A stretch of DNA of 64,000 nucleotides from positions 1-64,000 of the forward strand of contig NZ_JAUPED010000011.1 of the NCBI RefSeq assembly GCF_030552475.1, written 5' to 3'. Position 1 is the first letter of the stretch, and each line of letters starts with the position of its first letter. Positions 1 through 64,000 of this stretch are shown here, piece by piece. A program made the position numbers and the translations under genes. The stretch is from Mariniflexile sp. AS56. Its GTDB lineage: Bacteria > Bacteroidota > Bacteroidia > Flavobacteriales > Flavobacteriaceae. The notes below the pieces were generated by a model that was given only the letters and a program-made list of their open reading frames with translations, was not told the DNA's origin and did not search any database.

Positions 1-68
1 TCAGAAACAATATCAAAATATTCTAACAGGCCTTCTGGTAATAAATAACGGGCTAATTCTATATTCAA
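1..68 (-). CDS. N-terminus of a probable ISAon1-like transposase, cut by the window edge
   Basis: Reading leftwards from a TTG at 66-68 gives LNIELARYLLPEGLLEYF followed by DIVS before the sequence ends. The LLPEGxLEYF motif is, from memory, typical of the N-terminal region of ISAon1-family transposases. A purine-rich AAGGAG lies a few bases upstream of the TTG, and an in-frame stop precedes it, so the frame starts here. Only about 22 codons are visible, so the call rests on one motif and could be wrong. Confidence 0.4.
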   Translation of the reverse strand, partial: MNIELARYLLPEGLLEYFDIVS

Positions 69-140
69 AATCTAAACTCCTTTTATTCAAAGATAACATT
101 CTCCCTAACTTTTATGTTTGACCCTATATGAGCACAAACA

Positions 141-187
141 GGATCAATGCATAATTTATACGGCTCCCCAGAAATATGCATTGATCC
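141..187. repeat. Perfect 12-bp inverted repeat
   Basis: GGATCAATGCAT at 141-152 is exactly reverse-complemented at 176-187 with a 23-bp loop. It lies between the probable transposase start and the end of the YaiO-type gene. It could be a hairpin terminator for the exopolysaccharide operon, although no T-tract follows immediately, or part of an insertion-sequence end. Confidence 0.6.
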
Positions 188-223
188 GTTATAAGTCGTT
201 TTTAAAATGCGATTTTTGATGTG

Positions 224-1489
224 TTACCTAAATTTCATATCCCATGATAAGGCCAGAGAATAAATCCAAAAATAAGAACCTGGATCAAAACTAATTTCTT
301 GATGTGATACACCTGCTTGTACACCCCAAGAATTTTTATTGTTATTTGTAGTAAAATAGTAGCCCAAATTTAATTTTTGAGATTGTAAATTTATGATGGA
401 GTTTTCGTTTCCTTCAAAATCAAATCGGTAAATGTCTGGTGAAAAACCTATACCTGCAGCAATACTAAAATAGTTGTCGGCATTACTTCTGTATTTTCTG
501 TAATTAAGTTCGCCAGATTGACTTGCTCCAGAATCGCCTGGTGTTATGTAGGTACGAAAGGACCAATAACTATTTCCCGTATACCAACCAGCAGATCCTG
601 TGTAAATTGTAGTTGTTGTACTGTATTTTAAGGCTCTAAAACCTAATGAGGCCTCAAAACCTTTTGGTAATGATTTATATAGTTCGGCACCATACCTGAA
701 GTCGGGATATAAAAACGAATTTGAAATTCCTAAATTGGCATAAGCGTATAAACCTTTGGTAATTCTAGGATACATATCTACTTCAAATTGAGCGCCTGTA
801 GAAGCGAAACGATGGCTTAAATTCACTTTACTGTGAATACTACCATATTTGGTTTGTCTCACATATTTAACCGTGTAATATTGCATGGGATCGAAATTTT
901 CGGAATATAGATCAACCGAACTTCGCACTCCAATGGCATTGTTACTAAGTTCATCAATTAAGCTAGATTTATATGTTATTGATTTTTCATGATCGGGGTG
1001 GTTTTTCAAAATAGATGCTACTGTAAGTAAGGCTTCTTCATGGTTGTTTGAAGCAGCTTCAGCACTCGCTTTTAAATACAAAATGTCTGGATTGTCAGGA
1101 AAATGTTTTAATGCTTTTTGAGACATTTCTAGTGCGCTAAAAGGTGATTTACTCCAAAGTTCATTTTTTATAGCGGCTTCCCAAGTATCTAATCTTTCAG
1201 GACTATTCTTTAAAACGTATTCAAATTCTATTTTCGCTTTTTTGTATGCCCCATCCCATGAATAGGTGCTCCCTAAAAACGATCTGATGTCATGATAATC
1301 TGGATACTTTGTTAATATTAGTAATAAGGTGTCTTGAGCTTGTTTGCGTTGTTTGTTAAAGGCTAATTCGCGCGCAGTTTCAAAGGCTTTATCGGGGTCG
1401 CCTTCAAACACTTCCTGCCCATATGATAATGCGCATACAAATAAAAGTACTGCCATTAAATAGGTTCTTATTTCATTCTTATTTATCAT
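224..1489 (-). CDS. TPR plus YaiO-family outer-membrane beta-barrel protein
   Basis: 421 residues. A signal peptide (about 1-24, ending SYGQ) is followed by TPR-like helices (about 33-175) and then a C-terminal barrel region (about 180-421) rich in alternating aromatic and polar strands and ending in Phe-Arg. The TPR-then-barrel order resembles YaiO and, in layout, the PNAG export porin PgaA. It is the last gene of the minus-strand operon, and its ATG overlaps the stop of the sulfatase-fold gene by 4 bp (ATGA), implying translational coupling. Likely role (inference): outer-membrane exit or docking site for the polymer made by the adjacent GT2. The polymer is unknown. Confidence 0.75.
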   Translation of the reverse strand: MINKNEIRTYLMAVLLFVCALSYGQEVFEGDPDKAFETARELAFNKQRKQAQDTLLLILTKYPDYHDIRSFLGSTYSWDGAYKKAKIEFEYVLKNSPERLDTWEAAIKNELWSKSPFSALEMSQKALKHFPDNPDILYLKASAEAASNNHEEALLTVASILKNHPDHEKSITYKSSLIDELSNNAIGVRSSVDLYSENFDPMQYYTVKYVRQTKYGSIHSKVNLSHRFASTGAQFEVDMYPRITKGLYAYANLGISNSFLYPDFRYGAELYKSLPKGFEASLGFRALKYSTTTTIYTGSAGWYTGNSYWSFRTYITPGDSGASQSGELNYRKYRSNADNYFSIAAGIGFSPDIYRFDFEGNENSIINLQSQKLNLGYYFTTNNNKNSWGVQAGVSHQEISFDPGSYFWIYSLALSWDMKFR

Positions 1490-3906
1490 TTTAAGGTTTG
1501 TTTGAAGGTTGAATATTCTGAATTGTCTGGATGTGTTTTAGTGATACTATCCATTATCTTTTTAGCTTCATTCTTGTTCTCCATTCGAAAATAAGCTTCT
1601 GCCATTTTGAAGCTAATTTCAGGATTAATCACCTTGTTTTCTAAAGCTTTTTGATAAATGGCGATCGATTTATTTTCTTGGTTAGACCACCAATATAAAT
1701 CTAATAGTGCCAAATAGGCATCATCGTAATATGGTGCACATTTTAAAGCATTTAACAGCTGCTTTTCAGCCTTTGTATAATCGTGTTGCCATGCGAGTGT
1801 GCGCCCTTTTAATATGATAGCGTCTGAATAATTTGGGTATTCATTTAAAATATAATCACATAGTAATTGTGCTGTTTTGTACTTTTTGTTAAAAGCCAAA
1901 TCTCTAGCTATTAACAGGGTCTCATCGAAGGTTTTTCCTTTGGTGTATCTATTAATCGTTTTTTGTTGTGCTTCTGAAAATTTAAATTTGGCGGTTACAT
2001 AAATATTTAAAGAATCGGGGAATATTTTATTTCTTTGGGTAACGTATGCGTTCATTTTTTTAAAGGCGAATAATGAGTCTGAAATAGTTTTTACCAACGC
2101 TTCATCTGTTACTTTGTAAGTCCCGAAATTTTCAGTGATTTTGAATAATTCTTTATTGTTTATGAAATAGTCTTTGTAAATCATGTCACTAACATTGCCT
2201 TTGTATCTCATAAGCGGTATACTATTCACGTTTCTAAAATGTTTGACCGTATCCAAACCTTTCCCCATCCAAGCTGTTTTTTTTAAGGGTTTGAATTTAT
2301 AATTATGCGTTAGGTAACTAAGTAAACTAGGGGTTACATCCCAGTGTGAAGATACCGATTTAAAAGATTCGGCCTTTTTTAGCATCGGACTGTATATGAG
2401 TAGCGGCACATGAAACCTACATAGTTTATCTTTTTGTTCAATAGGAATCAGTCTGTGATCTCCAGTAATTATGAAAATAGTATTAGCATAATCGGGTCTT
2501 TTGGAATATGATTCCATGAAATTTTTAATAGCATCGTCAGTATATAAAAGACTTCCGAAAATAGCTTTATGATTTAAAATCTCGTTTTTTAGTGCTTCTG
2601 GTTTTTTAGAATTATTCAATAAACGGTCAACCTTTTCCATGTAAATGTCTTTTCCCGGAAATTCGAACGGTTCATGATTGGAAAGCGTCATAATAATATC
2701 TAAGCGAGGTTGCTTTTCAACGTCCATAGAAGCTATGGCTTTCTTAAAAATTTCACTATCTGGATAGCCCCAAGAAAAACCACCGGAATTTCCTTTAGTT
2801 TTTGCATAACCGTCTCCAAAATTAGATTCATCTACAAGGGTGTCGATACCATTATATTCTAAAAAATTTATTTTCCGGTCAAAGCTTGATGCATCACCTG
2901 AAATATATGAGGTGTAGTAACCATTGCCTTTTAGTATACTAATTAAAGAATGGTGTGACGGCATTTTTTTAAGTTCCATAAACCCCTTTTCTCCATAAGG
3001 TAAGGACCCAAATAAAGACGGTAATATACCAAAGGAGCGGCCTGTTGTGCTAACAAAATTCTCCCAGAATAGTGATTTTGATGCCAATTCATCCAAATAA
3101 GGAGTGAACCCACTATAGGTATTGCCATTTATAAATTCGCCGCCTAAACCTTCAACAACCATAACCACAATGTTAGGTTTATCTGGGCCTGCTTCTATAA
3201 AAGGCGATAAAACATCTTCATTATTGAATGGTTTTAATAACGGAAAATCATTTCTATCTTGAGTATTAAAAGCATTGAGTTTGCTTTTTTCGCTTTGAAA
3301 CTTTATAATATCTTTCACCAAATAAGCTGTTTTGTTTTGATGTGTATCACTAGCTGTATTCGGTAATATTAATTTTAAAGCACCAAGTACTACAAGTAAT
3401 GAAGCTACAAAAACAAGAATGAATCGTGTGTTAGAATAGGTTTTAATTAAAAAATTAATAAGGTAAAATAAGATTACAAAAAGAATAAATGGCAGAAAGT
3501 AAATAACTGATAAGGGCTCTGAGCCTGAAACGGTGCTAAAAATATCGTCATAGGAATACCCTAAAATATCGGCACCTAAATTTATGAGCGTTGTTAAACT
3601 ATATTTTACAAGTGCAAATTGAAGTATTACGAGTAAAACGAATAGCATGCTGATTACTATAAAAGCAACCTTTTCTCGAATAATATTGATGAGTATGAAT
3701 ATGGGGAAGCACAAGATGCCTATTATGAATCCGCTCCAAAAATCATTCAATAATTTGTAGCCTAAAGTGATTACTCCATGAGGTGCATCAAGCCTGGGGT
3801 TGCCTAAATAAAGTTCGTAGCTGCTTATAAACCAAAAGGTGCAAATCAGCGCCAATACAGTGTACAGGTAGTTTAATGTTGCTTTGTTTTTTAGGCTGAA
3901 TTTCAT
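1486..3906 (-). CDS. Membrane sulfatase/LtaS-fold transferase with C-terminal TPRs
   Basis: 806 residues. Five predicted membrane segments (about 10-32, 55-75, 80-102, 133-156 and 161-182) precede an extracytoplasmic alkaline-phosphatase-superfamily domain (about 243-560). Visible features are the metal-binding E252 in VVEGLGG, a T287-T288-G-R-S candidate nucleophile, and the D483-H484 pair in a TGDHR motif. This layout matches LtaS-type phosphoglycerol or phosphoethanolamine transferases better than soluble sulfatases. From about residue 664 to the end are TPRs resembling those of the neighbouring YaiO-type protein. Probably it modifies the exported glycan with a phospho-substituent (inference). 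The start is an ATG 14 bp after the GT2 stop. Confidence 0.75.
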   Translation of the reverse strand: MKFSLKNKATLNYLYTVLALICTFWFISSYELYLGNPRLDAPHGVITLGYKLLNDFWSGFIIGILCFPIFILINIIREKVAFIVISMLFVLLVILQFALVKYSLTTLINLGADILGYSYDDIFSTVSGSEPLSVIYFLPFILFVILFYLINFLIKTYSNTRFILVFVASLLVVLGALKLILPNTASDTHQNKTAYLVKDIIKFQSEKSKLNAFNTQDRNDFPLLKPFNNEDVLSPFIEAGPDKPNIVVMVVEGLGGEFINGNTYSGFTPYLDELASKSLFWENFVSTTGRSFGILPSLFGSLPYGEKGFMELKKMPSHHSLISILKGNGYYTSYISGDASSFDRKINFLEYNGIDTLVDESNFGDGYAKTKGNSGGFSWGYPDSEIFKKAIASMDVEKQPRLDIIMTLSNHEPFEFPGKDIYMEKVDRLLNNSKKPEALKNEILNHKAIFGSLLYTDDAIKNFMESYSKRPDYANTIFIITGDHRLIPIEQKDKLCRFHVPLLIYSPMLKKAESFKSVSSHWDVTPSLLSYLTHNYKFKPLKKTAWMGKGLDTVKHFRNVNSIPLMRYKGNVSDMIYKDYFINNKELFKITENFGTYKVTDEALVKTISDSLFAFKKMNAYVTQRNKIFPDSLNIYVTAKFKFSEAQQKTINRYTKGKTFDETLLIARDLAFNKKYKTAQLLCDYILNEYPNYSDAIILKGRTLAWQHDYTKAEKQLLNALKCAPYYDDAYLALLDLYWWSNQENKSIAIYQKALENKVINPEISFKMAEAYFRMENKNEAKKIMDSITKTHPDNSEYSTFKQTLK

Positions 3907-3920
3907 TTAATTTAAAGTGT

Positions 3921-5357
3921 CTATTTATCCTCGACGGGTTGATGATTTGTTAATCCTGTACGACTCATTTCTCCCCAAGATTTCTTGCCTAATAAAAAAT
4001 CGATATTCCCTTTTATACCAGCAAACATAACGAATGGATGGTAAATTAAGGGTTCTAAAAGCGCTGTTCCGATAAGTATCAATATATGCTTTGATTTTTT
4101 GTATTGTTGAAACGAAATTTCTTCAAAGTAAAGCGCTGTAAACGAAAATAGAATAGCAAAACTATAAACTACTCCAAAAAATATTAGAAAAACCAACCAG
4201 TTAATTTGACCAAAAAACACAAGCACGATGAAAAATAGAATACCAAGAAATTCTATAATAGGTGCAAGCCATTCAAAAAAGAGCCAGTAAGGGGCACTTA
4301 ATAGTCCTAATACTTTGTATTTAGGGTTAAAAATCATTTTTTTATGTAGCAAAAGTGTTTCAATAGTACCACGTGTCCAGCGGTTTCGTTGTCTGTATAA
4401 TATTTTCCATTGTTGAGGTACTTCGGTCCAGCATAAAGGGTCTGGAACAAAGGCTACGGTATAGTCCACTTTCTTTTCCTGCATCATACGTCTCATACGT
4501 ACCAACAGCTCCATGTCTTCCCCCACGGTATTTGGGTTGTAACCCCCAGCTTCTATAACGGTTTCTTTATCGAACATACCGAAAGCTCCAGATATAAGTA
4601 GTAAACCATCAACTTTAGACCATGCCATTCTGCCCATTAAAAAGGCGCGAAAATATTCAATAATTTGAGCACGTGCTAAAAAGGTGTTTGGTAATCGTAC
4701 TTCTATAATACGGCCATCTTCAATAATACACGAATTGGCTATTCTTATTATTCCGCCAGAAGCGATAACCTTTTTATCATTATCTAAAAATGGTTTTATA
4801 AGTTTTAATAAAGCATCTCTTTCCAGAACACAATCCACATCAATACAGCATATTTTAGGGTTATTACTAATGTTGATGCCGGCGTTTAAAGCGTCTGCTT
4901 TTCCACCATTTTCCTTGTCTACAATTTTTAAATTTTTATAGGCTTTTTGTTTGGAGATATACACACCTCTTATTTTCTCGGTGTGAATGGCGTTATGGTA
5001 TAATGAATCATCTAGTACCATATCAAAAGTATCCAAAAGCTTCTGTAAAGTACCATCTTTACTTCCGTCGTTTATAATGATGATTTCAAAGGAAGGATAA
5101 TCTAAAGTTAATAAAGACCGAACATTTTCAACAGCATTAGCTTCTTCATTATAAGCAGGAGCGAGGATGGAAATGGACGGTAAGTTTGAGGATTTAAGAA
5201 GGGCAATCTCATCTTGAAAATTGTTTTTCTTTTTGTAATCTCTTAGTTCAATTAAAGAAAAAATGGCAGAGAAAATATATCCTGAACAAATAATGAGACC
5301 ATATGCCAAAAAGACCCAACTGGCAATTTCTATGATCTGATGAAAATTAATATTCAA
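3921..5357 (-). CDS. Processive family 2 glycosyltransferase (PgaC/IcaA/BcsA-like)
   Basis: 478 residues. An N-terminal membrane helix (about 12-36) is followed by a cytoplasmic GT-A domain. Motifs seen are APAYNEE at 66-72, INDGSKDG near 96-103, the DVD metal site at 173-175, the catalytic-base D281 in GEDMELL, and Q323-R-N-R-W327, the QxxRW signature of processive synthases. C-terminal helices (about 345-440) complete the topology of PNAG, hyaluronan or cellulose synthases. It likely polymerises and extrudes a glycan at the inner membrane. The substrate cannot be read from the sequence, and no PilZ domain is seen. The frame starts with TTG and no ATG lies nearby, so the exact start is uncertain. 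Confidence 0.85.
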   Translation of the reverse strand: MNINFHQIIEIASWVFLAYGLIICSGYIFSAIFSLIELRDYKKKNNFQDEIALLKSSNLPSISILAPAYNEEANAVENVRSLLTLDYPSFEIIIINDGSKDGTLQKLLDTFDMVLDDSLYHNAIHTEKIRGVYISKQKAYKNLKIVDKENGGKADALNAGINISNNPKICCIDVDCVLERDALLKLIKPFLDNDKKVIASGGIIRIANSCIIEDGRIIEVRLPNTFLARAQIIEYFRAFLMGRMAWSKVDGLLLISGAFGMFDKETVIEAGGYNPNTVGEDMELLVRMRRMMQEKKVDYTVAFVPDPLCWTEVPQQWKILYRQRNRWTRGTIETLLLHKKMIFNPKYKVLGLLSAPYWLFFEWLAPIIEFLGILFFIVLVFFGQINWLVFLIFFGVVYSFAILFSFTALYFEEISFQQYKKSKHILILIGTALLEPLIYHPFVMFAGIKGNIDFLLGKKSWGEMSRTGLTNHQPVEDK

Positions 5358-5429
5358 AATTAGTTTTGTTTTTAATGGGTTAAAAATTAAGTCTTTTTAA
5401 TACCGCTAAGCAGGTATAAAAAACAAAAT

Positions 5430-6494
5430 CTAGGGGGTTAGTAAGGGTGATTTTAATATTAAATCAATGCTATCTATGTTAAATGATGGTTTTGACCTAA
5501 AATAGCGTTCTAGATTGTAATAAGTAACTTTTACACTGTTATTTTCTTGGTAGATACCTAAACCTAAGTCTGCTAAATGCTTGTAAGTACCAATGTGCTT
5601 GATGGTTTTAAGTGTTTCTTGTTTTATAAGTTGTGTTTCATTGTGAAATTTAGAAATTAAAATGGGTAAAAGTTCATTATGTTCCATTTTCCCAAGGCTG
5701 CGTATGGCTTCTTTTCTTATAGCTTCTTCCTTATGGTCAATAAAAGCCATAAGTACGGGGATGTTTTGAAATTGATTAAATTCCGACATCATTCTTATTG
5801 AAAATGCGACTACACTGCACATGTCGTGGTTTAACCACTGTGAAAAATCGGGGATTTCACCTTTATAGGCATTCTTTAAACTATTCTCAATATAAATTTG
5901 TTGCCACAATGTTAATGGACTTTTTATTTTGTTTAGGAATCCCAATGGGTTAGCTTCAGATAAATTTAATATGTATAAGATGGCTTGTTGCCTAACCTCA
6001 ATTTTTTTATCGTTAATAAGGGGGTCAATAAGTCCTTCAGGAATTTCTATAGATAATTGAGAAAGCACAAAAAGGGCTCTTGCTTTTCGCTGCCATGCGT
6101 TCGATTTTAATTCAGATACTATATAATCATAAAGACCTAAGGATATGAAAAGATTTTTAATCATTGCTGTAGATTCCCCTTTTAGGTTTTCATTGAATAT
6201 TAAGAGTTGTTTAAGCGCTATTTTTAAATGAAAGTTAGTAGGTAGGTGTTCTTTTTTGAGTTTGAATACCTCTTCGTTTTTATCGAAATCTTCATCAAAT
6301 AAATAAGAATTTATAAAATCCAATAGAATGTTTTCTAAAGCTTTTCTTCTTTTAAGCTTTAAATTTTTATTCAATCGTTGGTAATACAAAGCGCTAATAA
6401 GAATTAACGATAGGCAAAAAAAGCAAAGGCTTAAAACAAAGTTTAGCTTTAAAATAAATGGCCATGCCTCAAAGGGTGAGGAGTGAAAATTCAT
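5430..6494 (-). CDS. Membrane-anchored HEAT-repeat protein
   Basis: 354 residues. One N-terminal transmembrane helix (about 12-36) is followed by a basic segment and a helical-repeat region. HEAT-like units are clear around 125-175 and 225-320 (for example IRKEAIRSLGKMEHNELLPIL). HEAT solenoids act as protein-protein scaffolds. Lying between the glycosyltransferase and the response regulator, it could link signalling output to the synthase at the membrane (inference). No catalytic motif is visible. It is separated by about 70 bp from each neighbour on the same strand. Confidence 0.7.
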   Translation of the reverse strand: MNFHSSPFEAWPFILKLNFVLSLCFFCLSLILISALYYQRLNKNLKLKRRKALENILLDFINSYLFDEDFDKNEEVFKLKKEHLPTNFHLKIALKQLLIFNENLKGESTAMIKNLFISLGLYDYIVSELKSNAWQRKARALFVLSQLSIEIPEGLIDPLINDKKIEVRQQAILYILNLSEANPLGFLNKIKSPLTLWQQIYIENSLKNAYKGEIPDFSQWLNHDMCSVVAFSIRMMSEFNQFQNIPVLMAFIDHKEEAIRKEAIRSLGKMEHNELLPILISKFHNETQLIKQETLKTIKHIGTYKHLADLGLGIYQENNSVKVTYYNLERYFRSKPSFNIDSIDLILKSPLLTP

Positions 6495-6563
6495 AGGTTG
6501 TAGGTGTTAAGTGACTTGGGGGTCGATTAAAACTTAATTTAAAACGGTATGCTGTGACTGTTT

Positions 6564-6929
6564 TTAATATTGTGCCAAAGTGCGTCTAACTCTAAGAGAA
6601 AGCTCGTTTGGGCTAAATGGTTTTGTTATAAAATCTTCCACACCCATTGTAAAGGCATCGGTGATTATATCTTCTTGATTCGATGTAGAAAGCACAATAA
6701 TGGGCATTCCTGGTATGTTTTGTTTTATATATTCTATAATTTGACTTCCAGAAACAAATGGAAGCATAAGGTCTGTAAGTATTAAGTCGAAATTTTCTGT
6801 TTTCAATTTTTCTAAAGCATCTCTGCCATCACTTGAAATGATTACGGTGTAACCATCTTTGATTAATTTAAATTCCAATGATTTCACAACCATGGGATTA
6901 TCTTCTACTATTAAAATTCTTTTTTTCAT
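6564..6929 (-). CDS. Single-domain response regulator (receiver only)
   Basis: 121 residues forming a complete CheY-like receiver. The acidic pocket is E9-D10, the phospho-acceptor is D53 in LILTDLMLP, the switch Ser is near 82 and the conserved Lys is in ITKPF near 103. There is no output domain, so it must act by protein contact, plausibly on the HEAT protein or the synthase encoded next (inference). The start lies 2 bp after the stop of the Hpt gene, so the two are almost certainly cotranscribed and partners in a phosphorelay. Confidence 0.9.
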   Translation of the reverse strand: MKKRILIVEDNPMVVKSLEFKLIKDGYTVIISSDGRDALEKLKTENFDLILTDLMLPFVSGSQIIEYIKQNIPGMPIIVLSTSNQEDIITDAFTMGVEDFITKPFSPNELSLRVRRTLAQY

Positions 6930-6931
6930 GC

Positions 6932-7663
6932 TTAAGCGTATTTAGGGATATCATTTTTAAGTTGCAAATCAATGGTTGTGTACAGTTCATGTAATTGCTG
7001 TACGAGCTCTGGTATATTATTTTCAGTTGCTTTATAAACAAGGTCGTTGCAAAGGTCCCTGCCTATAGTACTCTCTAATATTTCAAAAGAAGGTTTAATA
7101 TTGTGTGCTATTTCACGAATGGTATTAAATTGATTAATTAGAAGTGCTTCATTTATCTCAGCGAGTTTAACTGCTACAGAATCTCTAAAAATATTCAAGG
7201 ATGTGAGTATAAACTCTTCATTACCATCAGATAAATTTATTAAATAATCTAGAGAATAGTCTTTATCATCTAGTTCGTTGGGGCTACCCACTTCTTTAAT
7301 TTTTGAATTAATAGTAGTTATAGATTCCTTAGAAAATGGTTTGTTAATAAAATCGAGTCCGTTTCTGTTATTTGAGATAGCATTTATGTCGCTGGAAATT
7401 AATACAGGAATAGTTATTTTCAATTCTGATTGAATGTAATCATGTGTTTGAAAACCATTAAGTGGTGAAGCCTCTTTTTCTATAATCATTACATGTGGAG
7501 CCTCGTTTTCCTTAATCCAGCGTATGGCTTGCATACTTCCTTCGCATGTGTAAACAAGCCAATTGTTCATCTCTGCTAATCGCAGAAACGTGTTGGTGTG
7601 TTCGGTATCTTGCTCCACAAGTAAAATCTTGATTTGTGGTGAGGATTTGGATAGTAGGTTCAT
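6932..7663 (-). CDS. Pseudoreceiver-Hpt phosphotransfer protein
   Basis: 243 residues. Residues 11-125 form a receiver-like fold, but the phospho-accepting Asp is replaced by E62 (MIIEKEASPLNG), while D19 and K108 (NKPF) remain. Residues 135-235 are a histidine phosphotransfer domain with H187 in the typical AHNIKPS motif. The neighbouring hybrid kinase has two receivers but no Hpt, so this protein likely carries phosphate from the kinase to the lone receiver encoded 2 bp downstream. Glu for Asp can mimic constitutive phosphorylation, so the pseudoreceiver may be locked on or purely structural (inference). Confidence 0.8.
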   Translation of the reverse strand: MNLLSKSSPQIKILLVEQDTEHTNTFLRLAEMNNWLVYTCEGSMQAIRWIKENEAPHVMIIEKEASPLNGFQTHDYIQSELKITIPVLISSDINAISNNRNGLDFINKPFSKESITTINSKIKEVGSPNELDDKDYSLDYLINLSDGNEEFILTSLNIFRDSVAVKLAEINEALLINQFNTIREIAHNIKPSFEILESTIGRDLCNDLVYKATENNIPELVQQLHELYTTIDLQLKNDIPKYA

Positions 7664-7699
7664 GTTCTATTTAATATTTGGGGTGCTCACTAATTTTGT

Positions 7700-10600
7700 T
7701 TAATACTGGGCTGTGTTATTACTTACGTTTTTTTTGTTAGCATGGTTTTGTACCTGTGGTTTTACCAAAAAGTCTATGATGGTTTTTTTCATTCTATCTA
7801 ATATTACTGGTTTTGTAATATAATCGTCCATTCCATGGCTTAAACAGCGTTCTTTTTCACCTTTTACTGTTCTTGCTGTTAATGCAATAATAGGTAAGTG
7901 GTCGCCATCTTTCTCCAAGAGTCTTATTTGTTCGGTCGCTTCAAAACCACTCAAAATAGGCATTTGTATGTCCATGAAAATAAGGTCGATATCTTCTGTT
8001 TCATAAAGACTTACAGCGTCCTGACCATCATTAGCTTCGAAAATGTTTGCCTTCGGAAGGATTTTACTCAATATAGTTCTCGATAAAAATTTATTTACAG
8101 GATTATCTTCTGCTACCAGTATGTTGAAGGTTAATTGAGATAAATCGATGCTTTCGTGGCCATCTGCAGTTTCGTTGTTTTTAAGTACTGGGTCTTCGAT
8201 ATTGGCAATCAATTCAAATAAATTATTCATTTGAATTGGTTTAACCACATTGAATTGCACATCTAGCTCCTTACATTGTTGCTGTATTTTTTTGTCTTCA
8301 CCAGAACTATGTAACAAGATAATAGGGAGACTTTTAGAGGTTAATTCCATTTTTTCTCTAAGATGCCTTATTAAATCCAAACCATTTAAATAGGGCATGT
8401 GGTAATCTATAATAGCCAAATCGAAAGGGTTTTCCTTTTCTAATGATTCAATAGCGTCTATACCGTTTGCAAACGATGTGGTATTAATTTTATCAATAGC
8501 CAACATGTTTTCTAGAATGGTTCTGTTATTGAAATTATCATCAATAATCATAACATTTTTAACCGATTTTGTTTTTGTGACTTTGTGACTTTCCTGATTT
8601 TCTATTTCAAAATTCACTGAAAATGAAAAAACACTACCAGTTCCCAATTTACTTTCAACATGCAATTGGCTGCTCATTAATTGCAGTAATTTGTTGCTAA
8701 TAGTTAAGCCTAAGCCTGTACCACCATATTTTCTGGTAGTAGAAGCGTCTTCTTGATCGAAGGCGTAAAAAATCTTCTTTAAATTATTGGGGTCAATACC
8801 TATACCTGTATCTCTTATAGAAAACTTATAAAGCATTTCTTTTTCGTTGGCAGGGTTGGGTTCGGTTCTTATTTTAAGTTCAATTTCTCCAGTTTCGGTG
8901 AATTTTACGGCATTCCCTAATAAATTAGTTAGGATTTGGCGCAAACGCACAGAATCTGCTTGGATGAACTTATTTGTGGTTGGCGGAATGTCGAGTAATA
9001 CTTCAAGTCCTTTTTCGTGGGCTTGATGCCTAATAATTTCAATAGTCTGACCACAAAGTTGAACCAAGTCGGTTCTTTCATTATTTATTTCTAATTTTCC
9101 AGCTTCAATTTTTGAAAAATCTAGAATGTCATTCAATAAATCCAACAAGGCATTTGCCGAATTATATACAGTATGCATATATTTTTCTTGAACGGTAGAC
9201 AGTTTGGTTTTCATAAGTAAATCGGTAAAACCTATAACACCATTTAGGGGTGTTCTAATTTCATGACTCATGTTAGCCAAGAATTCCGATTTAGATTTGT
9301 TGGCAGCTTCCGCCTTTAGTTTCGATTTTACTAAAGATGTTTCCATTTCCTTTAATTTGGAAATATCTGTTGCTACACCTAAATAACCAGTTGTGTGTCC
9401 TTCATGATTTTTAATTGCTGTAACCACAAGTTGTACCGGGAATCTTTTTCCGTTTTTGCGTATGTACGTCCATTCGCTAGAATCGTGTTCTCCTAAGTTC
9501 GCTTTGTGTATAAATACATTGAAACCTGTTATTTCTTGTTTATATATTTTTGATAATTCTTTACCTTTTTTAGCAACTTCTTCAGGGTCGTGTAATAAAC
9601 CCACATTGAGAGAACCTACTACTTTTTTAGCACTATAGCCTAATAAGTTTTCTGCACCTTTATTGAATTTACGTGCAATACCGTTTAAATCTGTTTCTAT
9701 TATAGAGACATGTGTGGTTGCAGCAAGAAGGCTTTGTAAATCGTTTAGAGTGTTTTGCAATACTCTTTCAGACTTTATACTCTCGGTCATGTCTACAACT
9801 TGACCAATAAGTGAAGTAGGTTTGCCGTATTTATCAGTTAATAACGACACATTTAAATAACAGTATACTATTTTACCACTTTTATGTATGTATCTTTTTT
9901 TAATGCTGTACGACTCGCGTTTTTGACTAATTAGTTCCTTTAAAAACTCGGTATCGTTATATAAATCATCTTCATGAGTTATGTCTTTAGATCGTAGTAG
10001 TAAAAGTTCCTTTTTACTATAACCAATCATTTGAGACAGGTTTTTGTTAACCATAAGCCATTCTCCGGTTATAGAAACAACGCCCATGCCGTTTGGTGAA
10101 TATTCAAAAGCATTCATGAACTTATTGGAGTTTTCTAAAGCAATGCGTTCCAGTTCCTTTCGTTCGGTTATATCTTCAACTTGGGTAATAATAAGATCGT
10201 CAGAATGGTCATGACCGCGCACCATAGACGTATTTAAGGTGCACCAAATTAATGTGCCGTCAGTAGTATAATATTTCGCTTCTAACTTGTAACTGTTAAT
10301 TTTTCCAGCAAGAAGTTTTTGTCGGTTTAATGCTGCTTTTTCTAAATAATCGGGGTGAATTAAATCTTTAAAAGTTAAATTTAATATAGCATCTTTATTA
10401 GATTTTTTAAAGCCGAAAATTTTAAGAACGGCGCGATTCACCATTAAAACTTTGTTGTCTGTATTTACAAGTAGCATTCCTATAGAGGAATTTGTAAAAA
10501 TTTTTTCGAAACGTTCTTTGGTTTCCTTCATTTGAAGGTCCTGTTTCTTTTTCTCGTTTATATCTTGAAATGCCCCAAAAATTCGGATGCATTTTCCGTT

Positions 10601-11365
10601 TTCGAATTCCGGTTTAGCAAAGGCTCTCACCCATATTTCGTTTCCTTTAGCTGTAATTAATTTAAGTTCTTGATCAAACGGAATGCCTTTTTCAACAGCG
10701 TCATTGAATAATTGGGTTATTAACTCTCTATCATAACCTTCTTTATAAAAATTGATTCCTTCAGATAGCTCGGGAGTATAGTCTGGTGCTACTTCGTGAA
10801 TTTCTTTAGTCACTTTGGTCCAAACAAGTGTTCCTGTAATTAAATTTATGTCCCAACCACCAATTCGGGCAATTTCATTAGTTTCATCGTAAATGCCATG
10901 TAGCTTTTTTAAAGCAAGTATTTCTTCTTCTGAATTGGGAGTTTGTATTTCTGCATCTTCAGGTTTCAAAAATTTAATAAAAAGCCCTTTCTTGTTTCCT
11001 GTAGAGTCGGTAATCGTTTTACCTATAGCTTGCAGTGCGATAGTTTCATTTAGATAATTCTTAAAATGAAACATGCTGTTAAGATTTTCTGAAGCACTGT
11101 TTTTACAAGCAAGAATCTGCTTATCTATGTTTTTCTTGTCAAATGGAGTTAAAATATTGTCGAATATATCTAACGGCTCTTTAGTTACAGCAGTAGGGTA
11201 CTTCAAGGTTTTCTTAAAAGAATCGTTAATAAATATGGTTTCAGGATTCTGAAAGTTGCAATACCAAACACCGTAAAGAATATCTTCTGTTAACCAGTCG
11301 TATAAGTGTGAATGCTCTTGAAGCATCGCATTATACTCTTCTTTTAAAGTAAAAGATTTTTTCAT
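7700..11365 (-). CDS. Hybrid multi-PAS sensor histidine kinase with two receivers
   Basis: 1221 residues, no transmembrane segment, so probably cytoplasmic. About five PAS/PAC modules fill residues 15-680, followed by a DHp domain with H701 in NMSHEIRTPLNG. The ATPase domain has N-box NLLGNAVKF, DTGIGI and GGTGLGL. Two receivers follow, with D987 (IIDYHMP) and D1132 (FMDIQMP). This is a BarA-type phosphorelay kinase, but its Hpt is encoded separately 36 bp downstream. As first gene of the minus-strand operon it probably controls synthesis or export of the glycan made by the downstream genes. The signal sensed is not evident; PAS domains often bind redox cofactors or small ligands. Confidence 0.9.
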   Translation of the reverse strand: MKKSFTLKEEYNAMLQEHSHLYDWLTEDILYGVWYCNFQNPETIFINDSFKKTLKYPTAVTKEPLDIFDNILTPFDKKNIDKQILACKNSASENLNSMFHFKNYLNETIALQAIGKTITDSTGNKKGLFIKFLKPEDAEIQTPNSEEEILALKKLHGIYDETNEIARIGGWDINLITGTLVWTKVTKEIHEVAPDYTPELSEGINFYKEGYDRELITQLFNDAVEKGIPFDQELKLITAKGNEIWVRAFAKPEFENGKCIRIFGAFQDINEKKKQDLQMKETKERFEKIFTNSSIGMLLVNTDNKVLMVNRAVLKIFGFKKSNKDAILNLTFKDLIHPDYLEKAALNRQKLLAGKINSYKLEAKYYTTDGTLIWCTLNTSMVRGHDHSDDLIITQVEDITERKELERIALENSNKFMNAFEYSPNGMGVVSITGEWLMVNKNLSQMIGYSKKELLLLRSKDITHEDDLYNDTEFLKELISQKRESYSIKKRYIHKSGKIVYCYLNVSLLTDKYGKPTSLIGQVVDMTESIKSERVLQNTLNDLQSLLAATTHVSIIETDLNGIARKFNKGAENLLGYSAKKVVGSLNVGLLHDPEEVAKKGKELSKIYKQEITGFNVFIHKANLGEHDSSEWTYIRKNGKRFPVQLVVTAIKNHEGHTTGYLGVATDISKLKEMETSLVKSKLKAEAANKSKSEFLANMSHEIRTPLNGVIGFTDLLMKTKLSTVQEKYMHTVYNSANALLDLLNDILDFSKIEAGKLEINNERTDLVQLCGQTIEIIRHQAHEKGLEVLLDIPPTTNKFIQADSVRLRQILTNLLGNAVKFTETGEIELKIRTEPNPANEKEMLYKFSIRDTGIGIDPNNLKKIFYAFDQEDASTTRKYGGTGLGLTISNKLLQLMSSQLHVESKLGTGSVFSFSVNFEIENQESHKVTKTKSVKNVMIIDDNFNNRTILENMLAIDKINTTSFANGIDAIESLEKENPFDLAIIDYHMPYLNGLDLIRHLREKMELTSKSLPIILLHSSGEDKKIQQQCKELDVQFNVVKPIQMNNLFELIANIEDPVLKNNETADGHESIDLSQLTFNILVAEDNPVNKFLSRTILSKILPKANIFEANDGQDAVSLYETEDIDLIFMDIQMPILSGFEATEQIRLLEKDGDHLPIIALTARTVKGEKERCLSHGMDDYITKPVILDRMKKTIIDFLVKPQVQNHANKKNVSNNTAQY

Positions 11366-11784
11366 AGGTTAAGATTCTGGTTAGTGCAAAACCCTTTACT
11401 TTTTTAAAATTACGAAGACAGGGATTTCGCTTAAACAACAAATATCGGTAATTTAACTGGATATTTGTACACTTCATCGATTTTTATTTTAAATATTCAT
11501 TTATTTTGAACATGAGACTCTAGCTGATTGATTTTTATGAAGTTTAAATGAGAGGTACTCTAAAGGTTTAATCTAATCTGCGACCTTTAGTACTATTAAT
11601 CTTATTATTTTAACCATATAAATGGGGTGTGTTTTGTACGGTTTTTAATTAAATATGGAGTATTTATATTGATGTTTGTCTTTTTTGTGCTATTTTTAGG
11701 GTGTATTTTCTGTTTTAGTGTATTAAATTTTCAACCATAATATGCTAAAAATATAAATATATAGCCCTCAATACCTACCTTTTT
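11366..11784. other. Divergent intergenic region between the two kinase blocks
   Basis: 419 bp, AT-rich, separating the minus-strand exopolysaccharide/phosphorelay operon from the plus-strand signalling block. It must carry promoters in both directions. No convincing -33/-7 pair, operator repeat, RNA gene or coding remnant could be assigned by eye. Confidence 0.5.
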
Positions 11785-14700
11785 ATGAGTACAAATTCAA
11801 TATTTCAATCTGTTTTAGATCGGTCTACCGATGTATGCTGTATCTTAAATGCGAAGCATCAAATTATTTGGGTCAATAAAATGGCTTCAAAACAGTTGGG
11901 GTTACCCAAAACACCTCCAAACCCTATTTTGTTTAGTGATATTTTACCGTCCAATTACAATCAAATTTTTAAGGAAACGTTACAAGAAATTGCTTTAAAG
12001 TTATCAAATACGGGTGGTTTTAAGTGCGTTCACCAAGTGGGAAATTCGTTATCGCTGGAATTGAAATGGAATTTTTCATACGACTCCAACTCCCAATGTT
12101 GGTATGCAACAGGTGTAGATGTTTCAAATTCAAAATTAAAAATAAAAGGGGCAGCATCTAAATTTAAAAATGCTTACAGATCGCTTTTTACAAAGAATAA
12201 TACGCCAAAATGGATTTATGATGAAGGGACATCCACCATCCTAGATGTTAATAAAGGCGCATTAAAGTGTTATGGCTACTCAAAAAAAGAATTTTTGGCA
12301 CTCTCACTAGATAATCTTTATGGTGAAAAAGGGTTAGCTACGGCAACAAAGGCCCGCGAAAACAATGCGAAAAAAGGAAAAAGTATCGCGTTGGGTGTTT
12401 TAGATCAAACAACTAAAAATGGCAAAACGATTAAAATGCAAATTTCAGAACAACGCATAAATGTTAGTGCATGTAATTGTATTTTAGTGACTTGCTTAGA
12501 TGTAACGGATAGTTTTATAGCGCAACAACTTGAAAGTCTTGAGCTTGAAATTATGAAGCAGATAGCTGCTGTTAGTTTTGATGTGAAAAAAGTGCTAAAT
12601 GATTATGTAAAAGGCTTGGAGTTTATTTTTCCTGACGTCAAGGTGTCAATTTTGGCTATTGCAGATAAGAAAATAAGCGATTTAGCTTACTATTCATTAC
12701 CTAGTGCGTATATGACTGGTTTTAATGGAGTGGAGATTGGTGCTAAGGTAGGGTCTTGTGGTACAGCTGCCTACACGAAAAATATGGTGATTGTAGAAGA
12801 CATCAGTTCAGACCCTTTATGGGAAAACTTTAAAGGTTTTGCATTGGGCTTTGGGTTAAAAGCATGTTGGTCGTACCCTGTAATGGATTCTAATAGTAAT
12901 GTTATTGCAACCATTGCAAATTATTATTTAACCACTAAAAAACCAACGCGAGTAGAACTTGAATTATTCAATAGATCGGCATCTTTTATTTCTATCATTT
13001 TAGAAAATGACAGTAATAGGAAAAAGATAGAGTCTAATCTAGAATTATATAATTATGTGAATCAGGCGACAAGTGATGCCATTTATGACTGGGATTTACA
13101 AAAAGACTTTATCCAATGGGGAAAAAGTTTCGAAAGGCTTTTTGGACATAAGATAGATAGTGAACTTAATAATGATGATGTATGGAAAAATTTAATTCAT
13201 AGTAATGATTATGAAAGTTCAAAGAAGTCATTAATAACATTTTTAAAAGATCCAGAACAAAACAATTGGCAGTTTGAATATTACTTAAAAAAATCGGATA
13301 ACACGTATGTATTTGTTAAATCTTATGGCTATGTTATTCGAGATGCCAAAGGTAGAGCTGTAAGAATGATAGGTGTTTTAAGTGATGCTACAAAATCAAA
13401 ATTAGATAGTTTAAATAAAGAAGTTTTATCAGACTTCAATATCATATTCAATGAAAGCGAAACTCTTTATCAGGCGTTACAAGGGGTAGTTAAAAATAAA
13501 TCTTTACAATCGTTTTCATCTTACAGTCATTTTGATGGTATAGAAGTTTGGTTGTCCAATAGAGATAGCACAAAACTTCTTTTAATGGCTTCAAGTAATG
13601 ACAACAAGAATCCACATTTTGAAGAAGGTAGCGCTACGGCCATGATTAATTATGGTGAAGGCTTACCGGGATTGGTATGGGAGAAAAAACAGCCTGTTTT
13701 GTGGAATACAGCCGCTATAAATAAACAAAAAAGTGGTATTGAATCTGGTATAAAAAACGCTGTTGGCTTACCAATTTATGTTAATAATGAATGTTTGGGC
13801 GTGTTGGTGTTTTTATCCAAATTTAAAAATGAAAGTTTCACCAATTTACAAAGCGTTTGGAAAGAAATTACAACACCATTAGGTGCTGATATTAAGAGAA
13901 AGCAGCTTAAAGAAGAAATGGATCGTATTTTTAGTTTAGCGCCTGTAATGATTTGTTTATTTGATTTTGAAGGTAGGGTGAAACGTATAAATCCGTCTGG
14001 ATGCAAATTATTGGAATACACAGAGGAGGAATTAGGAACATTTCCTTTTATGGATTTGGTGTACCCAGATGATACTGAAAAAACCCTAAAAGCGTTGTCT
14101 GATATTGCCACTAACGCTATAGACTCTAGTAAGCAGCAAATTGTTACAAGGTACATAACAAAATCTGGTAAAATCATTTGGTTAGATTGGAACTATACTT
14201 TTTCAAAAGAAGAACGACTCATATATGCCGTTGCTAGAGATGTTACAGAAACGGTGAATCTTCAAGATTTATTAGATAAAGCAACGTCCTTAGCTCAAAT
14301 TGGAGGTTGGGAGATCGACATGAGCTCTAAGTCTGTATACTGGTCAAAAATAACTAGAGATATTCATGAAGTTGATGATGATTATGTGCCAAATCTGGAG
14401 GATGGTATTAACTTTTATAGAGAAGATGTTAGACCAAAGATTCTTGAAAAAGTAAACGAAGCGGTTGAGAACGGTTCGCAATGGGATTTTGAATATCCTA
14501 TTATTACAGGAAAAGGTAATGAAGTATGGATTCGGTCCATCGGTCAATGTGAATTTGTAAATGGTGAATGCAAACGCTTGTATGGTAGTTTTCAAAACAT
14601 TCATAAAAGTAAAACGTCTGAGATTGAATTAAAAAGGGCTTTTAAAGAGAAAAATGAAATTCTAGAACGTATTGGAGATGCCTTTTTCGCCATGGATAAT

Positions 14701-16101
14701 AACTGGAATGTAATTTATTGGAATGGCGTTGCAGAGCAATTAACAAACACCCTTAAAGAGGATGTTTTAGGGAAAAACCTATGGGTAGTTTTTGAAGACG
14801 CTATAGATTCACTTTTCTATACAAACTATAATCGAGCGAAAGAACAAGGTGTGGCTGTGCATTTTGAAGAATATTATCCAACTGTTAATCGATGGTTTGA
14901 AGTTAGTGCATATCCATCAAACACAGGTATTTCGGTTTATTTTAAAGATATAAGTAGTAGGAAATTTGTTGAAAAAGAAATTAAAGAAAGTAATGAACGG
15001 TTTGAGAAAGTATCTCAAGCAACTAATGATGCTATTTGGGATTGGGATATAGCGAATAATAAACTGTATCTAGGTGAGGGTTTTAGAACGTTTTTTGGAC
15101 AAGAAGCAATAGGAATACAGCCAACTCTAAACTTATGGGAAGATAATATTCATCCAGATGATTATGAAGAAACGACTTTAAGTTTACATAATGCAACAAA
15201 AGATGGTGATAATGAACATTGGCAGCACGAATACCGATATTTAAATCAAAAAGATAATACCTACGCTCATGTTATAGATAGAGGTGCTATTATTAGAGAT
15301 AAGCATAAAAAAGCTATTAGAATGGTTGGTGCTATTGCCGATATTACACACCGTGTTGAGCACGAGCAAGAATTGAAAGCACTAAATGAGTCGCTAGAAT
15401 ATCAAACAAAAGAATTACTCATATCAAATGCCGATTTAGAACAGTTTGCCTATGTCGCCTCGCACGATTTACAAGAACCATTGCGAATGATTACAGGTTT
15501 TTTAACGCGACTGGAACAAAAGTATAAAGATGAACTAGATGCCAAGGCTCAACAATATATTTACTTTGCGGTTGATGGAGCAAGTCGTATGCGCCAAATT
15601 ATTTTAGATTTATTGGAATATTCTAGGGTTGGTAGGCAAGATAATATTATAGAACTTGTAAACACAAAAGAAGTGGTCGATGAAGCAATCGCTTTAAACA
15701 ATAAAAGGGTTACAGAGAAGAAAGCAATCTTTAATATTGGTGAATTACCAATTTTAAATTCCTATAGAGCACCGGTGCTTCAAGTTTTTCAAAACCTTAT
15801 AAGCAACGCTTTAAAATACGCAAAAGTAGGTGTAACTCCAGAAATAAGTATATCAAGTAAACTGGTTAATGATACCTGGGAATTTGCGGTTAGTGATAAC
15901 GGTATTGGTATAGAAAAAGAGTACCACGAGAAAATTTTTATTATATTTCAGCGCCTTCATAATAAAGACGACTATGAAGGAACAGGAATAGGACTGTCAA
16001 TAATTAAAAAAATAGTAGATAATTTAAATGGTAAAATATGGTTGGAGTCCCAAGAAAATAAAGGGAGTACATTTTATTTTACCCTCCCCAAAAACAAATA
16101 A
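11785..16101 (+). CDS. Large soluble PAS/GAF sensor histidine kinase
   Basis: 1438 residues with no membrane helix. By eye the order is PAS (about 5-115), PAS (120-250), GAF (255-405), PAS (410-545), GAF (550-705), then four more PAS units to about 1195. A DHp domain has H1227 in ASHDLQEPLR, and the ATPase domain has NLISNALKYA, DNGIGI and GTGIGLSI. The HDLQEPLR H-box is typical of phytochrome-like and related soluble kinases that pair with small receivers. Such a receiver gene starts 2 bp after the stop. No phytochrome Cys-His chromophore site is apparent, so light sensing is not supported. Confidence 0.88.
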   Translation: MSTNSIFQSVLDRSTDVCCILNAKHQIIWVNKMASKQLGLPKTPPNPILFSDILPSNYNQIFKETLQEIALKLSNTGGFKCVHQVGNSLSLELKWNFSYDSNSQCWYATGVDVSNSKLKIKGAASKFKNAYRSLFTKNNTPKWIYDEGTSTILDVNKGALKCYGYSKKEFLALSLDNLYGEKGLATATKARENNAKKGKSIALGVLDQTTKNGKTIKMQISEQRINVSACNCILVTCLDVTDSFIAQQLESLELEIMKQIAAVSFDVKKVLNDYVKGLEFIFPDVKVSILAIADKKISDLAYYSLPSAYMTGFNGVEIGAKVGSCGTAAYTKNMVIVEDISSDPLWENFKGFALGFGLKACWSYPVMDSNSNVIATIANYYLTTKKPTRVELELFNRSASFISIILENDSNRKKIESNLELYNYVNQATSDAIYDWDLQKDFIQWGKSFERLFGHKIDSELNNDDVWKNLIHSNDYESSKKSLITFLKDPEQNNWQFEYYLKKSDNTYVFVKSYGYVIRDAKGRAVRMIGVLSDATKSKLDSLNKEVLSDFNIIFNESETLYQALQGVVKNKSLQSFSSYSHFDGIEVWLSNRDSTKLLLMASSNDNKNPHFEEGSATAMINYGEGLPGLVWEKKQPVLWNTAAINKQKSGIESGIKNAVGLPIYVNNECLGVLVFLSKFKNESFTNLQSVWKEITTPLGADIKRKQLKEEMDRIFSLAPVMICLFDFEGRVKRINPSGCKLLEYTEEELGTFPFMDLVYPDDTEKTLKALSDIATNAIDSSKQQIVTRYITKSGKIIWLDWNYTFSKEERLIYAVARDVTETVNLQDLLDKATSLAQIGGWEIDMSSKSVYWSKITRDIHEVDDDYVPNLEDGINFYREDVRPKILEKVNEAVENGSQWDFEYPIITGKGNEVWIRSIGQCEFVNGECKRLYGSFQNIHKSKTSEIELKRAFKEKNEILERIGDAFFAMDNNWNVIYWNGVAEQLTNTLKEDVLGKNLWVVFEDAIDSLFYTNYNRAKEQGVAVHFEEYYPTVNRWFEVSAYPSNTGISVYFKDISSRKFVEKEIKESNERFEKVSQATNDAIWDWDIANNKLYLGEGFRTFFGQEAIGIQPTLNLWEDNIHPDDYEETTLSLHNATKDGDNEHWQHEYRYLNQKDNTYAHVIDRGAIIRDKHKKAIRMVGAIADITHRVEHEQELKALNESLEYQTKELLISNADLEQFAYVASHDLQEPLRMITGFLTRLEQKYKDELDAKAQQYIYFAVDGASRMRQIILDLLEYSRVGRQDNIIELVNTKEVVDEAIALNNKRVTEKKAIFNIGELPILNSYRAPVLQVFQNLISNALKYAKVGVTPEISISSKLVNDTWEFAVSDNGIGIEKEYHEKIFIIFQRLHNKDDYEGTGIGLSIIKKIVDNLNGKIWLESQENKGSTFYFTLPKNK

Positions 16102-16103
16102 AT

Positions 16104-16541
16104 ATGAGTGTGAAATCTGCACATATTCTGTTAGTAGAAGATAGTGAAGGCGATATTGTTTTAACCACAGAAGCCTTAGAAGAAAGTAAAATAATCAATA
16201 CAATTAGTATTGTTAGAAACGGAGAAGAGGCCTTAAATTATGTTTTTAAGAAAGGCGACTATACCGATGTGAAACTTCCTGATTTAATTCTGTTGGATAT
16301 TAATTTACCGCTAAAAAATGGCCATGAAGTTTTAGAAGCTATTAAAACAAATGATGATGTAAAACATATTCCTATTATCATGTTAACGACCTCTTCATCA
16401 GAAAGGGATATTAATTTGGCATATAAACATCACGCCAACTGTTATATAACAAAACCAGTAGAAGTTAACGAGTTTATTAAAGCCGTAACAAGTATAGAAG
16501 ACTTTTGGTTAAGCCTAGTAAAATTACCAAGTAGCAACTAA
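16104..16541 (+). CDS. Rcp1-like single-domain response regulator
   Basis: 145 residues. A receiver with E12-D13, phospho-acceptor D65 in LILLDINLP, TTSS at the switch position and K in ITKPV. The extended loop before D65 and the C-terminal tail are typical of Rcp1-type receivers that partner with HDLQEPLR-type kinases. It starts 2 bp after the kinase stop, and the next gene begins 3 bp after its own stop, so the three genes form an operon. There is no output domain, so it signals by phosphotransfer or protein contact. Confidence 0.9.
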   Translation: MSVKSAHILLVEDSEGDIVLTTEALEESKIINTISIVRNGEEALNYVFKKGDYTDVKLPDLILLDINLPLKNGHEVLEAIKTNDDVKHIPIIMLTTSSSERDINLAYKHHANCYITKPVEVNEFIKAVTSIEDFWLSLVKLPSSN

Positions 16542-16544
16542 TTT

Positions 16545-17549
16545 ATGGTTATAGATAATCATCCATACAAAATACTAATTGTTGAAGATAATTCTGGGGA
16601 TTATTTATTGGCCTCAGACTATATACACGACATTATTATAAATGCCGAATTAAGTCATGCAAAAGACTTTAAAGAAGCTCAAAATTTCTTAAATAATAAG
16701 TCCAATACATTCGATGTTGTTTTGCTAGACCTTTCTTTACCAGATATTGATAAAGAAGCCTTATTTGTTGAAACGCAATCATTTTGCCAAAACCTACCTA
16801 TTATTGTGCTTACAGGTTTTAGTGATACAGATCTTGCTATAAGATCTTTAACCATGGGCTTTTCAGATTATTTAATAAAAGACCATATAACAAGCACCGT
16901 ACTCTATAAAAGCATCGTGTATAGTATTGAACGTTTTAGAATATTTAGGTCACTAAAGGTGCTTAACCAACGTTATATGGATTTGTTTCATTTAAGTCCA
17001 ATTCCTATGTGGGTGTACGACCTGGAAACACTTACGTTTTTAAATGTAAATAAGGCAGCTGTTAAGCATTATGGTTATGCTAAAGATGAGTTTTTAACCA
17101 TGACGCTTAAAGACATTCGACCGGAAGAAGATCACGAAATTTTCATGCAAACTATTTTAAATAATAAAAAACAAGCGGCTAATTATTTTGGAAACACCTA
17201 CCGGCATTTAAAAAAGAATGGGGAGCTAATTTACGTAGAAATTAGAGGTAATGTTATCGATTTTGAAGGGCGAAAAGCTGAAATTGTTTTAGCGACAGAT
17301 ATTACTGAAAAACTTGATTACATTAAAGCGGTTGAAAATCAAAATATTCGATTAAAAGATATAGCTTGGACACAATCGCATGTGGTTAGAGCGCCTTTAT
17401 CGCGTTTAATGGCCATTATAGATCTTGTGAAAAATGGTGATTTAGATGTGGCGGAAAAAGAAGAACTATTGGGCCATGTTTTAGAGTCGGCCAATGAAAT
17501 TGATGACATAATACGCGATATTTCAGAAAAAACAAAACCATTAATTTAG
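16545..17549 (+). CDS. Receiver-PAS protein with an orphan DHp-like helix
   Basis: 334 residues. Residues 8-125 are a receiver (D15, acceptor D62 in VLLDLSLP; the usual KP is replaced by IKD). Residues 140-265 are a PAS/PAC module. Residues 268-330 form a helical pair with H279 in QSHVVRAPLSR, which matches a histidine-kinase H-box, yet the protein ends before any ATPase domain. It may accept phosphate from another kinase in trans, act as a dimerising scaffold, or be a shortened kinase. The 151 bp that follow contain no recognisable ATPase remnant, so recent frameshifting is not supported. Confidence 0.8.
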   Translation: MVIDNHPYKILIVEDNSGDYLLASDYIHDIIINAELSHAKDFKEAQNFLNNKSNTFDVVLLDLSLPDIDKEALFVETQSFCQNLPIIVLTGFSDTDLAIRSLTMGFSDYLIKDHITSTVLYKSIVYSIERFRIFRSLKVLNQRYMDLFHLSPIPMWVYDLETLTFLNVNKAAVKHYGYAKDEFLTMTLKDIRPEEDHEIFMQTILNNKKQAANYFGNTYRHLKKNGELIYVEIRGNVIDFEGRKAEIVLATDITEKLDYIKAVENQNIRLKDIAWTQSHVVRAPLSRLMAIIDLVKNGDLDVAEKEELLGHVLESANEIDDIIRDISEKTKPLI

Positions 17550-17700
17550 TACCATGTTTTAAAAACTTCTCAAATTTAAAACTCAAATAATTTTGTAATT
17601 GTGAAAAAATAATTACATTTCAACAACGCATAGTATATAACAATAGAGGGATTAAAATTATATAGCTATACAGAATCGTATTTTAATAAATTTTAATTTA

Positions 17701-18081
17701 ATGAAAGATAAAATACTCATTGTAGATGATGATCCCGTTATAAGAAAGCTTACAGCCCGTATGTTAAAAATTACAGGTTTTTCTGTAGAGCCATTGGTTT
17801 TTAAAGATGGATCCGAAGCTTTTGAGTTTTTAAAACTAGAAGCGCCATCAGAAATTCGATATATTATATTTTTGGATATCAATATGCCAAAAATGAATGG
17901 ATGGGAATTTTTACAACATATTGAAAAAGAGAATTTTAAATTTGATAAAATTATCTATTTAATAACCTCTTCAGTAGATCAAGAAGATCACGATAGAGCC
18001 CTTAGTAACAAGCAAGTTAGTAGTATTATTACCAAACCATTTACCTTAGTTAAGATGGCTTCTTTAAAAGCAGTTTTATAA
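17701..18081 (+). CDS. Single-domain response regulator
   Basis: 126 residues, all receiver: D9-D10-D11, phospho-acceptor D59 in IIFLDINMP, TSS switch region and K in ITKPF. No output domain. It stands alone, with 151 bp upstream and 232 bp downstream, between the two plus-strand kinases, so its partner is not fixed by overlap. The sequence resembles the receiver at 21435-21830, suggesting that both belong to the same family of output-less receivers used by these kinases. Confidence 0.88.
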   Translation: MKDKILIVDDDPVIRKLTARMLKITGFSVEPLVFKDGSEAFEFLKLEAPSEIRYIIFLDINMPKMNGWEFLQHIEKENFKFDKIIYLITSSVDQEDHDRALSNKQVSSIITKPFTLVKMASLKAVL

Positions 18082-18313
18082 TATGTTTATAGGGTTAATA
18101 CTGTAATTTGCTGTCGTTTGGTTTTGTATATTATTTCTGTTAGATAAATTTCACTTCTATATAGCCAAATTATTACATTTAATTTTAATTTAGACAAAGT
18201 CTTAATGTTAGTGACTATAATTTTTTATTTAGATATTTTTTTCACTAAAATTGCAATAGACAGACCTTATAACCTTAGTTATTTAATACATTTTTAATTT
18301 GATTATGCAATAG

Positions 18314-21300
18314 ATGAAAAAACCTATTTTCCCAAAAAATGAAAAGGAGCGTTTAGAAGAATTAAAATCTTTCAATATTTTAGATACTTTAGAAGAAAAA
18401 GATTATGATTTTCTAACCAAAATGGCATCTGATATATGTGGAACAAAAATTTCATTAATTAGTTTAATAGATAAAGACCGCCAATGGTTTAAATCTCACC
18501 ACGGTTTAGATGCAACAGAAACAGCCAGAGAGCTTGCTTTTTGTGCGCATGCCATCAACCAGCCGTCTGAAGTCTTGGTGGTAAATGATGCTAGGTTGGA
18601 CGCGCGTTTTCACGACAATCCTTTAGTGGTAGGCGGTCCCAAGGTTATTTTTTATGCTGGTGTACCCTTAGTAACTTCAAAAGGGTTTCCATTAGGAACT
18701 CTTTGTGCCATAGATGATGAGCCTAAGGAGCTCTCAAGTTATCAATTAGAATCCCTTCAATTATTAGGAAAACAGGTTGTTAATTTATTAGAACTTAGAA
18801 GGAAGAATATAGAAAGCGAGGAACGTAGAGAGCAGTTTCAGCGCTATTGCGATCTATCTCCAGATATTATATACCGCTATTCGTCGGATAAAAAATTAAA
18901 TTACAACTCCAATAGAGTTACAGAAATTTTAGGATTTTCGCCTTCAGAATTATTTGAAGACCCAAGTCTGTGGTTTGGAAACATACATCCAGACGATATC
19001 GATATGGTGAGTAAAAGCTTGAGTGAGGCCATTAAAGGGGTTCCCATAGATATTGTTTATAGAATTCAGACTAAATCTGGTAATTGGAAGTGGTTGCATG
19101 ATAGAAGTATAAATTTAATATCCGAAGGGGATGAGTTTATTATAGAAGGAGTTGCTTCCGATATAACAACACAAAGAACCATAGAAAACACGCTTAAAAA
19201 AACCACCAACTTTTTAGAGAGAGCTGGTGAAATGGCTATGGTAGGTGCTTGGGATTTTGATGTCTTAAAGGGTACTATCTACTGGTCTAATGTCACCAGG
19301 AAAATACATGAGGCTGAAGCAGATTATGTTCCGGTTTTAGATGAAGCGATGAATTTCTATAAGGAAGGTGAAAGCCGTGATTTAATTACTGGCATAGTAG
19401 GGAAGGCTATGGCAGAAGGCGGATCTTACGATCTTAAACTTCAAATTGTCACAGCCAAAGGAAATGTGAAATGGGTACGGTCTATTATTGATACAGAAAT
19501 GGTTGACGGTAGTTGCATTCGTTTATTCGGAACCTTTCAAGACATAGATGAGCAGGAAACGCATAGAATTGCTATTTCAAGAGAAAAAGAAAAAAGTCAA
19601 AATATAATAGAAGGTACCAATGTAGGAACCTGGGAATGGAATGTACAAACGGGTGAAACCGTTTATAATAAACGTTGGGCCGAAATTTTAGGGTATACGC
19701 TTGATGAGTTAGCTCCCATAAATATAAATACTTGGTATAACTTAACGCATCCTGATGATTTAGTGTTGTCTAAAAATAAGCTGAAAGATTGTTTTAGTAA
19801 AAAAACAGATTTCTATGAATTAGAAACCCGAATGAAGCATAAAGATGGTCGTTGGATTTGGGTGTATAATAGAGGTAAAATTTTTAACTGGACACACCAA
19901 GGGGAGCCAGAAATGATGTATGGAACCCAACAAGATATTACAAAATCAAAATTAGCATCATTACAATTCGAATTGTTTATAGAACAAGCACCTTCGGCCA
20001 TTGCGATGTTCGATTTGGATATGAAGTATCTATCAGCATCTGGGAAATGGCTTGAAGATTATGACTTAGTTAATAAAGATATTTTAGGTAAATCACATTA
20101 TGATGTTTTTCCTGAAATAGGAGATGAGTGGAAAGCCATCTATAATAATTGTTTAAAAGGAGCCGTTAGTAAAAAAGACGAAGTATGTTTTTTGCGGAAA
20201 GATGGAAAAGAACAATGGTTATCTTGGGATGTAAGACCTTGGTATGTGGCTGATGGTAAAATTGGTGGTATTATTATGCTTACCGCAGATGTTACTCAGA
20301 ACAAATTAGCTAAACAAGAGATTATTAAGGCAAACCGTGAGTTGAATGCTATCTTAGATGCTAGTAATGTATCTATTATAGGAACAGCTTTAGACGGAAC
20401 CATAACACATTTTAGTAAGGGTGCAGAAGACCTACTGGGTTATGATGAATCTGAAATGATAGGCATAAATACCCCAGAAATAATTCATTTAGAGAATGAA
20501 GTTGTTGAACGGGGTGAAGACCTTAGTAACTTGTTTAATAGAGAAATACGAGGGTTCGATGCTTTTGTGGAATATGCACGACAAGGAAAATCGGAATCTC
20601 GAGAGTGGACTTATGTGCGTAAAAACGGCAGTCATGTACCCGTATTACTCAATGTTACGGCTATAAAAAGTGGTGATGTTGTTTTAGGTTTTCTGGGGGT
20701 TGCTATAGATATTAGTGCCATTAAGAAGGTTGAAAATGAGCTAAAACAAATGTTGGAGTTAGCTAACAACCAAAACGAAAGGCTTAAAAACTTTGCACAT
20801 ATTGTGTCGCACAATTTAAGAAGTCATTCTGGTAATATGAATTCGTTACTTGATATTTTACTGGAAGAAAAGCCAGAACTTAAAGGGGATGAGTTGATAA
20901 ACTTTCTTGTAACCGCGGCTCACAACCTTAGAGATACTATTGCACACCTGTCAGAAGTAGCCATGCTTAGTGCCACGGGAATTAAGCAACTTGAAACGGT
21001 TAATTTAACGCAAACTATTGTAAATGCTATAGGAAACGTAGGTGCATTATCAAAAAAGGCAAATGTAGAAATAGTGAATGATGTTAAAGATGAGGTCTTT
21101 GTGCAAGGTATACATGCTTATCTAGATAGTATAGTCCTTAACTTTTTAACGAATGCGATTAAGTATTCTTCTCACGAACGAGAAAGTTTTGTAAGATTAT
21201 GCGTTGAAAGTCATGAGAATTACATAACTTTAAATGTGGAAGATAATGGGAGAGGTATTGACCTTAAAAAGCATGGCAAAAAACTTTTTGGCTTGTATAA

Positions 21301-21442
21301 AACATTTCATAAGCATGAAGACGCTCGAGGTGTAGGGTTATTTATATCCAAAAATCAAATAGAAGCTATGGGAGGTGATATTGAAGTTGATAGCGAAGTT
21401 AATGTAGGAACTACTTTTAAAATACATTTTAAATATGAGTAA
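18314..21442 (+). CDS. GAF-multi-PAS sensor histidine kinase
   Basis: 1042 residues, no membrane helix. An N-terminal GAF domain (about 8-165) contains the FCAHAI and [16 protein letters not shown] stretches common in this family. About five PAS/PAC modules (175-795) follow, then a DHp domain with H833 in [12 protein letters not shown], and an ATPase domain with NFLTNAIKY and DNGRGID. The glycine-rich lid ends RGVGLFIS. The SHNLRSH H-box differs from the HE/DxxxP types of the other two kinases, so this is a separate subfamily. Its 3' end overlaps the next receiver gene by 8 bp, which identifies the partner. Confidence 0.88.
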
Positions 21443-21830
21443 AATTGATACTGTTTGTATTATTGACGATGATCCTGCACATGTATATATTACAAAGAAG
21501 GAACTTAAAATGAGTGGTTTGTGTGAGACTATTCTTGTTTATAATAATGGAAAAGAAGCCTACGATAGGCTGATAGATATTTGTTCTAATCCAGAAAATT
21601 TACCCGATTTAATACTTTTAGATCTTAATATGCCTATTTGGGATGGCTGGGATTTTCTTGATGAATTCACCAAGATTAAAGTTGAAAAAGAAATATTAAT
21701 ATTCATAGTAACGAGTTCTATAGATCCCAATGATTTTAGAAGAGCAGAAAGTTATGAGCGGGTTAGTGATTTTATAGTCAAACCTATTTCAGCATCTAAG
21801 TTACGAGTAGAGCTTGGAAAATTACATTAG
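21435..21830 (+). CDS. Single-domain response regulator coupled to the GAF-PAS kinase
   Basis: 131 residues, receiver only: D11-D12-D13, acceptor D63 in [12 protein letters not shown] switch and K in IVKPI. Its ATG lies 8 bp inside the end of the upstream kinase gene, so translation is coupled and it is the obvious phospho-acceptor. No DNA-binding or enzymatic output is present. A strong terminator follows within 35 bp and closes this signalling block. Confidence 0.9.
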
Positions 21831-21861
21831 CATTTAAAATAGAAACTGTTTGAAGGATATC

Positions 21862-21912
21862 AACTAATAAATGAAATATAAAATTTCATTTATTAGTTTT
21901 TTTTTTGTTTTT
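21862..21912 (+). terminator. Rho-independent terminator of the signalling block
   Basis: A perfect 16-bp stem (21862-21877 with 21883-21898) with a 5-base loop runs into a long T-tract. It lies just after the last receiver gene and separates the signalling block from the alginate regulon. Confidence 0.85.
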
Positions 21913-22141
21913 AAATGAAAGAAAATAAAGGGTTTCAAAGAAACTGGTTTTAGTGTTTGTTTTTAGTTTGTTGCTTCTAAAAGGAATGAGGTATTTGTCT
22001 AATTAAAATAAGTGGGTTTCTCAATGCCTGTTTAATTAGGTTAATATGTATTTGAAGTATAGGAGAATAGCGATTTTGTTTCTTTTTTTGTGGGTGGTTA
22101 TTTTATCTGTTGTAATAAAAATCATCTTTGTGTTAAAAATG

Positions 22142-22206
22142 TTTGGATAATATAAAAATTTGTTTATTTTTGGTAAACCAAATTGGTAAACCAGTTTTGT
22201 TTGCCA
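22142..22206 (+). promoter_or_regulatory. Alginate-regulon promoter/operator 1 (before the T9SS gene)
   Basis: TTTG at 22142-22145 and TATTTTTG at 22165-22172 match the Bacteroidota -33/-7 elements with a 19-bp gap. Overlapping the -7 element are TGGTAAACCA at 22171-22180, an identical copy at 22184-22193 (13 bp on), and a degenerate third box TTGTTTGCCA at 22197-22206. TTGGTnnACCAA-type dyads are known operators of FadR-subfamily GntR proteins such as UxuR/ExuR. The likely binder is the GntR protein encoded at 39473-40177 (inference). The remaining sequence back to 21913 shows no gene. Confidence 0.75.
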
Positions 22207-22280
22207 AAAAAATCTACTGCCAACAACCTACTATTTATGGTTTAATTGTTAAATAAATAAACCTTTTAAAACATTAAATC

Positions 22281-23321
22281 ATGAAAAAAACATTACTTTT
22301 TATTTTTACTTTATGTTTCACTATTAGTGAAATGAATGCGCAAGTTTCATTGCCTTATTATGAAAGCTTTAATTATACTGTCGGAGGAAGTCTAGTATCC
22401 ACCACAGGTAATTTAGGGCCATGGCTTAGTACGTACACAACAAATATTAATACAGATCCGGTTATTGTGGCCTCGCCTACTTGGACTTTGCCAACAGGTT
22501 TACCTGCTGCTGCTGGAAATGCTATTGAATTTCAAGGAGGGTCTGATGATCCAGTAATTACTTTTGCTGCTCAAGGAGACACAGGGTCTATTTACTCTTC
22601 ATTTGTTTTTAAAATAACAGATCAATCCTCAGTAACGAGTACATCGGGTGGTTTTATTTACTCTTTCGGTAAGGTTAACTCCAATTCGAATGGGTTTAAC
22701 TATGCTTCGGCGGTTTATATTAGAAAAATTAGTGCTACTCAATTTAATATAGGGGTGTCTGAAACGAATAGTTCAGCTGTTGCTGCTTTTTCTCCTACTG
22801 CATTTAATATTAATACAGATTATTTTATAGTGATTAGTTATGATATTGCAAATCAAACATCTTATATGTGGATAAATCCCGCATCAGTATCTGCAAGTAC
22901 AGAACCAGTTCCTACTTTAAATACATCTACTGATGCAGCTACAGGAACAAGAAATGATATTGTTGTAGTTAGAATGAGTTTAGAGTCTAATGCTAATACT
23001 CCTACAACAGTTTTCGATGAGATTAGAATTGGTAAAACTTGGGCATCAGTTGTTACGAATCCAACCTTAGGGGTTTCTAAAAATAATTTAGATAGTAAAT
23101 TAAAAATTTACCCAAATCCAGCTCAAGATTTTATCACGGTTGAATCTAATAGTGTTAAAATTTCATCTGTAGAACTTTATAACCTTATTGGTCAAAAAGT
23201 AAAATCGCAGTCAGTTTTAAAAGATAACAAATTAAATGTGTCAGATTTATCTAAAGGCATGTACCTTTTAAAGGTAAATACAGAAGATAGCAGCGCTACA
23301 AGAAAGATATTAATTGATTAG
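22281..23321 (+). CDS. T9SS-secreted protein of unknown function, first gene of the alginate regulon
   Basis: 346 residues. Signal peptide (1-21, ending MNAQ), a beta-rich, Ser/Thr/Asn-rich body (about 22-265) reminiscent of LamG/jelly-roll folds, and a type A T9SS sorting domain (about 272-346: KIYPNPAQDF, VELYNLIGQKV, LSKGMYLLKV). It should be exported by the type IX system to the surface or medium. No lyase catalytic motif could be identified. It has its own promoter with alginate-type operator boxes and its own terminator, so it is probably highly induced on alginate. A glycan-binding or accessory role is an inference. Confidence 0.75.
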   Translation: MKKTLLFIFTLCFTISEMNAQVSLPYYESFNYTVGGSLVSTTGNLGPWLSTYTTNINTDPVIVASPTWTLPTGLPAAAGNAIEFQGGSDDPVITFAAQGDTGSIYSSFVFKITDQSSVTSTSGGFIYSFGKVNSNSNGFNYASAVYIRKISATQFNIGVSETNSSAVAAFSPTAFNINTDYFIVISYDIANQTSYMWINPASVSASTEPVPTLNTSTDAATGTRNDIVVVRMSLESNANTPTTVFDEIRIGKTWASVVTNPTLGVSKNNLDSKLKIYPNPAQDFITVESNSVKISSVELYNLIGQKVKSQSVLKDNKLNVSDLSKGMYLLKVNTEDSSATRKILID

Positions 23322-23340
23322 TAGCTTAATAATTAATATA

Positions 23341-23372
23341 AAAAAGCCTTATAAATTTATAAGGCTTTTTAA
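23341..23372 (+). terminator. Terminator after the T9SS gene
   Basis: AAAAAGCCTTATAAA is followed directly by its reverse complement (23341-23370), ending in a T-tract. It lies 20 bp after the stop of the T9SS-protein gene and before the TIM-barrel gene, so downstream expression must depend on partial read-through or an unrecognised promoter. Confidence 0.85.
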
Positions 23373-23425
23373 TTTGTAATAAATACTAGTTAAATTTATT
23401 ATATTACAATTTAAAAGTGAACAAA

Positions 23426-24370
23426 ATGATAACAAGAAGAGATTTCATATCTAAAACAGCATGTGCAGCAAGTTTATTACCATTGTCTGCTTTTCCATTA
23501 CAACAGTTTATGGGTAGCGCATCAGAAAGCGGATTAGATATTAATATTTTCTCAAAACATCTTCAGTTTTTAGATTATAAGGCAACAGGTGAAATGGCTG
23601 CCGAAATAGGATTTTCTGGTGTAGATTTAACGGTGCGCCCCAACGGGCATGTTTTACCAGAATTGGTAAAAACGGATCTTCCAAAAGCAGTGAAAGCTAT
23701 TAAAGCAAGTGGTATTCATTGCCATATGATGACTACTAGTATTGAAAGTATTAATAACAAGTTAGACGTAGATATTCTAGAAGCTGCGGCTTCAGAAAAC
23801 ATTAATTATTACAGAACCAATTGGTTCAAATATAAAGAGGATGCATCCATGCAGGATTCTTTATTATTCTATCAAAATGAAGTAAAAAAATTAGGTGATT
23901 TAAATGAAAAATTAGGGTTGATAGGTTGTTATCAAAACCATGCAGGTGTAAGCGTAGGCGCATCTTATTGGGAAATTCAAAAAATACTTGAAACAACAAA
24001 TCCTAAATATTTTGGAACTCAATATGATATTCGCCATGCTATGGTAGAAGGTGGGTATTCTTGGGAAAACGGATTTAAATTGCTACACCCCAACATTAAA
24101 GTGATTGTTTTAAAAGATTTTAAATGGGGACAAGTAAATGGGAAATGGCAAGCCATAAACGTGCCTATTGGAGAGGGTATGGTCGATTTTGATACCTACT
24201 TTAAGTTGCTTAAAAAACACCAATTAAAGCCACCTGTATCCTTGCATTTAGAATATGATTTGGGCGGTGCTGAAAGAGGTGAGCGAAAGATTACGGTCGA
24301 TAAAAAAGTAGTGTTCGATGCCATGAAAAGCGATTTAAAAAAAGTGCAACAACTTTGGAAAAATGCTTAA
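23426..24370 (+). CDS. Tat-exported sugar-phosphate isomerase/epimerase-like TIM-barrel protein
   Basis: About 314 residues from ATG 23426; an in-frame GTG lies three codons upstream. The N-terminus carries a twin-arginine signal (TRRDFISK followed by a hydrophobic stretch and small residues). The rest reads as an AP-endonuclease-2/xylose-isomerase-like TIM barrel, with metal-ligand candidates such as the NHAG, YDIRH and LHLEYD segments. Tat export suggests a folded, metal-loaded periplasmic enzyme. Its place before PL6 suggests action on an alginate-derived sugar, but the substrate is unknown. Its end overlaps the upstream-extended frame of the next gene. Confidence 0.7.
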   Translation: MITRRDFISKTACAASLLPLSAFPLQQFMGSASESGLDINIFSKHLQFLDYKATGEMAAEIGFSGVDLTVRPNGHVLPELVKTDLPKAVKAIKASGIHCHMMTTSIESINNKLDVDILEAAASENINYYRTNWFKYKEDASMQDSLLFYQNEVKKLGDLNEKLGLIGCYQNHAGVSVGASYWEIQKILETTNPKYFGTQYDIRHAMVEGGYSWENGFKLLHPNIKVIVLKDFKWGQVNGKWQAINVPIGEGMVDFDTYFKLLKKHQLKPPVSLHLEYDLGGAERGERKITVDKKVVFDAMKSDLKKVQQLWKNA

Positions 24371-24416
24371 AATAATAGAATTTTTAAAATATATAATCAG
24401 AATAAAAACCATACAA

Positions 24417-26723
24417 ATGAAAAGAATTTTTTCTATCTCAAGCCTGTTAATTTTTTTAGTAACATGCCAATTAGTAGCACAAACAAACAGCATTAAAGTT
24501 TCTAATATAAACGAGCTAAACGAAGCTATTAAGAAGAGTAAAGCTGGAGATCATATTGTTATGGCGAATGGCGTTTGGAAGGACGTTGAAATTAAGTTTT
24601 CCGGAAAGGGAACTAAAGAAAAACCTATTACTTTAACAGCAGAAGAAATTGGAAAAGTAACCATTGAGGGGACTTCTAATTTGAAAATAGGAGGGAGTTA
24701 TTTAATTGTAAATGGCTTGTACTTTAAAAATGGTCACACGCCATCTAAAAATGTTATTCAGTTTAAAATAGATAGTCAATTAATTGCTAATAATTGTACT
24801 GTAACACAATGTGTTATTGAAGAGTTTACACAACCAGATCGTGATGTAAGTGATCATTGGGTTGAGTTTTGGGGCAGACACAACGAGTTAAGTCATTGCT
24901 ATATCACCGGGAAATCGAACTTTGGTCCAACCATCATGATTCGTTTGGAGGGCAATGAAAATATCTATAATTACCATAAAATCATCAATAACCATTTCGG
25001 ACCAAGACCTCGTAAAGGTGGGCCACACGGTGAGACTATTCAATTGGGAGATAGTGGTACATCTATGACGCCTTCGCATACTTTAGTAGCGAACAATTTT
25101 TTTGATCGTTGTAATGGTGAAATTGAAATTATTTCAAGTAAATCTAATTTTAACGAGTTTAGAAACAATGTGTTTTTTGAAAGTGAAGGTTCTTTGGTGC
25201 TAAGACATGGAAATTACGCAACCATAGATGGGAATGTTTTTATAGGTAATGATAATTCAGAAAATATAGGAGGTATCCGAGTTATAAATACAGGACATTG
25301 GATTACCAATAACTATTTCTACAAAATAAAAGGGAACGCATTCAGAAGTGCTTTGGCAGTAATGAATGGGATTCCAAAATCACCGTTAAACAGGTACAAC
25401 CAAGTTACAGATGCGGTTATAGCTTACAATTCGTTTATAGATTGTGAATCGCCTTGGCAGTTTAGTGTAGGCTCCAATGTGAGTCAAAGTGATGTATTAC
25501 CAGCAACTGAAATTCGTTCAGCGCGTCCAGAACGTGTTATACTCGCTAATAATTTGATTTACAATGAAGTTGCTGATGAAAACCCAATAGTGAATTATGA
25601 TAAAGTGGATGGGGTTACTTTTAAAAACAACATCATAACCAATGAAAATAAAAGTGAGATAAAACCAGAAGGTTTAGCTACGAAGCCTGTTTCAATGAGT
25701 GGAAAAGGGAATGATTTATTCGTTCCAAATGAAAACATAAATGACGTGTATGCTGGTTTCGATTTTGAAACAATAACTTCAGATTTATTTGGCAATAGCA
25801 GAACATCAAACAATAATAGCATAGGCGCTATTGTGAATCCTATTAAGGATAATGCTGTTTTAATTGATAGAACGAAATTTGGAACTAATTGGTTTGTGTC
25901 TTCAGAAGGGAAAATAAAATCTAAAACCATCAACGTTGCAACTTCGGAAGAACTTGTAAATGCGCTTAAAAAGGCCAATTCAAACGATATTATTTCACTT
26001 AAAAACGGCGTGTATCAAATAAAGTCTAGTTTGGTAATAAATAAGAAGATATCAATAGTTTCAGCTAAAAGGAATAGAAAGCCAGAGCTTATTTTTTCCT
26101 CAGATAAAACAGCTTTTGAAATGCATCCAAAAGGACATTTAAGTTTAAAGGGTGTTATTTTAACTGGAAACAAGTCACAAAACACCTTTACTACTTTAGA
26201 TAAAAACATGAGTAAAGCTTATAATTTATTTATAGATGGTGTTGAGATTAAAAATTTTAAATCTGTTTTAGAAGTATCGAAAGGATCGTTTGCAGATACG
26301 GTTTCGGTGGCCAATTCTATTATAAAAAATTGTGAACGCGGTTTTATTCTGAATAAAGAAACGAATGATGGCGGTGATTATAATGCTGAATTTGTGATCA
26401 TTACCAATTCAACTTTCGATAACATACAAGAAGTTGTTTTAGATTATTATCGCGGTGGTTATGATGAATCGACTATTGGTGGAAACTTAACGCTAAAAAA
26501 TAATACGTTTACAAATTCAGCAAAAGCTGAAAAAGATAGTATTTTGATAAAAAACAGAGGAATTGTAAATGTAGAGTTTTCTAAAAATACTTTTAAAAAT
26601 AACCCTGTAAAAATTATTGCTATCCTTTGGGGTGAAAAAGGACAAGAACCTGGAGAAAATACGATTGTTAATTCAGGTAAAATTGAAGTGGTACAAAACT
26701 TAGAATTGAAATTAATGTACTAA
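24417..26723 (+). CDS. PL6 family alginate lyase (chondroitinase-B-like beta-helix)
   Basis: 768 residues from ATG 24417, which directly precedes a clean signal peptide (MKRIFSISSLLIFLV, cleavage near LVAQ). The frame is open upstream to 24363, but that adds a non-signal leader. The N-terminal beta-helix has the PL6 catalytic region: the EIEIISSKS segment with candidate base K242 and the SLVLRHGN segment with R263. Their 21-residue spacing equals that of K250/R271 in chondroitinase B. A second beta-helix domain begins near residue 510, giving a two-domain PL6. It probably cleaves alginate or oligomers in the periplasm or at the surface. The stop overlaps the next ATG by 1 bp. Confidence 0.88.
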   Translation: MKRIFSISSLLIFLVTCQLVAQTNSIKVSNINELNEAIKKSKAGDHIVMANGVWKDVEIKFSGKGTKEKPITLTAEEIGKVTIEGTSNLKIGGSYLIVNGLYFKNGHTPSKNVIQFKIDSQLIANNCTVTQCVIEEFTQPDRDVSDHWVEFWGRHNELSHCYITGKSNFGPTIMIRLEGNENIYNYHKIINNHFGPRPRKGGPHGETIQLGDSGTSMTPSHTLVANNFFDRCNGEIEIISSKSNFNEFRNNVFFESEGSLVLRHGNYATIDGNVFIGNDNSENIGGIRVINTGHWITNNYFYKIKGNAFRSALAVMNGIPKSPLNRYNQVTDAVIAYNSFIDCESPWQFSVGSNVSQSDVLPATEIRSARPERVILANNLIYNEVADENPIVNYDKVDGVTFKNNIITNENKSEIKPEGLATKPVSMSGKGNDLFVPNENINDVYAGFDFETITSDLFGNSRTSNNNSIGAIVNPIKDNAVLIDRTKFGTNWFVSSEGKIKSKTINVATSEELVNALKKANSNDIISLKNGVYQIKSSLVINKKISIVSAKRNRKPELIFSSDKTAFEMHPKGHLSLKGVILTGNKSQNTFTTLDKNMSKAYNLFIDGVEIKNFKSVLEVSKGSFADTVSVANSIIKNCERGFILNKETNDGGDYNAEFVIITNSTFDNIQEVVLDYYRGGYDESTIGGNLTLKNNTFTNSAKAEKDSILIKNRGIVNVEFSKNTFKNNPVKIIAILWGEKGQEPGENTIVNSGKIEVVQNLELKLMY

Positions 26724-28981
26724 TGAGTTTTAAAATGAATGGTCTAAAGCACGTTGCATTAGCGCTTTGTATTATTGGTTTTCAAAAGTTGACTGCTCAA
26801 ACAATCCCTTCAACTCAAATTATTGAAACCAATAAATTAGGAAGTTTTTTAAAAACAGAGGTTCAGCAGTCTTTGGAAGGTGATGCATCTGTTACAAAAG
26901 CGGGCTTAGCGAACTACTTTCGTGAAAAATTTTCTGAACGCTATTTTTATAATTGGAAGGATTTCAATAATAGATTTGAAACATACAAGTCTATTTATAA
27001 AAACGCAGAAAGTGCACATACAGAAAGGGCGTTAGATCATCTTTCAAAATTTGAAGCCACCACAAAATGGAAACTCCCCTTTAATTATAAAAACGGAGTT
27101 CCTGTTAATGCCTATGCTTTGCGCCATTTGGCACGTCAGCATAAAATGGTAGATATTGCTTTCTACTACAACTATCAAAATAAAAACAAGGCACATTTAG
27201 ACTATTTTAAAAATCAATTAAAATCATTAAATACAGCCTTAGAAGCTAATAGTTTTGAAACTATTGAAGATGGAAATGGTATTTATGAATCGTTCCGGTC
27301 GGGGTATCGTATTTTAAATTGGTTGGAAATTCATACTATTTTTTTGGGAGAAACCAGTTATTCTGATGGCGACCAGTTATTAACCATTGCCACGTTATTG
27401 CAGCATGGTGCCCATTTATACGAAACGAATGCAGAGTTTGTACCTGGAAACCATCAAACAAGGGGTATGTCGGCTTTAGCAATGCTTTCCATTTTGTTCC
27501 GAGACTTTAAAGGCACAGATAAGTGGTATGAATTGGCTATGAACCAATTGGAAGCCCATTTAGATAAAGAAATAAATGATGATGGTTTTCAGTTTGAACG
27601 CACTGTTCATTACCACATGAGCGATATTGATAATTACTATTATGTGTATCAATTAGCTAAAAATAGTGATTTAAAAGTGAGTTCTTTTTGGGAGAATAAG
27701 TTAAAATCTTTATTTACAACCTTAACAAAAGTAGCATATCCCGATAAATCAGCACCTGTACTTTCAGATGATACCAATGAACCTTGGGCCGAAAAAAATG
27801 ATATATCGGGCGCTTTAACTTTAGGGTATTTGTTGTTTGAAGATCCCGAAATGGGCTATTTTGCTAATAAACATGTGGAACAAAAAATGTTTTGGTATGT
27901 AAGCGATTCGCAATTAGAAATGCTTAATAATATAGAGTCTAAAGTCCCAAATTTTAAATCGGTTGTGTTCCCAAAAACGGGTTATTACATTATGCGTGAA
28001 GGTTGGGAGGCGAAGGATAATATGATGGTGATTTCGAACGGACTTGATAAAGACAAGCCAGACCATCAACATGGTGATATGTTAGGTATTCAAGCCATGG
28101 CCAATGGTCAAGTTATTTTACCAAATTACCAAGTGCGCTATTCACTTAAAGATTATGGTTTTTTTAAAAATTCCATGGTTAAAAACGTGGCTTTGGTAGA
28201 TGAAGAGTTACAAGGAAAAGCATATACATCTAATCAAGGTGGTAGTGGTTTTGGGAAATTTAAAGAATTACCACAACCAAAAACGATTGGTTGGAATAGT
28301 GATGAAAATTTAGATGTGTATATAGGAAGCCATAATGGTTTTGAAAATATAGGTGTGACTTACAGCCGTCAAGTTATATATCTTAAAGACGATTTCTGGA
28401 TAATCAAGGATAACTTCAATTCGGATAAACCACATACTTATAAACAAGTTTGGCAAGGCCATTATAGTTTAGAAGCAGCTCCAAATTTATTGCGTTCTAC
28501 TTTTAATGATGGGTCTGGAAGCGATATTTATCAATTGAAAACGATAGATGCCGTTGAGGTTTCGGGAACAAGAGGTAAAGAATGGGCTGTTGCTTCAAAA
28601 AACAGCGAAACAAATTTTAGTTTTATCACAGTCATTTTTCCTTTTGATACATTTGATGCCGCTATTGATGGGGTTAATACCAATACTGATTTAAAAGGTT
28701 GGCAAGTCTCTAATCCCAAATGGGAAGTTAACGGCAATATGTCAACTTCTTTGACTAAAGAAAACCGTTCAGTGTTCTTTTCTGTGAATTCATTAGCATT
28801 AAACAAACTTAAATTATCATTTTCAGAAGAAGCTGATGTGTTTGTTGAAATTAAAAATAATAGATTAAAAATTCAATCTTTAGGCACTAAACCACTCCAA
28901 ATGGAAATTTCAGGTGTTAAGGAAAAAGGTAAAACAACTTTAGAACCAGGAAACCAATTAATTTTTAATTTGAAACATTAA
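26723..28981 (+). CDS. Heparinase II/III-fold polysaccharide lyase (PL39/PL12-like), probable alginate lyase
   Basis: 752 residues. Signal peptide (1-26, LTAQ), an (alpha/alpha) toroid domain (about 50-390) including the GNHQTRGMSALAM and FERTVHYHMSDIDNYYY segments, and a beta-sandwich domain (about 400-750) with KTGYYIMREGW and DHQHGDMLGIQAMANG, typical of heparinase II/III proteins. It differs clearly from the PL17 protein encoded downstream. Family assignment by eye is uncertain: PL39 includes alginate lyases, and PL12/PL21 act on other uronates. Its 1-bp overlap with the PL6 gene supports an alginate role. ATG at 26735 is an alternative start. Confidence 0.7.
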   Translation: MSFKMNGLKHVALALCIIGFQKLTAQTIPSTQIIETNKLGSFLKTEVQQSLEGDASVTKAGLANYFREKFSERYFYNWKDFNNRFETYKSIYKNAESAHTERALDHLSKFEATTKWKLPFNYKNGVPVNAYALRHLARQHKMVDIAFYYNYQNKNKAHLDYFKNQLKSLNTALEANSFETIEDGNGIYESFRSGYRILNWLEIHTIFLGETSYSDGDQLLTIATLLQHGAHLYETNAEFVPGNHQTRGMSALAMLSILFRDFKGTDKWYELAMNQLEAHLDKEINDDGFQFERTVHYHMSDIDNYYYVYQLAKNSDLKVSSFWENKLKSLFTTLTKVAYPDKSAPVLSDDTNEPWAEKNDISGALTLGYLLFEDPEMGYFANKHVEQKMFWYVSDSQLEMLNNIESKVPNFKSVVFPKTGYYIMREGWEAKDNMMVISNGLDKDKPDHQHGDMLGIQAMANGQVILPNYQVRYSLKDYGFFKNSMVKNVALVDEELQGKAYTSNQGGSGFGKFKELPQPKTIGWNSDENLDVYIGSHNGFENIGVTYSRQVIYLKDDFWIIKDNFNSDKPHTYKQVWQGHYSLEAAPNLLRSTFNDGSGSDIYQLKTIDAVEVSGTRGKEWAVASKNSETNFSFITVIFPFDTFDAAIDGVNTNTDLKGWQVSNPKWEVNGNMSTSLTKENRSVFFSVNSLALNKLKLSFSEEADVFVEIKNNRLKIQSLGTKPLQMEISGVKEKGKTTLEPGNQLIFNLKH

Positions 28982-29807
28982 TTTAATTTTTATTGTGAGC
29001 AGTGATAGCAATGTCTATGGAGCTTTTTTATAGTTTTAAACATAGGTTTTTCTACTAAAATGTTAACTTAATTTTGGTCAATTTATTTAATAAACATATA
29101 TTTGGTAAACCAATCTGGTGAACCACATTGTTGTATGTATAGTATTCATAATAAATTAATGTTAGTTACCCTTGTTTTTTATTGCTTCTTTTTCTGTTTT
29201 GAAAGGAAGAATAGGAAAGGTTGGGTTGCAAATATTCCAGAGCTTCTAGAAGCTGGTTTGTATTTGAAACTGGGTTTATGTCGGGTACTCGATGGGGTTC
29301 ATCTGTCAAAAGCTAATGGTTTTAATCAACGGAAATTAGTAGCTTCTTATTATTTAACTAAAACAATCCTTATAAAATATTCATTATCATTAATAATTGA
29401 GGGGAATGAGAATGCAGTTATATTCTTTGAAAAAATGACTGCATTTGACATTCAAAAGGGGCGTTTAGAGTGGAATAGAGAAGGGATAATTTAAAGTGTC
29501 TGCGTAGATTCTTTAGAATTACAACATCACGAATTTGATGAAGTGGGTATGGGAATAAAAATAAATATAATACATCTTTTTTATTCCGTAGGCTTCAATA
29601 AAATGAAATATATAACAATATTTTCGTACATTCAAAAGCCGTAATTATGCACTTGGTAGCTTGTGAACCTATTGTTGAAATTTTGAATAATAATATATTT
29701 AGGAAAAGAAACGTGATTTTGTAACAGGAACGCCTTCATTCCCAGAAAAGTCTCCTCTAAAAGGAAAAGATAATTTAGATTTAGGATTAATTAATAAATA
29801 ATAATCA
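28982..29807 (+). other. 826-bp gap holding a promoter and probable decayed coding sequence
   Basis: After the heparinase-fold gene the region carries an alginate-type promoter/operator (29073-29125) and then about 680 bp with no convincing gene before the PL17 ATG. Short open stretches exist. One frame reads through 29102-29494 and on to about 29645 with a single stop between. Another, 29703-29801, reads DFVTGTPSFPEKSPLKGKD and ends at a proper stop just before the PL17 gene. These look more like remnants of a lost gene than a functional one, but no family is recognisable. Confidence 0.45.
29073..29125 (+). promoter_or_regulatory. Alginate-regulon promoter/operator 2 (upstream of PL17)
   Basis: TTTG at 29073-29076 and TATATTTG at 29097-29104, with a 20-bp gap. 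TGGTAAACCA at 29103-29112 overlaps the -7 element at the same offset (6 bp) as in promoter 1. TGGTGAACCA follows at 29116-29125, again 13 bp on. The next gene downstream is PL17, about 680 bp away, which implies an unusually long leader. Confidence 0.72.
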
Positions 29808-32102
29808 ATGTTTTTAAAAAATAAGATACAAGCTTCTTTAGTTAGTTTGTTATTAGTGGTGGCTTCCTGTAATGCGCAATCAAAAGCAACTTCTAATGCA
29901 AAAAAATCTAACAAACAGGAACATCCCAGTTTAGTGTTAACTAAAGCAGGTGTCGAAAAAATAAAATCACAATTGGGTACAGTACCGTTGTTTGATAAAA
30001 CTTTGGCAAACGTAAAGGCAGAAGTAGATGCCGAAATATTAAACGGTATCGAAGTGCCTATTCCTAAAGATTTTTCTGGAGGGTATACCCATGAACGCCA
30101 TAAAAGAAACTTTGTTATTTTACAGAAAGCGGGTGTTTTATATCAAATTTTAGATGATGAAAAATATGCGAAATATGTTAAAGACATGCTTTTGGAATAC
30201 GCGAAAGTGTATCCAACGTTACCTGTACATCCTCAAACAAGATCGTATGCACGCGGGAAGTTGTTTTGGCAATGTTTAAACGATTCCAACTGGTTGGTGT
30301 ACACAAGTCAGGCTTATGACTGTGTTTATAACTACTTAAGTGAAAAGGAACGTAAGCATTTAGAAAAAGACCTTTTTAAACCGTTCGCAAAATTTATTTC
30401 AGCTGGTAATCCTCAGTTTTTTAATCGTGTACATAATCATAGTACCTGGGGAAATGTTGCTGTTGGTATGATCGCTTTAGTTATGGATGATGATAAGTTG
30501 TTACAAACGGCTTTATACGGTTTGAAAACAGATAATATTGACCCTAATGCCAAAGATAATGATGGAGGGTTTATAAAAAAGGAAGGTCAAAAAGTGGGCT
30601 TTCTTGCTAATTTAGAAGAACCATTTTCACCAGACGGTTATTATACGGAAGGGCCTTATTACCAACGTTATGCCATGTACCCTTTCTTGGTTTTTGCTGA
30701 AGCTTTAGAAAACGTAAAACCAGAACTTAAAATTTTTGAATATAAAGATGGCGTATTGTTAAAGTCGATAAGCACTTTATTGAATTTAACGGATGCCTAT
30801 GGTAATTTTTTTCCATTAAATGATGGACAAAAAGGGATGTCTTATTATTCAAAAGAATTAGTATCAGCAGTAGACATAGGTTATCATTTTGGAGGACACT
30901 CAACAGACTTATTAACGATTGCTAAAGCACAAGATGAGGTATTGTTGGATGATACGGGCTTGTCTGTAGCTATGGGTGTTCGTGATGGTTTGGAAACTCC
31001 ATTTGTTAAAAAATCAATCGATTTATCTGATGGAAAAAATGGTGATGAAGGTGGTGTTGCTGTATTAAGAGCGAATACAGAAAAAAGTGAACTTAGTTTA
31101 GTGATGAAATATTCAGCACAAGGCTTAAGTCATGGGCATTATGATAAATTATCATATTCATTATATGAAGGAGGTAACGAGGTTATTCAAGATTATGGGA
31201 TGTCTCGCTTTGTAAACATTCAACAAAAAGGTGGCGGTAATTATTTAAAAGAAAATACCACATGGGCGAAACAAACGATTGCGCATAACACTATAAATCA
31301 AGATGAAACTTCGCATTTTGCAGGTGATTTTGAAACAGGAAGCATGCATCACTCAGAAAAATATTTGTTTGATGTGTCAAACACAAACCTTCAAATAATA
31401 AGTGCTAAAGAGGTAAACGCTTATCCTGGCACCAAAATGCATAGAACAATGGCATTTATAAATGAAGAGGCTTTCGAGAATCCTTATCTTTTAGATATTA
31501 TTAAAATAAATGCAGAAAAGGAGCATCAATACGATTTACCTTATTACTATTTAGGACAAATAATGTCAACTAATTTTAAGTACACTAAGCCCGAAACTTT
31601 AGAACCTTTAGGTTCAAAAAATGGATATCAACATTTGTGGAAGGAAGCGGAAGGTAAATCAGAAACAAGTAATGCTCAAATTTCTTGGTTTAATAAAGAA
31701 CGTTTTTACACACTTACATCTGTAGTGTCAACTGATGACGAGATCTTGTTTACACGTGTGGGAGCTAATGATCCTAGTTTTAATTTGAGAAACGATCCTG
31801 GTGTAATCATCAGAAAAAAAGATAGTAAAGATACTTATTTTGTATCTATAATAGAGTCTCATGGGCATTACGACCCAGTTAGCGAAATAGCAACAAATGC
31901 ATTTAGCAGTATTAAAAAGCTAAAAATAGTATATAGTGATGATGCTTATATAGCTATCAATATAGAAACGTTACCGAATGTAAGCCGTCTGTTCTTATTT
32001 TCATTAATAGACAATTCAAAAAACAGTAAACATCAATTAAAAATAGAGGATGAAACCTACGAATGGTTAGGTGCCTATCAATTAACAGAAATAAATAAAT
32101 AA
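29808..32102 (+). CDS. PL17 oligoalginate lyase (exolytic)
   Basis: 764 residues. A lipoprotein signal with lipobox VVASC (Cys near 21) points to membrane anchoring. The N-terminal alginate-lyase toroid carries N210-H211 in HNHSTWGN and the YYTEGPYYQRY segment holding the family's catalytic Tyr. The C-terminal heparinase II/III-like domain has GLSHGHYDKL and the IQDYGMSRF and AHNTINQDE segments. PL17 enzymes release unsaturated monouronates from alginate oligomers, which feed KdgF, encoded 10 bp downstream. It therefore completes depolymerisation started by PL7 and PL6. The ATG at 29808 precedes the signal directly. Confidence 0.92.
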   Translation: MFLKNKIQASLVSLLLVVASCNAQSKATSNAKKSNKQEHPSLVLTKAGVEKIKSQLGTVPLFDKTLANVKAEVDAEILNGIEVPIPKDFSGGYTHERHKRNFVILQKAGVLYQILDDEKYAKYVKDMLLEYAKVYPTLPVHPQTRSYARGKLFWQCLNDSNWLVYTSQAYDCVYNYLSEKERKHLEKDLFKPFAKFISAGNPQFFNRVHNHSTWGNVAVGMIALVMDDDKLLQTALYGLKTDNIDPNAKDNDGGFIKKEGQKVGFLANLEEPFSPDGYYTEGPYYQRYAMYPFLVFAEALENVKPELKIFEYKDGVLLKSISTLLNLTDAYGNFFPLNDGQKGMSYYSKELVSAVDIGYHFGGHSTDLLTIAKAQDEVLLDDTGLSVAMGVRDGLETPFVKKSIDLSDGKNGDEGGVAVLRANTEKSELSLVMKYSAQGLSHGHYDKLSYSLYEGGNEVIQDYGMSRFVNIQQKGGGNYLKENTTWAKQTIAHNTINQDETSHFAGDFETGSMHHSEKYLFDVSNTNLQIISAKEVNAYPGTKMHRTMAFINEEAFENPYLLDIIKINAEKEHQYDLPYYYLGQIMSTNFKYTKPETLEPLGSKNGYQHLWKEAEGKSETSNAQISWFNKERFYTLTSVVSTDDEILFTRVGANDPSFNLRNDPGVIIRKKDSKDTYFVSIIESHGHYDPVSEIATNAFSSIKKLKIVYSDDAYIAINIETLPNVSRLFLFSLIDNSKNSKHQLKIEDETYEWLGAYQLTEINK

Positions 32103-32112
32103 ATAAATAATT

Positions 32113-32490
32113 ATGAAACGATTTAGTGAAAAGTACATCAGCACAAAAGAAATGGCATGGGAAGAGCTAGGTGGAGGCGTATCAAGAAAATTCTTAGGTT
32201 ATGATAATCAAATAATGATGGTGAAAGTGAAATTTGAAAAAGGAGCATTAGGTTCTCCACATCAACATTTTCATACGCAAGCTACCTTTTGTGTTTCAGG
32301 GAAATTTGAATTTGAAATTAATGGAGAAAAGAAAATTGTAGAAGCCGGAGATGGAGTATATATCGAACCAAATTTATTGCATAGTGCAGTTTGTTTGGAA
32401 GAAGGGATGCTAATTGACACTTTTAGTCCTGTAAGAGAGGATTTCTTAAGTGGTGATGGGGTATCTTATTTTGGTGATAAAAAGGCATAA
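32113..32490 (+). CDS. kdgF: KdgF cupin, unsaturated-uronate ring-opening enzyme
   Basis: 125 residues forming one small cupin. Metal-ligand candidates are H50, H52 and H54 in PHQHFHTQ and H90 in EPNLLHSAV. The C-terminal FSPVREDFL is typical of KdgF. KdgF speeds conversion of the 4,5-unsaturated monouronate released by exolytic lyases to linear DEH. There is no signal peptide, so it acts in the cytoplasm after sugar uptake. It lies 10 bp after the PL17 stop, so both are in one transcript. Confidence 0.9.
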   Translation: MKRFSEKYISTKEMAWEELGGGVSRKFLGYDNQIMMVKVKFEKGALGSPHQHFHTQATFCVSGKFEFEINGEKKIVEAGDGVYIEPNLLHSAVCLEEGMLIDTFSPVREDFLSGDGVSYFGDKKA

Positions 32491-32600
32491 TAAAAAATCT
32501 GCTAGTCCAATTAGAGAAGATTTTGTGCAATAATGTAAATACAGGAAGAGGCTTTTTCTAAAAAAAATTAGTGAACACAATTTTTTTTTAATTGAAGGTA

Positions 32601-32664
32601 TTGTTTTTAACAAAATTTTATATATATTTGGTCAACCAAACTGGTTTACCAATTTGGTTGACCA
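32601..32664 (+). promoter_or_regulatory. Alginate-regulon promoter/operator 3 (before susC)
   Basis: TTG at 32601-32603 and TATATTTG at 32623-32630, with a 19-bp gap. Three boxes with exact 13-bp spacing follow: TGGTCAACCA (32629-32638), TGGTTTACCA (32642-32651) and TGGTTGACCA (32655-32664). The first again overlaps the -7 element by the same offset as promoters 1 and 2. This is the best-preserved copy and should control the susC-susD-PKD-PL7-gntR unit. Confidence 0.78.
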
Positions 32665-32670
32665 ACAAAA

Positions 32671-32700
32671 AAAAAGGACGGGTGCACACCTATCCTTTTT
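32671..32700 (+). terminator. Terminator-like hairpin in the susC leader
   Basis: AAAAAGGA (32671-32678) pairs with TCCTTTTT (32693-32700), with further inner pairing GGT/ACC. It lies just downstream of operator 3 and about 190 bp before susC. It may end read-through from kdgF, or act in the susC leader as an attenuator, since transcripts from promoter 3 would include it. The rest of 32701-32890 shows no gene. Confidence 0.55.
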
Positions 32701-32890
32701 ACAGTAAATTACTTCTTTTAGGAGGGAAGTAAAACAAAATACATGTTGTCACTTTAGTAAAAACATGATTGGCAAAAGTACAAAAAATATGCTCAGCCCT
32801 AAATTGTTTAGAAAGGTGATTATTTAAACTAAGTTGTACTAAACATGTAGCCAGTACAGCTAAAACTAAACAAACTTTAAACAATTAATT

Positions 32891-35800
32891 ATGAATTTAA
32901 AAAACAAGCTGGCTCTTATTGCAATATTGCTTTTTAACTTGGCTGTATTTGCACAAAACACTACTGTAACAGGTCAAGTTGTTTCTGCAACTGATAACAT
33001 TCCTATTCCGGGAGTGAATGTTATCGTATTAAAAACTAGTAAAGGTACCACTACCGATTTTGATGGAGGATTTCAAATTGACGTAAAAGCTGGAGATGTC
33101 TTACAGTTTTCTTACATTGGGTTTGTAACACAAGTTCAAATTGTAGGTAACCAAAAATCAATAAATGTGTCGTTAGTTGAAGACTTAGCTAAGTTAGACG
33201 AAGTGGTTGTAATTGGTTATGGAACACAAAAAAAATCACATTTAACGGGTGCTATTTCTAAAGTAGTAAATGATAACTTAGATCAAATAGCAGCATCACG
33301 TGTTGATGATGCATTAATTGGTCAAGTATCCGGTGTTAATATTCAAGCCACAGATGGTGAAGCTGGTGCAGCACCAACTATTACTATTAGAGGGGTTGGC
33401 TCTATGTCAGGAGATTCTACACCCTTAATTGTTGTAGATGGTATTATTGTTGATTCAAGTTTTCTTGGATCTTTAAATATGAATAATGTTGAATCATTTG
33501 AAATATTAAAGGATGCTGCATCTTCAGCTGTTTTTGGTCCAAAAGGTTCTAATGGTATTATTATGATTACCATGAAATCTGGAGTGGCAGGAAAAACAAG
33601 AGTTAATTACAGCACTTTTACAGGTATGAAAACCCCTAGAAAGAGTGATGCTTATGGTTATACAACTGCAGAATGGGCAAAACAACAGACAGACGCTGGT
33701 TTAGTACTGTCACCATATACTGTAGCACAATTACAAATAGGTACAGATCGTTCTTGGCAAGATGTATTTTTTGAGACTGGAGCAATTACCAATCATGCTC
33801 TTTCGTTAAGAGGTGGTAATGATAAAACAAAATTTACTGTAAGTTTAAATTATTCAAATGACGAAGGTGTTATGTTAGTTGATAATTATAAAAAATACGG
33901 AGCGCGTTTAAAACTAGATAGCAAACTAAATGATAAATTTAGTATTGGTGGTAATTTTAGTCCAGCATTTACAAACAGAAGAAGATTTTCAGAAAACATT
34001 CATAATGTAGCCAGACATCAGCCTTGGTTGCCTATATATCATACAGAACAGTCTCTTCAATTTGTTGATCCAAATGGAGCCTATAAAAACATGCAAGTTG
34101 GTGATTATGCCCGCCAAGATCATTTTATAATTTTCGATCTAGATGGAGACGGTCTAATTAATGATAGACTATCTAATATCGGTAATAGTAATAACGCCAA
34201 CCCGTATGCCAGAATTACTGAGCGTAATAGAACAGATGAAAAATTTCAACTATATGGAAGTTTTTACGGGCAATATAATATTACAGATGCTTTAACTTTT
34301 AAAACAACATTAGCAGGGTCTTACAACGACACAAAAAGAATAGATTATATGGGTACTCAAGCAAGAGAGAGTATAACCGATGCTTATATGCAGGAGATTT
34401 CACAAAAAGAAAATTATATAATATTTGATAACTTTTTCAATTATGACAAATCGTTTGGAAAACATGATTTAGGTGTAACAGCAGGTGTTTCTGTTGAAAG
34501 TAGAAATTATTTCTTTTCAGGTTTTAAAGGCACTGGGTATACTAATGATGTTGTGCAACAAATTACTAACGCAACGGCTATTTCTGAGTTTAATGGCTTC
34601 GAATGGCAAAAACGATATATAGCATACATATCCAGGGTTAATTATGCTTATGACAGCAAGTATTTAGCATCTGCGAGTATGACACGTGCTGGAAGTTCTG
34701 TTTTTGGCCCTAACAATAAATATGGTAATTTCCCTGCGGCATCTATTGGTTGGAACATCGCCAAAGAAGATTTCTTATTAGAAAGTGGTTTTGTAAACAA
34801 TCTTAAATTTAGAGCAAGTTATGGTGTAACTGGTAACGACCGTTTAAATACAGGGTCAACAGATGCAGATGCACAAGGAAGTGAGCCTACATTAAGTACA
34901 GGTAATATTCTAGTCGATTATTATCCACACTTAGCTTTATTAGGAGCTGCTAATTCTAGCTATTCTGTAGATGGTAGTGTACAAGCTGGTTTTTCACCGG
35001 TGAATATTGCTAACCCTGAATTAAAATGGGAACGTTTAATTGAGTTTAATCCAGGTATAGATTTTGGGATTTTAAATAATAAAATAACAGGTTCTGTTGA
35101 TTGGTATCAAAGAACAAGTGATCAATTATTACTTAATAATCCAATATCGGTTACTACAGGGTTTTCGGGTGCTTTGGTAAATTTAGGTGAAGTGAGAAAT
35201 GAAGGTTGGGAACTTGAATTAAGAACCAAAAACATCACCTCAGAAAAGTTTAAATGGAGTACAACACTTATAGGAACCACTAATAAAAATACATTGATCG
35301 ATTTTGCAGATTCTAATGGGCAAATTACAAGTTTAGACCCAAGTAGACCTGCTGAATGGGTTAACTTAGAAGGCCAGCCTATATCATTATTTTATGGTTA
35401 TGTTGTTGATAAAGAATTAGCTTTTGAAGATAGAGATAGACCATGGAGGCATGTTGGTGCAGAAGCTGGTTTAGTATATGTGAAAGATTTAAATGGTGAT
35501 GGTGTTTTAGACGATGAAGATAAAACAGTTTTAGGAAACCCTTACCCAGAGTTAATTTGGAGTTTTACAAATGAATTTAGTTTTGGTGATATTGATTTTT
35601 CTTTTATGTTTCAAGGATCTCATGGTGCTGAAGTAAGAAATATAGCCGATCATTACTTGTTTAGTAACAATAATAATAGAACAGTACTAGCCACTGCAAC
35701 TAATACAGAATTTTTAGTAGATAAATATTTTACTAATAGTATTGTACAAGATGCATCATACATTGCATTAAGAAATGTAAATATTGGATACAGTTTTCCA

Positions 35801-36001
35801 AAAGACGTTTTAGATAGATTTGGTGTTTCTGGATTAAGAGTTTATGCAGCAGGTCAAAATTTAGTATACAAAACGGCTGCTAATTATACAGGATGGAACC
35901 CAGAGGCTTTAGACAAAACAAGTCCTACACAGTATGGATACCAAAGAGGAGGATCGCCTATTTACAGTACGATATCTCTTGGTTTAAACTTAGATTTTTA
36001 A
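32891..36001 (+). CDS. susC: SusC-family TonB-dependent outer-membrane transporter
   Basis: 1036 residues. Signal peptide (1-22, AVFAQ), a carboxypeptidase-regulatory-like domain (about 26-95: VTGQVVSATDNIPIPGVNV through FSYIGF), the TonB-box-like LDEVVVIGYGTQKK near 102-115, the plug domain (about 120-225) and a large beta-barrel ending in NLDF. It imports alginate oligosaccharides across the outer membrane together with the SusD lipoprotein encoded 19 bp downstream. First gene of the largest alginate transcript; the paired lyases support the substrate. Confidence 0.95.
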   Translation: MNLKNKLALIAILLFNLAVFAQNTTVTGQVVSATDNIPIPGVNVIVLKTSKGTTTDFDGGFQIDVKAGDVLQFSYIGFVTQVQIVGNQKSINVSLVEDLAKLDEVVVIGYGTQKKSHLTGAISKVVNDNLDQIAASRVDDALIGQVSGVNIQATDGEAGAAPTITIRGVGSMSGDSTPLIVVDGIIVDSSFLGSLNMNNVESFEILKDAASSAVFGPKGSNGIIMITMKSGVAGKTRVNYSTFTGMKTPRKSDAYGYTTAEWAKQQTDAGLVLSPYTVAQLQIGTDRSWQDVFFETGAITNHALSLRGGNDKTKFTVSLNYSNDEGVMLVDNYKKYGARLKLDSKLNDKFSIGGNFSPAFTNRRRFSENIHNVARHQPWLPIYHTEQSLQFVDPNGAYKNMQVGDYARQDHFIIFDLDGDGLINDRLSNIGNSNNANPYARITERNRTDEKFQLYGSFYGQYNITDALTFKTTLAGSYNDTKRIDYMGTQARESITDAYMQEISQKENYIIFDNFFNYDKSFGKHDLGVTAGVSVESRNYFFSGFKGTGYTNDVVQQITNATAISEFNGFEWQKRYIAYISRVNYAYDSKYLASASMTRAGSSVFGPNNKYGNFPAASIGWNIAKEDFLLESGFVNNLKFRASYGVTGNDRLNTGSTDADAQGSEPTLSTGNILVDYYPHLALLGAANSSYSVDGSVQAGFSPVNIANPELKWERLIEFNPGIDFGILNNKITGSVDWYQRTSDQLLLNNPISVTTGFSGALVNLGEVRNEGWELELRTKNITSEKFKWSTTLIGTTNKNTLIDFADSNGQITSLDPSRPAEWVNLEGQPISLFYGYVVDKELAFEDRDRPWRHVGAEAGLVYVKDLNGDGVLDDEDKTVLGNPYPELIWSFTNEFSFGDIDFSFMFQGSHGAEVRNIADHYLFSNNNNRTVLATATNTEFLVDKYFTNSIVQDASYIALRNVNIGYSFPKDVLDRFGVSGLRVYAAGQNLVYKTAANYTGWNPEALDKTSPTQYGYQRGGSPIYSTISLGLNLDF

Positions 36002-36020
36002 CTATTTAACAAATAATATT

Positions 36021-37499
36021 ATGAAATATTTAAAATATATCGCTATAATTTTAATAGGAAATGTATTTGTTTCTTGTAGCGACTTTTTAGAGCCTGTACC
36101 AGGTTCTTCTATTACAACCGATAATTATTATACCACTGCTGAAGAATTAGAAACAGGGTTAATCGGGGTTTATGCTGCTATTAAAGGTATTAATAGTAAT
36201 GATAAAGATGAAAATCACGGCGTACAGTGGGAATTTTACGTTACTGAAATGCGTAGCGATAATACGAGTACAAAGAGTCCCGATTCAGAAGATGCGTCTG
36301 ATGCAGGTCAGCTTGAAAGTTTAAATGTGCTTCCAACAAACAATTTTGTTAATAATTACTATACTAGTTTTTTCCAAGTTATTTCCAGAGCAAATGTTAT
36401 ACTAGCAAATTTGGATGTTGTTGAGGATAGCGCTAAAGCAAAAGCTATTGAAGGTGAAGCCAAATTTTTAAGAGCGTATGCTTATTTTAACCTAGTAAGA
36501 TTATTTGGAGATTTACCACTCATTGATCGTATTATTGCACCATCTGAAACTGAGATTCAATTTACTAGAGTAGGCACAAATTCAATTTATGAATTAATTG
36601 TGGCCGATTTAGAAACTGCTGTTTCTGGATTAAATAACACATACACAACGAGAGCCTCAAAACCTGCTGCCCAAGCATTATTAGCAAAGGTATATTTAAC
36701 AATGGCGACACCAGGTTCTTACCTTAAAGCACAACTTTTGTGTGAAGAAATTATAAATAGCACAAAGTATTCGCTTAAATCTAATTTCCATGATGTATTT
36801 TATACTGAGAGAAATTCTGAAATTATATTCGCAATAGGATACAATAGCGGTGTTCAAGATAATAGTCAAATATTTTCTGCAGAATGGATGAATGCTGTTG
36901 GTAATACAAGTGGTGTTAATTATGTTACGACCAATGCTGTTGCTGCAATTGATACCTATGGAGGTTCTAGAATTTCAGATTCATATAGACCAGATCCTCT
37001 TACGCTTTTTGGTGGTACTATTAGATATCAAGTAACTAAATACTTTCCTGATGGCGCATCAGGAGGAAGTGACGGTCAAACCTTTACTGGATTGCCACAA
37101 CTAGCAGGTAATGATTGGATTGTTTTACGTTATGCAGATGTTCTGTTAATGCGTGCAGAAGCTATTTTAGCAGGTGCTATAGAAACTTCAAACGGTAATG
37201 CTATAGATTCTTATATGCAAGTTCGAGTTAGAGCAGGGTTTAACGCCGTAACAGATCGTCCATCAAAACTTACTAAAGAGGCGTTATTAATAGAAAGACG
37301 TGTAGAATTTGCTTTTGAAAATCAAAGAATGTTCGATTTAATTCGCTTTGGTGCAGCACAGTCCGTACTTTCAGTATTTGCAGATGCAAATGGATTTAAT
37401 TTCGCGTCAACAGATTTGTTGTTGCCAATTCCGCAAAATGAAATAAATTTAAGCAGAAGTAGTAGCACTTTGATGACACAAAATCCTGGCTATAATTAA
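36021..37499 (+). CDS. susD: SusD/RagB-family surface glycan-binding lipoprotein
   Basis: 492 residues. A lipoprotein signal with lipobox FVSC (Cys20) is followed by the TPR-rich SusD fold. Family hallmarks seen include AKFLRAYAYFNLVRLFGDLPLI, the conserved YADVLLMRAEA segment and the C-terminal RRVEFAFENQRMFDLIRF plus LLPIPQNEI. It binds alginate oligomers at the surface and caps the SusC channel. Directly follows susC, as is usual. Confidence 0.95.
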   Translation: MKYLKYIAIILIGNVFVSCSDFLEPVPGSSITTDNYYTTAEELETGLIGVYAAIKGINSNDKDENHGVQWEFYVTEMRSDNTSTKSPDSEDASDAGQLESLNVLPTNNFVNNYYTSFFQVISRANVILANLDVVEDSAKAKAIEGEAKFLRAYAYFNLVRLFGDLPLIDRIIAPSETEIQFTRVGTNSIYELIVADLETAVSGLNNTYTTRASKPAAQALLAKVYLTMATPGSYLKAQLLCEEIINSTKYSLKSNFHDVFYTERNSEIIFAIGYNSGVQDNSQIFSAEWMNAVGNTSGVNYVTTNAVAAIDTYGGSRISDSYRPDPLTLFGGTIRYQVTKYFPDGASGGSDGQTFTGLPQLAGNDWIVLRYADVLLMRAEAILAGAIETSNGNAIDSYMQVRVRAGFNAVTDRPSKLTKEALLIERRVEFAFENQRMFDLIRFGAAQSVLSVFADANGFNFASTDLLLPIPQNEINLSRSSSTLMTQNPGYN

Positions 37500-37524
37500 G
37501 ATAAATTAATTAAATAAAAAAGAT

Positions 37525-38469
37525 ATGAAAACAATTAGTAATTTAAAAAAACGCGTATCAGGAATGTGCTTAGGTGCTTTAGCACTTATAGCTTGCATTG
37601 CAGTTACGTCTTGCGATCCTACTATTGATGCTTTGTCATATGATTTAGCTGAAGCAAATTCAAAAGAAGATTTAAAACCACCAGTAGCGAGTTTCAAAGC
37701 AACAGTAACGGCGGATTATCTGACTTATACCTTTGCCAACACATCATCAAGTGCAACAGATTATGTTTGGAATTATGGTGATGGAAAAACAGCTACTAGT
37801 TTAGATGGCGAAAACACCTTTCCTGCTGAAGGAACTTATACAGTTACTTTAACGGCTACGGATAAACTTGGAAAAACAAATACATATTCCTCGGAAGTTA
37901 TTGTTATTGAGCCAGAAGTGCCGCCAGCTCTTAATCCAGGTGTTATAAATGGAAATTTTGATGATGGAACAAGCAATTGGAAGCCAAATTCATTTTCAGG
38001 TGGTACTACCAATGCGTTTAATGCTAGTTCAGACGGAGATCCAAATAATTATGATGGAACACCTTCAGGTGCTAGTAAAACACCAGGTGCTAAATGGACT
38101 AGTTCTACTTCTGCAGGACCTTTATTAAGTAGTTCTACTAGATATGCTTACCAAGAGATGAAGCTTTCTGAAAATACTAATTATATTTTAGAATATAGTT
38201 ACGCTATTAAAACGGATGTAGCTGATATTGCAGGTGGTGATCGAGTTATAGTTGAAATTTTAGATGGTTGGTTTAATGATGGAGCTGATGCCGTTGTTTC
38301 TACTCCTTTAGTACAAACTATTGGAAATGAAGCCAATGGCAAAGGGAACTTTAAAGTTGTAAAACAAGTGTTTTCTACAAACGCCACAGGTGAAATTTCA
38401 ATATGGATTTATGCCATAACTAATGACGAATTATACGTTGATAATGTTAAGGTTTACCCAGCAATCTAA
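37525..38469 (+). CDS. PKD-domain surface lipoprotein with CBM-like C-terminus
   Basis: 314 residues. Signal with lipobox VTSC (Cys near 30), a PKD domain (about 50-130: YVWNYGDGKTAT and GTYTVTLTATD), and a C-terminal beta-rich region (about 138-314) starting NPGVINGNFDDGTSNWKP and resembling CBM jelly-rolls. It sits in the place of SusE/SusF-type proteins and likely helps bind alginate at the cell surface. No catalytic motif seen. Carbohydrate binding is inferred from position and fold. Confidence 0.75.
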   Translation: MKTISNLKKRVSGMCLGALALIACIAVTSCDPTIDALSYDLAEANSKEDLKPPVASFKATVTADYLTYTFANTSSSATDYVWNYGDGKTATSLDGENTFPAEGTYTVTLTATDKLGKTNTYSSEVIVIEPEVPPALNPGVINGNFDDGTSNWKPNSFSGGTTNAFNASSDGDPNNYDGTPSGASKTPGAKWTSSTSAGPLLSSSTRYAYQEMKLSENTNYILEYSYAIKTDVADIAGGDRVIVEILDGWFNDGADAVVSTPLVQTIGNEANGKGNFKVVKQVFSTNATGEISIWIYAITNDELYVDNVKVYPAI

Positions 38470-38475
38470 TATATA

Positions 38476-39381
38476 ATGGGAGTTTTTAAAATAAAATCAA
38501 CAATCTTTTTATTAACAATTTTATTTGTTTCTGTTAACGCTACTTGTCAAGATAAGGCAAGTAGTGTTACAGATTCTGGTACCAAATCAGAAAAGAAGAA
38601 AAAAAAGTACAAATTACCAGAGATTGACTTAAATCATTGGAGTGTTACAATTCCAGAATTAAATGCAAAAGGGAGCGCTTTGAGTGTACAACCACCAGAC
38701 ATTCTAAATTATGCAACGGACGAACGACTTATACCCTATATGTATAATGATTCTACAAACGGTGCTTTAGTTTTCCATGCTTTTCCTAGTGATGCTACAA
38801 CAGCAAATACTAAATATTCACGAACCGAATTAAGAGAGCAATTGGTACCTGGCAACAATAAAATAAACTGGACGTTTGCACAAGGCGCAAACATGAAAGG
38901 GAAATTGGCTATGGGCGAAGTTTCAAGAGATGCAAATGGTAAATATCATAAAGTAATTATCATGCAAATTCATGGAGTTTTAACAGACGCACAACGTGAT
39001 TTAATTGGTCAAAAAGATAACAATGCACCCCCAATATTAAAAATTTATTGGCAAGATGGTAAGATTCGTGTTAAAACGAAAGTCCTTAAAAATTTAAGTG
39101 CTACAGGTGAGGAACTTTTGCATGAAGACGCTTGGGATGATGATAAAGGTTTTGATTTTGAACAAGCAGTTGGATTTGGAAAATTCACGCTAGAAGTAAA
39201 AATTTCTGATGGGAAAATGGTGGTGATTTTAAATAATTCTGAGTATAAAGTTTATGAAGACATTCATATGAGAAAATGGGGTGTTTTTGAGAATTATTTT
39301 AAAGCAGGAAATTATTTTCAATCGCGAGATGAAGGTGCTTTTGCAAGAGTTAAATATTACGAATTAGAAGTGTCTCATTAG
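38476..39381 (+). CDS. PL7 family alginate lyase
   Basis: 301 residues. Signal peptide (about 1-25), a short Lys-rich linker (about 38-50), then a PL7 jelly-roll carrying all three family motifs: RTELRE (116-121), QIHG (Q164, H166) and YFKAGNYFQ (274-282, catalytic Tyr280 by family comparison). QIH variants often favour polyG or both block types, so endolytic cleavage of polyG or mixed alginate is likely. Cellular location (secreted or lipid-anchored) is uncertain, since the cleavage region reads NATC. Starts 6 bp after the PKD gene. Confidence 0.93.
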   Translation: MGVFKIKSTIFLLTILFVSVNATCQDKASSVTDSGTKSEKKKKKYKLPEIDLNHWSVTIPELNAKGSALSVQPPDILNYATDERLIPYMYNDSTNGALVFHAFPSDATTANTKYSRTELREQLVPGNNKINWTFAQGANMKGKLAMGEVSRDANGKYHKVIIMQIHGVLTDAQRDLIGQKDNNAPPILKIYWQDGKIRVKTKVLKNLSATGEELLHEDAWDDDKGFDFEQAVGFGKFTLEVKISDGKMVVILNNSEYKVYEDIHMRKWGVFENYFKAGNYFQSRDEGAFARVKYYELEVSH

Positions 39382-39472
39382 GAATAAAAACATTGTTCTA
39401 AGAACATTAGTTTAAGTTTTTGTCTAGTTTTGTCAGCTGTAAAGGTGGGGAACTAATTTTAAGCCAATTGTT

Positions 39473-40177
39473 ATGAATTTAGAGGTATTATCAATAAACG
39501 AAAATCAAGATTTACAGAATGCTGTAATTGATAAGATACGTGAATTAATTAATTATAAAAACCTAGAGCCTAACGATAAATTACCGTCAGAACGTATGTT
39601 ATCTGATAAATTAGGGGTTAGTAGAGGCGTGGTAAGAGACGCTATTCAAAAGCTGGAATTTTATGGTTTGTTAAAATCCATTCCACAAAGTGGAACATTT
39701 GTAGCGAATGTAGGCGGTATTGCCATGAATGGTATTGTTGATGATATTTTACGATTAGAAGAACCAGATTTTAAGTCATTAGTAGAAACAAGAATTTTAT
39801 TAGAATTAAAAACAGTAAGATTAGCATCGTTAAGGCGTACCGATAAAGATTTAAAAAGTATCAAAGAAGCTTTAGACGCTTATGAGGAGAAGGTATTGTC
39901 TGGTAAGGAGGCTGTTCAAGAAGATTTGTTATTTCATTTATCAATAGCTAAAGCGAGTAAAAATAGTTCCATAAACACATTCATGCTCACAATTACACCT
40001 CAAATAATAATAGATTTTGGGAAGTATCATGTTTGCGATAATGACCTTGATAATTTAAGAATTAATGAACATAGGTCTATTTATGAAGCTATTAAAAAGC
40101 AAGATCCGGTTTTAGCGAAACAAAGGATGAAAGAGCATTTTAAAGTGTTATATCAATATTGTTATAACGTTAAATAA
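39473..40177 (+). CDS. FadR-subfamily GntR regulator of alginate use
   Basis: 234 residues. An N-terminal GntR winged helix (about 14-80: KLPSERMLSDKLGVSRGVVRDAI, then SGTFVAN) and a C-terminal FCD ligand domain (about 95-230) retaining the His-rich metal/ligand pocket (FHLSIAKAS, NEHRSIYEAI, KEHFKVLY). Regulators of this type respond to uronate-derived acids. It likely binds the TGGTnnACCA boxes that overlap the three alginate promoters and releases them when an intermediate such as KDG appears (inference). It lies 91 bp after PL7, within the same cluster. Confidence 0.88.
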   Translation: MNLEVLSINENQDLQNAVIDKIRELINYKNLEPNDKLPSERMLSDKLGVSRGVVRDAIQKLEFYGLLKSIPQSGTFVANVGGIAMNGIVDDILRLEEPDFKSLVETRILLELKTVRLASLRRTDKDLKSIKEALDAYEEKVLSGKEAVQEDLLFHLSIAKASKNSSINTFMLTITPQIIIDFGKYHVCDNDLDNLRINEHRSIYEAIKKQDPVLAKQRMKEHFKVLYQYCYNVK

Positions 40178-40421
40178 TTAAAAACTTCTGTATAAAGGTG
40201 CACAATTTTATATAGAATATTAAAATATTTAGGAGGGTAGAATTACATAATACAATAGTTGTTTTGCAAAGAGTTTCTTCAGGAAAAGGAGACCTTTTTT
40301 TTAAACATTATTTTTTTGTAATCTAAAAAGGAAATTTAATAAATGAAAGGAGATGTTTTAATTTACATTCTCATTGTTTATTATTGGATAATGCCAACCT
40401 TATAACCATAAACAAATAAAT

Positions 40422-41723
40422 ATGAAAATTAAAGGACTGCGTTGGTGGGTAGTAACATTAATTGCTATTGCTACAATTATTAATTATATTGATAGGACCT
40501 CATTAAGTGTTCTTTGGCCTGAAATAGCTAAGGAACTATATCCAGGGCATTCACCCGATGAAACAAAGTCTATTTACGCTTTAATTTCAATAATTTTTGT
40601 GTTTTCTTACGCTATAGGACAGGCCATATTTGGTAAAATTTTCGACTGGGTAGGTACACGAATGGGTTTTGTGCTTTCAATAGGAGTATGGTCTATTGCT
40701 ACCGCATTACACGCTTTTGCTAATGGAATTTTAAGTTTTGGTATATTCCGTGCCATATTAGGAGTTTCGGAAGCAGGTAACTGGCCAGGAGCGACTAAGG
40801 GTAATGCCGAGTGGTTTCCTATTAAAGAGCGCGCTTTCGCTCAAGGAATTTTTAACTCAGGAGCAGCTATTGGAGGAATTATTTCCATTCCACTAATTGC
40901 ATATTTAACAATCTATTTTAGCTGGAAATCTATATTTATATTGATTGGTTTAGCAGGTTTACTTTGGTTAATCCCTTGGTGGATTGTAGTAAAATCAGAA
41001 CCAAAAAAACACCCATGGATTACCGATGAGGAACGTAACTATATTTTAACAGGTCAAAAAAAGGAGAGTACTGCTGGAGATGTAGATCCAGATAAGGAAT
41101 ATAACCCAGATACTAAACAACTTCTTGGGCATAAACAAAGTTGGGGAGTTATTCTAGCTTCAGCGGCGATTGATCCAATATGGTGGTTATTCGTTTTCTG
41201 GATACCAATTTATCTAAATGAAGTGTATGGTATGGACGTGAAGTCAATTGGACTTTATGGTTGGGTACCTTATGTTGGAGCTATGTTAGGGGCTTATTTT
41301 GGTGGACTATTAGCACAAAATAGATTGAAGGCAGGTTGGAATGTTAACAGAACACGAAAAATGGTAATAACCCTTGGATGCTTAATTATGCTACCAGCCT
41401 TATTGGCAATGGCAAATCCAGGTGGTCCAACTACAGCTGTTATTATTATGGCGGTAATCTTGTTTGGATTCCAAACAGCTATCGGTAATGTTCAAACGTT
41501 GCCTAGTGATCTTTTTAGTGGAAAAACAGTGGGTACATTGGCAGGGTTTTCAGGTATGGCAGCTAAGCTTACCGCTGCAGGCTTAACTTATTTAGTGCCA
41601 TGGTTAACAAGTGGAGGTAATTATACACCTGCATTTGTTATTGGGGCTGTTTTAGCTATACTTACTTTGGCTAGTGTATGGATATTAGTGCCAAAAGTTG
41701 AAGCAATTAAAGAAAAAATTTAG
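40422..41723 (+). CDS. MFS transporter, hexuronate/KDG-type (ACS family)
   Basis: 433 residues, about 12 membrane helices. The SEAGNWPGATKGNAEWFPIKERA stretch (approx. 110-135) and INYIDRTSLSVLWP near the start are typical of the anion:cation symporter family that includes ExuT and DgoT. It likely moves unsaturated monouronate or DEH across the inner membrane after periplasmic digestion. 244 bp separate it from gntR, so it may have its own promoter, but no TGGTnnACCA box was found there. Confidence 0.85.
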   Translation: MKIKGLRWWVVTLIAIATIINYIDRTSLSVLWPEIAKELYPGHSPDETKSIYALISIIFVFSYAIGQAIFGKIFDWVGTRMGFVLSIGVWSIATALHAFANGILSFGIFRAILGVSEAGNWPGATKGNAEWFPIKERAFAQGIFNSGAAIGGIISIPLIAYLTIYFSWKSIFILIGLAGLLWLIPWWIVVKSEPKKHPWITDEERNYILTGQKKESTAGDVDPDKEYNPDTKQLLGHKQSWGVILASAAIDPIWWLFVFWIPIYLNEVYGMDVKSIGLYGWVPYVGAMLGAYFGGLLAQNRLKAGWNVNRTRKMVITLGCLIMLPALLAMANPGGPTTAVIIMAVILFGFQTAIGNVQTLPSDLFSGKTVGTLAGFSGMAAKLTAAGLTYLVPWLTSGGNYTPAFVIGAVLAILTLASVWILVPKVEAIKEKI

Positions 41724-41771
41724 TATCAGAATTAGAGTGATTTTAAAATTAACAAATCAAAAATTAATAAT

Positions 41772-42536
41772 ATGAGTAATTTAAATGGAAAAGTAGCCGT
41801 AATTACCGGAGCTACAGGTGGAATTGGTTTCGAAGTAGCAAAAAGATTAGGTAAAGACGGATACACCGTGGTATTGAACGGTATCGATGATGAAGCAGGA
41901 GCAAAAAGAGTTGAAGAACTTACTGCAGAAGGAATTACTGCTGAATATTATGGTTTCGATGTGACTAAAGATGAATTAGTAACTGAGAATATTACTAAGA
42001 TTGGTGAAAAATATGGTAAAATTGACCTTTTAGTGAACAACGCTGGAGGACTTGGTGGAAGATCTAGATTTGAAGAAATGACTACTGAATTTTACAGATT
42101 TGTAATGGCATTAAACCTTGATTCAACATTTTTTGCTTCAAGAGCAGCTATCCCATTTCTTAAAAAAGGAACAAACGCTTCTATCATTAACTATACTTCA
42201 ATCGCAGGTTGGAATGCAGGTGGCCCTGGAGCTGGTATCTATGGTACTTCTAAAGCGGGAGTTCATGCTATTACAAGAGCATTAGCGAAAGACCTTGCTG
42301 AATACGGTATTAGAGTGAACGCTGTATCTCCTGGTACAATTGACACACCTTTCCATACTGAAATTAAGTCTACGAAACCAGAAGTGTTTGCTTCTTGGAA
42401 AAACAATATCTTATTAGGTAGATTAGGTCAACCACAAGAAGTAGCTTCTGTTATTTCTTTCTTAGCTAGTGATGACGCTGCATTTTTAACAGCTGAAACT
42501 ATTCAAGTAGGTGGTGGACAAGGATTAGGAATCTAA
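41772..42536 (+). CDS. SDR oxidoreductase, probable DEH reductase
   Basis: 254 residues. Classical short-chain dehydrogenase: cofactor motif TGATGGIG (12-19), NNAGG near 90, catalytic S143, Y157 and K161 (YGTSK), and the PG motif near 188. Position after the uronate transporter and in an alginate locus points to reduction of DEH to 2-keto-3-deoxygluconate with NAD(P)H. By sequence alone it could be read as a FabG-like reductase; context decides. The KDG kinase and aldolase needed next are not in the window. Confidence 0.85.
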   Translation: MSNLNGKVAVITGATGGIGFEVAKRLGKDGYTVVLNGIDDEAGAKRVEELTAEGITAEYYGFDVTKDELVTENITKIGEKYGKIDLLVNNAGGLGGRSRFEEMTTEFYRFVMALNLDSTFFASRAAIPFLKKGTNASIINYTSIAGWNAGGPGAGIYGTSKAGVHAITRALAKDLAEYGIRVNAVSPGTIDTPFHTEIKSTKPEVFASWKNNILLGRLGQPQEVASVISFLASDDAAFLTAETIQVGGGQGLGI

Positions 42537-42551
42537 TGACATCTATTACAT

Positions 42552-42592
42552 AAAAAAAGCCGTTTTGTATTATGTACAAAACGGCTTTTTTA
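42552..42592. terminator. Bidirectional terminator between the alginate locus and cydB
   Basis: Stem of about 17 bp (AAAAAAGCCGTTTTGTA with TACAAAACGGCTTTTTT, 5-base loop). A-tract and T-tract flanks allow it to stop both the plus-strand alginate transcript and the minus-strand cydAB transcript. Confidence 0.9.
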
Positions 42593-42645
42593 TGCAATTA
42601 AATGAGTTTATTCATTATGATTGCGAGAAGAAAAATCTAACACGG

Positions 42646-43722
42646 TTAATGTTCACCATACCCAATATCATCCATCTTTCCTTTAAATACTTTGTATTGA
42701 ATTATAAAGTAGATAACTACCAGTATAAAAGCAATAACAAACCAGTATAAACCAACCGATAAACCGTAAGGTTCTCCAGCCATATTATAAATAGTTAAAT
42801 CTGGATTTGTACTGTTTGTTGATGGTAATAACTTAGGGAATATCGAGGCTACAGTAGAAGCGATTCCTCCAAATAAAAATAAAGATGAAAAGATAAAACC
42901 AGTACCATCTTTGGTGAAAGTTTTAATTTTGAATAGCCCGAATAAACCCGTAAAAGTAATTAACGGGAATATCCACAACCACGGATTTGTTATAAAATTA
43001 TGAAATGGCTTCGGCTCTATAACATGCCATACAAGTAGCGAAATAATGACCAGCACAAGTAGAGCAAAATTAAGTTTGAAAATAACTGTTTTAAGTTTTG
43101 TGTTTAAATCTGAATTGGTTTTAAAAATAATCCAGTTGGCACCATGAATGGTTAAAGCTACAACGCCAATAATTCCTAATAAAATAGTAAACCAGTCAAT
43201 AATACCTAAATGCTCTGCTGTAGGGCTAAAGGTAGGGTTCCATAAAGGTAAAAAGAAGTAATGTGCTTCATGGGCAGAAACACCGTTAGTAACCATACCC
43301 AAATTAACGCCTCTAACTATATTTCCTAAAGCAATTCCAAAAAAGAGTGCTAATAAAAAACTAGCGATTCCAAAGGCTTTGTCCCAAATGGTTTCCCAAA
43401 TTTTATTGTGTATTTGTCCGCGTAATTCTAAACCAATAGCTCTAAAAATAAGCAGCCACAAAATCATAATTAGCGGTAAATAAAACCCACTAAACGAAGA
43501 TGCGTACAATGTTGGGAATGCAAAAAATAAGATACCGCCAGCAGCAATTAGCCAAACTTCATTAGCATCCCAGAAGGGGCCAATGGCGTTTGTAATGGCT
43601 TTTTTGTCTTTTTCTGTTTTAGCAAAAAATAGGTGAACAATGCCTGCACCAAAGTCGTAACCATCTAAAATAATATAAATAGTTAACATGGTCATTAAAA
43701 CGATATACCAAAATAATTCCAT
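42646..43722 (-). CDS. cydB: Cytochrome bd oxidase subunit II
   Basis: 358 residues, about eight or nine membrane helices. The N-terminus WYIVLMTMLTIYIILDGYDFGAG and the ANEVWLIAAGG segment are hallmarks of CydB. With CydA it forms the quinol oxidase that reduces O2 with high affinity and resists sulfide and cyanide. It starts 2 bp after the cydA stop and is the last gene of that transcript. Confidence 0.95.
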   Translation of the reverse strand: MELFWYIVLMTMLTIYIILDGYDFGAGIVHLFFAKTEKDKKAITNAIGPFWDANEVWLIAAGGILFFAFPTLYASSFSGFYLPLIMILWLLIFRAIGLELRGQIHNKIWETIWDKAFGIASFLLALFFGIALGNIVRGVNLGMVTNGVSAHEAHYFFLPLWNPTFSPTAEHLGIIDWFTILLGIIGVVALTIHGANWIIFKTNSDLNTKLKTVIFKLNFALLVLVIISLLVWHVIEPKPFHNFITNPWLWIFPLITFTGLFGLFKIKTFTKDGTGFIFSSLFLFGGIASTVASIFPKLLPSTNSTNPDLTIYNMAGEPYGLSVGLYWFVIAFILVVIYFIIQYKVFKGKMDDIGYGEH

Positions 43723-43724
43723 AA

Positions 43725-45056
43725 TTAGTGTGTTATAGTTTCTGGACCTTTATTAATTATTTTTCCAGCAAGCATTAAAAATAAGAGTCCTAATAGTAAG
43801 TACAACCCAATAAATCCTAATAACGTGAATAAGGTGTTACCTGCAGACACCGTTGGAGAGGCTCCAGCCGATGTTCTTAATAGGTTATACACCAACCAAG
43901 GTTGTCTTCCTAATTCTGCCGTATACCAGCCCGTTGTGTTAGCAATGTAAGGGAATGGTAGCATAAACATAAGCGACCATAAAATCCATTTGGTTTTGTA
44001 AAGTTTTTTTCTGAATAATTGTACCACCGCAGCAAACATTAAACCAATAAAAATAGTGCCTAAACCAACCATAATATGATAAGCATAATAGAGACCAGGA
44101 ACGTTTGTAGGATGGACATCTTCATCAAACTCGTTGAGTCCTTTTATTTCAGCATCCCATTTTTGATAAGTTAAAAAACTCAAGATGTTTGGTACTGCAA
44201 TTTTGTTATCAAGTTTTTTTTCCTTCATGTCTGGTTGCCCGATTAAAACTATTTCAGAACCACCATCTTCAGTTTCAAAGATGCCTTCCATGGCTGCAAA
44301 CGTAACAGGTTGATGTTTTACCACGTTTTTAGCAACCATATCTCCTGTTGGAGCTGCCACGATAACACTCGCGAAGAACCCGAAAATGACACCGGTTTTC
44401 ACAAATAACTTACCAAATTCACTGTGCTTATTATTTAAAATATAGAAAGCGCCAATTGAAGCGACCACAAAAGAAGCTGTTACTAAAGAAGCGGCTTGGT
44501 TGTGTAAATAAGATGGCCATAACCATTCATTAGTAAATAAGGCACCAAAATTAGTTAATACAAACTTTCCGTTTTCTAAAATTTCAAAACCTACAGGGTG
44601 TTGCATCCAGGAGTGGGTTGCAATAATTAAAAAGCCACTTGCCCACGAGCCTAGAAATACTAAAAAGCCTGTAACGAAATGTAATTTATGTCCTAATAAC
44701 TTTTCACCAAAAATGAATAAACCTAAAAAGGACGATTCTAGAAAGAATGAAAACATCCCTTCCATGGCCAGAGTTTGCCCTATAATACCACCGGTAAGTT
44801 CAGAAAATTTTGCCCAATTGGTGCCAAATTGAAATTCCATAGGAATTCCCGTAACGACGCCCATGGCAAAGTTTAATGCGAAAATTTTCATCCAAAATTT
44901 TGCTGCATTGTTGTAGGTTTCTGTGTTTGTTCTTAAAAATTTCCATTTAAAATAGACAATCATTAAAGAGAGTCCCATGGTTAATTGTGGAAATAAGTAG
45001 TGAAAGGTGATAGTAAATGCAAACTGCATTCTATCATAAAAGAGCATGTCTTCCAT
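43725..45056 (-). CDS. cydA: Cytochrome bd oxidase subunit I
   Basis: 443 residues from ATG 45056; an in-frame TTG lies seven codons upstream but is less likely. Haem-ligand His lies in TFHYLFPQLTMG near the N-terminus, the GRQPW motif near the C-terminus is intact, and the Q-loop region is short (about 450-residue class). Catalyses quinol oxidation at the inner membrane. A GTAACAnnnGTTAC palindrome about 200 bp upstream matches those before the sulfide-detoxification genes, suggesting common control; bd oxidases keep respiration running when sulfide blocks haem-copper oxidases. Confidence 0.95.
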   Translation of the reverse strand: MEDMLFYDRMQFAFTITFHYLFPQLTMGLSLMIVYFKWKFLRTNTETYNNAAKFWMKIFALNFAMGVVTGIPMEFQFGTNWAKFSELTGGIIGQTLAMEGMFSFFLESSFLGLFIFGEKLLGHKLHFVTGFLVFLGSWASGFLIIATHSWMQHPVGFEILENGKFVLTNFGALFTNEWLWPSYLHNQAASLVTASFVVASIGAFYILNNKHSEFGKLFVKTGVIFGFFASVIVAAPTGDMVAKNVVKHQPVTFAAMEGIFETEDGGSEIVLIGQPDMKEKKLDNKIAVPNILSFLTYQKWDAEIKGLNEFDEDVHPTNVPGLYYAYHIMVGLGTIFIGLMFAAVVQLFRKKLYKTKWILWSLMFMLPFPYIANTTGWYTAELGRQPWLVYNLLRTSAGASPTVSAGNTLFTLLGFIGLYLLLGLLFLMLAGKIINKGPETITH

Positions 45057-45150
45057 AAAAAGAATTTTGTTGTGCAAAAATACGACACCATGTTTATTTA
45101 TGTGCTATTTTTTGAACAGAGATTTATTCTTTTTTGTGATTTTTTGAAAA

Positions 45151-45186
45151 CAAAAAAAAAGCATTCTTAATAAAAAGAATGCTTTT
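45151..45186 (-). terminator. Terminator after trxA, also in the cydA leader
   Basis: AAAAGCATTCTT (45157-45168) pairs with AAGAATGCTTTT (45175-45186), and the minus strand continues into a T-tract. It can end the TSUP-dioxygenase-trx transcript. Because the probable cydAB promoter lies upstream of it on the same strand, it may also act as an attenuator in the cydAB leader. Confidence 0.75.
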
Positions 45187-45230
45187 AGAGCTATTAATAC
45201 CCATTATTAGGGATGTCTGTTAAGACGGTA

Positions 45231-45274
45231 TAAAGGTATTATAAATGTTTAAAGTGCACAGTAACAATTGTTAC
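45231..45274 (-). promoter_or_regulatory. Crp/Fnr-type site plus promoter for cydAB
   Basis: GTAACAATTGTTAC (45261-45274) is a perfect palindrome. A minus-strand TACCTTTA at 45238-45231 matches TAnnTTT(G/A), with centres 33 bp apart, the same as at the two sulfide-gene sites. That distance places the palindrome near -41, as in class II Crp/Fnr activation (inference). The element points towards cydA. Confidence 0.65.
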
Positions 45275-45279
45275 AGAAG

Positions 45280-45576
45280 CTAAATGTGTGATTGCAATAA
45301 AGTTGTTAATTCGTTTTTCTGAACGACACCAGATTGTCTCCAAACTTGAGAGCCATTTTTAAACAGCAATAGGGTAGGGACGCCTCTTACTTGATATTTT
45401 GAGGCTATAGTTTGGTTTTTGTCGACATCAATTTTAATAATAGATACTTGGTCTCCCAAAACATCTTTGACTTCTTTTAGAATGGGGCTCATGGTTTTAC
45501 ATGGGCCACACCATTCAGCAAAAAAATCGACCAAAACAGGTTTTTCCTGATTTATTATTTCTGAAAATTGACTCAT
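45280..45576 (-). CDS. trxA: Thioredoxin
   Basis: 98 residues from ATG 45576, which overlaps the rhodanese stop by 1 bp; an upstream in-frame start at 45588 would add four residues. WCGPCK active site (residues 22-27 in this numbering), cis-Pro in RGVPTLLLF. Dithiol reductase of the cytoplasm. Its place after the rhodanese and persulfide dioxygenase suggests that it reduces protein persulfides or recycles the rhodanese rather than serving only general redox needs. Confidence 0.92.
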   Translation of the reverse strand: MSQFSEIINQEKPVLVDFFAEWCGPCKTMSPILKEVKDVLGDQVSIIKIDVDKNQTIASKYQVRGVPTLLLFKNGSQVWRQSGVVQKNELTTLLQSHI

Positions 45577-45917
45577 TACTCTTTCCAATTTAAGAAACCA
45601 CCTTTTAAATCGTAGATTTCAGTAAAACCTAATTTAATTAATTGGTTCGCAGCTTTGTTACTTCGGTTTCCGCTTCTGCAATAAACATAAACGGGTTTCT
45701 CTTTATTCAATTTACTGATGTCATTACTAAAACTTTTAGAGAAAAAGTCTATGTTTTTAGCGTTTTTAATGTGTCCTGATTTAAATTCGTTAGGAGTTCT
45801 TACATCAATAAGTTGCACATTATTACGTGTAATTTGTTCTTTGAACGTTTCGGGTTGTAGTGCTTTGATGTTGCTATTCTGTACTTGGGTTCCGAAAAGA
45901 AATGAAAATAAGGACAT
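45576..45917 (-). CDS. Single-domain rhodanese sulfurtransferase
   Basis: 113 residues from ATG 45917; another ATG at 45938 would overlap the upstream gene. Active-site loop CRSGNRS with C80, preceded by IDVRTPNEF. It transfers sulfane sulfur between donors such as glutathione or protein persulfides and acceptors. It lies between the persulfide dioxygenase fusion and thioredoxin with 1-2 bp spacing, forming a reactive-sulfur module. Confidence 0.88.
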   Translation of the reverse strand: MSLFSFLFGTQVQNSNIKALQPETFKEQITRNNVQLIDVRTPNEFKSGHIKNAKNIDFFSKSFSNDISKLNKEKPVYVYCRSGNRSNKAANQLIKLGFTEIYDLKGGFLNWKE

Positions 45918-45919
45918 AA

Positions 45920-47329
45920 TTATAATGTTGTTGGGCATATGTAATCTGTTACGGGGATTTCAGTTTGCTTAATTGCGGCAAAACCACCAGTTATATTAAT
46001 TAAGTTATGAATACCTCTGCTTTTTAAAATAGAGGCAGCAATTATAGATCTATAACCACCTGCGCAATGTAGGTAAAAGGTTTTATCATCTGGGAATTCA
46101 TTTAAATGTTCGTTTAAATAATCGAGAGAAGTGTGTTGGGCGTTTTTAACGTGCTCCGATTTAAATTCACCATCTTTTCGAACATCAAAAACTGGTGCTT
46201 CTTCTTTTTCTAAAGTTTGTTTTAATTCTGAAGCAGATATAGAGGTGACGGTATCGTAATCTAGCCCTGCATTTTTCCAAGCTTCAAAGCCTCCTTTTAA
46301 ATAGCCTATGGTTTTATCGAAGCCAACACGTGATAAACGAATGATGGTCTCTTCTTCTTTTCCTTCTGGAGTAACAAGTAATATAGGTTGTTCCACATCG
46401 GCAATTAAAGAGCCTACCCAAGGGGCAAAATTACCTTCAATACCAATGAATATAGATCTAGGAATGTGGCCGTTGGCAAATTCATCTTGATGACGTACAT
46501 CTAAAACGATGGCGCCTGTATTGTTTGCAAGGTGCTCAAAATCGGTAGGGGTTAAAGGTGTTGTACCGCGTTCAATAACATCTTCAACATCATCATAGCC
46601 TTCTTTATTCATTTTCACATTCAAAGGAAAATATTGAGGAGGTGGTAATAAACCATCAGTCACCTCTTTAATAAATTCTTCTTTAGTCATATTAGCTCGT
46701 AAAGCATAATTTGTTTCCTTCTGGTCACCAATGGTTCCTATCGTTTTTTTACTTAAATTTTTTCCGCAAGCGGAACCAGCACCATGAGCAGGGTATACAA
46801 TAACAGCATCGCCTAAAGGCATAATTTTACCTCGAAGGCTGTCAAAAAGCATTCCTGCTAAGTCTTCTTGGGTTATATGTTCTGCTTTTTGAGCTAAATC
46901 GGGTCTGCCTACGTCTCCTAAAAACAAGGTGTCTCCACTAAAAATAGCATGGTCGTTTCCGTTTTCATCTTTCAATAAATAGGTGGTGCTTTCCATGGTG
47001 TGCCCAGGTGTATGCAGTGCAGTTATGGTTATATTTCCTAGTTTGAAAACTTGAGCATCTTCAGCTATAATAGCATCAAAAGTTGGGTTTGCACTAGGGC
47101 CGTAAATTATGGGAGCACCTGTAAGTTTAGATAGGGTTACATGGCCACTCACAAAATCGGCATGAAAATGGGTTTCAAAAATGTATTTAATTTTTGAGTT
47201 ATTATTTTCAGCCTTAGTGATGTAAGGGGTAACCTCTCTTAATGGGTCTATAATAGCGACTTCGCCGTTACTTTCTATGTAATAGGCACCTTGCGCTAAA
47301 CATCCTGTATATATTTGTTCGATCTTCAT
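45920..47329 (-). CDS. CstB-like persulfide dioxygenase-rhodanese fusion
   Basis: 469 residues from ATG 47329; upstream in-frame sequence to 47386 is probably untranslated. Order: metallo-beta-lactamase/ETHE1-type domain (about 1-240: ETHFHADFVSGH, FSGDTLFLGDVGRPDL, YPAHGAGSACGKN), a rhodanese domain without active Cys (about 265-360, reading LLVTPEGKEEE), and a second rhodanese with C422 in HCAGGYRS. This is the layout of staphylococcal CstB, which oxidises persulfide to thiosulfate. It probably removes sulfide-derived persulfides in the cytoplasm. Confidence 0.88.
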   Translation of the reverse strand: MKIEQIYTGCLAQGAYYIESNGEVAIIDPLREVTPYITKAENNNSKIKYIFETHFHADFVSGHVTLSKLTGAPIIYGPSANPTFDAIIAEDAQVFKLGNITITALHTPGHTMESTTYLLKDENGNDHAIFSGDTLFLGDVGRPDLAQKAEHITQEDLAGMLFDSLRGKIMPLGDAVIVYPAHGAGSACGKNLSKKTIGTIGDQKETNYALRANMTKEEFIKEVTDGLLPPPQYFPLNVKMNKEGYDDVEDVIERGTTPLTPTDFEHLANNTGAIVLDVRHQDEFANGHIPRSIFIGIEGNFAPWVGSLIADVEQPILLVTPEGKEEETIIRLSRVGFDKTIGYLKGGFEAWKNAGLDYDTVTSISASELKQTLEKEEAPVFDVRKDGEFKSEHVKNAQHTSLDYLNEHLNEFPDDKTFYLHCAGGYRSIIAASILKSRGIHNLINITGGFAAIKQTEIPVTDYICPTTL

Positions 47330-47349
47330 AATTCTATAAGTATTATGTG

Positions 47350-47393
47350 TAAAATTAAGTATTTTTTTAAGTTTGAATAGTAACAAAAGTTAC
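47350..47393 (-). promoter_or_regulatory. Crp/Fnr-type site plus promoter for the CstB-like gene
   Basis: GTAACAAAAGTTAC (47380-47393) with arms GTAAC/GTTAC. A minus-strand TAATTTTA at 47357-47350 lies with its centre 33 bp away, the same geometry as at 48213-48256. It sits just downstream of the TSUP stop, so the dioxygenase has an internal promoter. Confidence 0.65.
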
Positions 47394-47397
47394 AGTT

Positions 47398-48195
47398 CTA
47401 ATTTTGAGTGAATTCTTTAATAAGAATGTAAATAGCCATGACCATTACAAAAAAACCGAATCCTTTTTTTAGTTTTTTGTTTGAAATGTATTTCGATAAA
47501 TAATCACCTAATAAAACCCCCAGCATGGTGAGAGCGGAAAAAGTTAGTAGAAATACCCAGTCTGTATTTAAGGCATGTAAATCGCCTAAAAACCCAATAA
47601 TTGAATTTATAGATATAATTACTAAGGACGTTCCCACGGCATTCTTCATAGATAAACCTGCCCAAAGTACTAAGGCTGGTACATATAGAAAGCCTCCTCC
47701 AGCACCAATTAAACCGGTTATAACACCTATAATTAAGCCTTGTACAAATGTTTTGTAATAGGGTTGCTTTATAAACGTACCACTTGTATCCTTTTTCCCT
47801 TTAATCATGGAAGTGGCTGCAGCAAGCATAACAAGAGCGAAAAAGACCATGATGGCTATTTCCTTGGTAATTATAAATCCATTTAAGGTGAAAAGTTCTT
47901 CAGGGATATTCGGAACTAAATAACGCCTTGTAGTATAAACAGCTATAAATGAAGGAAAGGAAAACGCTAAACCTGTTTTAAAGTCGACTAATTTTTTTTG
48001 ATGCTTTTTATAAACTCCAAAAATAGAAGACGTTCCTACCACAAAAAGAGAATAGGCTGTGGCTGTAACTGGGTTGTATGCCAAAAGGTACACCAATAGA
48101 GGAACGGTTAATATAGAGCCGCCTCCACCAATTAGGCCGAGAACCATTCCAATAATGAAAGCACCAAAAAAACCTAAAAAATCTATTAAAGCCAT
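47398..48195 (-). CDS. TSUP-family (TauE/SafE) permease, probable sulfite/sulfur-oxyanion exporter
   Basis: 265 residues, about seven or eight membrane helices, with the paired family repeats MVLGLIGGGGSILTVP (N-terminal half) and GVITGLIGAGGGFLYVP (C-terminal half). TSUP proteins move sulfite, thiosulfate or sulfonates. Beside a persulfide dioxygenase it most likely exports the sulfite or thiosulfate produced. Direction is inferred from context. It is followed by the CstB-like gene with 68 bp between stop and start. Confidence 0.88.
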   Translation of the reverse strand: MALIDFLGFFGAFIIGMVLGLIGGGGSILTVPLLVYLLAYNPVTATAYSLFVVGTSSIFGVYKKHQKKLVDFKTGLAFSFPSFIAVYTTRRYLVPNIPEELFTLNGFIITKEIAIMVFFALVMLAAATSMIKGKKDTSGTFIKQPYYKTFVQGLIIGVITGLIGAGGGFLYVPALVLWAGLSMKNAVGTSLVIISINSIIGFLGDLHALNTDWVFLLTFSALTMLGVLLGDYLSKYISNKKLKKGFGFFVMVMAIYILIKEFTQN

Positions 48196-48212
48196 AGTTC
48201 TGTTTTATATTA

Positions 48213-48256
48213 CAAAACTAGACTAGTTATAGGACTCAGTCAGTAACATTAGTTAC
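48213..48256 (-). promoter_or_regulatory. Crp/Fnr-type site plus promoter for the TSUP gene
   Basis: GTAACATTAGTTAC (48243-48256) with arms GTAAC/GTTAC. A perfect minus-strand TAGTTTTG (TAnnTTTG) lies at 48220-48213, with centres 33 bp apart. It lies in the 67-bp gap between the regulator gene and the exporter. Confidence 0.7.
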
Positions 48257-48262
48257 ACAGCA

Positions 48263-48895
48263 CTACAAGTCTAAAATTTTAATACTATTTCGGTGAAGTT
48301 CTATTTTACCTTCAATTTCTAAAGTTTTCAATAATCTGGAAATAACAACTCTAGAAGTATGCATATCGAAGGCAATTTGCTGGTGCGTAACTTGTATAAC
48401 TTCGTTATGGTTTACCATGGCTTTGTCCTTTAAATACTTAAAAAGGCGTTCGTCCATTTTTAAGAAGGCAATGGCGTCAACGGCTTCTAAAAGTTCGGTC
48501 ATTCTATCATGGTAACTCTGAAGGATGAAGTTTTGCCAACTTTTGTATTTCCCCATCCATTCGCTCATTTTTTCAACAGGAACCATTATTAGCTTTGTTG
48601 GGGTTTCAGCGACCGCTCTTATTTCGCTCTTTTTCTGACCCATACAGCACGATAAAGTCATGGCGCAGGTGTCGCCACGTTCAATAAAATAAAGCAAAAG
48701 TTCATCGCCTTTATCATCTTCGCGCAGAATTTTTACAGCACCACTAACAAGTAAAGGCATCGATTTAATATAATCGCCAATATCTATAAGTTGGAAACCT
48801 TCGGGTAGTTCTTTGAAAGTTCCAACGCTATTTATTTCCATTAACAGGCTATCTTCAAACAGGTAACCATAGTTTTCTTTTAACTCTTTAATCAT
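48263..48895 (-). CDS. Crp/Fnr-family regulator with a CxxxxxCC sensor motif
   Basis: 210 residues. Cyclic-nucleotide-binding-like domain (about 15-130), dimer helix, then a helix-turn-helix (about 160-200: QVTHQQIAFDMHTSRVVISRLL). In the sensor domain C77, C83 and C84 lie in DTCAMTLSCCMG, at the turn that binds ligands in other family members. Adjacent sulfur genes suggest that these cysteines sense sulfide or persulfides (inference). It probably binds the three GTAACAnnnGTTAC palindromes nearby and activates the exporter, dioxygenase and cydAB genes. Confidence 0.85.
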   Translation of the reverse strand: MIKELKENYGYLFEDSLLMEINSVGTFKELPEGFQLIDIGDYIKSMPLLVSGAVKILREDDKGDELLLYFIERGDTCAMTLSCCMGQKKSEIRAVAETPTKLIMVPVEKMSEWMGKYKSWQNFILQSYHDRMTELLEAVDAIAFLKMDERLFKYLKDKAMVNHNEVIQVTHQQIAFDMHTSRVVISRLLKTLEIEGKIELHRNSIKILDL

Positions 48896-49036
48896 TTTGA
48901 TACGATTTGGAACGATAAAGGTATTGACTTATAATGAAAATACAGAAGAATTTAATAAATTTAATGAATGTATTTGGGTGAATATTAAGCTTCTAGTAAA
49001 AATAAATAAATGAGTGATAAAAATATCTATTTTATC

Positions 49037-49067
49037 TTTGGTAGATGTATAGTTAATTTTATATTTG
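49037..49067 (+). promoter_or_regulatory. Promoter of the tRNA-Arg gene
   Basis: TTTG at 49037-49040 and TATATTTG at 49060-49067 with a 19-bp gap match the Bacteroidota -33/-7 consensus. The tRNA starts 39 bp further on. Confidence 0.75.
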
Positions 49068-49106
49068 CACACCGGAAAACAAAAAATGTTTTGTTTATCG
49101 TGTTGA

Positions 49107-49180
49107 GGGCTCTTAGCTCAGTTGGATAGAGCACCTCCCTTCTAAGGAGGCGGTCGCAGGTTCGAATCCTGCAGGGCTCA
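49107..49180 (+). tRNA. tRNA-Arg (anticodon TCT)
   Basis: 74 bases that fold as a full cloverleaf. Acceptor GGGCTCT pairs with AGGGCTC (with two G-U pairs), D-stem GCTC/GAGC, anticodon stem CCTCC/GGAGG with loop CTTCTAA, and T-stem GCAGG/CCTGC around TTCGAAT. Discriminator base A, no encoded CCA. It reads AGA/AGG codons, which are common in AT-rich genomes. Confidence 0.97.
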
Positions 49181-49181
49181 C

Positions 49182-49216
49182 AAAAAGCTTCACTTTAATT
49201 AGTGAGGCTTTTTTGT
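49182..49216 (+). terminator. Terminator after tRNA-Arg
   Basis: AAAAAGCTTCACT (49182-49194) pairs with AGTGAGGCTTTTT (49201-49213), one G-U pair and a 6-base loop, followed by more T residues. It begins 2 bp after the tRNA. Confidence 0.85.
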
Positions 49217-49444
49217 TTTTGTAATAGTTTAATATTCTATTTTTGTACATGTTCAATTGAACAGAAATAGTGTGTTTAAATTGAGTAATAAGAAAATACT
49301 TTTTCTTTTGGCGAAGAAAAGGGTGATAACAACTTATTTGTTCTCTTAAATTGAAAAGTAAGTAGTTTCTTTTTTATATTACTTGAAATGAATGCCCTAA
49401 ACCTTAAAGAATTAATAGCACCCAGCTATATTACCTGCTTATAA

Positions 49445-51634
49445 ATGACTAAATATTTTTATTCCATATTATTTTTTCTGAGTATTTTCTCAAACTTATT
49501 TTCGCAAGAGGTAAATATAACTGCGGAATTTTCCTTAGATGGTATTTTCTATAAAGTTTACGATAAAACAACCCATACTTACACTCGAAAGATAACCGAG
49601 TTTAAAATGGATGAAGAATGTACTGTTATTGATTATTTAGGAAAGGACGTTTTTAAAATAAAGTATAACGGTTGGTTAGGTTACGTAGATTCTGAATATT
49701 TGATTTTCAATGATGAAATGTCTGATTTATTTTATGATTTTCAAGAAAAGGAAAGAATAAAGTTGATAGAACAAAATAAAGCAAGACAGGAAAGAATACA
49801 AGAAATTGTAAATAATGGGAGTGCTGAAATTGAGGAAAAAGCAAAGGTAGATTCTATCGCAAAAGGAGTAGAAGAAAAGCGTATTAAAGAAGTTGAAGTT
49901 GCGGCAGTTAAGGAATTAGAAGCAGAACGTGTTGAAAAGGAAAAACAAGCATCTATAGCCAAAGCTAAGTTAGAAGAAGAAAAACGTATAAAAGAAGCTC
50001 AAGAAGTTGCTGCTAGAAAATTAGAAGCAGAACGTGTTGAGAAGGAAAAACAAGCAGCCATAGCCAAAGCTAAGTTAGAAGAAGAAAAACGTTTACAAGA
50101 AGCTAAAGAAGTTGCTGCTAGAAAATTAGAAGCAGAACGTACTGAGAAGGAAAAACAAGCAGCCATTGCCAAAGCTAAGTTAGAGGAAGAAAAGCGTACA
50201 CAAAAAGCTCAAGAAGCTGCTGCTAGAAAATTAGAAGCTGAACGTGTTGAGAAAGAAAGACAAACAGCCATTGCCAAAGCAAAGCTAGAGGACGAAAAAC
50301 GTATTCAAGAAGCTCAAGAAGTTGCGGCTAGAAAATTGGAAGCAGAACGTGTTGAAAAAGAAAAACAAGCAGTTATTGCTAAAGCTAAGCTAGAGGACGA
50401 AAAACGTATACAAGAAGCTCAAGAAGCTGCTGCTAGAAAATTGGAAGCAGAGCGTGTTGAAAAGGAAAAACAAGCTGCCATTGCCAAAGCTAAGATAGAA
50501 GAAGAAAAACGTATACAAGGAGCACAAGAGGTTGCTGCTAGAAAATTAGAAGCAGAACGTGTTGAAAAAGAAAAACAAGCTGTTATTGCCAAAGCTAAGT
50601 TAGAAGAAGAAAAACGTTTACAAGAAGCTCAAGAAGCTGCTGCTAGAAAATTAGAAGCAGAACGTGTTGAGAAAGAAAAACAAGCAGCCATTGCCAAAGC
50701 TAAGATAGAGGACGAAAAACGTATACAAGAAGCTAAAGAGATTGCTGCTAGAAAATTAGAAGCAGAACGTGTTGAAAAGGAAAAACAAGCATCTATAGCC
50801 AAAGCTAAGTTAGAAGAAGAAAAACGTATACAAGAAGCTAAAGAGATTGCTGCTATAAAATTAGAAGCAGAACGTGTTGAAAAGGAAAAACAAGCTGTTA
50901 TTGTCAAAGCTAAAATAGAAGAAGAAAAACGTATACAAGAAGCTAAAGACGTTGCTGCTAGAAAATTAGAAACTGAGCGTGTTGAGAAGGTGAAAAAGGC
51001 AGCTATTGCTAAATCTAAAGTAGAGAAAGAAAACGAATTGCTTGAAGCTGAAGAGGAGACCGTAAGGGATTATGAAGCAGAACGTATCGAGATAATAAAA
51101 CAAGCAGCTATTGCTCAGGCTAAAGCCGAAAAGGAAAAGGTTCAAGTTAAAGAAGTTGTTAGTAAGCCTGTTATCGAAGAAAACAAGGATACTGAGAAAG
51201 TCGATAGAGCGGAGTTAAGAAATACGTGCCATTACGCAATGAATGAGTATGACGATATTGATAGAATAAAGATAGTTAGAACAGATCCGTATGATATTAA
51301 TGATAAATTAACTATCGAATTGTTTAAAAGAGGGCGAAGTATTAACGTCTTTTTTAACCTGAGGGCAGATTTGGGTTGTGCGAGTTATTTACCTAATAAC
51401 AGGTCTTCCGTTAAAGTTAAACTTGAAAACAACCAAACCATTACACTATACCATTCATGGGATATGAATTGTGGTGATTATAGTTTTAAAGGGAATTTAT
51501 CGAAGTCGCAAATGAGTTTATTAGAAAAATCGCCCATCAAATCCATACTACTTCGAGGTACAAAAGGGTCTCGTGAAGTTACAAATGTTGAATACAAAGA
51601 ATTTTTTATAGATAAGTTAGGTTGTATCGAGTAG
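49445..51634 (+). CDS. Secreted SH3-like/coiled-coil repeat protein of unknown function
   Basis: 729 residues. Signal peptide (1-20, NLFSQ), an SH3-like domain (about 24-90, ending NGWLGYVDSEYLIF), a charged helical region (about 95-565), and a C-terminal globular domain (about 585-729) with four cysteines and no recognised family. The helical part is built of about twelve 35-residue repeats of the type EEKRIQEAQEVAARKLEAER, five heptads each, so it should form a long rigid coiled coil or single helix in the periplasm or envelope. A TolA-like spacer or structural filament are both possible. It follows the tRNA terminator by about 230 bp and stands alone. Confidence 0.75.
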   Translation: MTKYFYSILFFLSIFSNLFSQEVNITAEFSLDGIFYKVYDKTTHTYTRKITEFKMDEECTVIDYLGKDVFKIKYNGWLGYVDSEYLIFNDEMSDLFYDFQEKERIKLIEQNKARQERIQEIVNNGSAEIEEKAKVDSIAKGVEEKRIKEVEVAAVKELEAERVEKEKQASIAKAKLEEEKRIKEAQEVAARKLEAERVEKEKQAAIAKAKLEEEKRLQEAKEVAARKLEAERTEKEKQAAIAKAKLEEEKRTQKAQEAAARKLEAERVEKERQTAIAKAKLEDEKRIQEAQEVAARKLEAERVEKEKQAVIAKAKLEDEKRIQEAQEAAARKLEAERVEKEKQAAIAKAKIEEEKRIQGAQEVAARKLEAERVEKEKQAVIAKAKLEEEKRLQEAQEAAARKLEAERVEKEKQAAIAKAKIEDEKRIQEAKEIAARKLEAERVEKEKQASIAKAKLEEEKRIQEAKEIAAIKLEAERVEKEKQAVIVKAKIEEEKRIQEAKDVAARKLETERVEKVKKAAIAKSKVEKENELLEAEEETVRDYEAERIEIIKQAAIAQAKAEKEKVQVKEVVSKPVIEENKDTEKVDRAELRNTCHYAMNEYDDIDRIKIVRTDPYDINDKLTIELFKRGRSINVFFNLRADLGCASYLPNNRSSVKVKLENNQTITLYHSWDMNCGDYSFKGNLSKSQMSLLEKSPIKSILLRGTKGSREVTNVEYKEFFIDKLGCIE
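49865..51124 (+). repeat. Twelve in-frame 105-bp tandem repeats
   Basis: Units start at 49865, 49970, 50075, 50180, 50285, 50390, 50495, 50600, 50705, 50810, 50915 and 51020. The first and last are diverged, the central ones are very similar at DNA level. Each encodes 35 residues (five heptads). The exact period implies copy-number change by recombination or slippage; length may vary among strains. Confidence 0.9.
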
Positions 51635-51643
51635 TAACTCGAA

Positions 51644-52825
51644 TTAATCCACTTTTGAAGTCTTTAGTACAATTTTATGATCTTCAGCATCTGTGGAAAA
51701 AAACAAATAGCAATTTCCGCCATCTTTAATTTTTAGCTTTTTACGCAATTGTTCTACTGTTTCTGGAAAATTTCGAGTTGAAATGTTCGCTTTGTCAATC
51801 GCCAGTTTTTTCAAATCTTTTTTGTTGTAAGGAATAATAGCTTCAACTTTAAAGCGCCTTCCTGGGAAATGAATTAAAGTGTTGCTTGTGTATAAATGGG
51901 AGTGTTTATGAAGTTTAAAAACCTGTAATTGACTAGAAATAGACTCAAACCCACCAGCCTTTAAAACAGCGCTATTGGGTTCGTATAGATAGGCGAGTGG
52001 TTGACTGTAACTAGAGTTGGCTTCCTTTTCATTGTCCAAGGAAAAATTAAACACATCTTCTGTGTCTTTTTTAAGATTGATGGTTTTTATTGAAATGTCT
52101 TCAGTAAACCCTGCTTCCAAAACCCAAAGTAATTCCTTTACTTCGTTATTTACTGCTACTACGTGAATGGTTTTTACATGCTTCAGTTCATTAATTCCAA
52201 CAGAGAAATCTAGTAACGGTGATGTTTTTATTAAAATATTTTTTGAATGTTTGAACAGTAAATCGAGATGTTCTGGCACATTTGGTAAGCAATCATTTAG
52301 AAAAAAAACTTTCCCTTTACTATCATGTCTTCGGGACGGGTCTATGTAAACCCAATCGTATGTTTTGTTGCTGTTTTTTAAATGAGAAATACCGTCAATA
52401 CTATGTGTTTTTATGTTTTTAACAGCTAATTGCTTGTAATTGTGTGCTACAATTCCGGAAAGGTCTTCGTTGATTTCGCAATGTTCAACGGTTTTGAATA
52501 CTTTAGAAAAATAATAGCAATCTACCCCGAAACCACCCGTTAAATCGATGATGGATTCTCCATTCACTAAACTCGATTTGTACTCTGCTGTAATTTCAGA
52601 AGAGGTTTGTTCGATGTTTAGTTTGTTCGGGTAATATATGTTTTTACCTCTAAACCAAGTGGCTAGTTTCTTTTCGCAGCGCTTTTTGGCTTCAATTTGC
52701 TCGATAATAGCTTTGGTTTCTATATCTGGGAAGTTTGTTCCTTTTAATAATAAAGAAGCAATATTAGCATTTAAATGTTCTGCTATAAATTCTTGAATTT
52801 CGGTATTTAAAAGAAGGGTATTCAA
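51644..52825 (-). CDS. THUMP-like domain class I SAM-dependent methyltransferase
   Basis: 393 residues. The Rossmann-fold methyltransferase core begins near 88, with SAM motif IDLTGGFGVDCYYF and the acidic strand VEHCEIN. The catalytic-site motif YIDPSRR lies near 165. The C-terminal ~100 residues, including the FPGRRFKVEAIIPYNKK segment, resemble the THUMP-like domain found with such enzymes. An RNA substrate, probably tRNA or rRNA, is likely by family, but the target is not known. The downstream end faces the repeat-protein gene; the upstream neighbour, an AI-2E permease, is 6 bp away on the same strand. Confidence 0.8.
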   Translation of the reverse strand: MNTLLLNTEIQEFIAEHLNANIASLLLKGTNFPDIETKAIIEQIEAKKRCEKKLATWFRGKNIYYPNKLNIEQTSSEITAEYKSSLVNGESIIDLTGGFGVDCYYFSKVFKTVEHCEINEDLSGIVAHNYKQLAVKNIKTHSIDGISHLKNSNKTYDWVYIDPSRRHDSKGKVFFLNDCLPNVPEHLDLLFKHSKNILIKTSPLLDFSVGINELKHVKTIHVVAVNNEVKELLWVLEAGFTEDISIKTINLKKDTEDVFNFSLDNEKEANSSYSQPLAYLYEPNSAVLKAGGFESISSQLQVFKLHKHSHLYTSNTLIHFPGRRFKVEAIIPYNKKDLKKLAIDKANISTRNFPETVEQLRKKLKIKDGGNCYLFFSTDAEDHKIVLKTSKVD

Positions 52826-52831
52826 AAGGTA

Positions 52832-53920
52832 TTATAAATCTTTAGTCAGTTTTTTTACAATTTTGTTTTCAGATAAAAACTCTTTAAAAATCACCTTGAT
52901 CGCGGTGTAAGCAGGTACGGCAAGTATTAAGCCGATAATGCCAAATAGAATCCCTGTAATTAAAATTACCAAAAATATTTCTAAAGGATGTGATTTTACA
53001 CTTTTTGAAAAGATGATGGGCTGACTTAAAAAATTATCAACCAATTGCCCAATGATGAATACGATAAATACCCAGAATGTTTTAGGTAAAATAACGTTGC
53101 TAAAACTTTCTCCTAGGTTACTTGTCATGGTGAGAGCAAGCATTAAAAAGGCGCCAACTAAAGGCCCAACATAGGGAATCAGGTTTAGTAACGCGCATAA
53201 AAAGGCAATAACAATGGCATTTTCCACACCTATAATGAGTAAACCAATAGTGTAAATAATGAATAAGATTAAGATTTGGAAAATAAGCCCTACAAAGTAT
53301 CTTGAAAGTAAATTTTTAATTTTTGTTGAAGAGTTTTTCCAGCGTAATTCCTTGTTGTCTGGTAATATGGTAAGTACGCCACTTTCAAACAAACGGCTGT
53401 CTTTTAAAAAGAAAAAGGAGATAAATAATACTGAAAATAGCCCAATACTAAAACTGCCTAAACCGCTAACAACCGAATTTAAAAAATTAGGAATAAGCGA
53501 ATAATCTATTTTTGATAAGAGGTTAGATTGTTTTATAGATTGCTCTAAATCAATTTGATGTACGTTAAAGTAGTTTGTGATTTCAAAATATAAATCTTCA
53601 ATATTATTTTGAAGTTCATCAATATTTAACAATGATAAATTTTGACCTTGTTTAATTATTAAAGGAATGAATAGGGCCACTAAGCCAATAAACAAGCCTA
53701 TAAGAATGCTCATGGTAAGAATAACGGCTATGGTGTTTTTAAATTTAAGGCGCCGTTCTAAAAAAAGCACTACAGGTCTGCCAATTAAAGAGATAACAGC
53801 AGCAATAGCAATATAACCAATAACTGATTGAATTTGATACAAAAACCATAGGAGCAAAGCGATACCTAAAATAATGGCTACTGCTCTTAAAATACCGTTT
53901 GCTATTAGTTTTGAATTCAA
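52832..53920 (-). CDS. AI-2E/PerM-family permease
   Basis: 362 residues, about eight membrane helices with the long periplasmic segment (about 85-150) between helix pairs. The conserved NLIPYVGPLVGAF and IGLILAVPAYTAIKVI segments near 245 and 330 are family signatures. Members export autoinducer-2 or act as ion antiporters; the substrate here is unknown. Six bp separate it from the methyltransferase gene, so they are probably cotranscribed. Confidence 0.85.
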   Translation of the reverse strand: MNSKLIANGILRAVAIILGIALLLWFLYQIQSVIGYIAIAAVISLIGRPVVLFLERRLKFKNTIAVILTMSILIGLFIGLVALFIPLIIKQGQNLSLLNIDELQNNIEDLYFEITNYFNVHQIDLEQSIKQSNLLSKIDYSLIPNFLNSVVSGLGSFSIGLFSVLFISFFFLKDSRLFESGVLTILPDNKELRWKNSSTKIKNLLSRYFVGLIFQILILFIIYTIGLLIIGVENAIVIAFLCALLNLIPYVGPLVGAFLMLALTMTSNLGESFSNVILPKTFWVFIVFIIGQLVDNFLSQPIIFSKSVKSHPLEIFLVILITGILFGIIGLILAVPAYTAIKVIFKEFLSENKIVKKLTKDL

Positions 53921-54002
53921 ATGAAATTAATTATGGAGTAAATATAATATTATTTAGCTTCAATTAGGAAGGTATCGGTTTAAACTCAATTTTAGTTCTG
54001 TT

Positions 54003-54038
54003 AAAAAAAATGAATCTCATAAAGTTATGAGATTCATT
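54003..54038 (-). terminator. Terminator after the porin gene
   Basis: AATGAATCTCATAA (54009-54022) pairs perfectly with TTATGAGATTCATT (54025-54038), with a short loop; the minus strand continues into a T-tract. It lies about 55 bp after the porin stop. Confidence 0.85.
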
Positions 54039-54092
54039 TCAGATTTATAATATGCTGCAAAGCTATTTTAGTTCATAGTTGAAGCGAGTTGT

Positions 54093-55349
54093 TTAGTTTA
54101 AGAATTTAGGCTTCATAACAATCATCGCCCATCCCCAATTAAGCCCATCGGCAGCGTTTGCTTTTGTTACGCCTTTAAGTTCATACATACCATCGGCAGC
54201 AAACATTTGAGAGTATCCTAAAACCAAGCTGTAACCTTTGAATTTTTTGGCATAGACTAAATCTATTTCAGTTCCTAAGGATGTTTCACCGCTAGGTAAT
54301 GCTTCTTGTCCGCTAAAGTTTAAAGCAGTAACCGTTAAGTTAGACGTTTCATTTAAAGTGAAGTTGGCACTTACATGCACATCAAATAACCCAACATTGT
54401 TTCCATGATTTCCAACGTAGAAATAATCCATAAATCCGTTAAATTTATGATTGGTTCCGTATAAAGGAAAGAACGCTTCACTTTTTGCCGTAGAAGTATC
54501 GTTACCGCTAATAATTTCAAGACCAGCACCCAAAGCGACCTTAGAACTTGCCTTGTAACTTAAGTCCAAACCTAAAAGGTATGCGCTTTCAACTTGATCG
54601 CCTGTTTGTAGAAAAGCATTGGCAGCAATACCAAAACCACCTTTTTTGTAATCAAGGTGTGTACCTAAGGTTTGCAAACTATTAACACCATCTGGCGTTA
54701 CGTTATCTGCTTCAAATTTTTGAAAGCCATTGTTAAGTAATAATAGACTTCCAGAGAAATGTTCCCAAGCTTGTTTTAAATAAGCATACTGCATGGTTTT
54801 GTATGTGAAGTAACCAGTAGTGTTGTAGGCTGTTCCTGTATTAATAAATCCGGTTGGATTTGAATAATCTTGACTAAAGGCTAAACCCAGATCGATCATG
54901 AATTTACCTTTATTGTACTTAATAATGGCTGCATCGTGGTTACGCCCTTGTTGTGCCCAATCCAAACCTCCAAAAATACGTTGGTCATCATACGAAATTG
55001 CTTGTCGTCCTAATTTGGTAGAGAATCCTTCGCCTAGGTTAATATCTGCCCAAGCTTCAAAAACCGCAAAGGAGTTGTTTTGGTCGTAAGGAAGGAGTTG
55101 TCTGTTTTCACCCCAAACCATCACGTCTTGAATGCTTAAATAGAATTTATAAGCTTCTGTAGTAAAACCTGCATTTAATCTTAAACGGGTCGATACGCCA
55201 AAACCAGCATCGGCTGCTTCTGGAATAATACTACTAAAGCCATGGCGGTATTCGGTTCGTGGTCTAAATTCTCCATCTAAGGTGAATTGTGCTTGTGCAA
55301 ATTGTAAGCATCCTAATAATAGTCCTAGAATTACATATTGTTTTTTCAT
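54093..55349 (-). CDS. Alginate-export-family outer-membrane porin of the nitrate cluster
   Basis: 418 residues. Signal peptide (1-20, QFAQAQ), then a beta-barrel with alternating strand residues ending in Leu-Asn. The FRPRTEYRHGF, KLGRQAISYDDQRIFGGLDWAQQGRNHDA region matches the alginate-export (AlgE-like) family. Despite the family name it sits after the nitrate ABC genes, far from the alginate locus, and its promoter closely resembles that of nrtA. Most likely it lets nitrate or nitrite cross the outer membrane (inference). Confidence 0.75.
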   Translation of the reverse strand: MKKQYVILGLLLGCLQFAQAQFTLDGEFRPRTEYRHGFSSIIPEAADAGFGVSTRLRLNAGFTTEAYKFYLSIQDVMVWGENRQLLPYDQNNSFAVFEAWADINLGEGFSTKLGRQAISYDDQRIFGGLDWAQQGRNHDAAIIKYNKGKFMIDLGLAFSQDYSNPTGFINTGTAYNTTGYFTYKTMQYAYLKQAWEHFSGSLLLLNNGFQKFEADNVTPDGVNSLQTLGTHLDYKKGGFGIAANAFLQTGDQVESAYLLGLDLSYKASSKVALGAGLEIISGNDTSTAKSEAFFPLYGTNHKFNGFMDYFYVGNHGNNVGLFDVHVSANFTLNETSNLTVTALNFSGQEALPSGETSLGTEIDLVYAKKFKGYSLVLGYSQMFAADGMYELKGVTKANAADGLNWGWAMIVMKPKFLN

Positions 55350-55385
55350 TTTTTTTATGTTTTAAGTTATGGTTGTTCTTTGTTT

Positions 55386-55456
55386 GTAATACTACTTGTT
55401 TTTGAATATTCAAATATATAAGTAGCTGTTTTTTAGTTGTATGATATATGTCATAG
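55386..55456 (-). promoter_or_regulatory. Porin promoter, similar to the nrtA promoter
   Basis: Minus-strand TATATTTG (55418-55411) preceded by CTACTTA, with a dyad TATGA-n6-TCATA (55440-55455) centred 33 bp upstream and GTAATACTACTT (55386-55397) downstream. All three blocks recur in the same order at 59770-59835 before nrtA. The dyad at about -41 suits activation by the Fnr-like protein at 60006-60761 (inference). Confidence 0.65.
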
Positions 55457-55462
55457 AATCTT

Positions 55463-56290
55463 TTAATGTTCTAAAAAATCTATAAGATGTTTTCTGTATT
55501 TGTAATAATCGTCGTGTTCCAATACCGATTTTCGGGTGCGGGGTCTTTCAAAATCGATGTTTAAAACATCTCCAATTTTTGCTTTGGGGCCGCTAGTCAT
55601 CATCACCACGCGGTCTGCTAAAAAAATAGCTTCATCTACATCGTGGGTAATCATAACGGCTGTGATTTTTTCTTTATTCCAAATCTCAATTAAGATATCT
55701 TGAAGTTCCCCTCTGGTTAGTGAATCTAACATTCCGAAAGGTTCATCAAGCAGTAATACTTTTGGTTTTATGGCAAATGCTCTGGCAATTCCAACACGTT
55801 GCTGCATGCCTTGAGAGAGTTCTGAAGCACGTTTGTTAAAGGCATCCTCTAAGCCTACTTTTTGTAAATAGTATTTGGCAATATCGTTACGTTGTGTTTT
55901 GGTGGCATCTGGAAATACTTGATTAACTCCTAGTAATACATTTTGAAGTGCCGTCATCCAAGGCATTAAACTTGGCGACTGAAAAATAACACCTCTATCG
56001 GGGCCTGGACCTTTTATGTATTTTCCTAATACTGAAATGTTGCCTCCAGAAATAGGGTTAAGTCCTGCAATCATAGATAGCATGGTTGTTTTACCACAAC
56101 CAGAGTGCCCTATGATGGTAACGAACTCTTCCTTTCTTATTTGAAGATTCAAATCTTCTAAAACTACATAGTCACCTTTTGGTGTTGGATATACTTTCTT
56201 AAGGCCTTTTAGATCCAACATCACCTCATTCGAAGGGAAAAGCCCGTTATCAAGCACAGTTGTTGTTCTGTTTTCTGTTATAATACTCAT
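55463..56290 (-). CDS. nrtD: Nitrate-type ABC transporter ATPase (second copy)
   Basis: 275 residues. Walker A GHSGCGKT (61-68), signature LSQGMQQR, Walker B VLLLDEPFGMLDSLTRG and switch His in MITHDVDEA. Closest in style to the NrtD/CmpD/SsuB ATPases. An N-terminal extension of about 25 residues precedes the core. It lies 12 bp after the first ATPase gene, and both lack the receptor-like C-terminus of cyanobacterial NrtC, so together they would form a heterodimeric motor. Confidence 0.88.
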   Translation of the reverse strand: MSIITENRTTTVLDNGLFPSNEVMLDLKGLKKVYPTPKGDYVVLEDLNLQIRKEEFVTIIGHSGCGKTTMLSMIAGLNPISGGNISVLGKYIKGPGPDRGVIFQSPSLMPWMTALQNVLLGVNQVFPDATKTQRNDIAKYYLQKVGLEDAFNKRASELSQGMQQRVGIARAFAIKPKVLLLDEPFGMLDSLTRGELQDILIEIWNKEKITAVMITHDVDEAIFLADRVVMMTSGPKAKIGDVLNIDFERPRTRKSVLEHDDYYKYRKHLIDFLEH

Positions 56291-56302
56291 TGGTTTTTCT
56301 TG

Positions 56303-57148
56303 TTAAAATCGGTTTACAAAATCTTTTGGGCTTAACTCGGGTAATACATATTCTGTTGTTGACACCGATTTTCGTTCATTCCCAATATCCATCAGATATT
56401 CAATAATGGCATTTCTGGTTTTTTTGAAATGCGGGTTGTCGTTCATTTCTGTTTTATCTCGTGGGCGGTCAATATCAATTTTAAATTCCGGCCCTAAAGT
56501 GGCATTGGGTCCTGGGCGAAGTGGAATAATGCGATCTGCCATGTAAATACCTTCATCTACATCATTGGTAATTAATAGGGCAGTACGTTTGTCTTTCCCC
56601 CAAATGTTTAAAATCTCATCTTGTAAATTACCGCGGGTTAAAGCATCTAAAGCCCCAAGCGGTTCGTCCATGATAATCATTTCAGGTTTCATGGCTAATG
56701 CGCGCGCTACGGCAACACGTTGGCGCATACCTCCTGATAGTTCCTTCGGACGTTTATTAATAGCGTGCGATAGGCTTACCATGTCTACGTAGTCTGCAAC
56801 AATACTGTTTAATTCTGCTTTGTTTTTTTTAGGAAACGCCTCTTTAACAGCCATGTAAATATTTTGTCCAACCGTTAACCAGGGTAATAATGAGTAGTTT
56901 TGGAAAATAACCCCGCGCTCATGACTGGTGCCAACAACAGGTTCTCCTTTAAACAAAACTTCACCACTTGTAGGTTGTAATAACCCATTTATGAGGTTTA
57001 CTAAAGTGGTTTTTCCACTGCCTGTAAATCCTACAATGGCAACAAATTCACCTTCTTCAATAGATAAATTAATGTTTGAAAGCACCTCGGTAGCGTTGCC
57101 GTCCTTACCATAGGTTTTGTAAATATTATTTAATTCTAAGTATGCCAT
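56303..57148 (-). CDS. nrtC: Nitrate-type ABC transporter ATPase (first copy)
   Basis: 281 residues. Walker A GFTGSGKT (40-47), signature LSGGMRQR, Walker B IIMDEPLGALDALTRG; the usual switch His is replaced by Asn (ITNDVDEG), so hydrolysis may rest on its partner ATPase. The C-terminal tail of about 40 residues is longer than the core needs. It powers uptake through the permease encoded upstream. The symbol follows gene order only; it is not the fused NrtC of cyanobacteria. Confidence 0.87.
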   Translation of the reverse strand: MAYLELNNIYKTYGKDGNATEVLSNINLSIEEGEFVAIVGFTGSGKTTLVNLINGLLQPTSGEVLFKGEPVVGTSHERGVIFQNYSLLPWLTVGQNIYMAVKEAFPKKNKAELNSIVADYVDMVSLSHAINKRPKELSGGMRQRVAVARALAMKPEMIIMDEPLGALDALTRGNLQDEILNIWGKDKRTALLITNDVDEGIYMADRIIPLRPGPNATLGPEFKIDIDRPRDKTEMNDNPHFKKTRNAIIEYLMDIGNERKSVSTTEYVLPELSPKDFVNRF

Positions 57149-57228
57149 GTTATTACTGTTTATTTGTTGATTTGTTGAATTGTTTGTTGCGCCTAAACGT
57201 TTAAATAATTCAACAGTTAAACACTCGT

Positions 57229-58335
57229 TTATATGCCATCATTCTTATCAAACGAAATCATGTTTTGAACGGTTAGCATAATTCGGTCTAATAAAAATCC
57301 AATACCACCAATAATAAACATGGCAACAATAATTTTGGAGTTAGAATCTATGGCACCGTTTTGGAATTCTTCCCAAACAAACGATCCTAAACCTGGGCTT
57401 TGTGCTAATAATTCAATAGCAATAAGTACCATCCAAGAGACCGAAAGTGTAATTCTTAATCCTGTAAAAATGAGAGGTAAGGCTGAAGGCAATATCACTT
57501 TGAATATTTTTTGAAAGGTGCCTAGTTTTAAAACTTTGGCTACGTTTATATAATCTTTATCTACTGTTGAAACGCCCATAGCGGTATTTACCAAAGTGGC
57601 CCACATGGAACATAAACCAACACTAATGAAGGAGATGATAAAGGCACTGTCAGATTCAGAGTTTTTAGTTAATGTTTTTACAATCATAAAAACTAATAGC
57701 AACCAAACTACGGGCGATACGGGTTTTAATATTTGAATTAACCAATTAACCGAACTTCTTAATGTTTTACTCAATCCTATCACAACTCCGATAGGAACCG
57801 CTATAAGCAGGGCTAGAAAAAAGCCAGCAAAAACGGTTTTAATACTTGTGAAAATCTGATCTACAAACGATGGTCTTCCAGTATAAGTTATCGCATTTTT
57901 ACCATCAGATAAACGTTTGGCGTTCAAAGAGGCTGTTTTTTCAATAAATGCAGCTTTATCAGCTCTAATAACAAGGTGATCTTCCAGCAAGGTCTGAAAA
58001 GAAGCCCAAACTTGGGAAGGAGAGGGTAGCGTGTTGGGTTGGCATTTTATAGCGCCAGATGCTATACACGCTTCCATGGCATTTGCAGCTTCCTGCCCTT
58101 GTTCGGTTAATGCTTTTTCAATTTTGTATTCGGCTTCTATATTGAATAAGGTTTTAGCTCCCATGTGCCATAATCCTATAAATAAGAGCATGGAAGCAAG
58201 CGGCACGATTACTTTTCGTAAGAAGTTTTTAAAATCTTCTTTTTCAATGTTCCCTGTAAATATCGATTTTAGTGTTCCTAAGAACCCGAATCCAACAAAC
58301 TTGGTTATTTTATTCAATGTGATGCTTTGCTTCAT
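57229..58335 (-). CDS. nrtB: Nitrate-type ABC transporter permease with a large insertion
   Basis: 368 residues against about 270-280 usual for NrtB. Membrane helix 1 lies at about 41-63, then roughly 100 residues of predicted periplasmic segment, including C90 and C98, before helix 2 near 165. The remaining BPD-transport domain has the coupling-loop region around AKVLKLGTFQKIFKVILPSALP. It transports nitrate or nitrite with the lipoprotein receptor encoded just upstream. The insertion may contact that receptor (inference). Confidence 0.85.
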   Translation of the reverse strand: MKQSITLNKITKFVGFGFLGTLKSIFTGNIEKEDFKNFLRKVIVPLASMLLFIGLWHMGAKTLFNIEAEYKIEKALTEQGQEAANAMEACIASGAIKCQPNTLPSPSQVWASFQTLLEDHLVIRADKAAFIEKTASLNAKRLSDGKNAITYTGRPSFVDQIFTSIKTVFAGFFLALLIAVPIGVVIGLSKTLRSSVNWLIQILKPVSPVVWLLLVFMIVKTLTKNSESDSAFIISFISVGLCSMWATLVNTAMGVSTVDKDYINVAKVLKLGTFQKIFKVILPSALPLIFTGLRITLSVSWMVLIAIELLAQSPGLGSFVWEEFQNGAIDSNSKIIVAMFIIGGIGFLLDRIMLTVQNMISFDKNDGI

Positions 58336-58357
58336 GATTGCTAACTTTTTTGAAATT

Positions 58358-59743
58358 TTACTTTGAATCCTTATTTCCTATTGAGAAACCATTGATGTAT
58401 CCTATAGGGTCTTTAGCGTCGTACTTGGTACCATCAATAAAATCGGTTGTTGCAGGTTTGTAACCATCTGTTTTTGGTAGATCACTACTCGGTATGTGGC
58501 CTTCGGCTACCAATAAATCGGCTGCTTTTTTCCATATGTCTGGTCTGTATATCTTTTTAATAGTTTCGGCATACCAGCCTTCTGGTTTGGCGTTAGGGAT
58601 TTGTCCCCATCTACGCATTTGTGTTAAGAACCAAATACCATCAGAGTAGAACGGGTAGGTGGCGTTGTATTTGTAGAAAACGTTAAAGTCGGGCATTTCA
58701 CGTTTGTCTCCTTTTTCAAATTCGAATGTTCCTGTCATAGAATTTGCTAGAACTACTTCATCTGCTCCAACATATTGTGACATCGATAGTATTTTTACAG
58801 CTTCCGCTCTGTTTCCTGGTTCATCCAGCCATTTACCAGCACGAATCAACGCTTTTGTAACAGCGATAGCTGTATTTGGGTTTTCTTCCACAAAGGTTTT
58901 AGTCATTACAAATACTTTTTCTGGGTTGTTTTTCCAGATGTCGTAATTGGTAACAACTGGCACGCCAATACCTTTAAATACGGCTTGTTGGTTCCAAGGT
59001 TCACCTACACAATAGCCGTAAATGGTACCTGCTTCTAAGGTTGCTGGCATTTGTGGCGGTGGCGTAACAGATAGTAACACATCGGCTCCAATTTGTCCTT
59101 GAACATTATCGGCGGTGTACATACCAGGGTTAATTCCGGCAGCGGCTAACCAATATCTAATTTCGTAATTGTGAGTAGATACAGGGAAAACCATACCCAT
59201 TTTAAAGGCATTTCCTTTATTCTTGTATTCGGTAATTACTGGTTTTAAAGCATCTGCTTTTATAGGGTGAATGGGTTTGCCGTCGGCTCCTTTTGGAATA
59301 TTTGGTTTCATTTTAGACCACACATCGTTGGATACTGTGATGCCGTTTCCGTTTAAATCCATCGAGTAAGCGGTCACTAACTCGGCTTGTCTTCCAAAAC
59401 CAGCACCAGCAGCAATTGGCTGTCCTGCTAACATATGTGAACCATCTAACTGACCGTCAATAACACGATCCAATACATTTTTCCAGTTAGATTGCGCTTC
59501 TACAGAAACGAATAATCCTTCATCTTCAAAAAAACCTTTTTCTTTTGCAATGGCTAAAGGTGCCATGTCGGTCAATTTGATAAAGCCAAAAGTTAATTGT
59601 GGTTTTTCAATATCTAAAGTTTTTGTTTTTGAAGTTTCTGTGGCTACCGCTCCAGTGCTTGCTTTCTTTTCTTTACCGCCACAGGCGCTTAGAAGCAACC
59701 CAAGTGATAGAACCCATGCTGATTTTGTTAAAATTGATTTCAT
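58358..59743 (-). CDS. nrtA: Nitrate-type ABC transporter receptor lipoprotein (NrtA/CmpA family)
   Basis: 461 residues. Lipoprotein signal with lipobox LLSAC (Cys21), then a bilobed receptor: [21 protein letters not shown], the [15 protein letters not shown] region and the [12 protein letters not shown] segment match NrtA/CmpA. It captures nitrate (or bicarbonate/nitrite) in the periplasm and passes it to the permease. Nitrate is preferred because a molybdenum-cofactor operon and an Fnr-like regulator follow. First gene of the transporter transcript, 22 bp before the permease. Confidence 0.87.
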
Positions 59744-59769
59744 ATTATCTGGTTTTTGAATTTTAATAA

Positions 59770-59835
59770 GTATTAGTACTTAATTTTTTGACAAATATAT
59801 AAGTAGTAATCGTTTTAGCTTATGATAAACCATAG
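59770..59835 (-). promoter_or_regulatory. nrtA promoter with conserved flanking blocks
   Basis: Minus-strand TATATTTG (59799-59792) preceded by CTACTTA, TATGATAAACCATA (59821-59834) centred 32 bp upstream, and GTATTAGTACTT (59770-59781) downstream of the -7 element. The same blocks in the same order precede the porin gene. Confidence 0.65.
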
Positions 59836-59858
59836 GTAACAACCTCTTTTTAATCATG

Positions 59859-59884
59859 AAAAAACCTGCTAAATAGCAGGTTTT
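59859..59884 (-). terminator. Terminator after the Fnr-like gene
   Basis: AAAACCTGCT (59861-59870) pairs with AGCAGGTTTT (59875-59884), 4-base loop; the minus strand continues into more T residues. It separates the regulator transcript from the nrtA promoter. Confidence 0.8.
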
Positions 59885-60005
59885 GCGTGTAACTGTTATT
59901 TTATGAGTTGATTAGGTGTTGTTGTTTGCTATCCATGCAATACGTATTTTTAGCTGTAGTAAATTAAAATTTAGTGTATGTTAGGATTGAAATGAAGAAA
60001 GAGAA

Positions 60006-60761
60006 CTAGCTGTCTAAGTAGAAATTGTGCTCACTAATTTCATTTTTAAGCACTTGAATGTTTGTAATACCTATGCGTCTTCCATTGGCAGCAATAAGTT
60101 TTTCTCGTTTTAAGGCTGAAAAAATACGTATCACTTGTTCTTCTGTAGTGCCTGCATAATCGGCATATTCTTTTCTAGTTAGCGGGAGGTTTAAAAGGCC
60201 TTTTACGTCTCCAAATTTTCTGTTTATATATAGTAAGGAATCAATAACGCGTTCTCGAACCGTCATTTGGGTTATAGATTTTACTTTGGATTCGCTTTTG
60301 TTTAGTTCGTTCGCGTAAAACAGCATGAAATCGTAAGCAAATTTTGGGTTGCTAAGCAGCGTTTCTTGTAGGTTTTGCTTTGAGAAATAACATAATCTTG
60401 TGTCTTCTAGGGCTATGGCTCCAATAGAATAGTGTTCTTCGGTACCAAAGCCACGGTGCCCAATAATTTCACCTTCTTTAGCAAACCGCACAATTTGTTC
60501 GCGTCCATTAATACCAGTTCTAAAAACTTTTACAGTTCCTTTTAGCACAAAAAACAAACCATTAACGGGAGCACCTTCCATGATAAACTGCTGTCCACGC
60601 TTGCATCTTAAATTGCTTTTTTCATCAAGAAGATTAGAGTCTTCAAAAGCAGAGATGTTCTTTTTAATTAGGCAATCACTGTTCTCGCAAGAAAAACAAG
60701 ATGTGTTTTCAATAACGCGTTTTCGTATAATGGTGTTAGTATGTGCTGTTTTAGTATGCAA
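60006..60761 (-). CDS. Fnr-like Crp-family regulator of nitrate assimilation
   Basis: 251 residues if the TTG at 60761 is used; no ATG lies before residue 61, so the start is uncertain. N-terminal C22-x2-C25-x4-C30 plus C53 and C124 resemble the three N-terminal and one internal cysteines that hold the 4Fe-4S cluster of Fnr. The effector-binding domain (about 55-150) and helix-turn-helix (LPLTRKEYADYAGTTEEQVIRIFSAL near 200) are intact. It may sense O2 or NO through an Fe-S cluster and switch on the nitrate genes (inference). Divergent from moeA. Confidence 0.82.
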   Translation of the reverse strand: MHTKTAHTNTIIRKRVIENTSCFSCENSDCLIKKNISAFEDSNLLDEKSNLRCKRGQQFIMEGAPVNGLFFVLKGTVKVFRTGINGREQIVRFAKEGEIIGHRGFGTEEHYSIGAIALEDTRLCYFSKQNLQETLLSNPKFAYDFMLFYANELNKSESKVKSITQMTVRERVIDSLLYINRKFGDVKGLLNLPLTRKEYADYAGTTEEQVIRIFSALKREKLIAANGRRIGITNIQVLKNEISEHNFYLDS

Positions 60762-60799
60762 TATAAGTGTGTGATAACCAGTAATTGGTTGATTGATTT

Positions 60800-60826
60800 C
60801 AAATATACGTATTAATACTTAATTTT
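60800..60826. promoter_or_regulatory. Promoter and candidate operator in the regulator-moeA intergenic region
   Basis: Minus-strand TATATTTG at 60807-60800 suits the regulator gene. Adjoining it is GTATTAATACTTAATTTT (60809-60826), which differs at one base from 59770-59787 before nrtA and contains the palindrome GTATTAATAC. Possible autoregulation. Confidence 0.5.
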
Positions 60827-60970
60827 GTATATTTAGTACGTATTTTTAAGACTTCTTTAAAATTGGTATGACTCCATTGTAGAGTGTTTAATAAAACGAA
60901 CTAAATTTTAGTTACTACGTATTTCTTGTTAATTATATGACTTCAAATAGACTTGCAGAAAGTTATTCGT

Positions 60971-60978
60971 TATATTTG
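60971..60978 (+). promoter_or_regulatory. Probable -7 element of the moeA operon
   Basis: TATATTTG on the plus strand, 23 bp before the preferred moeA ATG. No well-spaced -33 TTTG is evident, so activation by a regulator is possible. Confidence 0.5.
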
Positions 60979-61000
60979 TAAGGATATAACGAATTCTATT

Positions 61001-62179
61001 ATGATACCCATTACTGAAGCTATTCAGCTTATTAAAGCGCAAAGCAAACCGCTTTTAAAAAGCACCTTTAAAACCTTGGAGAAAGCAGGGGGTTATAGAC
61101 TTTTTGATACGGTTGTTTCTCCTATTAATATGCCGCCCTTTAGGCAGTCGGCAATGGATGGTTATGCTTTGTGTTTACACGATAGCTTAACATATCAACT
61201 AATAGGAGAGGTTAAAGCGGGTGATGCGCATCAGCCTATTTTAAAACCAGGTGAAGCCGTGCGTATTTTTACGGGCGCACCTGTTCCAGACTCCGCCAAT
61301 GCGGTAATGATGCAAGAAAAGGTGATTGTTCATGTGAACTCGATTACCATTGCAAATCGTATTGAGGTTAACACGAACATTCGTCCATTAGGGGAGCAGG
61401 TTAAAAAAGGGGAACAAGCCCTTACTAAAAACACGAAATTAACACCTGCTGCTATTGGATATTTAAGTTCATTAGGTGTTTCAACAGTTAATGTGTTTAA
61501 AAAACCGTCTATAGCTTTAGTGACTACCGGTAATGAGTTGGTGGAAACTGGCACCGATTTAGCTTACGGAAAAATATACGAGAGCAATTCTAAAATGCTT
61601 TTAAGTGCGCTTTATAGTTTGAAGTTTTACGATGTTAGCATTCATAAGGTTGAAGATGATTATGAAAAAACACAATCAAAATTAGATGCTGTTATTAATG
61701 AACATGATTTGGTAATTATAACCGGTGGTATTTCTGTGGGTGATTACGATTTTGTTGGAAAAGCATTAAATGCATTAGGTGTTACAGAACATTTTTATAA
61801 AGTGAAACAAAAACCAGGTAAGCCCTTGTTTTTTGGAACCAAACAAAATACGGCCATTTTTGCGCTTCCAGGAAATCCTGCTGCTGCGTTAACTTGTTTT
61901 TATGTGTATGTGTATATCACATTGCGAAAAATGATGAACCGTAAACTGGTTGAATTACCACGCATACACGCAACTTCTAGGTCCGATTTTAAAAAGTTTG
62001 GTGATCGACCACAGTTTTTAAAAGCTACATATACTAATGGTTCTGTTGAGATTTTAGAGGGACAAAGTTCTGCAATGCAGCAAACTTTTGCCCTAGCAAA
62101 TGTGTTGGTATTTATGGAAGAAGATTGCTCAACGATAGCTGTTGGGGATAAAGTGGAAGTGATTTTGTTACCCGTTTAA
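61001..62179 (+). CDS. moeA: Molybdopterin molybdenumtransferase MoeA
   Basis: 392 residues from ATG 61001, which is the conserved start (MIPITEAIQLI); an open frame extends to 60953 but crosses the -7 element. MoeA signatures: PPFRQSAMDGYAL, RIFTGAPVPDSANAVMMQE, TTGNELV, TGGISVGDYDFV and LPGNPAAA. It inserts molybdate into adenylated molybdopterin. First gene of an operon with a ModE-like regulator, a TSUP permease, mobA and moaD. Confidence 0.93.
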   Translation: MIPITEAIQLIKAQSKPLLKSTFKTLEKAGGYRLFDTVVSPINMPPFRQSAMDGYALCLHDSLTYQLIGEVKAGDAHQPILKPGEAVRIFTGAPVPDSANAVMMQEKVIVHVNSITIANRIEVNTNIRPLGEQVKKGEQALTKNTKLTPAAIGYLSSLGVSTVNVFKKPSIALVTTGNELVETGTDLAYGKIYESNSKMLLSALYSLKFYDVSIHKVEDDYEKTQSKLDAVINEHDLVIITGGISVGDYDFVGKALNALGVTEHFYKVKQKPGKPLFFGTKQNTAIFALPGNPAAALTCFYVYVYITLRKMMNRKLVELPRIHATSRSDFKKFGDRPQFLKATYTNGSVEILEGQSSAMQQTFALANVLVFMEEDCSTIAVGDKVEVILLPV

Positions 62180-62189
62180 ATTGAAACCG

Positions 62190-62528
62190 ATGCGTTATAA
62201 AATTAAGAGTAGAATTTGGATTGAATGCAACGAGCATGTGCTTTTAGGTGAAGGGCGTGTGCAATTGTTAAAAGCTATAGATGAAACAGGTTCTTTATCA
62301 AAGGCGGCAAAAAGCCTAAATCTATCTTATAAAAAAGCATGGACGCTTCTTGATTCGGTAAATAAATCGGCTAAAAAACCAGTGACTATAAATTCAACTG
62401 GAGGTAAAGGTGGCGGTGGTGCAGAATTAACCGAATACGGGAAATCCCTTGTTCAGGTTTTCGACGAAATCAATCAAAATTGCTGGAAATTTTTAGATAA
62501 ACAATTAGCTCAAATCGAGAATTTATAA
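62190..62528 (+). CDS. ModE-like winged-helix protein, DNA-binding domain only
   Basis: 112 residues from ATG 62190; an in-frame TTG at 62181 would add three. LysR/ModE-type winged helix: RVQLLKAIDETGSLSKAAKSLNLSYKKAWTLLDSVN, then TGGKGGGGAELTEYGKSLV. The molybdate-binding TOBE domains of E. coli ModE are absent. It may regulate molybdenum genes without directly binding molybdate, or with a separate partner. The stop overlaps the next ATG by 1 bp (TAATG). Confidence 0.85.
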   Translation: MRYKIKSRIWIECNEHVLLGEGRVQLLKAIDETGSLSKAAKSLNLSYKKAWTLLDSVNKSAKKPVTINSTGGKGGGGAELTEYGKSLVQVFDEINQNCWKFLDKQLAQIENL

Positions 62529-63268
62529 TGTTAGAAACCCAAAACATAAGTTTCTTTCTAATGCTACTTCCTATTGTGTCATTTCTCTACGCGAGCGTAG
62601 GTCATGGTGGTGCGAGTGGGTATTTGGCTTTAATGGCTCTGTTTTCGTTTTTACCAGAAGTGATGAAGCCAACAGCGCTGTTGTTGAATCTTTTTGTGGC
62701 AGGCATTTCGTTTTACTATTATTATAAGGAAGGATTTTTTAATAAAAAACTGTTTTTCTCGTTTGCATTAACATCCATTCCGTTGGCTTTTTTTGGTGGT
62801 ACTATCGACATTGATGCCTCTATTTATAAAAAAATATTAGCCGTTTTATTGGTGTTTGCTATTTTAAAAATGCTAAATGTTTTTGGAAAGGAATCTGAAA
62901 AAATAAACCAAGTAAAACTGTGGCATGGACTTTTAGTTGGTGGTATTATTGGTTTCTTTTCTGGTTTAATAGGTATTGGTGGTGGTATCATTTTAACGCC
63001 ACTTATATTACTGCTCCATTGGGGGAATATGAAAGAGGCAGCAGCTGTTTCGGCATTATTTATTTGGGTTAATTCCGCGGCAGGACTTGTGGGGCAACTA
63101 AGTAGCGGTGTGCAAATAGAAAGTGATACCCTTGTTTTAGTAGGGGTTGCCTTAATAGGTGGTGTATTTGGAGGTTATTTAGGAAGCAAAAAAATAAACA
63201 ATCAATCGTTGCGCTATATGTTGGCTTTTGTGCTTGTTATCGCTTGTGTTAAATTGATGTTCACATAA
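62528..63268 (+). CDS. TSUP-family (TauE/SafE) permease in the molybdenum-cofactor operon
   Basis: 246 residues, about eight membrane helices, with the N-terminal SVGHGGASGYLALMALF and the C-terminal half GLIGIGGGIILTPLILL repeat. TSUP proteins carry sulfite or other small oxyanions or organic acids. Its tight place in the operon suggests transport of an anion linked to nitrate assimilation or molybdenum (inference). Distinct from the TSUP protein at 47398-48195. Confidence 0.85.
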   Translation: MLETQNISFFLMLLPIVSFLYASVGHGGASGYLALMALFSFLPEVMKPTALLLNLFVAGISFYYYYKEGFFNKKLFFSFALTSIPLAFFGGTIDIDASIYKKILAVLLVFAILKMLNVFGKESEKINQVKLWHGLLVGGIIGFFSGLIGIGGGIILTPLILLLHWGNMKEAAAVSALFIWVNSAAGLVGQLSSGVQIESDTLVLVGVALIGGVFGGYLGSKKINNQSLRYMLAFVLVIACVKLMFT

Positions 63269-63269
63269 A

Positions 63270-63842
63270 ATGATAGATAAAAAAGACATAACGGGTATTA
63301 TTTTATCTGGCGGAAAAAGTTCTCGCATGGGTACCGATAAAGGCTTTTTGATGTATGAAGGCAAACAATTTGTACAGCATAGTATTGATGCGTTAAAACC
63401 TTTAGTTTCTAATGCTATTATTGTTTCTAATAATGAAGCCTATGATCAGTTTGGTTTAGAACGTATTGGAGATTTTATTGAAAACGGAGGGCCATTGGCA
63501 GGAATTTATTCGGGGTTGAAACATTCTTCCTCAGAATATAATTTAGTGTTGAGCTGTGATATTCCATTAATTTCTACAAAAATTTTGATGAAACTATTGG
63601 ATGCTGTAGATGGTAATTCTGAAGTCATTCAAATAGAAAGTCAAGGGAAGAACATGCCACTTATTGCGCTTTATAGAAAGTCCTGCGAACAGGTATTTTT
63701 AAAATTATTAAATGCCGGTGAACGACGCTTACAGCGGGCAGTGAATCAATGTCAAGTAAAATCTGTTGTGTTAACAGAAGCAGATAATTCATTCACGCAA
63801 AATATCAATACACCAGCACAATTAAAGGAGATTATAAAATGA
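63270..63842 (+). CDS. mobA: Molybdenum cofactor guanylyltransferase MobA
   Basis: 190 residues. Nucleotide-binding motif GIILSGGKSSRMGTDKG at the N-terminus, GPLAGIYSGL and LSCDIPLI in the middle. It adds GMP to the molybdenum cofactor, giving the bis-MGD form used by assimilatory nitrate reductases, which supports nitrate as the pathway substrate. It starts 1 bp after the TSUP stop and overlaps moaD by 4 bp. Confidence 0.92.
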   Translation: MIDKKDITGIILSGGKSSRMGTDKGFLMYEGKQFVQHSIDALKPLVSNAIIVSNNEAYDQFGLERIGDFIENGGPLAGIYSGLKHSSSEYNLVLSCDIPLISTKILMKLLDAVDGNSEVIQIESQGKNMPLIALYRKSCEQVFLKLLNAGERRLQRAVNQCQVKSVVLTEADNSFTQNINTPAQLKEIIK

Positions 63843-64000
63843 ATATTAGTATAAAATATTTCGGGTTTATTGCTGAAGTGACGGATTGTGAAGAAGAAAC
63901 CATTTCCTTTTCAGGAACTACCATTTCTGAGCTATTAGATGTTTTGCATTCTAAATATGAAGCGCTTAAAAATAATGATTTTCAAGTAGCTCAAAATCAA
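63839..64000 (+). CDS. moaD: Molybdopterin synthase small subunit MoaD (5' part)
   Basis: The ATG at 63839 overlaps the mobA stop (ATGA). 54 codons are visible, beginning MNISIKYFGFIAEVTD and including ISELLDVLHSKY, typical of the ubiquitin-like MoaD fold. The C-terminal Gly-Gly lies beyond the window. It donates sulfur for molybdopterin synthesis. Confidence 0.85.
   Translation, partial: MNISIKYFGFIAEVTDCEEETISFSGTTISELLDVLHSKYEALKNNDFQVAQNQ

What the first reader, a model, noticed from the sequence alone, without database searches (positions are those of the whole stretch)
45231..48256. Crp/Fnr regulon linking sulfide detoxification and cytochrome bd
GTAACAnnnGTTAC occurs at 45261, 47380 and 48243. 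In all three a TAnnTTT(G/A) element on the minus strand has its centre exactly 33 bp away, fitting class II activation. Targets would be cydAB, the CstB-like dioxygenase and the TSUP exporter; the Crp-family gene is adjacent. Bd oxidase is sulfide-resistant, so co-induction makes physiological sense.
Basis: partly seen in the sequence, partly recalled or inferred. Interest (0 to 1): 0.72.

Follow-up and report, generated by a model that had tools for sequence, protein, structure and literature searches.

The report
Sulfide-switched RNA sponge gene, predicted
A cluster of sulfide-detoxification genes in a marine bacterium appears to be switched on together by one regulator, and the third switch, thought to control a respiratory enzyme, instead seems to make a tiny RNA that could mop up a whole family of other small RNAs.

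Summary
The three palindromes are real, each exactly 33 bp from a Bacteroidetes -7 box (centre -41.5, class II). In 68 related loci 126 of 142 perfect palindromes keep that spacing. The only one-mismatch site elsewhere in the genome precedes a sulfur transporter gene. A Crp/Fnr-type sulfur regulon is well supported by sequence. The third target was misread: an intrinsic terminator separates site 45261 from cydA, which has its own -7 box. The site heads a predicted ~75-nt RNA (45226-45152, minus), kept in a relative without cydA nearby. Related RNAs across Flavobacteriaceae share AUUAAUAGC before the terminator. Its complement GCUAUUAAU stands at +1 of 588 predicted transcripts in 155 of 397 genomes, versus 28 for a shuffled control. 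All 19 genomes with the palindrome-linked RNA carry that family. In six relatives the core, sometimes altered, lies in 3' UTRs of sulfur-cluster genes. Best reading: a sulfide-regulon RNA that sponges a small-RNA family. No expression, binding or signal was tested. In other genera cydA does carry a direct site.

The parts
48263..48895 (-). Crp/Fnr-family regulator (210 aa), Cys77, Cys83, Cys84
   Evidence: Pfam cNMP_binding and HTH_Crp_2 above cut-off; the three Cys conserved in 67, 66 and 67 of 67 sequences, helix S-R-V-V-x-S-R invariant at its named residues
48243..48256 (-). palindrome A, centre -41.5 of the TSUP promoter
48213..48220 (-). -7 box TAGTTTTG of the TSUP promoter
47398..48195 (-). 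TSUP (TauE/SafE) exporter
   Evidence: Pfam TauE 150 bits
47380..47393 (-). palindrome B, centre -41.5 of the dioxygenase promoter
47350..47357 (-). -7 box TAATTTTA of the dioxygenase promoter
45920..47329 (-). CstB-like persulfide dioxygenase with two rhodanese domains
   Evidence: Lactamase_B and two Rhodanese stretches; best solved relatives 3tp9 and 3r2u over nearly the whole length
45576..45938 (-). single-domain rhodanese
   Evidence: Pfam Rhodanese
45280..45576 (-). thioredoxin
   Evidence: Pfam Thioredoxin (given from 45573, without the first codon)
45261..45274 (-). palindrome C, centre -41.5 of the small-RNA promoter
45231..45238 (-). -7 box TACCTTTA of the small-RNA promoter
45152..45226 (-). 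predicted ~75-nt small RNA; +1 placed by the -12 to -5 rule for the -7 box
   Evidence: position rule PMC9723704 section 15; sequence; no Rfam match
45190..45198 (-). anti-seed core AUUAAUAGC
   Evidence: conserved; unpaired probability 0.94; coordinates
45157..45186 (-). intrinsic terminator stem-loop (12 pairs, T run after it)
   Evidence: stem covaries in 20 aligned relatives
45075..45082 (-). cydA's own -7 box TATTTTTG
43725..45056 (-). cydA, probably not a target in this window
   Evidence: Pfam Cyt_bd_oxida_I
42646..43722 (-). cydB, probably not a target in this window
   Evidence: Pfam Cyt_bd_oxida_II

Best explanation
The Crp/Fnr-type regulator at 48263-48895 activates, from palindromes centred at -41.5, a sulfur regulon: TSUP exporter, the persulfide dioxygenase-rhodanese-thioredoxin genes, a YeeE-type sulfur transporter elsewhere in the genome, and a small RNA at 45226-45152. 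The RNA is not a leader of cydAB; it ends at its own terminator. Its open core AUUAAUAGC base-pairs with the 5' ends of other RNAs that begin with GCUAUUAAU, in this genome about seven short transcripts and one mRNA leader. When the signal (reactive sulfur, inferred) activates the regulator, the RNA would sequester that seed family and so change what they control. Shown by sequence: sites, spacing, terminator, conservation, complementarity, co-occurrence. Inferred: regulator binding, the signal, that the RNA is made, pairing in cells, and the effect.
For: Spacing 126 of 142 in relatives. Genome-wide class II search: 3 exact hits are the window sites, the single one-mismatch hit lies 16 nt before the start of a Sulf_transp gene. 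Terminator before cydA; RNA kept without cydA in L041. Of 175 relaxed class II sites 12 are followed by a terminator before any long ORF, and 8 of the 12 share the core. Palindrome plus core: 27 of 397 genomes against 2 for the reversed pattern, 19 of 27 with a terminator. Complement at +1: 588 hits in 155 of 397 genomes against 28 hits for a dinucleotide-preserving shuffle. Gap test in 13 genomes: 68 of 131 hits at exactly +1, mean 4.5 at the 14 other gaps. Co-occurrence 19 of 19 (P 8.5e-9) and 29 of 30 best model hits. In all 8 such transcripts of this genome the best duplex joins the core to +1. Core plus terminator also in 3' UTRs within the sulfur cluster of relatives.
Against: No expression, binding or interaction data. 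Core fully open in the MFE in 17 of 27 RNAs only. Pairing is little better than shuffled for L286, L287 and L288 (24, 15 and 84 of 600 shuffles as strong), and +1 to +9 of L280 is mostly paired within its own RNA (0.31). 12 of 20 palindrome-linked RNAs examined lie away from the sulfide cluster. Aestuariibaculum L042, L044, L045 end the core in G and lack a matching -7 box. Three 3' UTR cases (L052, L081, L083) have one changed core base. Both 9-mers contain the self-complementary ATTAAT, and both are AT-rich; co-occurrence P is not corrected for phylogeny.
Confidence: 0.6

Rival explanations
1. One reading: site 45261 is the cydAB promoter element and the regulator co-induces the bd oxidase with sulfide detoxification.
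For: cydA is the next gene on that strand. In other genera a palindrome sits close to cydA with a box at 33 bp: 7 of 16 loci, 8 of 20.
Against: Terminator between them, cydA's own -7 box, RNA conserved without cydA.
Confidence: 0.12
2. The RNA is a conditional leader: pairing of a GCUAUUAAU RNA with the core, 3 to 5 nt before the terminator stem, changes termination and lets transcription run on into cydAB.
For: The core abuts the terminator, with cydA next, in Mariniflexile and Aestuariibaculum.
Against: Most other copies have no cydA behind them: of 20 regions only five (L174, L182, L183, L185 and, 5.6 kb away, L171) have a cydA-type gene.
Confidence: 0.08
3. The RNA acts directly on mRNAs that begin with GCUAUUAAU, as an ordinary repressor or activator, and the shared small-RNA 5' ends are secondary.
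For: Some +1 hits are mRNA leaders: L283 in this genome, L282 and L284 in the genus; L240, L248, L250, L262 elsewhere.
Against: In this genome 7 of 8 +1 transcripts have a T run within 127 nt and no long ORF before it; tandem arrays recur.
Confidence: 0.2

Closest known systems
sRNA sponges such as SroC and the chb spacer (passages of PMC8383071)
   Same: An RNA made under its own control pairs with the seed of other small RNAs; some sponges come from 3' UTRs, as in L053, L060 and L084 here.
   Different: Those act on one or two small RNAs; here one 9-nt core fits the +1 seed of a many-member family. Sponge activity is not shown here.
FnrS of E. coli (recalled; search listing only)
   Same: Small RNA with a promoter of a Crp/Fnr-type activator.
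   Different: No Rfam match here; regulon is sulfur-centred; targets are predicted to be other small RNAs.
FopS paralogous small RNAs of Bacteroides thetaiotaomicron (passages of PMC11697453)
   Same: A multi-member small-RNA family in Bacteroidota with a shared 5' seed.
   Different: FopS members are alike beyond the seed; the GCUAUUAAU RNAs shown here share little beyond the first nine or ten bases. FopS sequences were not compared; FopS is countered by a protein (RbpB).
S. aureus cst operon, CstR-TSUP-CstB (recalled)
   Same: TSUP exporter and CstB-like dioxygenase-rhodanese under one sulfur regulator.
   Different: The regulator here is Crp/Fnr-type with class II sites, not a CsoR-type repressor.
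NtcA of cyanobacteria (alignment; its GTA-N8-TAC site recalled)
   Same: R-V...R recognition helix; GTAACNNNNGTTAC contains GTA-N8-TAC.
   Different: Best solved relative is 3dv8, not NtcA; gene context is sulfur, not nitrogen.

Membership tests
Crp/Fnr family regulator | cyclic-nucleotide-binding fold plus Crp-type helix-turn-helix | tested here: met
   Pfam PF00027 and PF13545 above cut-off
Crp/Fnr family regulator | binds the palindrome and activates | not testable with these tools
   needs gel shift or footprint
Class II activator promoter | site centred at -41.5 | tested here: met
   33 bp to the -7 box in all three; 126 of 142 in relatives, box position
CstB-like persulfide dioxygenase | MBL domain plus rhodanese domains | tested here: met
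   3tp9 and 3r2u full-length
CstB-like persulfide dioxygenase | persulfide dioxygenase activity | not testable with these tools
   needs enzyme assay
Trans-acting small RNA | own promoter, no conserved ORF, intrinsic terminator | tested here: met
   absence of a conserved ORF judged by eye
Trans-acting small RNA | transcript is made | not testable with these tools
   no RNA data at hand
sRNA sponge | complementary to the seed of other small RNAs in the same cell | tested here: met
   sequence level: 8 of 8 +1 transcripts of this genome; that they are small RNAs is itself predicted
sRNA sponge | lowers activity or level of its partners | not testable with these tools
   needs deletion and RNA measurements
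FnrS and other Rfam families | match to a described covariance model | tested here: not met
   no match at the RNA at E up to 1, none in 18 relatives at 0.1
FopS | sequence similarity to FopS members | not tested
   FopS sequences not obtained

The most novel reading that the evidence does not exclude
Flavobacteriaceae have a seed/anti-seed RNA network: many otherwise unlike small RNAs and some mRNAs start at +1 with the same nonamer GCUAUUAAU, and dedicated AUUAAUAGC RNAs titrate the whole set at once. In the sulfide lineage that anti-seed RNA was wired into the reactive-sulfur regulon in several ways, as its own gene or as a 3' UTR element.
Probability: 0.5. Interest if true: 0.85.

Novelty: new variant of a known kind. 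Interest (0 to 1): 0.72.

Why it matters
If true, it gives Flavobacteriaceae a global RNA circuit that is easy to test, links sulfide stress to post-transcriptional control, and supplies a dedicated Crp/Fnr-type sulfur regulator with a defined site. It also shows that a promoter-like site before a gene can belong to a hidden RNA gene in between.

Tried and rejected
Small protein at 45226-45152: rejected by eye; a start codon in frame with the core is seen in the window, L040 and L041, but the frame meets a stop directly after the core in L099, L110 and L111. cydA promoter, leader or attenuator: see rivals. Rfam families: none. Covariance-model hits below about 48 bits (279 of 397 genomes at E up to 0.05) were not counted as members: any AT-rich terminator can reach them. 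Of the 30 best hits 11 lack a palindrome of 9/10 or better, though 10 of those 11 genomes carry the +1 motif. Search for GCTATTAAT before ATG had no usable control and served only as the lead to the tandem arrays; two places conserved between G000 and G323 were followed, one is a tandem array, the other lies inside coding sequence. The reversed control printed (about 33 hits in about 31 genomes, counted by eye) was replaced by the dinucleotide-preserving shuffle.

Correction: the constraint that should keep the core open was not applied, so its equal energies mean nothing, and my notebook entry made repeats that error. redid it: core fully open in the MFE in 17 of 27, mean unpaired probability 0.78.

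Papers: PMC9723704 outline, passages and sections 15 (part 1 of 2) and 19; PMC11697453 and PMC8383071 passages; all others search listings with the start of the abstract only. Searches behind the statement that this RNA pair was not found in print. One search listed 20 of 235 papers holding one of the 9-mers, none of the 20 about flavobacterial RNAs; the other 215 were not seen. Most subscription papers are not held.
Full report
What was checked first. The three palindromes and their -7 boxes are present as described, and three in one 64-kb window is far above chance (0.10 expected). In the whole genome the palindrome occurs nine times; the other six are inside open reading frames and lack a -7 box at 33 bp. 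With the sigma-A -7 box at -12 to -5 (PMC9723704 section 15), a 33-bp centre distance puts each palindrome at -41.5, the class II position (recalled).

Conservation of the regulon. A scan with the regulator gave 68 loci, mostly Flavobacteriaceae by title; the closest is Mariniflexile gromovii at 93%. In them 126 of 142 perfect palindromes have TAnnTTT(G/A) at exactly 33 bp; the next commonest offset has 7. A class II site (at least 8 of 10 arm bases) precedes 38 of 52 TSUP genes and 42 of 52 dioxygenase genes whose start could be placed. In this genome a search for the full class II pattern with up to two mismatches gave 12 hits: the three window sites exactly, one with one mismatch, and eight with two; the reversed control gave 12 in all. 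The one-mismatch site has its -7 box 16 nt before the start codon of a Sulf_transp (YeeE-type) protein. The regulator has cysteines 77, 83 and 84 in 67, 66 and 67 of 67 sequences and a recognition helix S-R-V-V-x-S-R, resembling NtcA. A similar cysteine pattern is visible in 3dv8, so it is not special to sulfide loci. Persulfide sensing is not shown.

The third site. On the minus strand the order is palindrome (45274-45261), -7 box (45238-45231), predicted +1 at 45226, a 12-pair terminator stem (45186-45157) with a T run, then cydA's own TATTTTTG box and the cydA start at 45056. M. gromovii (L040) keeps a degenerate palindrome (8/10) with the same spacing, the RNA and the terminator before cydA. 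M. fucanivorans (L041) keeps them with no cydA in its locus, about 7 kb downstream. So the promoter most likely belongs to a small RNA. Among 175 relaxed class II sites in the 68 loci and the window, 12 are followed by a terminator before any long ORF; 8 of these 12 share one core, ATTAATAG, just before the terminator. The other four are in L054, L069, L070 and L080. Three Aestuariibaculum loci (L042, L044, L045) were added by position although their -7 box does not match and their core ends in G.

The family. A pattern of palindrome plus ATTAATAGC hit 27 of 397 family genomes, against 2 for the reversed pattern; by eye 19 of the 27 show a terminator after the core and 8 do not. Twenty aligned sequences, most of them chosen by that core, have a covarying terminator stem: 9 of 10 pairs show changes on both sides. 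The core is fully open in the MFE of 17 of 27 sequences, mean unpaired probability 0.78. Rfam has no match. Of 20 regions examined 8 are beside sulfide-cluster genes and 12 are elsewhere, several near a LacI-type regulator or a TonB-type receptor (named by eye). In those distant copies the -7 box is often imperfect or 1 bp off, so another Crp/Fnr protein may act there.

The partner. The complement of the core turned up at the 5' ends of tandem small transcription units. The pattern -7 box, four bases, GCTATTAAT puts the G exactly at +1. It gives 588 hits in 155 of 397 genomes. A dinucleotide-preserving shuffle of the 9-mer gives 28 hits in 28 genomes. In 13 genomes 68 of 131 hits with gaps of 0 to 14 have gap 4; gap 5 has 13, gaps 2 and 3 have 8 each, and the 14 other gaps average 4.5. 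All 19 genomes with the palindrome-linked RNA have the motif (hypergeometric P 8.5e-9, not corrected for phylogeny), as do 29 of the 30 genomes with the best covariance-model hits. Conversely, most of the 155 motif genomes have no palindrome-linked RNA by the strict pattern, so Crp/Fnr control of the core RNA is a subset. This genome has 8 such starts: three tandem small RNAs on contig C4, four other short transcripts, and one mRNA leader. For all 8 the best duplex with the window RNA joins the core to +1; energies run from -11.2 to -25.4 kcal/mol. L277, L280 and L289 have z of -3.8 to -4.6; L286, L287 and L288 are matched by 24, 15 and 84 of 600 shuffles.

Link to sulfur. In relatives the same core plus terminator also follows the stop codon of an SQR-like gene that has a class II site ahead of it (L053, L060; L052 with a changed core). 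The SQR-like call rests on L053 (Pyr_redox_2; NCBIfam type III SQR model matched but below its cut-off); L060 and L052 have the same N-terminus. In Formosa-type loci it follows thioredoxin, the gene after the dioxygenase (L084; L081 and L083 with one changed base). The dioxygenase of L083 has no class II site by the test; its TSUP gene does. The element thus recurs in the sulfur cluster although its exact place changes.

Cytochrome bd. Elsewhere cydA has a direct class II site: 7 of 16 loci (six have the small-RNA arrangement, three none) and 8 of 20 genomes (two small-RNA arrangement, ten none). Many read GTAAT in the first arm, so a paralogue may act there.

Verdict. A Crp/Fnr sulfur regulon is well supported by sequence. 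The cydAB claim is not supported for this window. The small-RNA gene is likely (about 0.85), the sponge role plausible (about 0.6).

Noticed in passing
L270 (G000:C4:24000-34000), about 4700-5120, minus strand; also G168:C1:1618158-1619079: Tandem array of three (five or more in G168) small transcription units, each starting GCTATTAAT and each preceded by TACGTAGAAGTGCGTA-like repeats, directly behind a LuxR-type response-regulator gene (Pfam Response_reg and GerE).
   Followed up: partly
G000:C1:9390-9433 (L293): Fourth class II site (one mismatch) before a YeeE-type Sulf_transp gene, outside the window.
   Followed up: yes
L049, L054, L055, L060, L062, L072, L090 and G110, G049, G063, G113 (L217-L220): cydA with a Crp/Fnr-type palindrome directly at the class II position, often GTAAT in the first arm.
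   Followed up: partly
L050, L053, L057 and others, about position 13060: Many relatives have a further class II site between dioxygenase and rhodanese genes, right after a terminator-like GCGCTTTTTT; in the window these two genes overlap and the site is absent.
   Followed up: no
L185:10098-10685, L171:10455-11057, L175:9376-9957: A TPMT-like methyltransferase gene sits between thioredoxin and the small RNA in relatives (Pfam TPMT tested for L185 only); the window lacks it.
   Followed up: partly
window 49445-51634: Gene whose product is largely a coiled-coil-like repeat of about 36 residues (EKEKQA...).
   Followed up: no
G110:C23:104089-105417 (L217): cydA 93% identical to the window's, closer than in some nearer relatives; possible transfer.
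   Followed up: no
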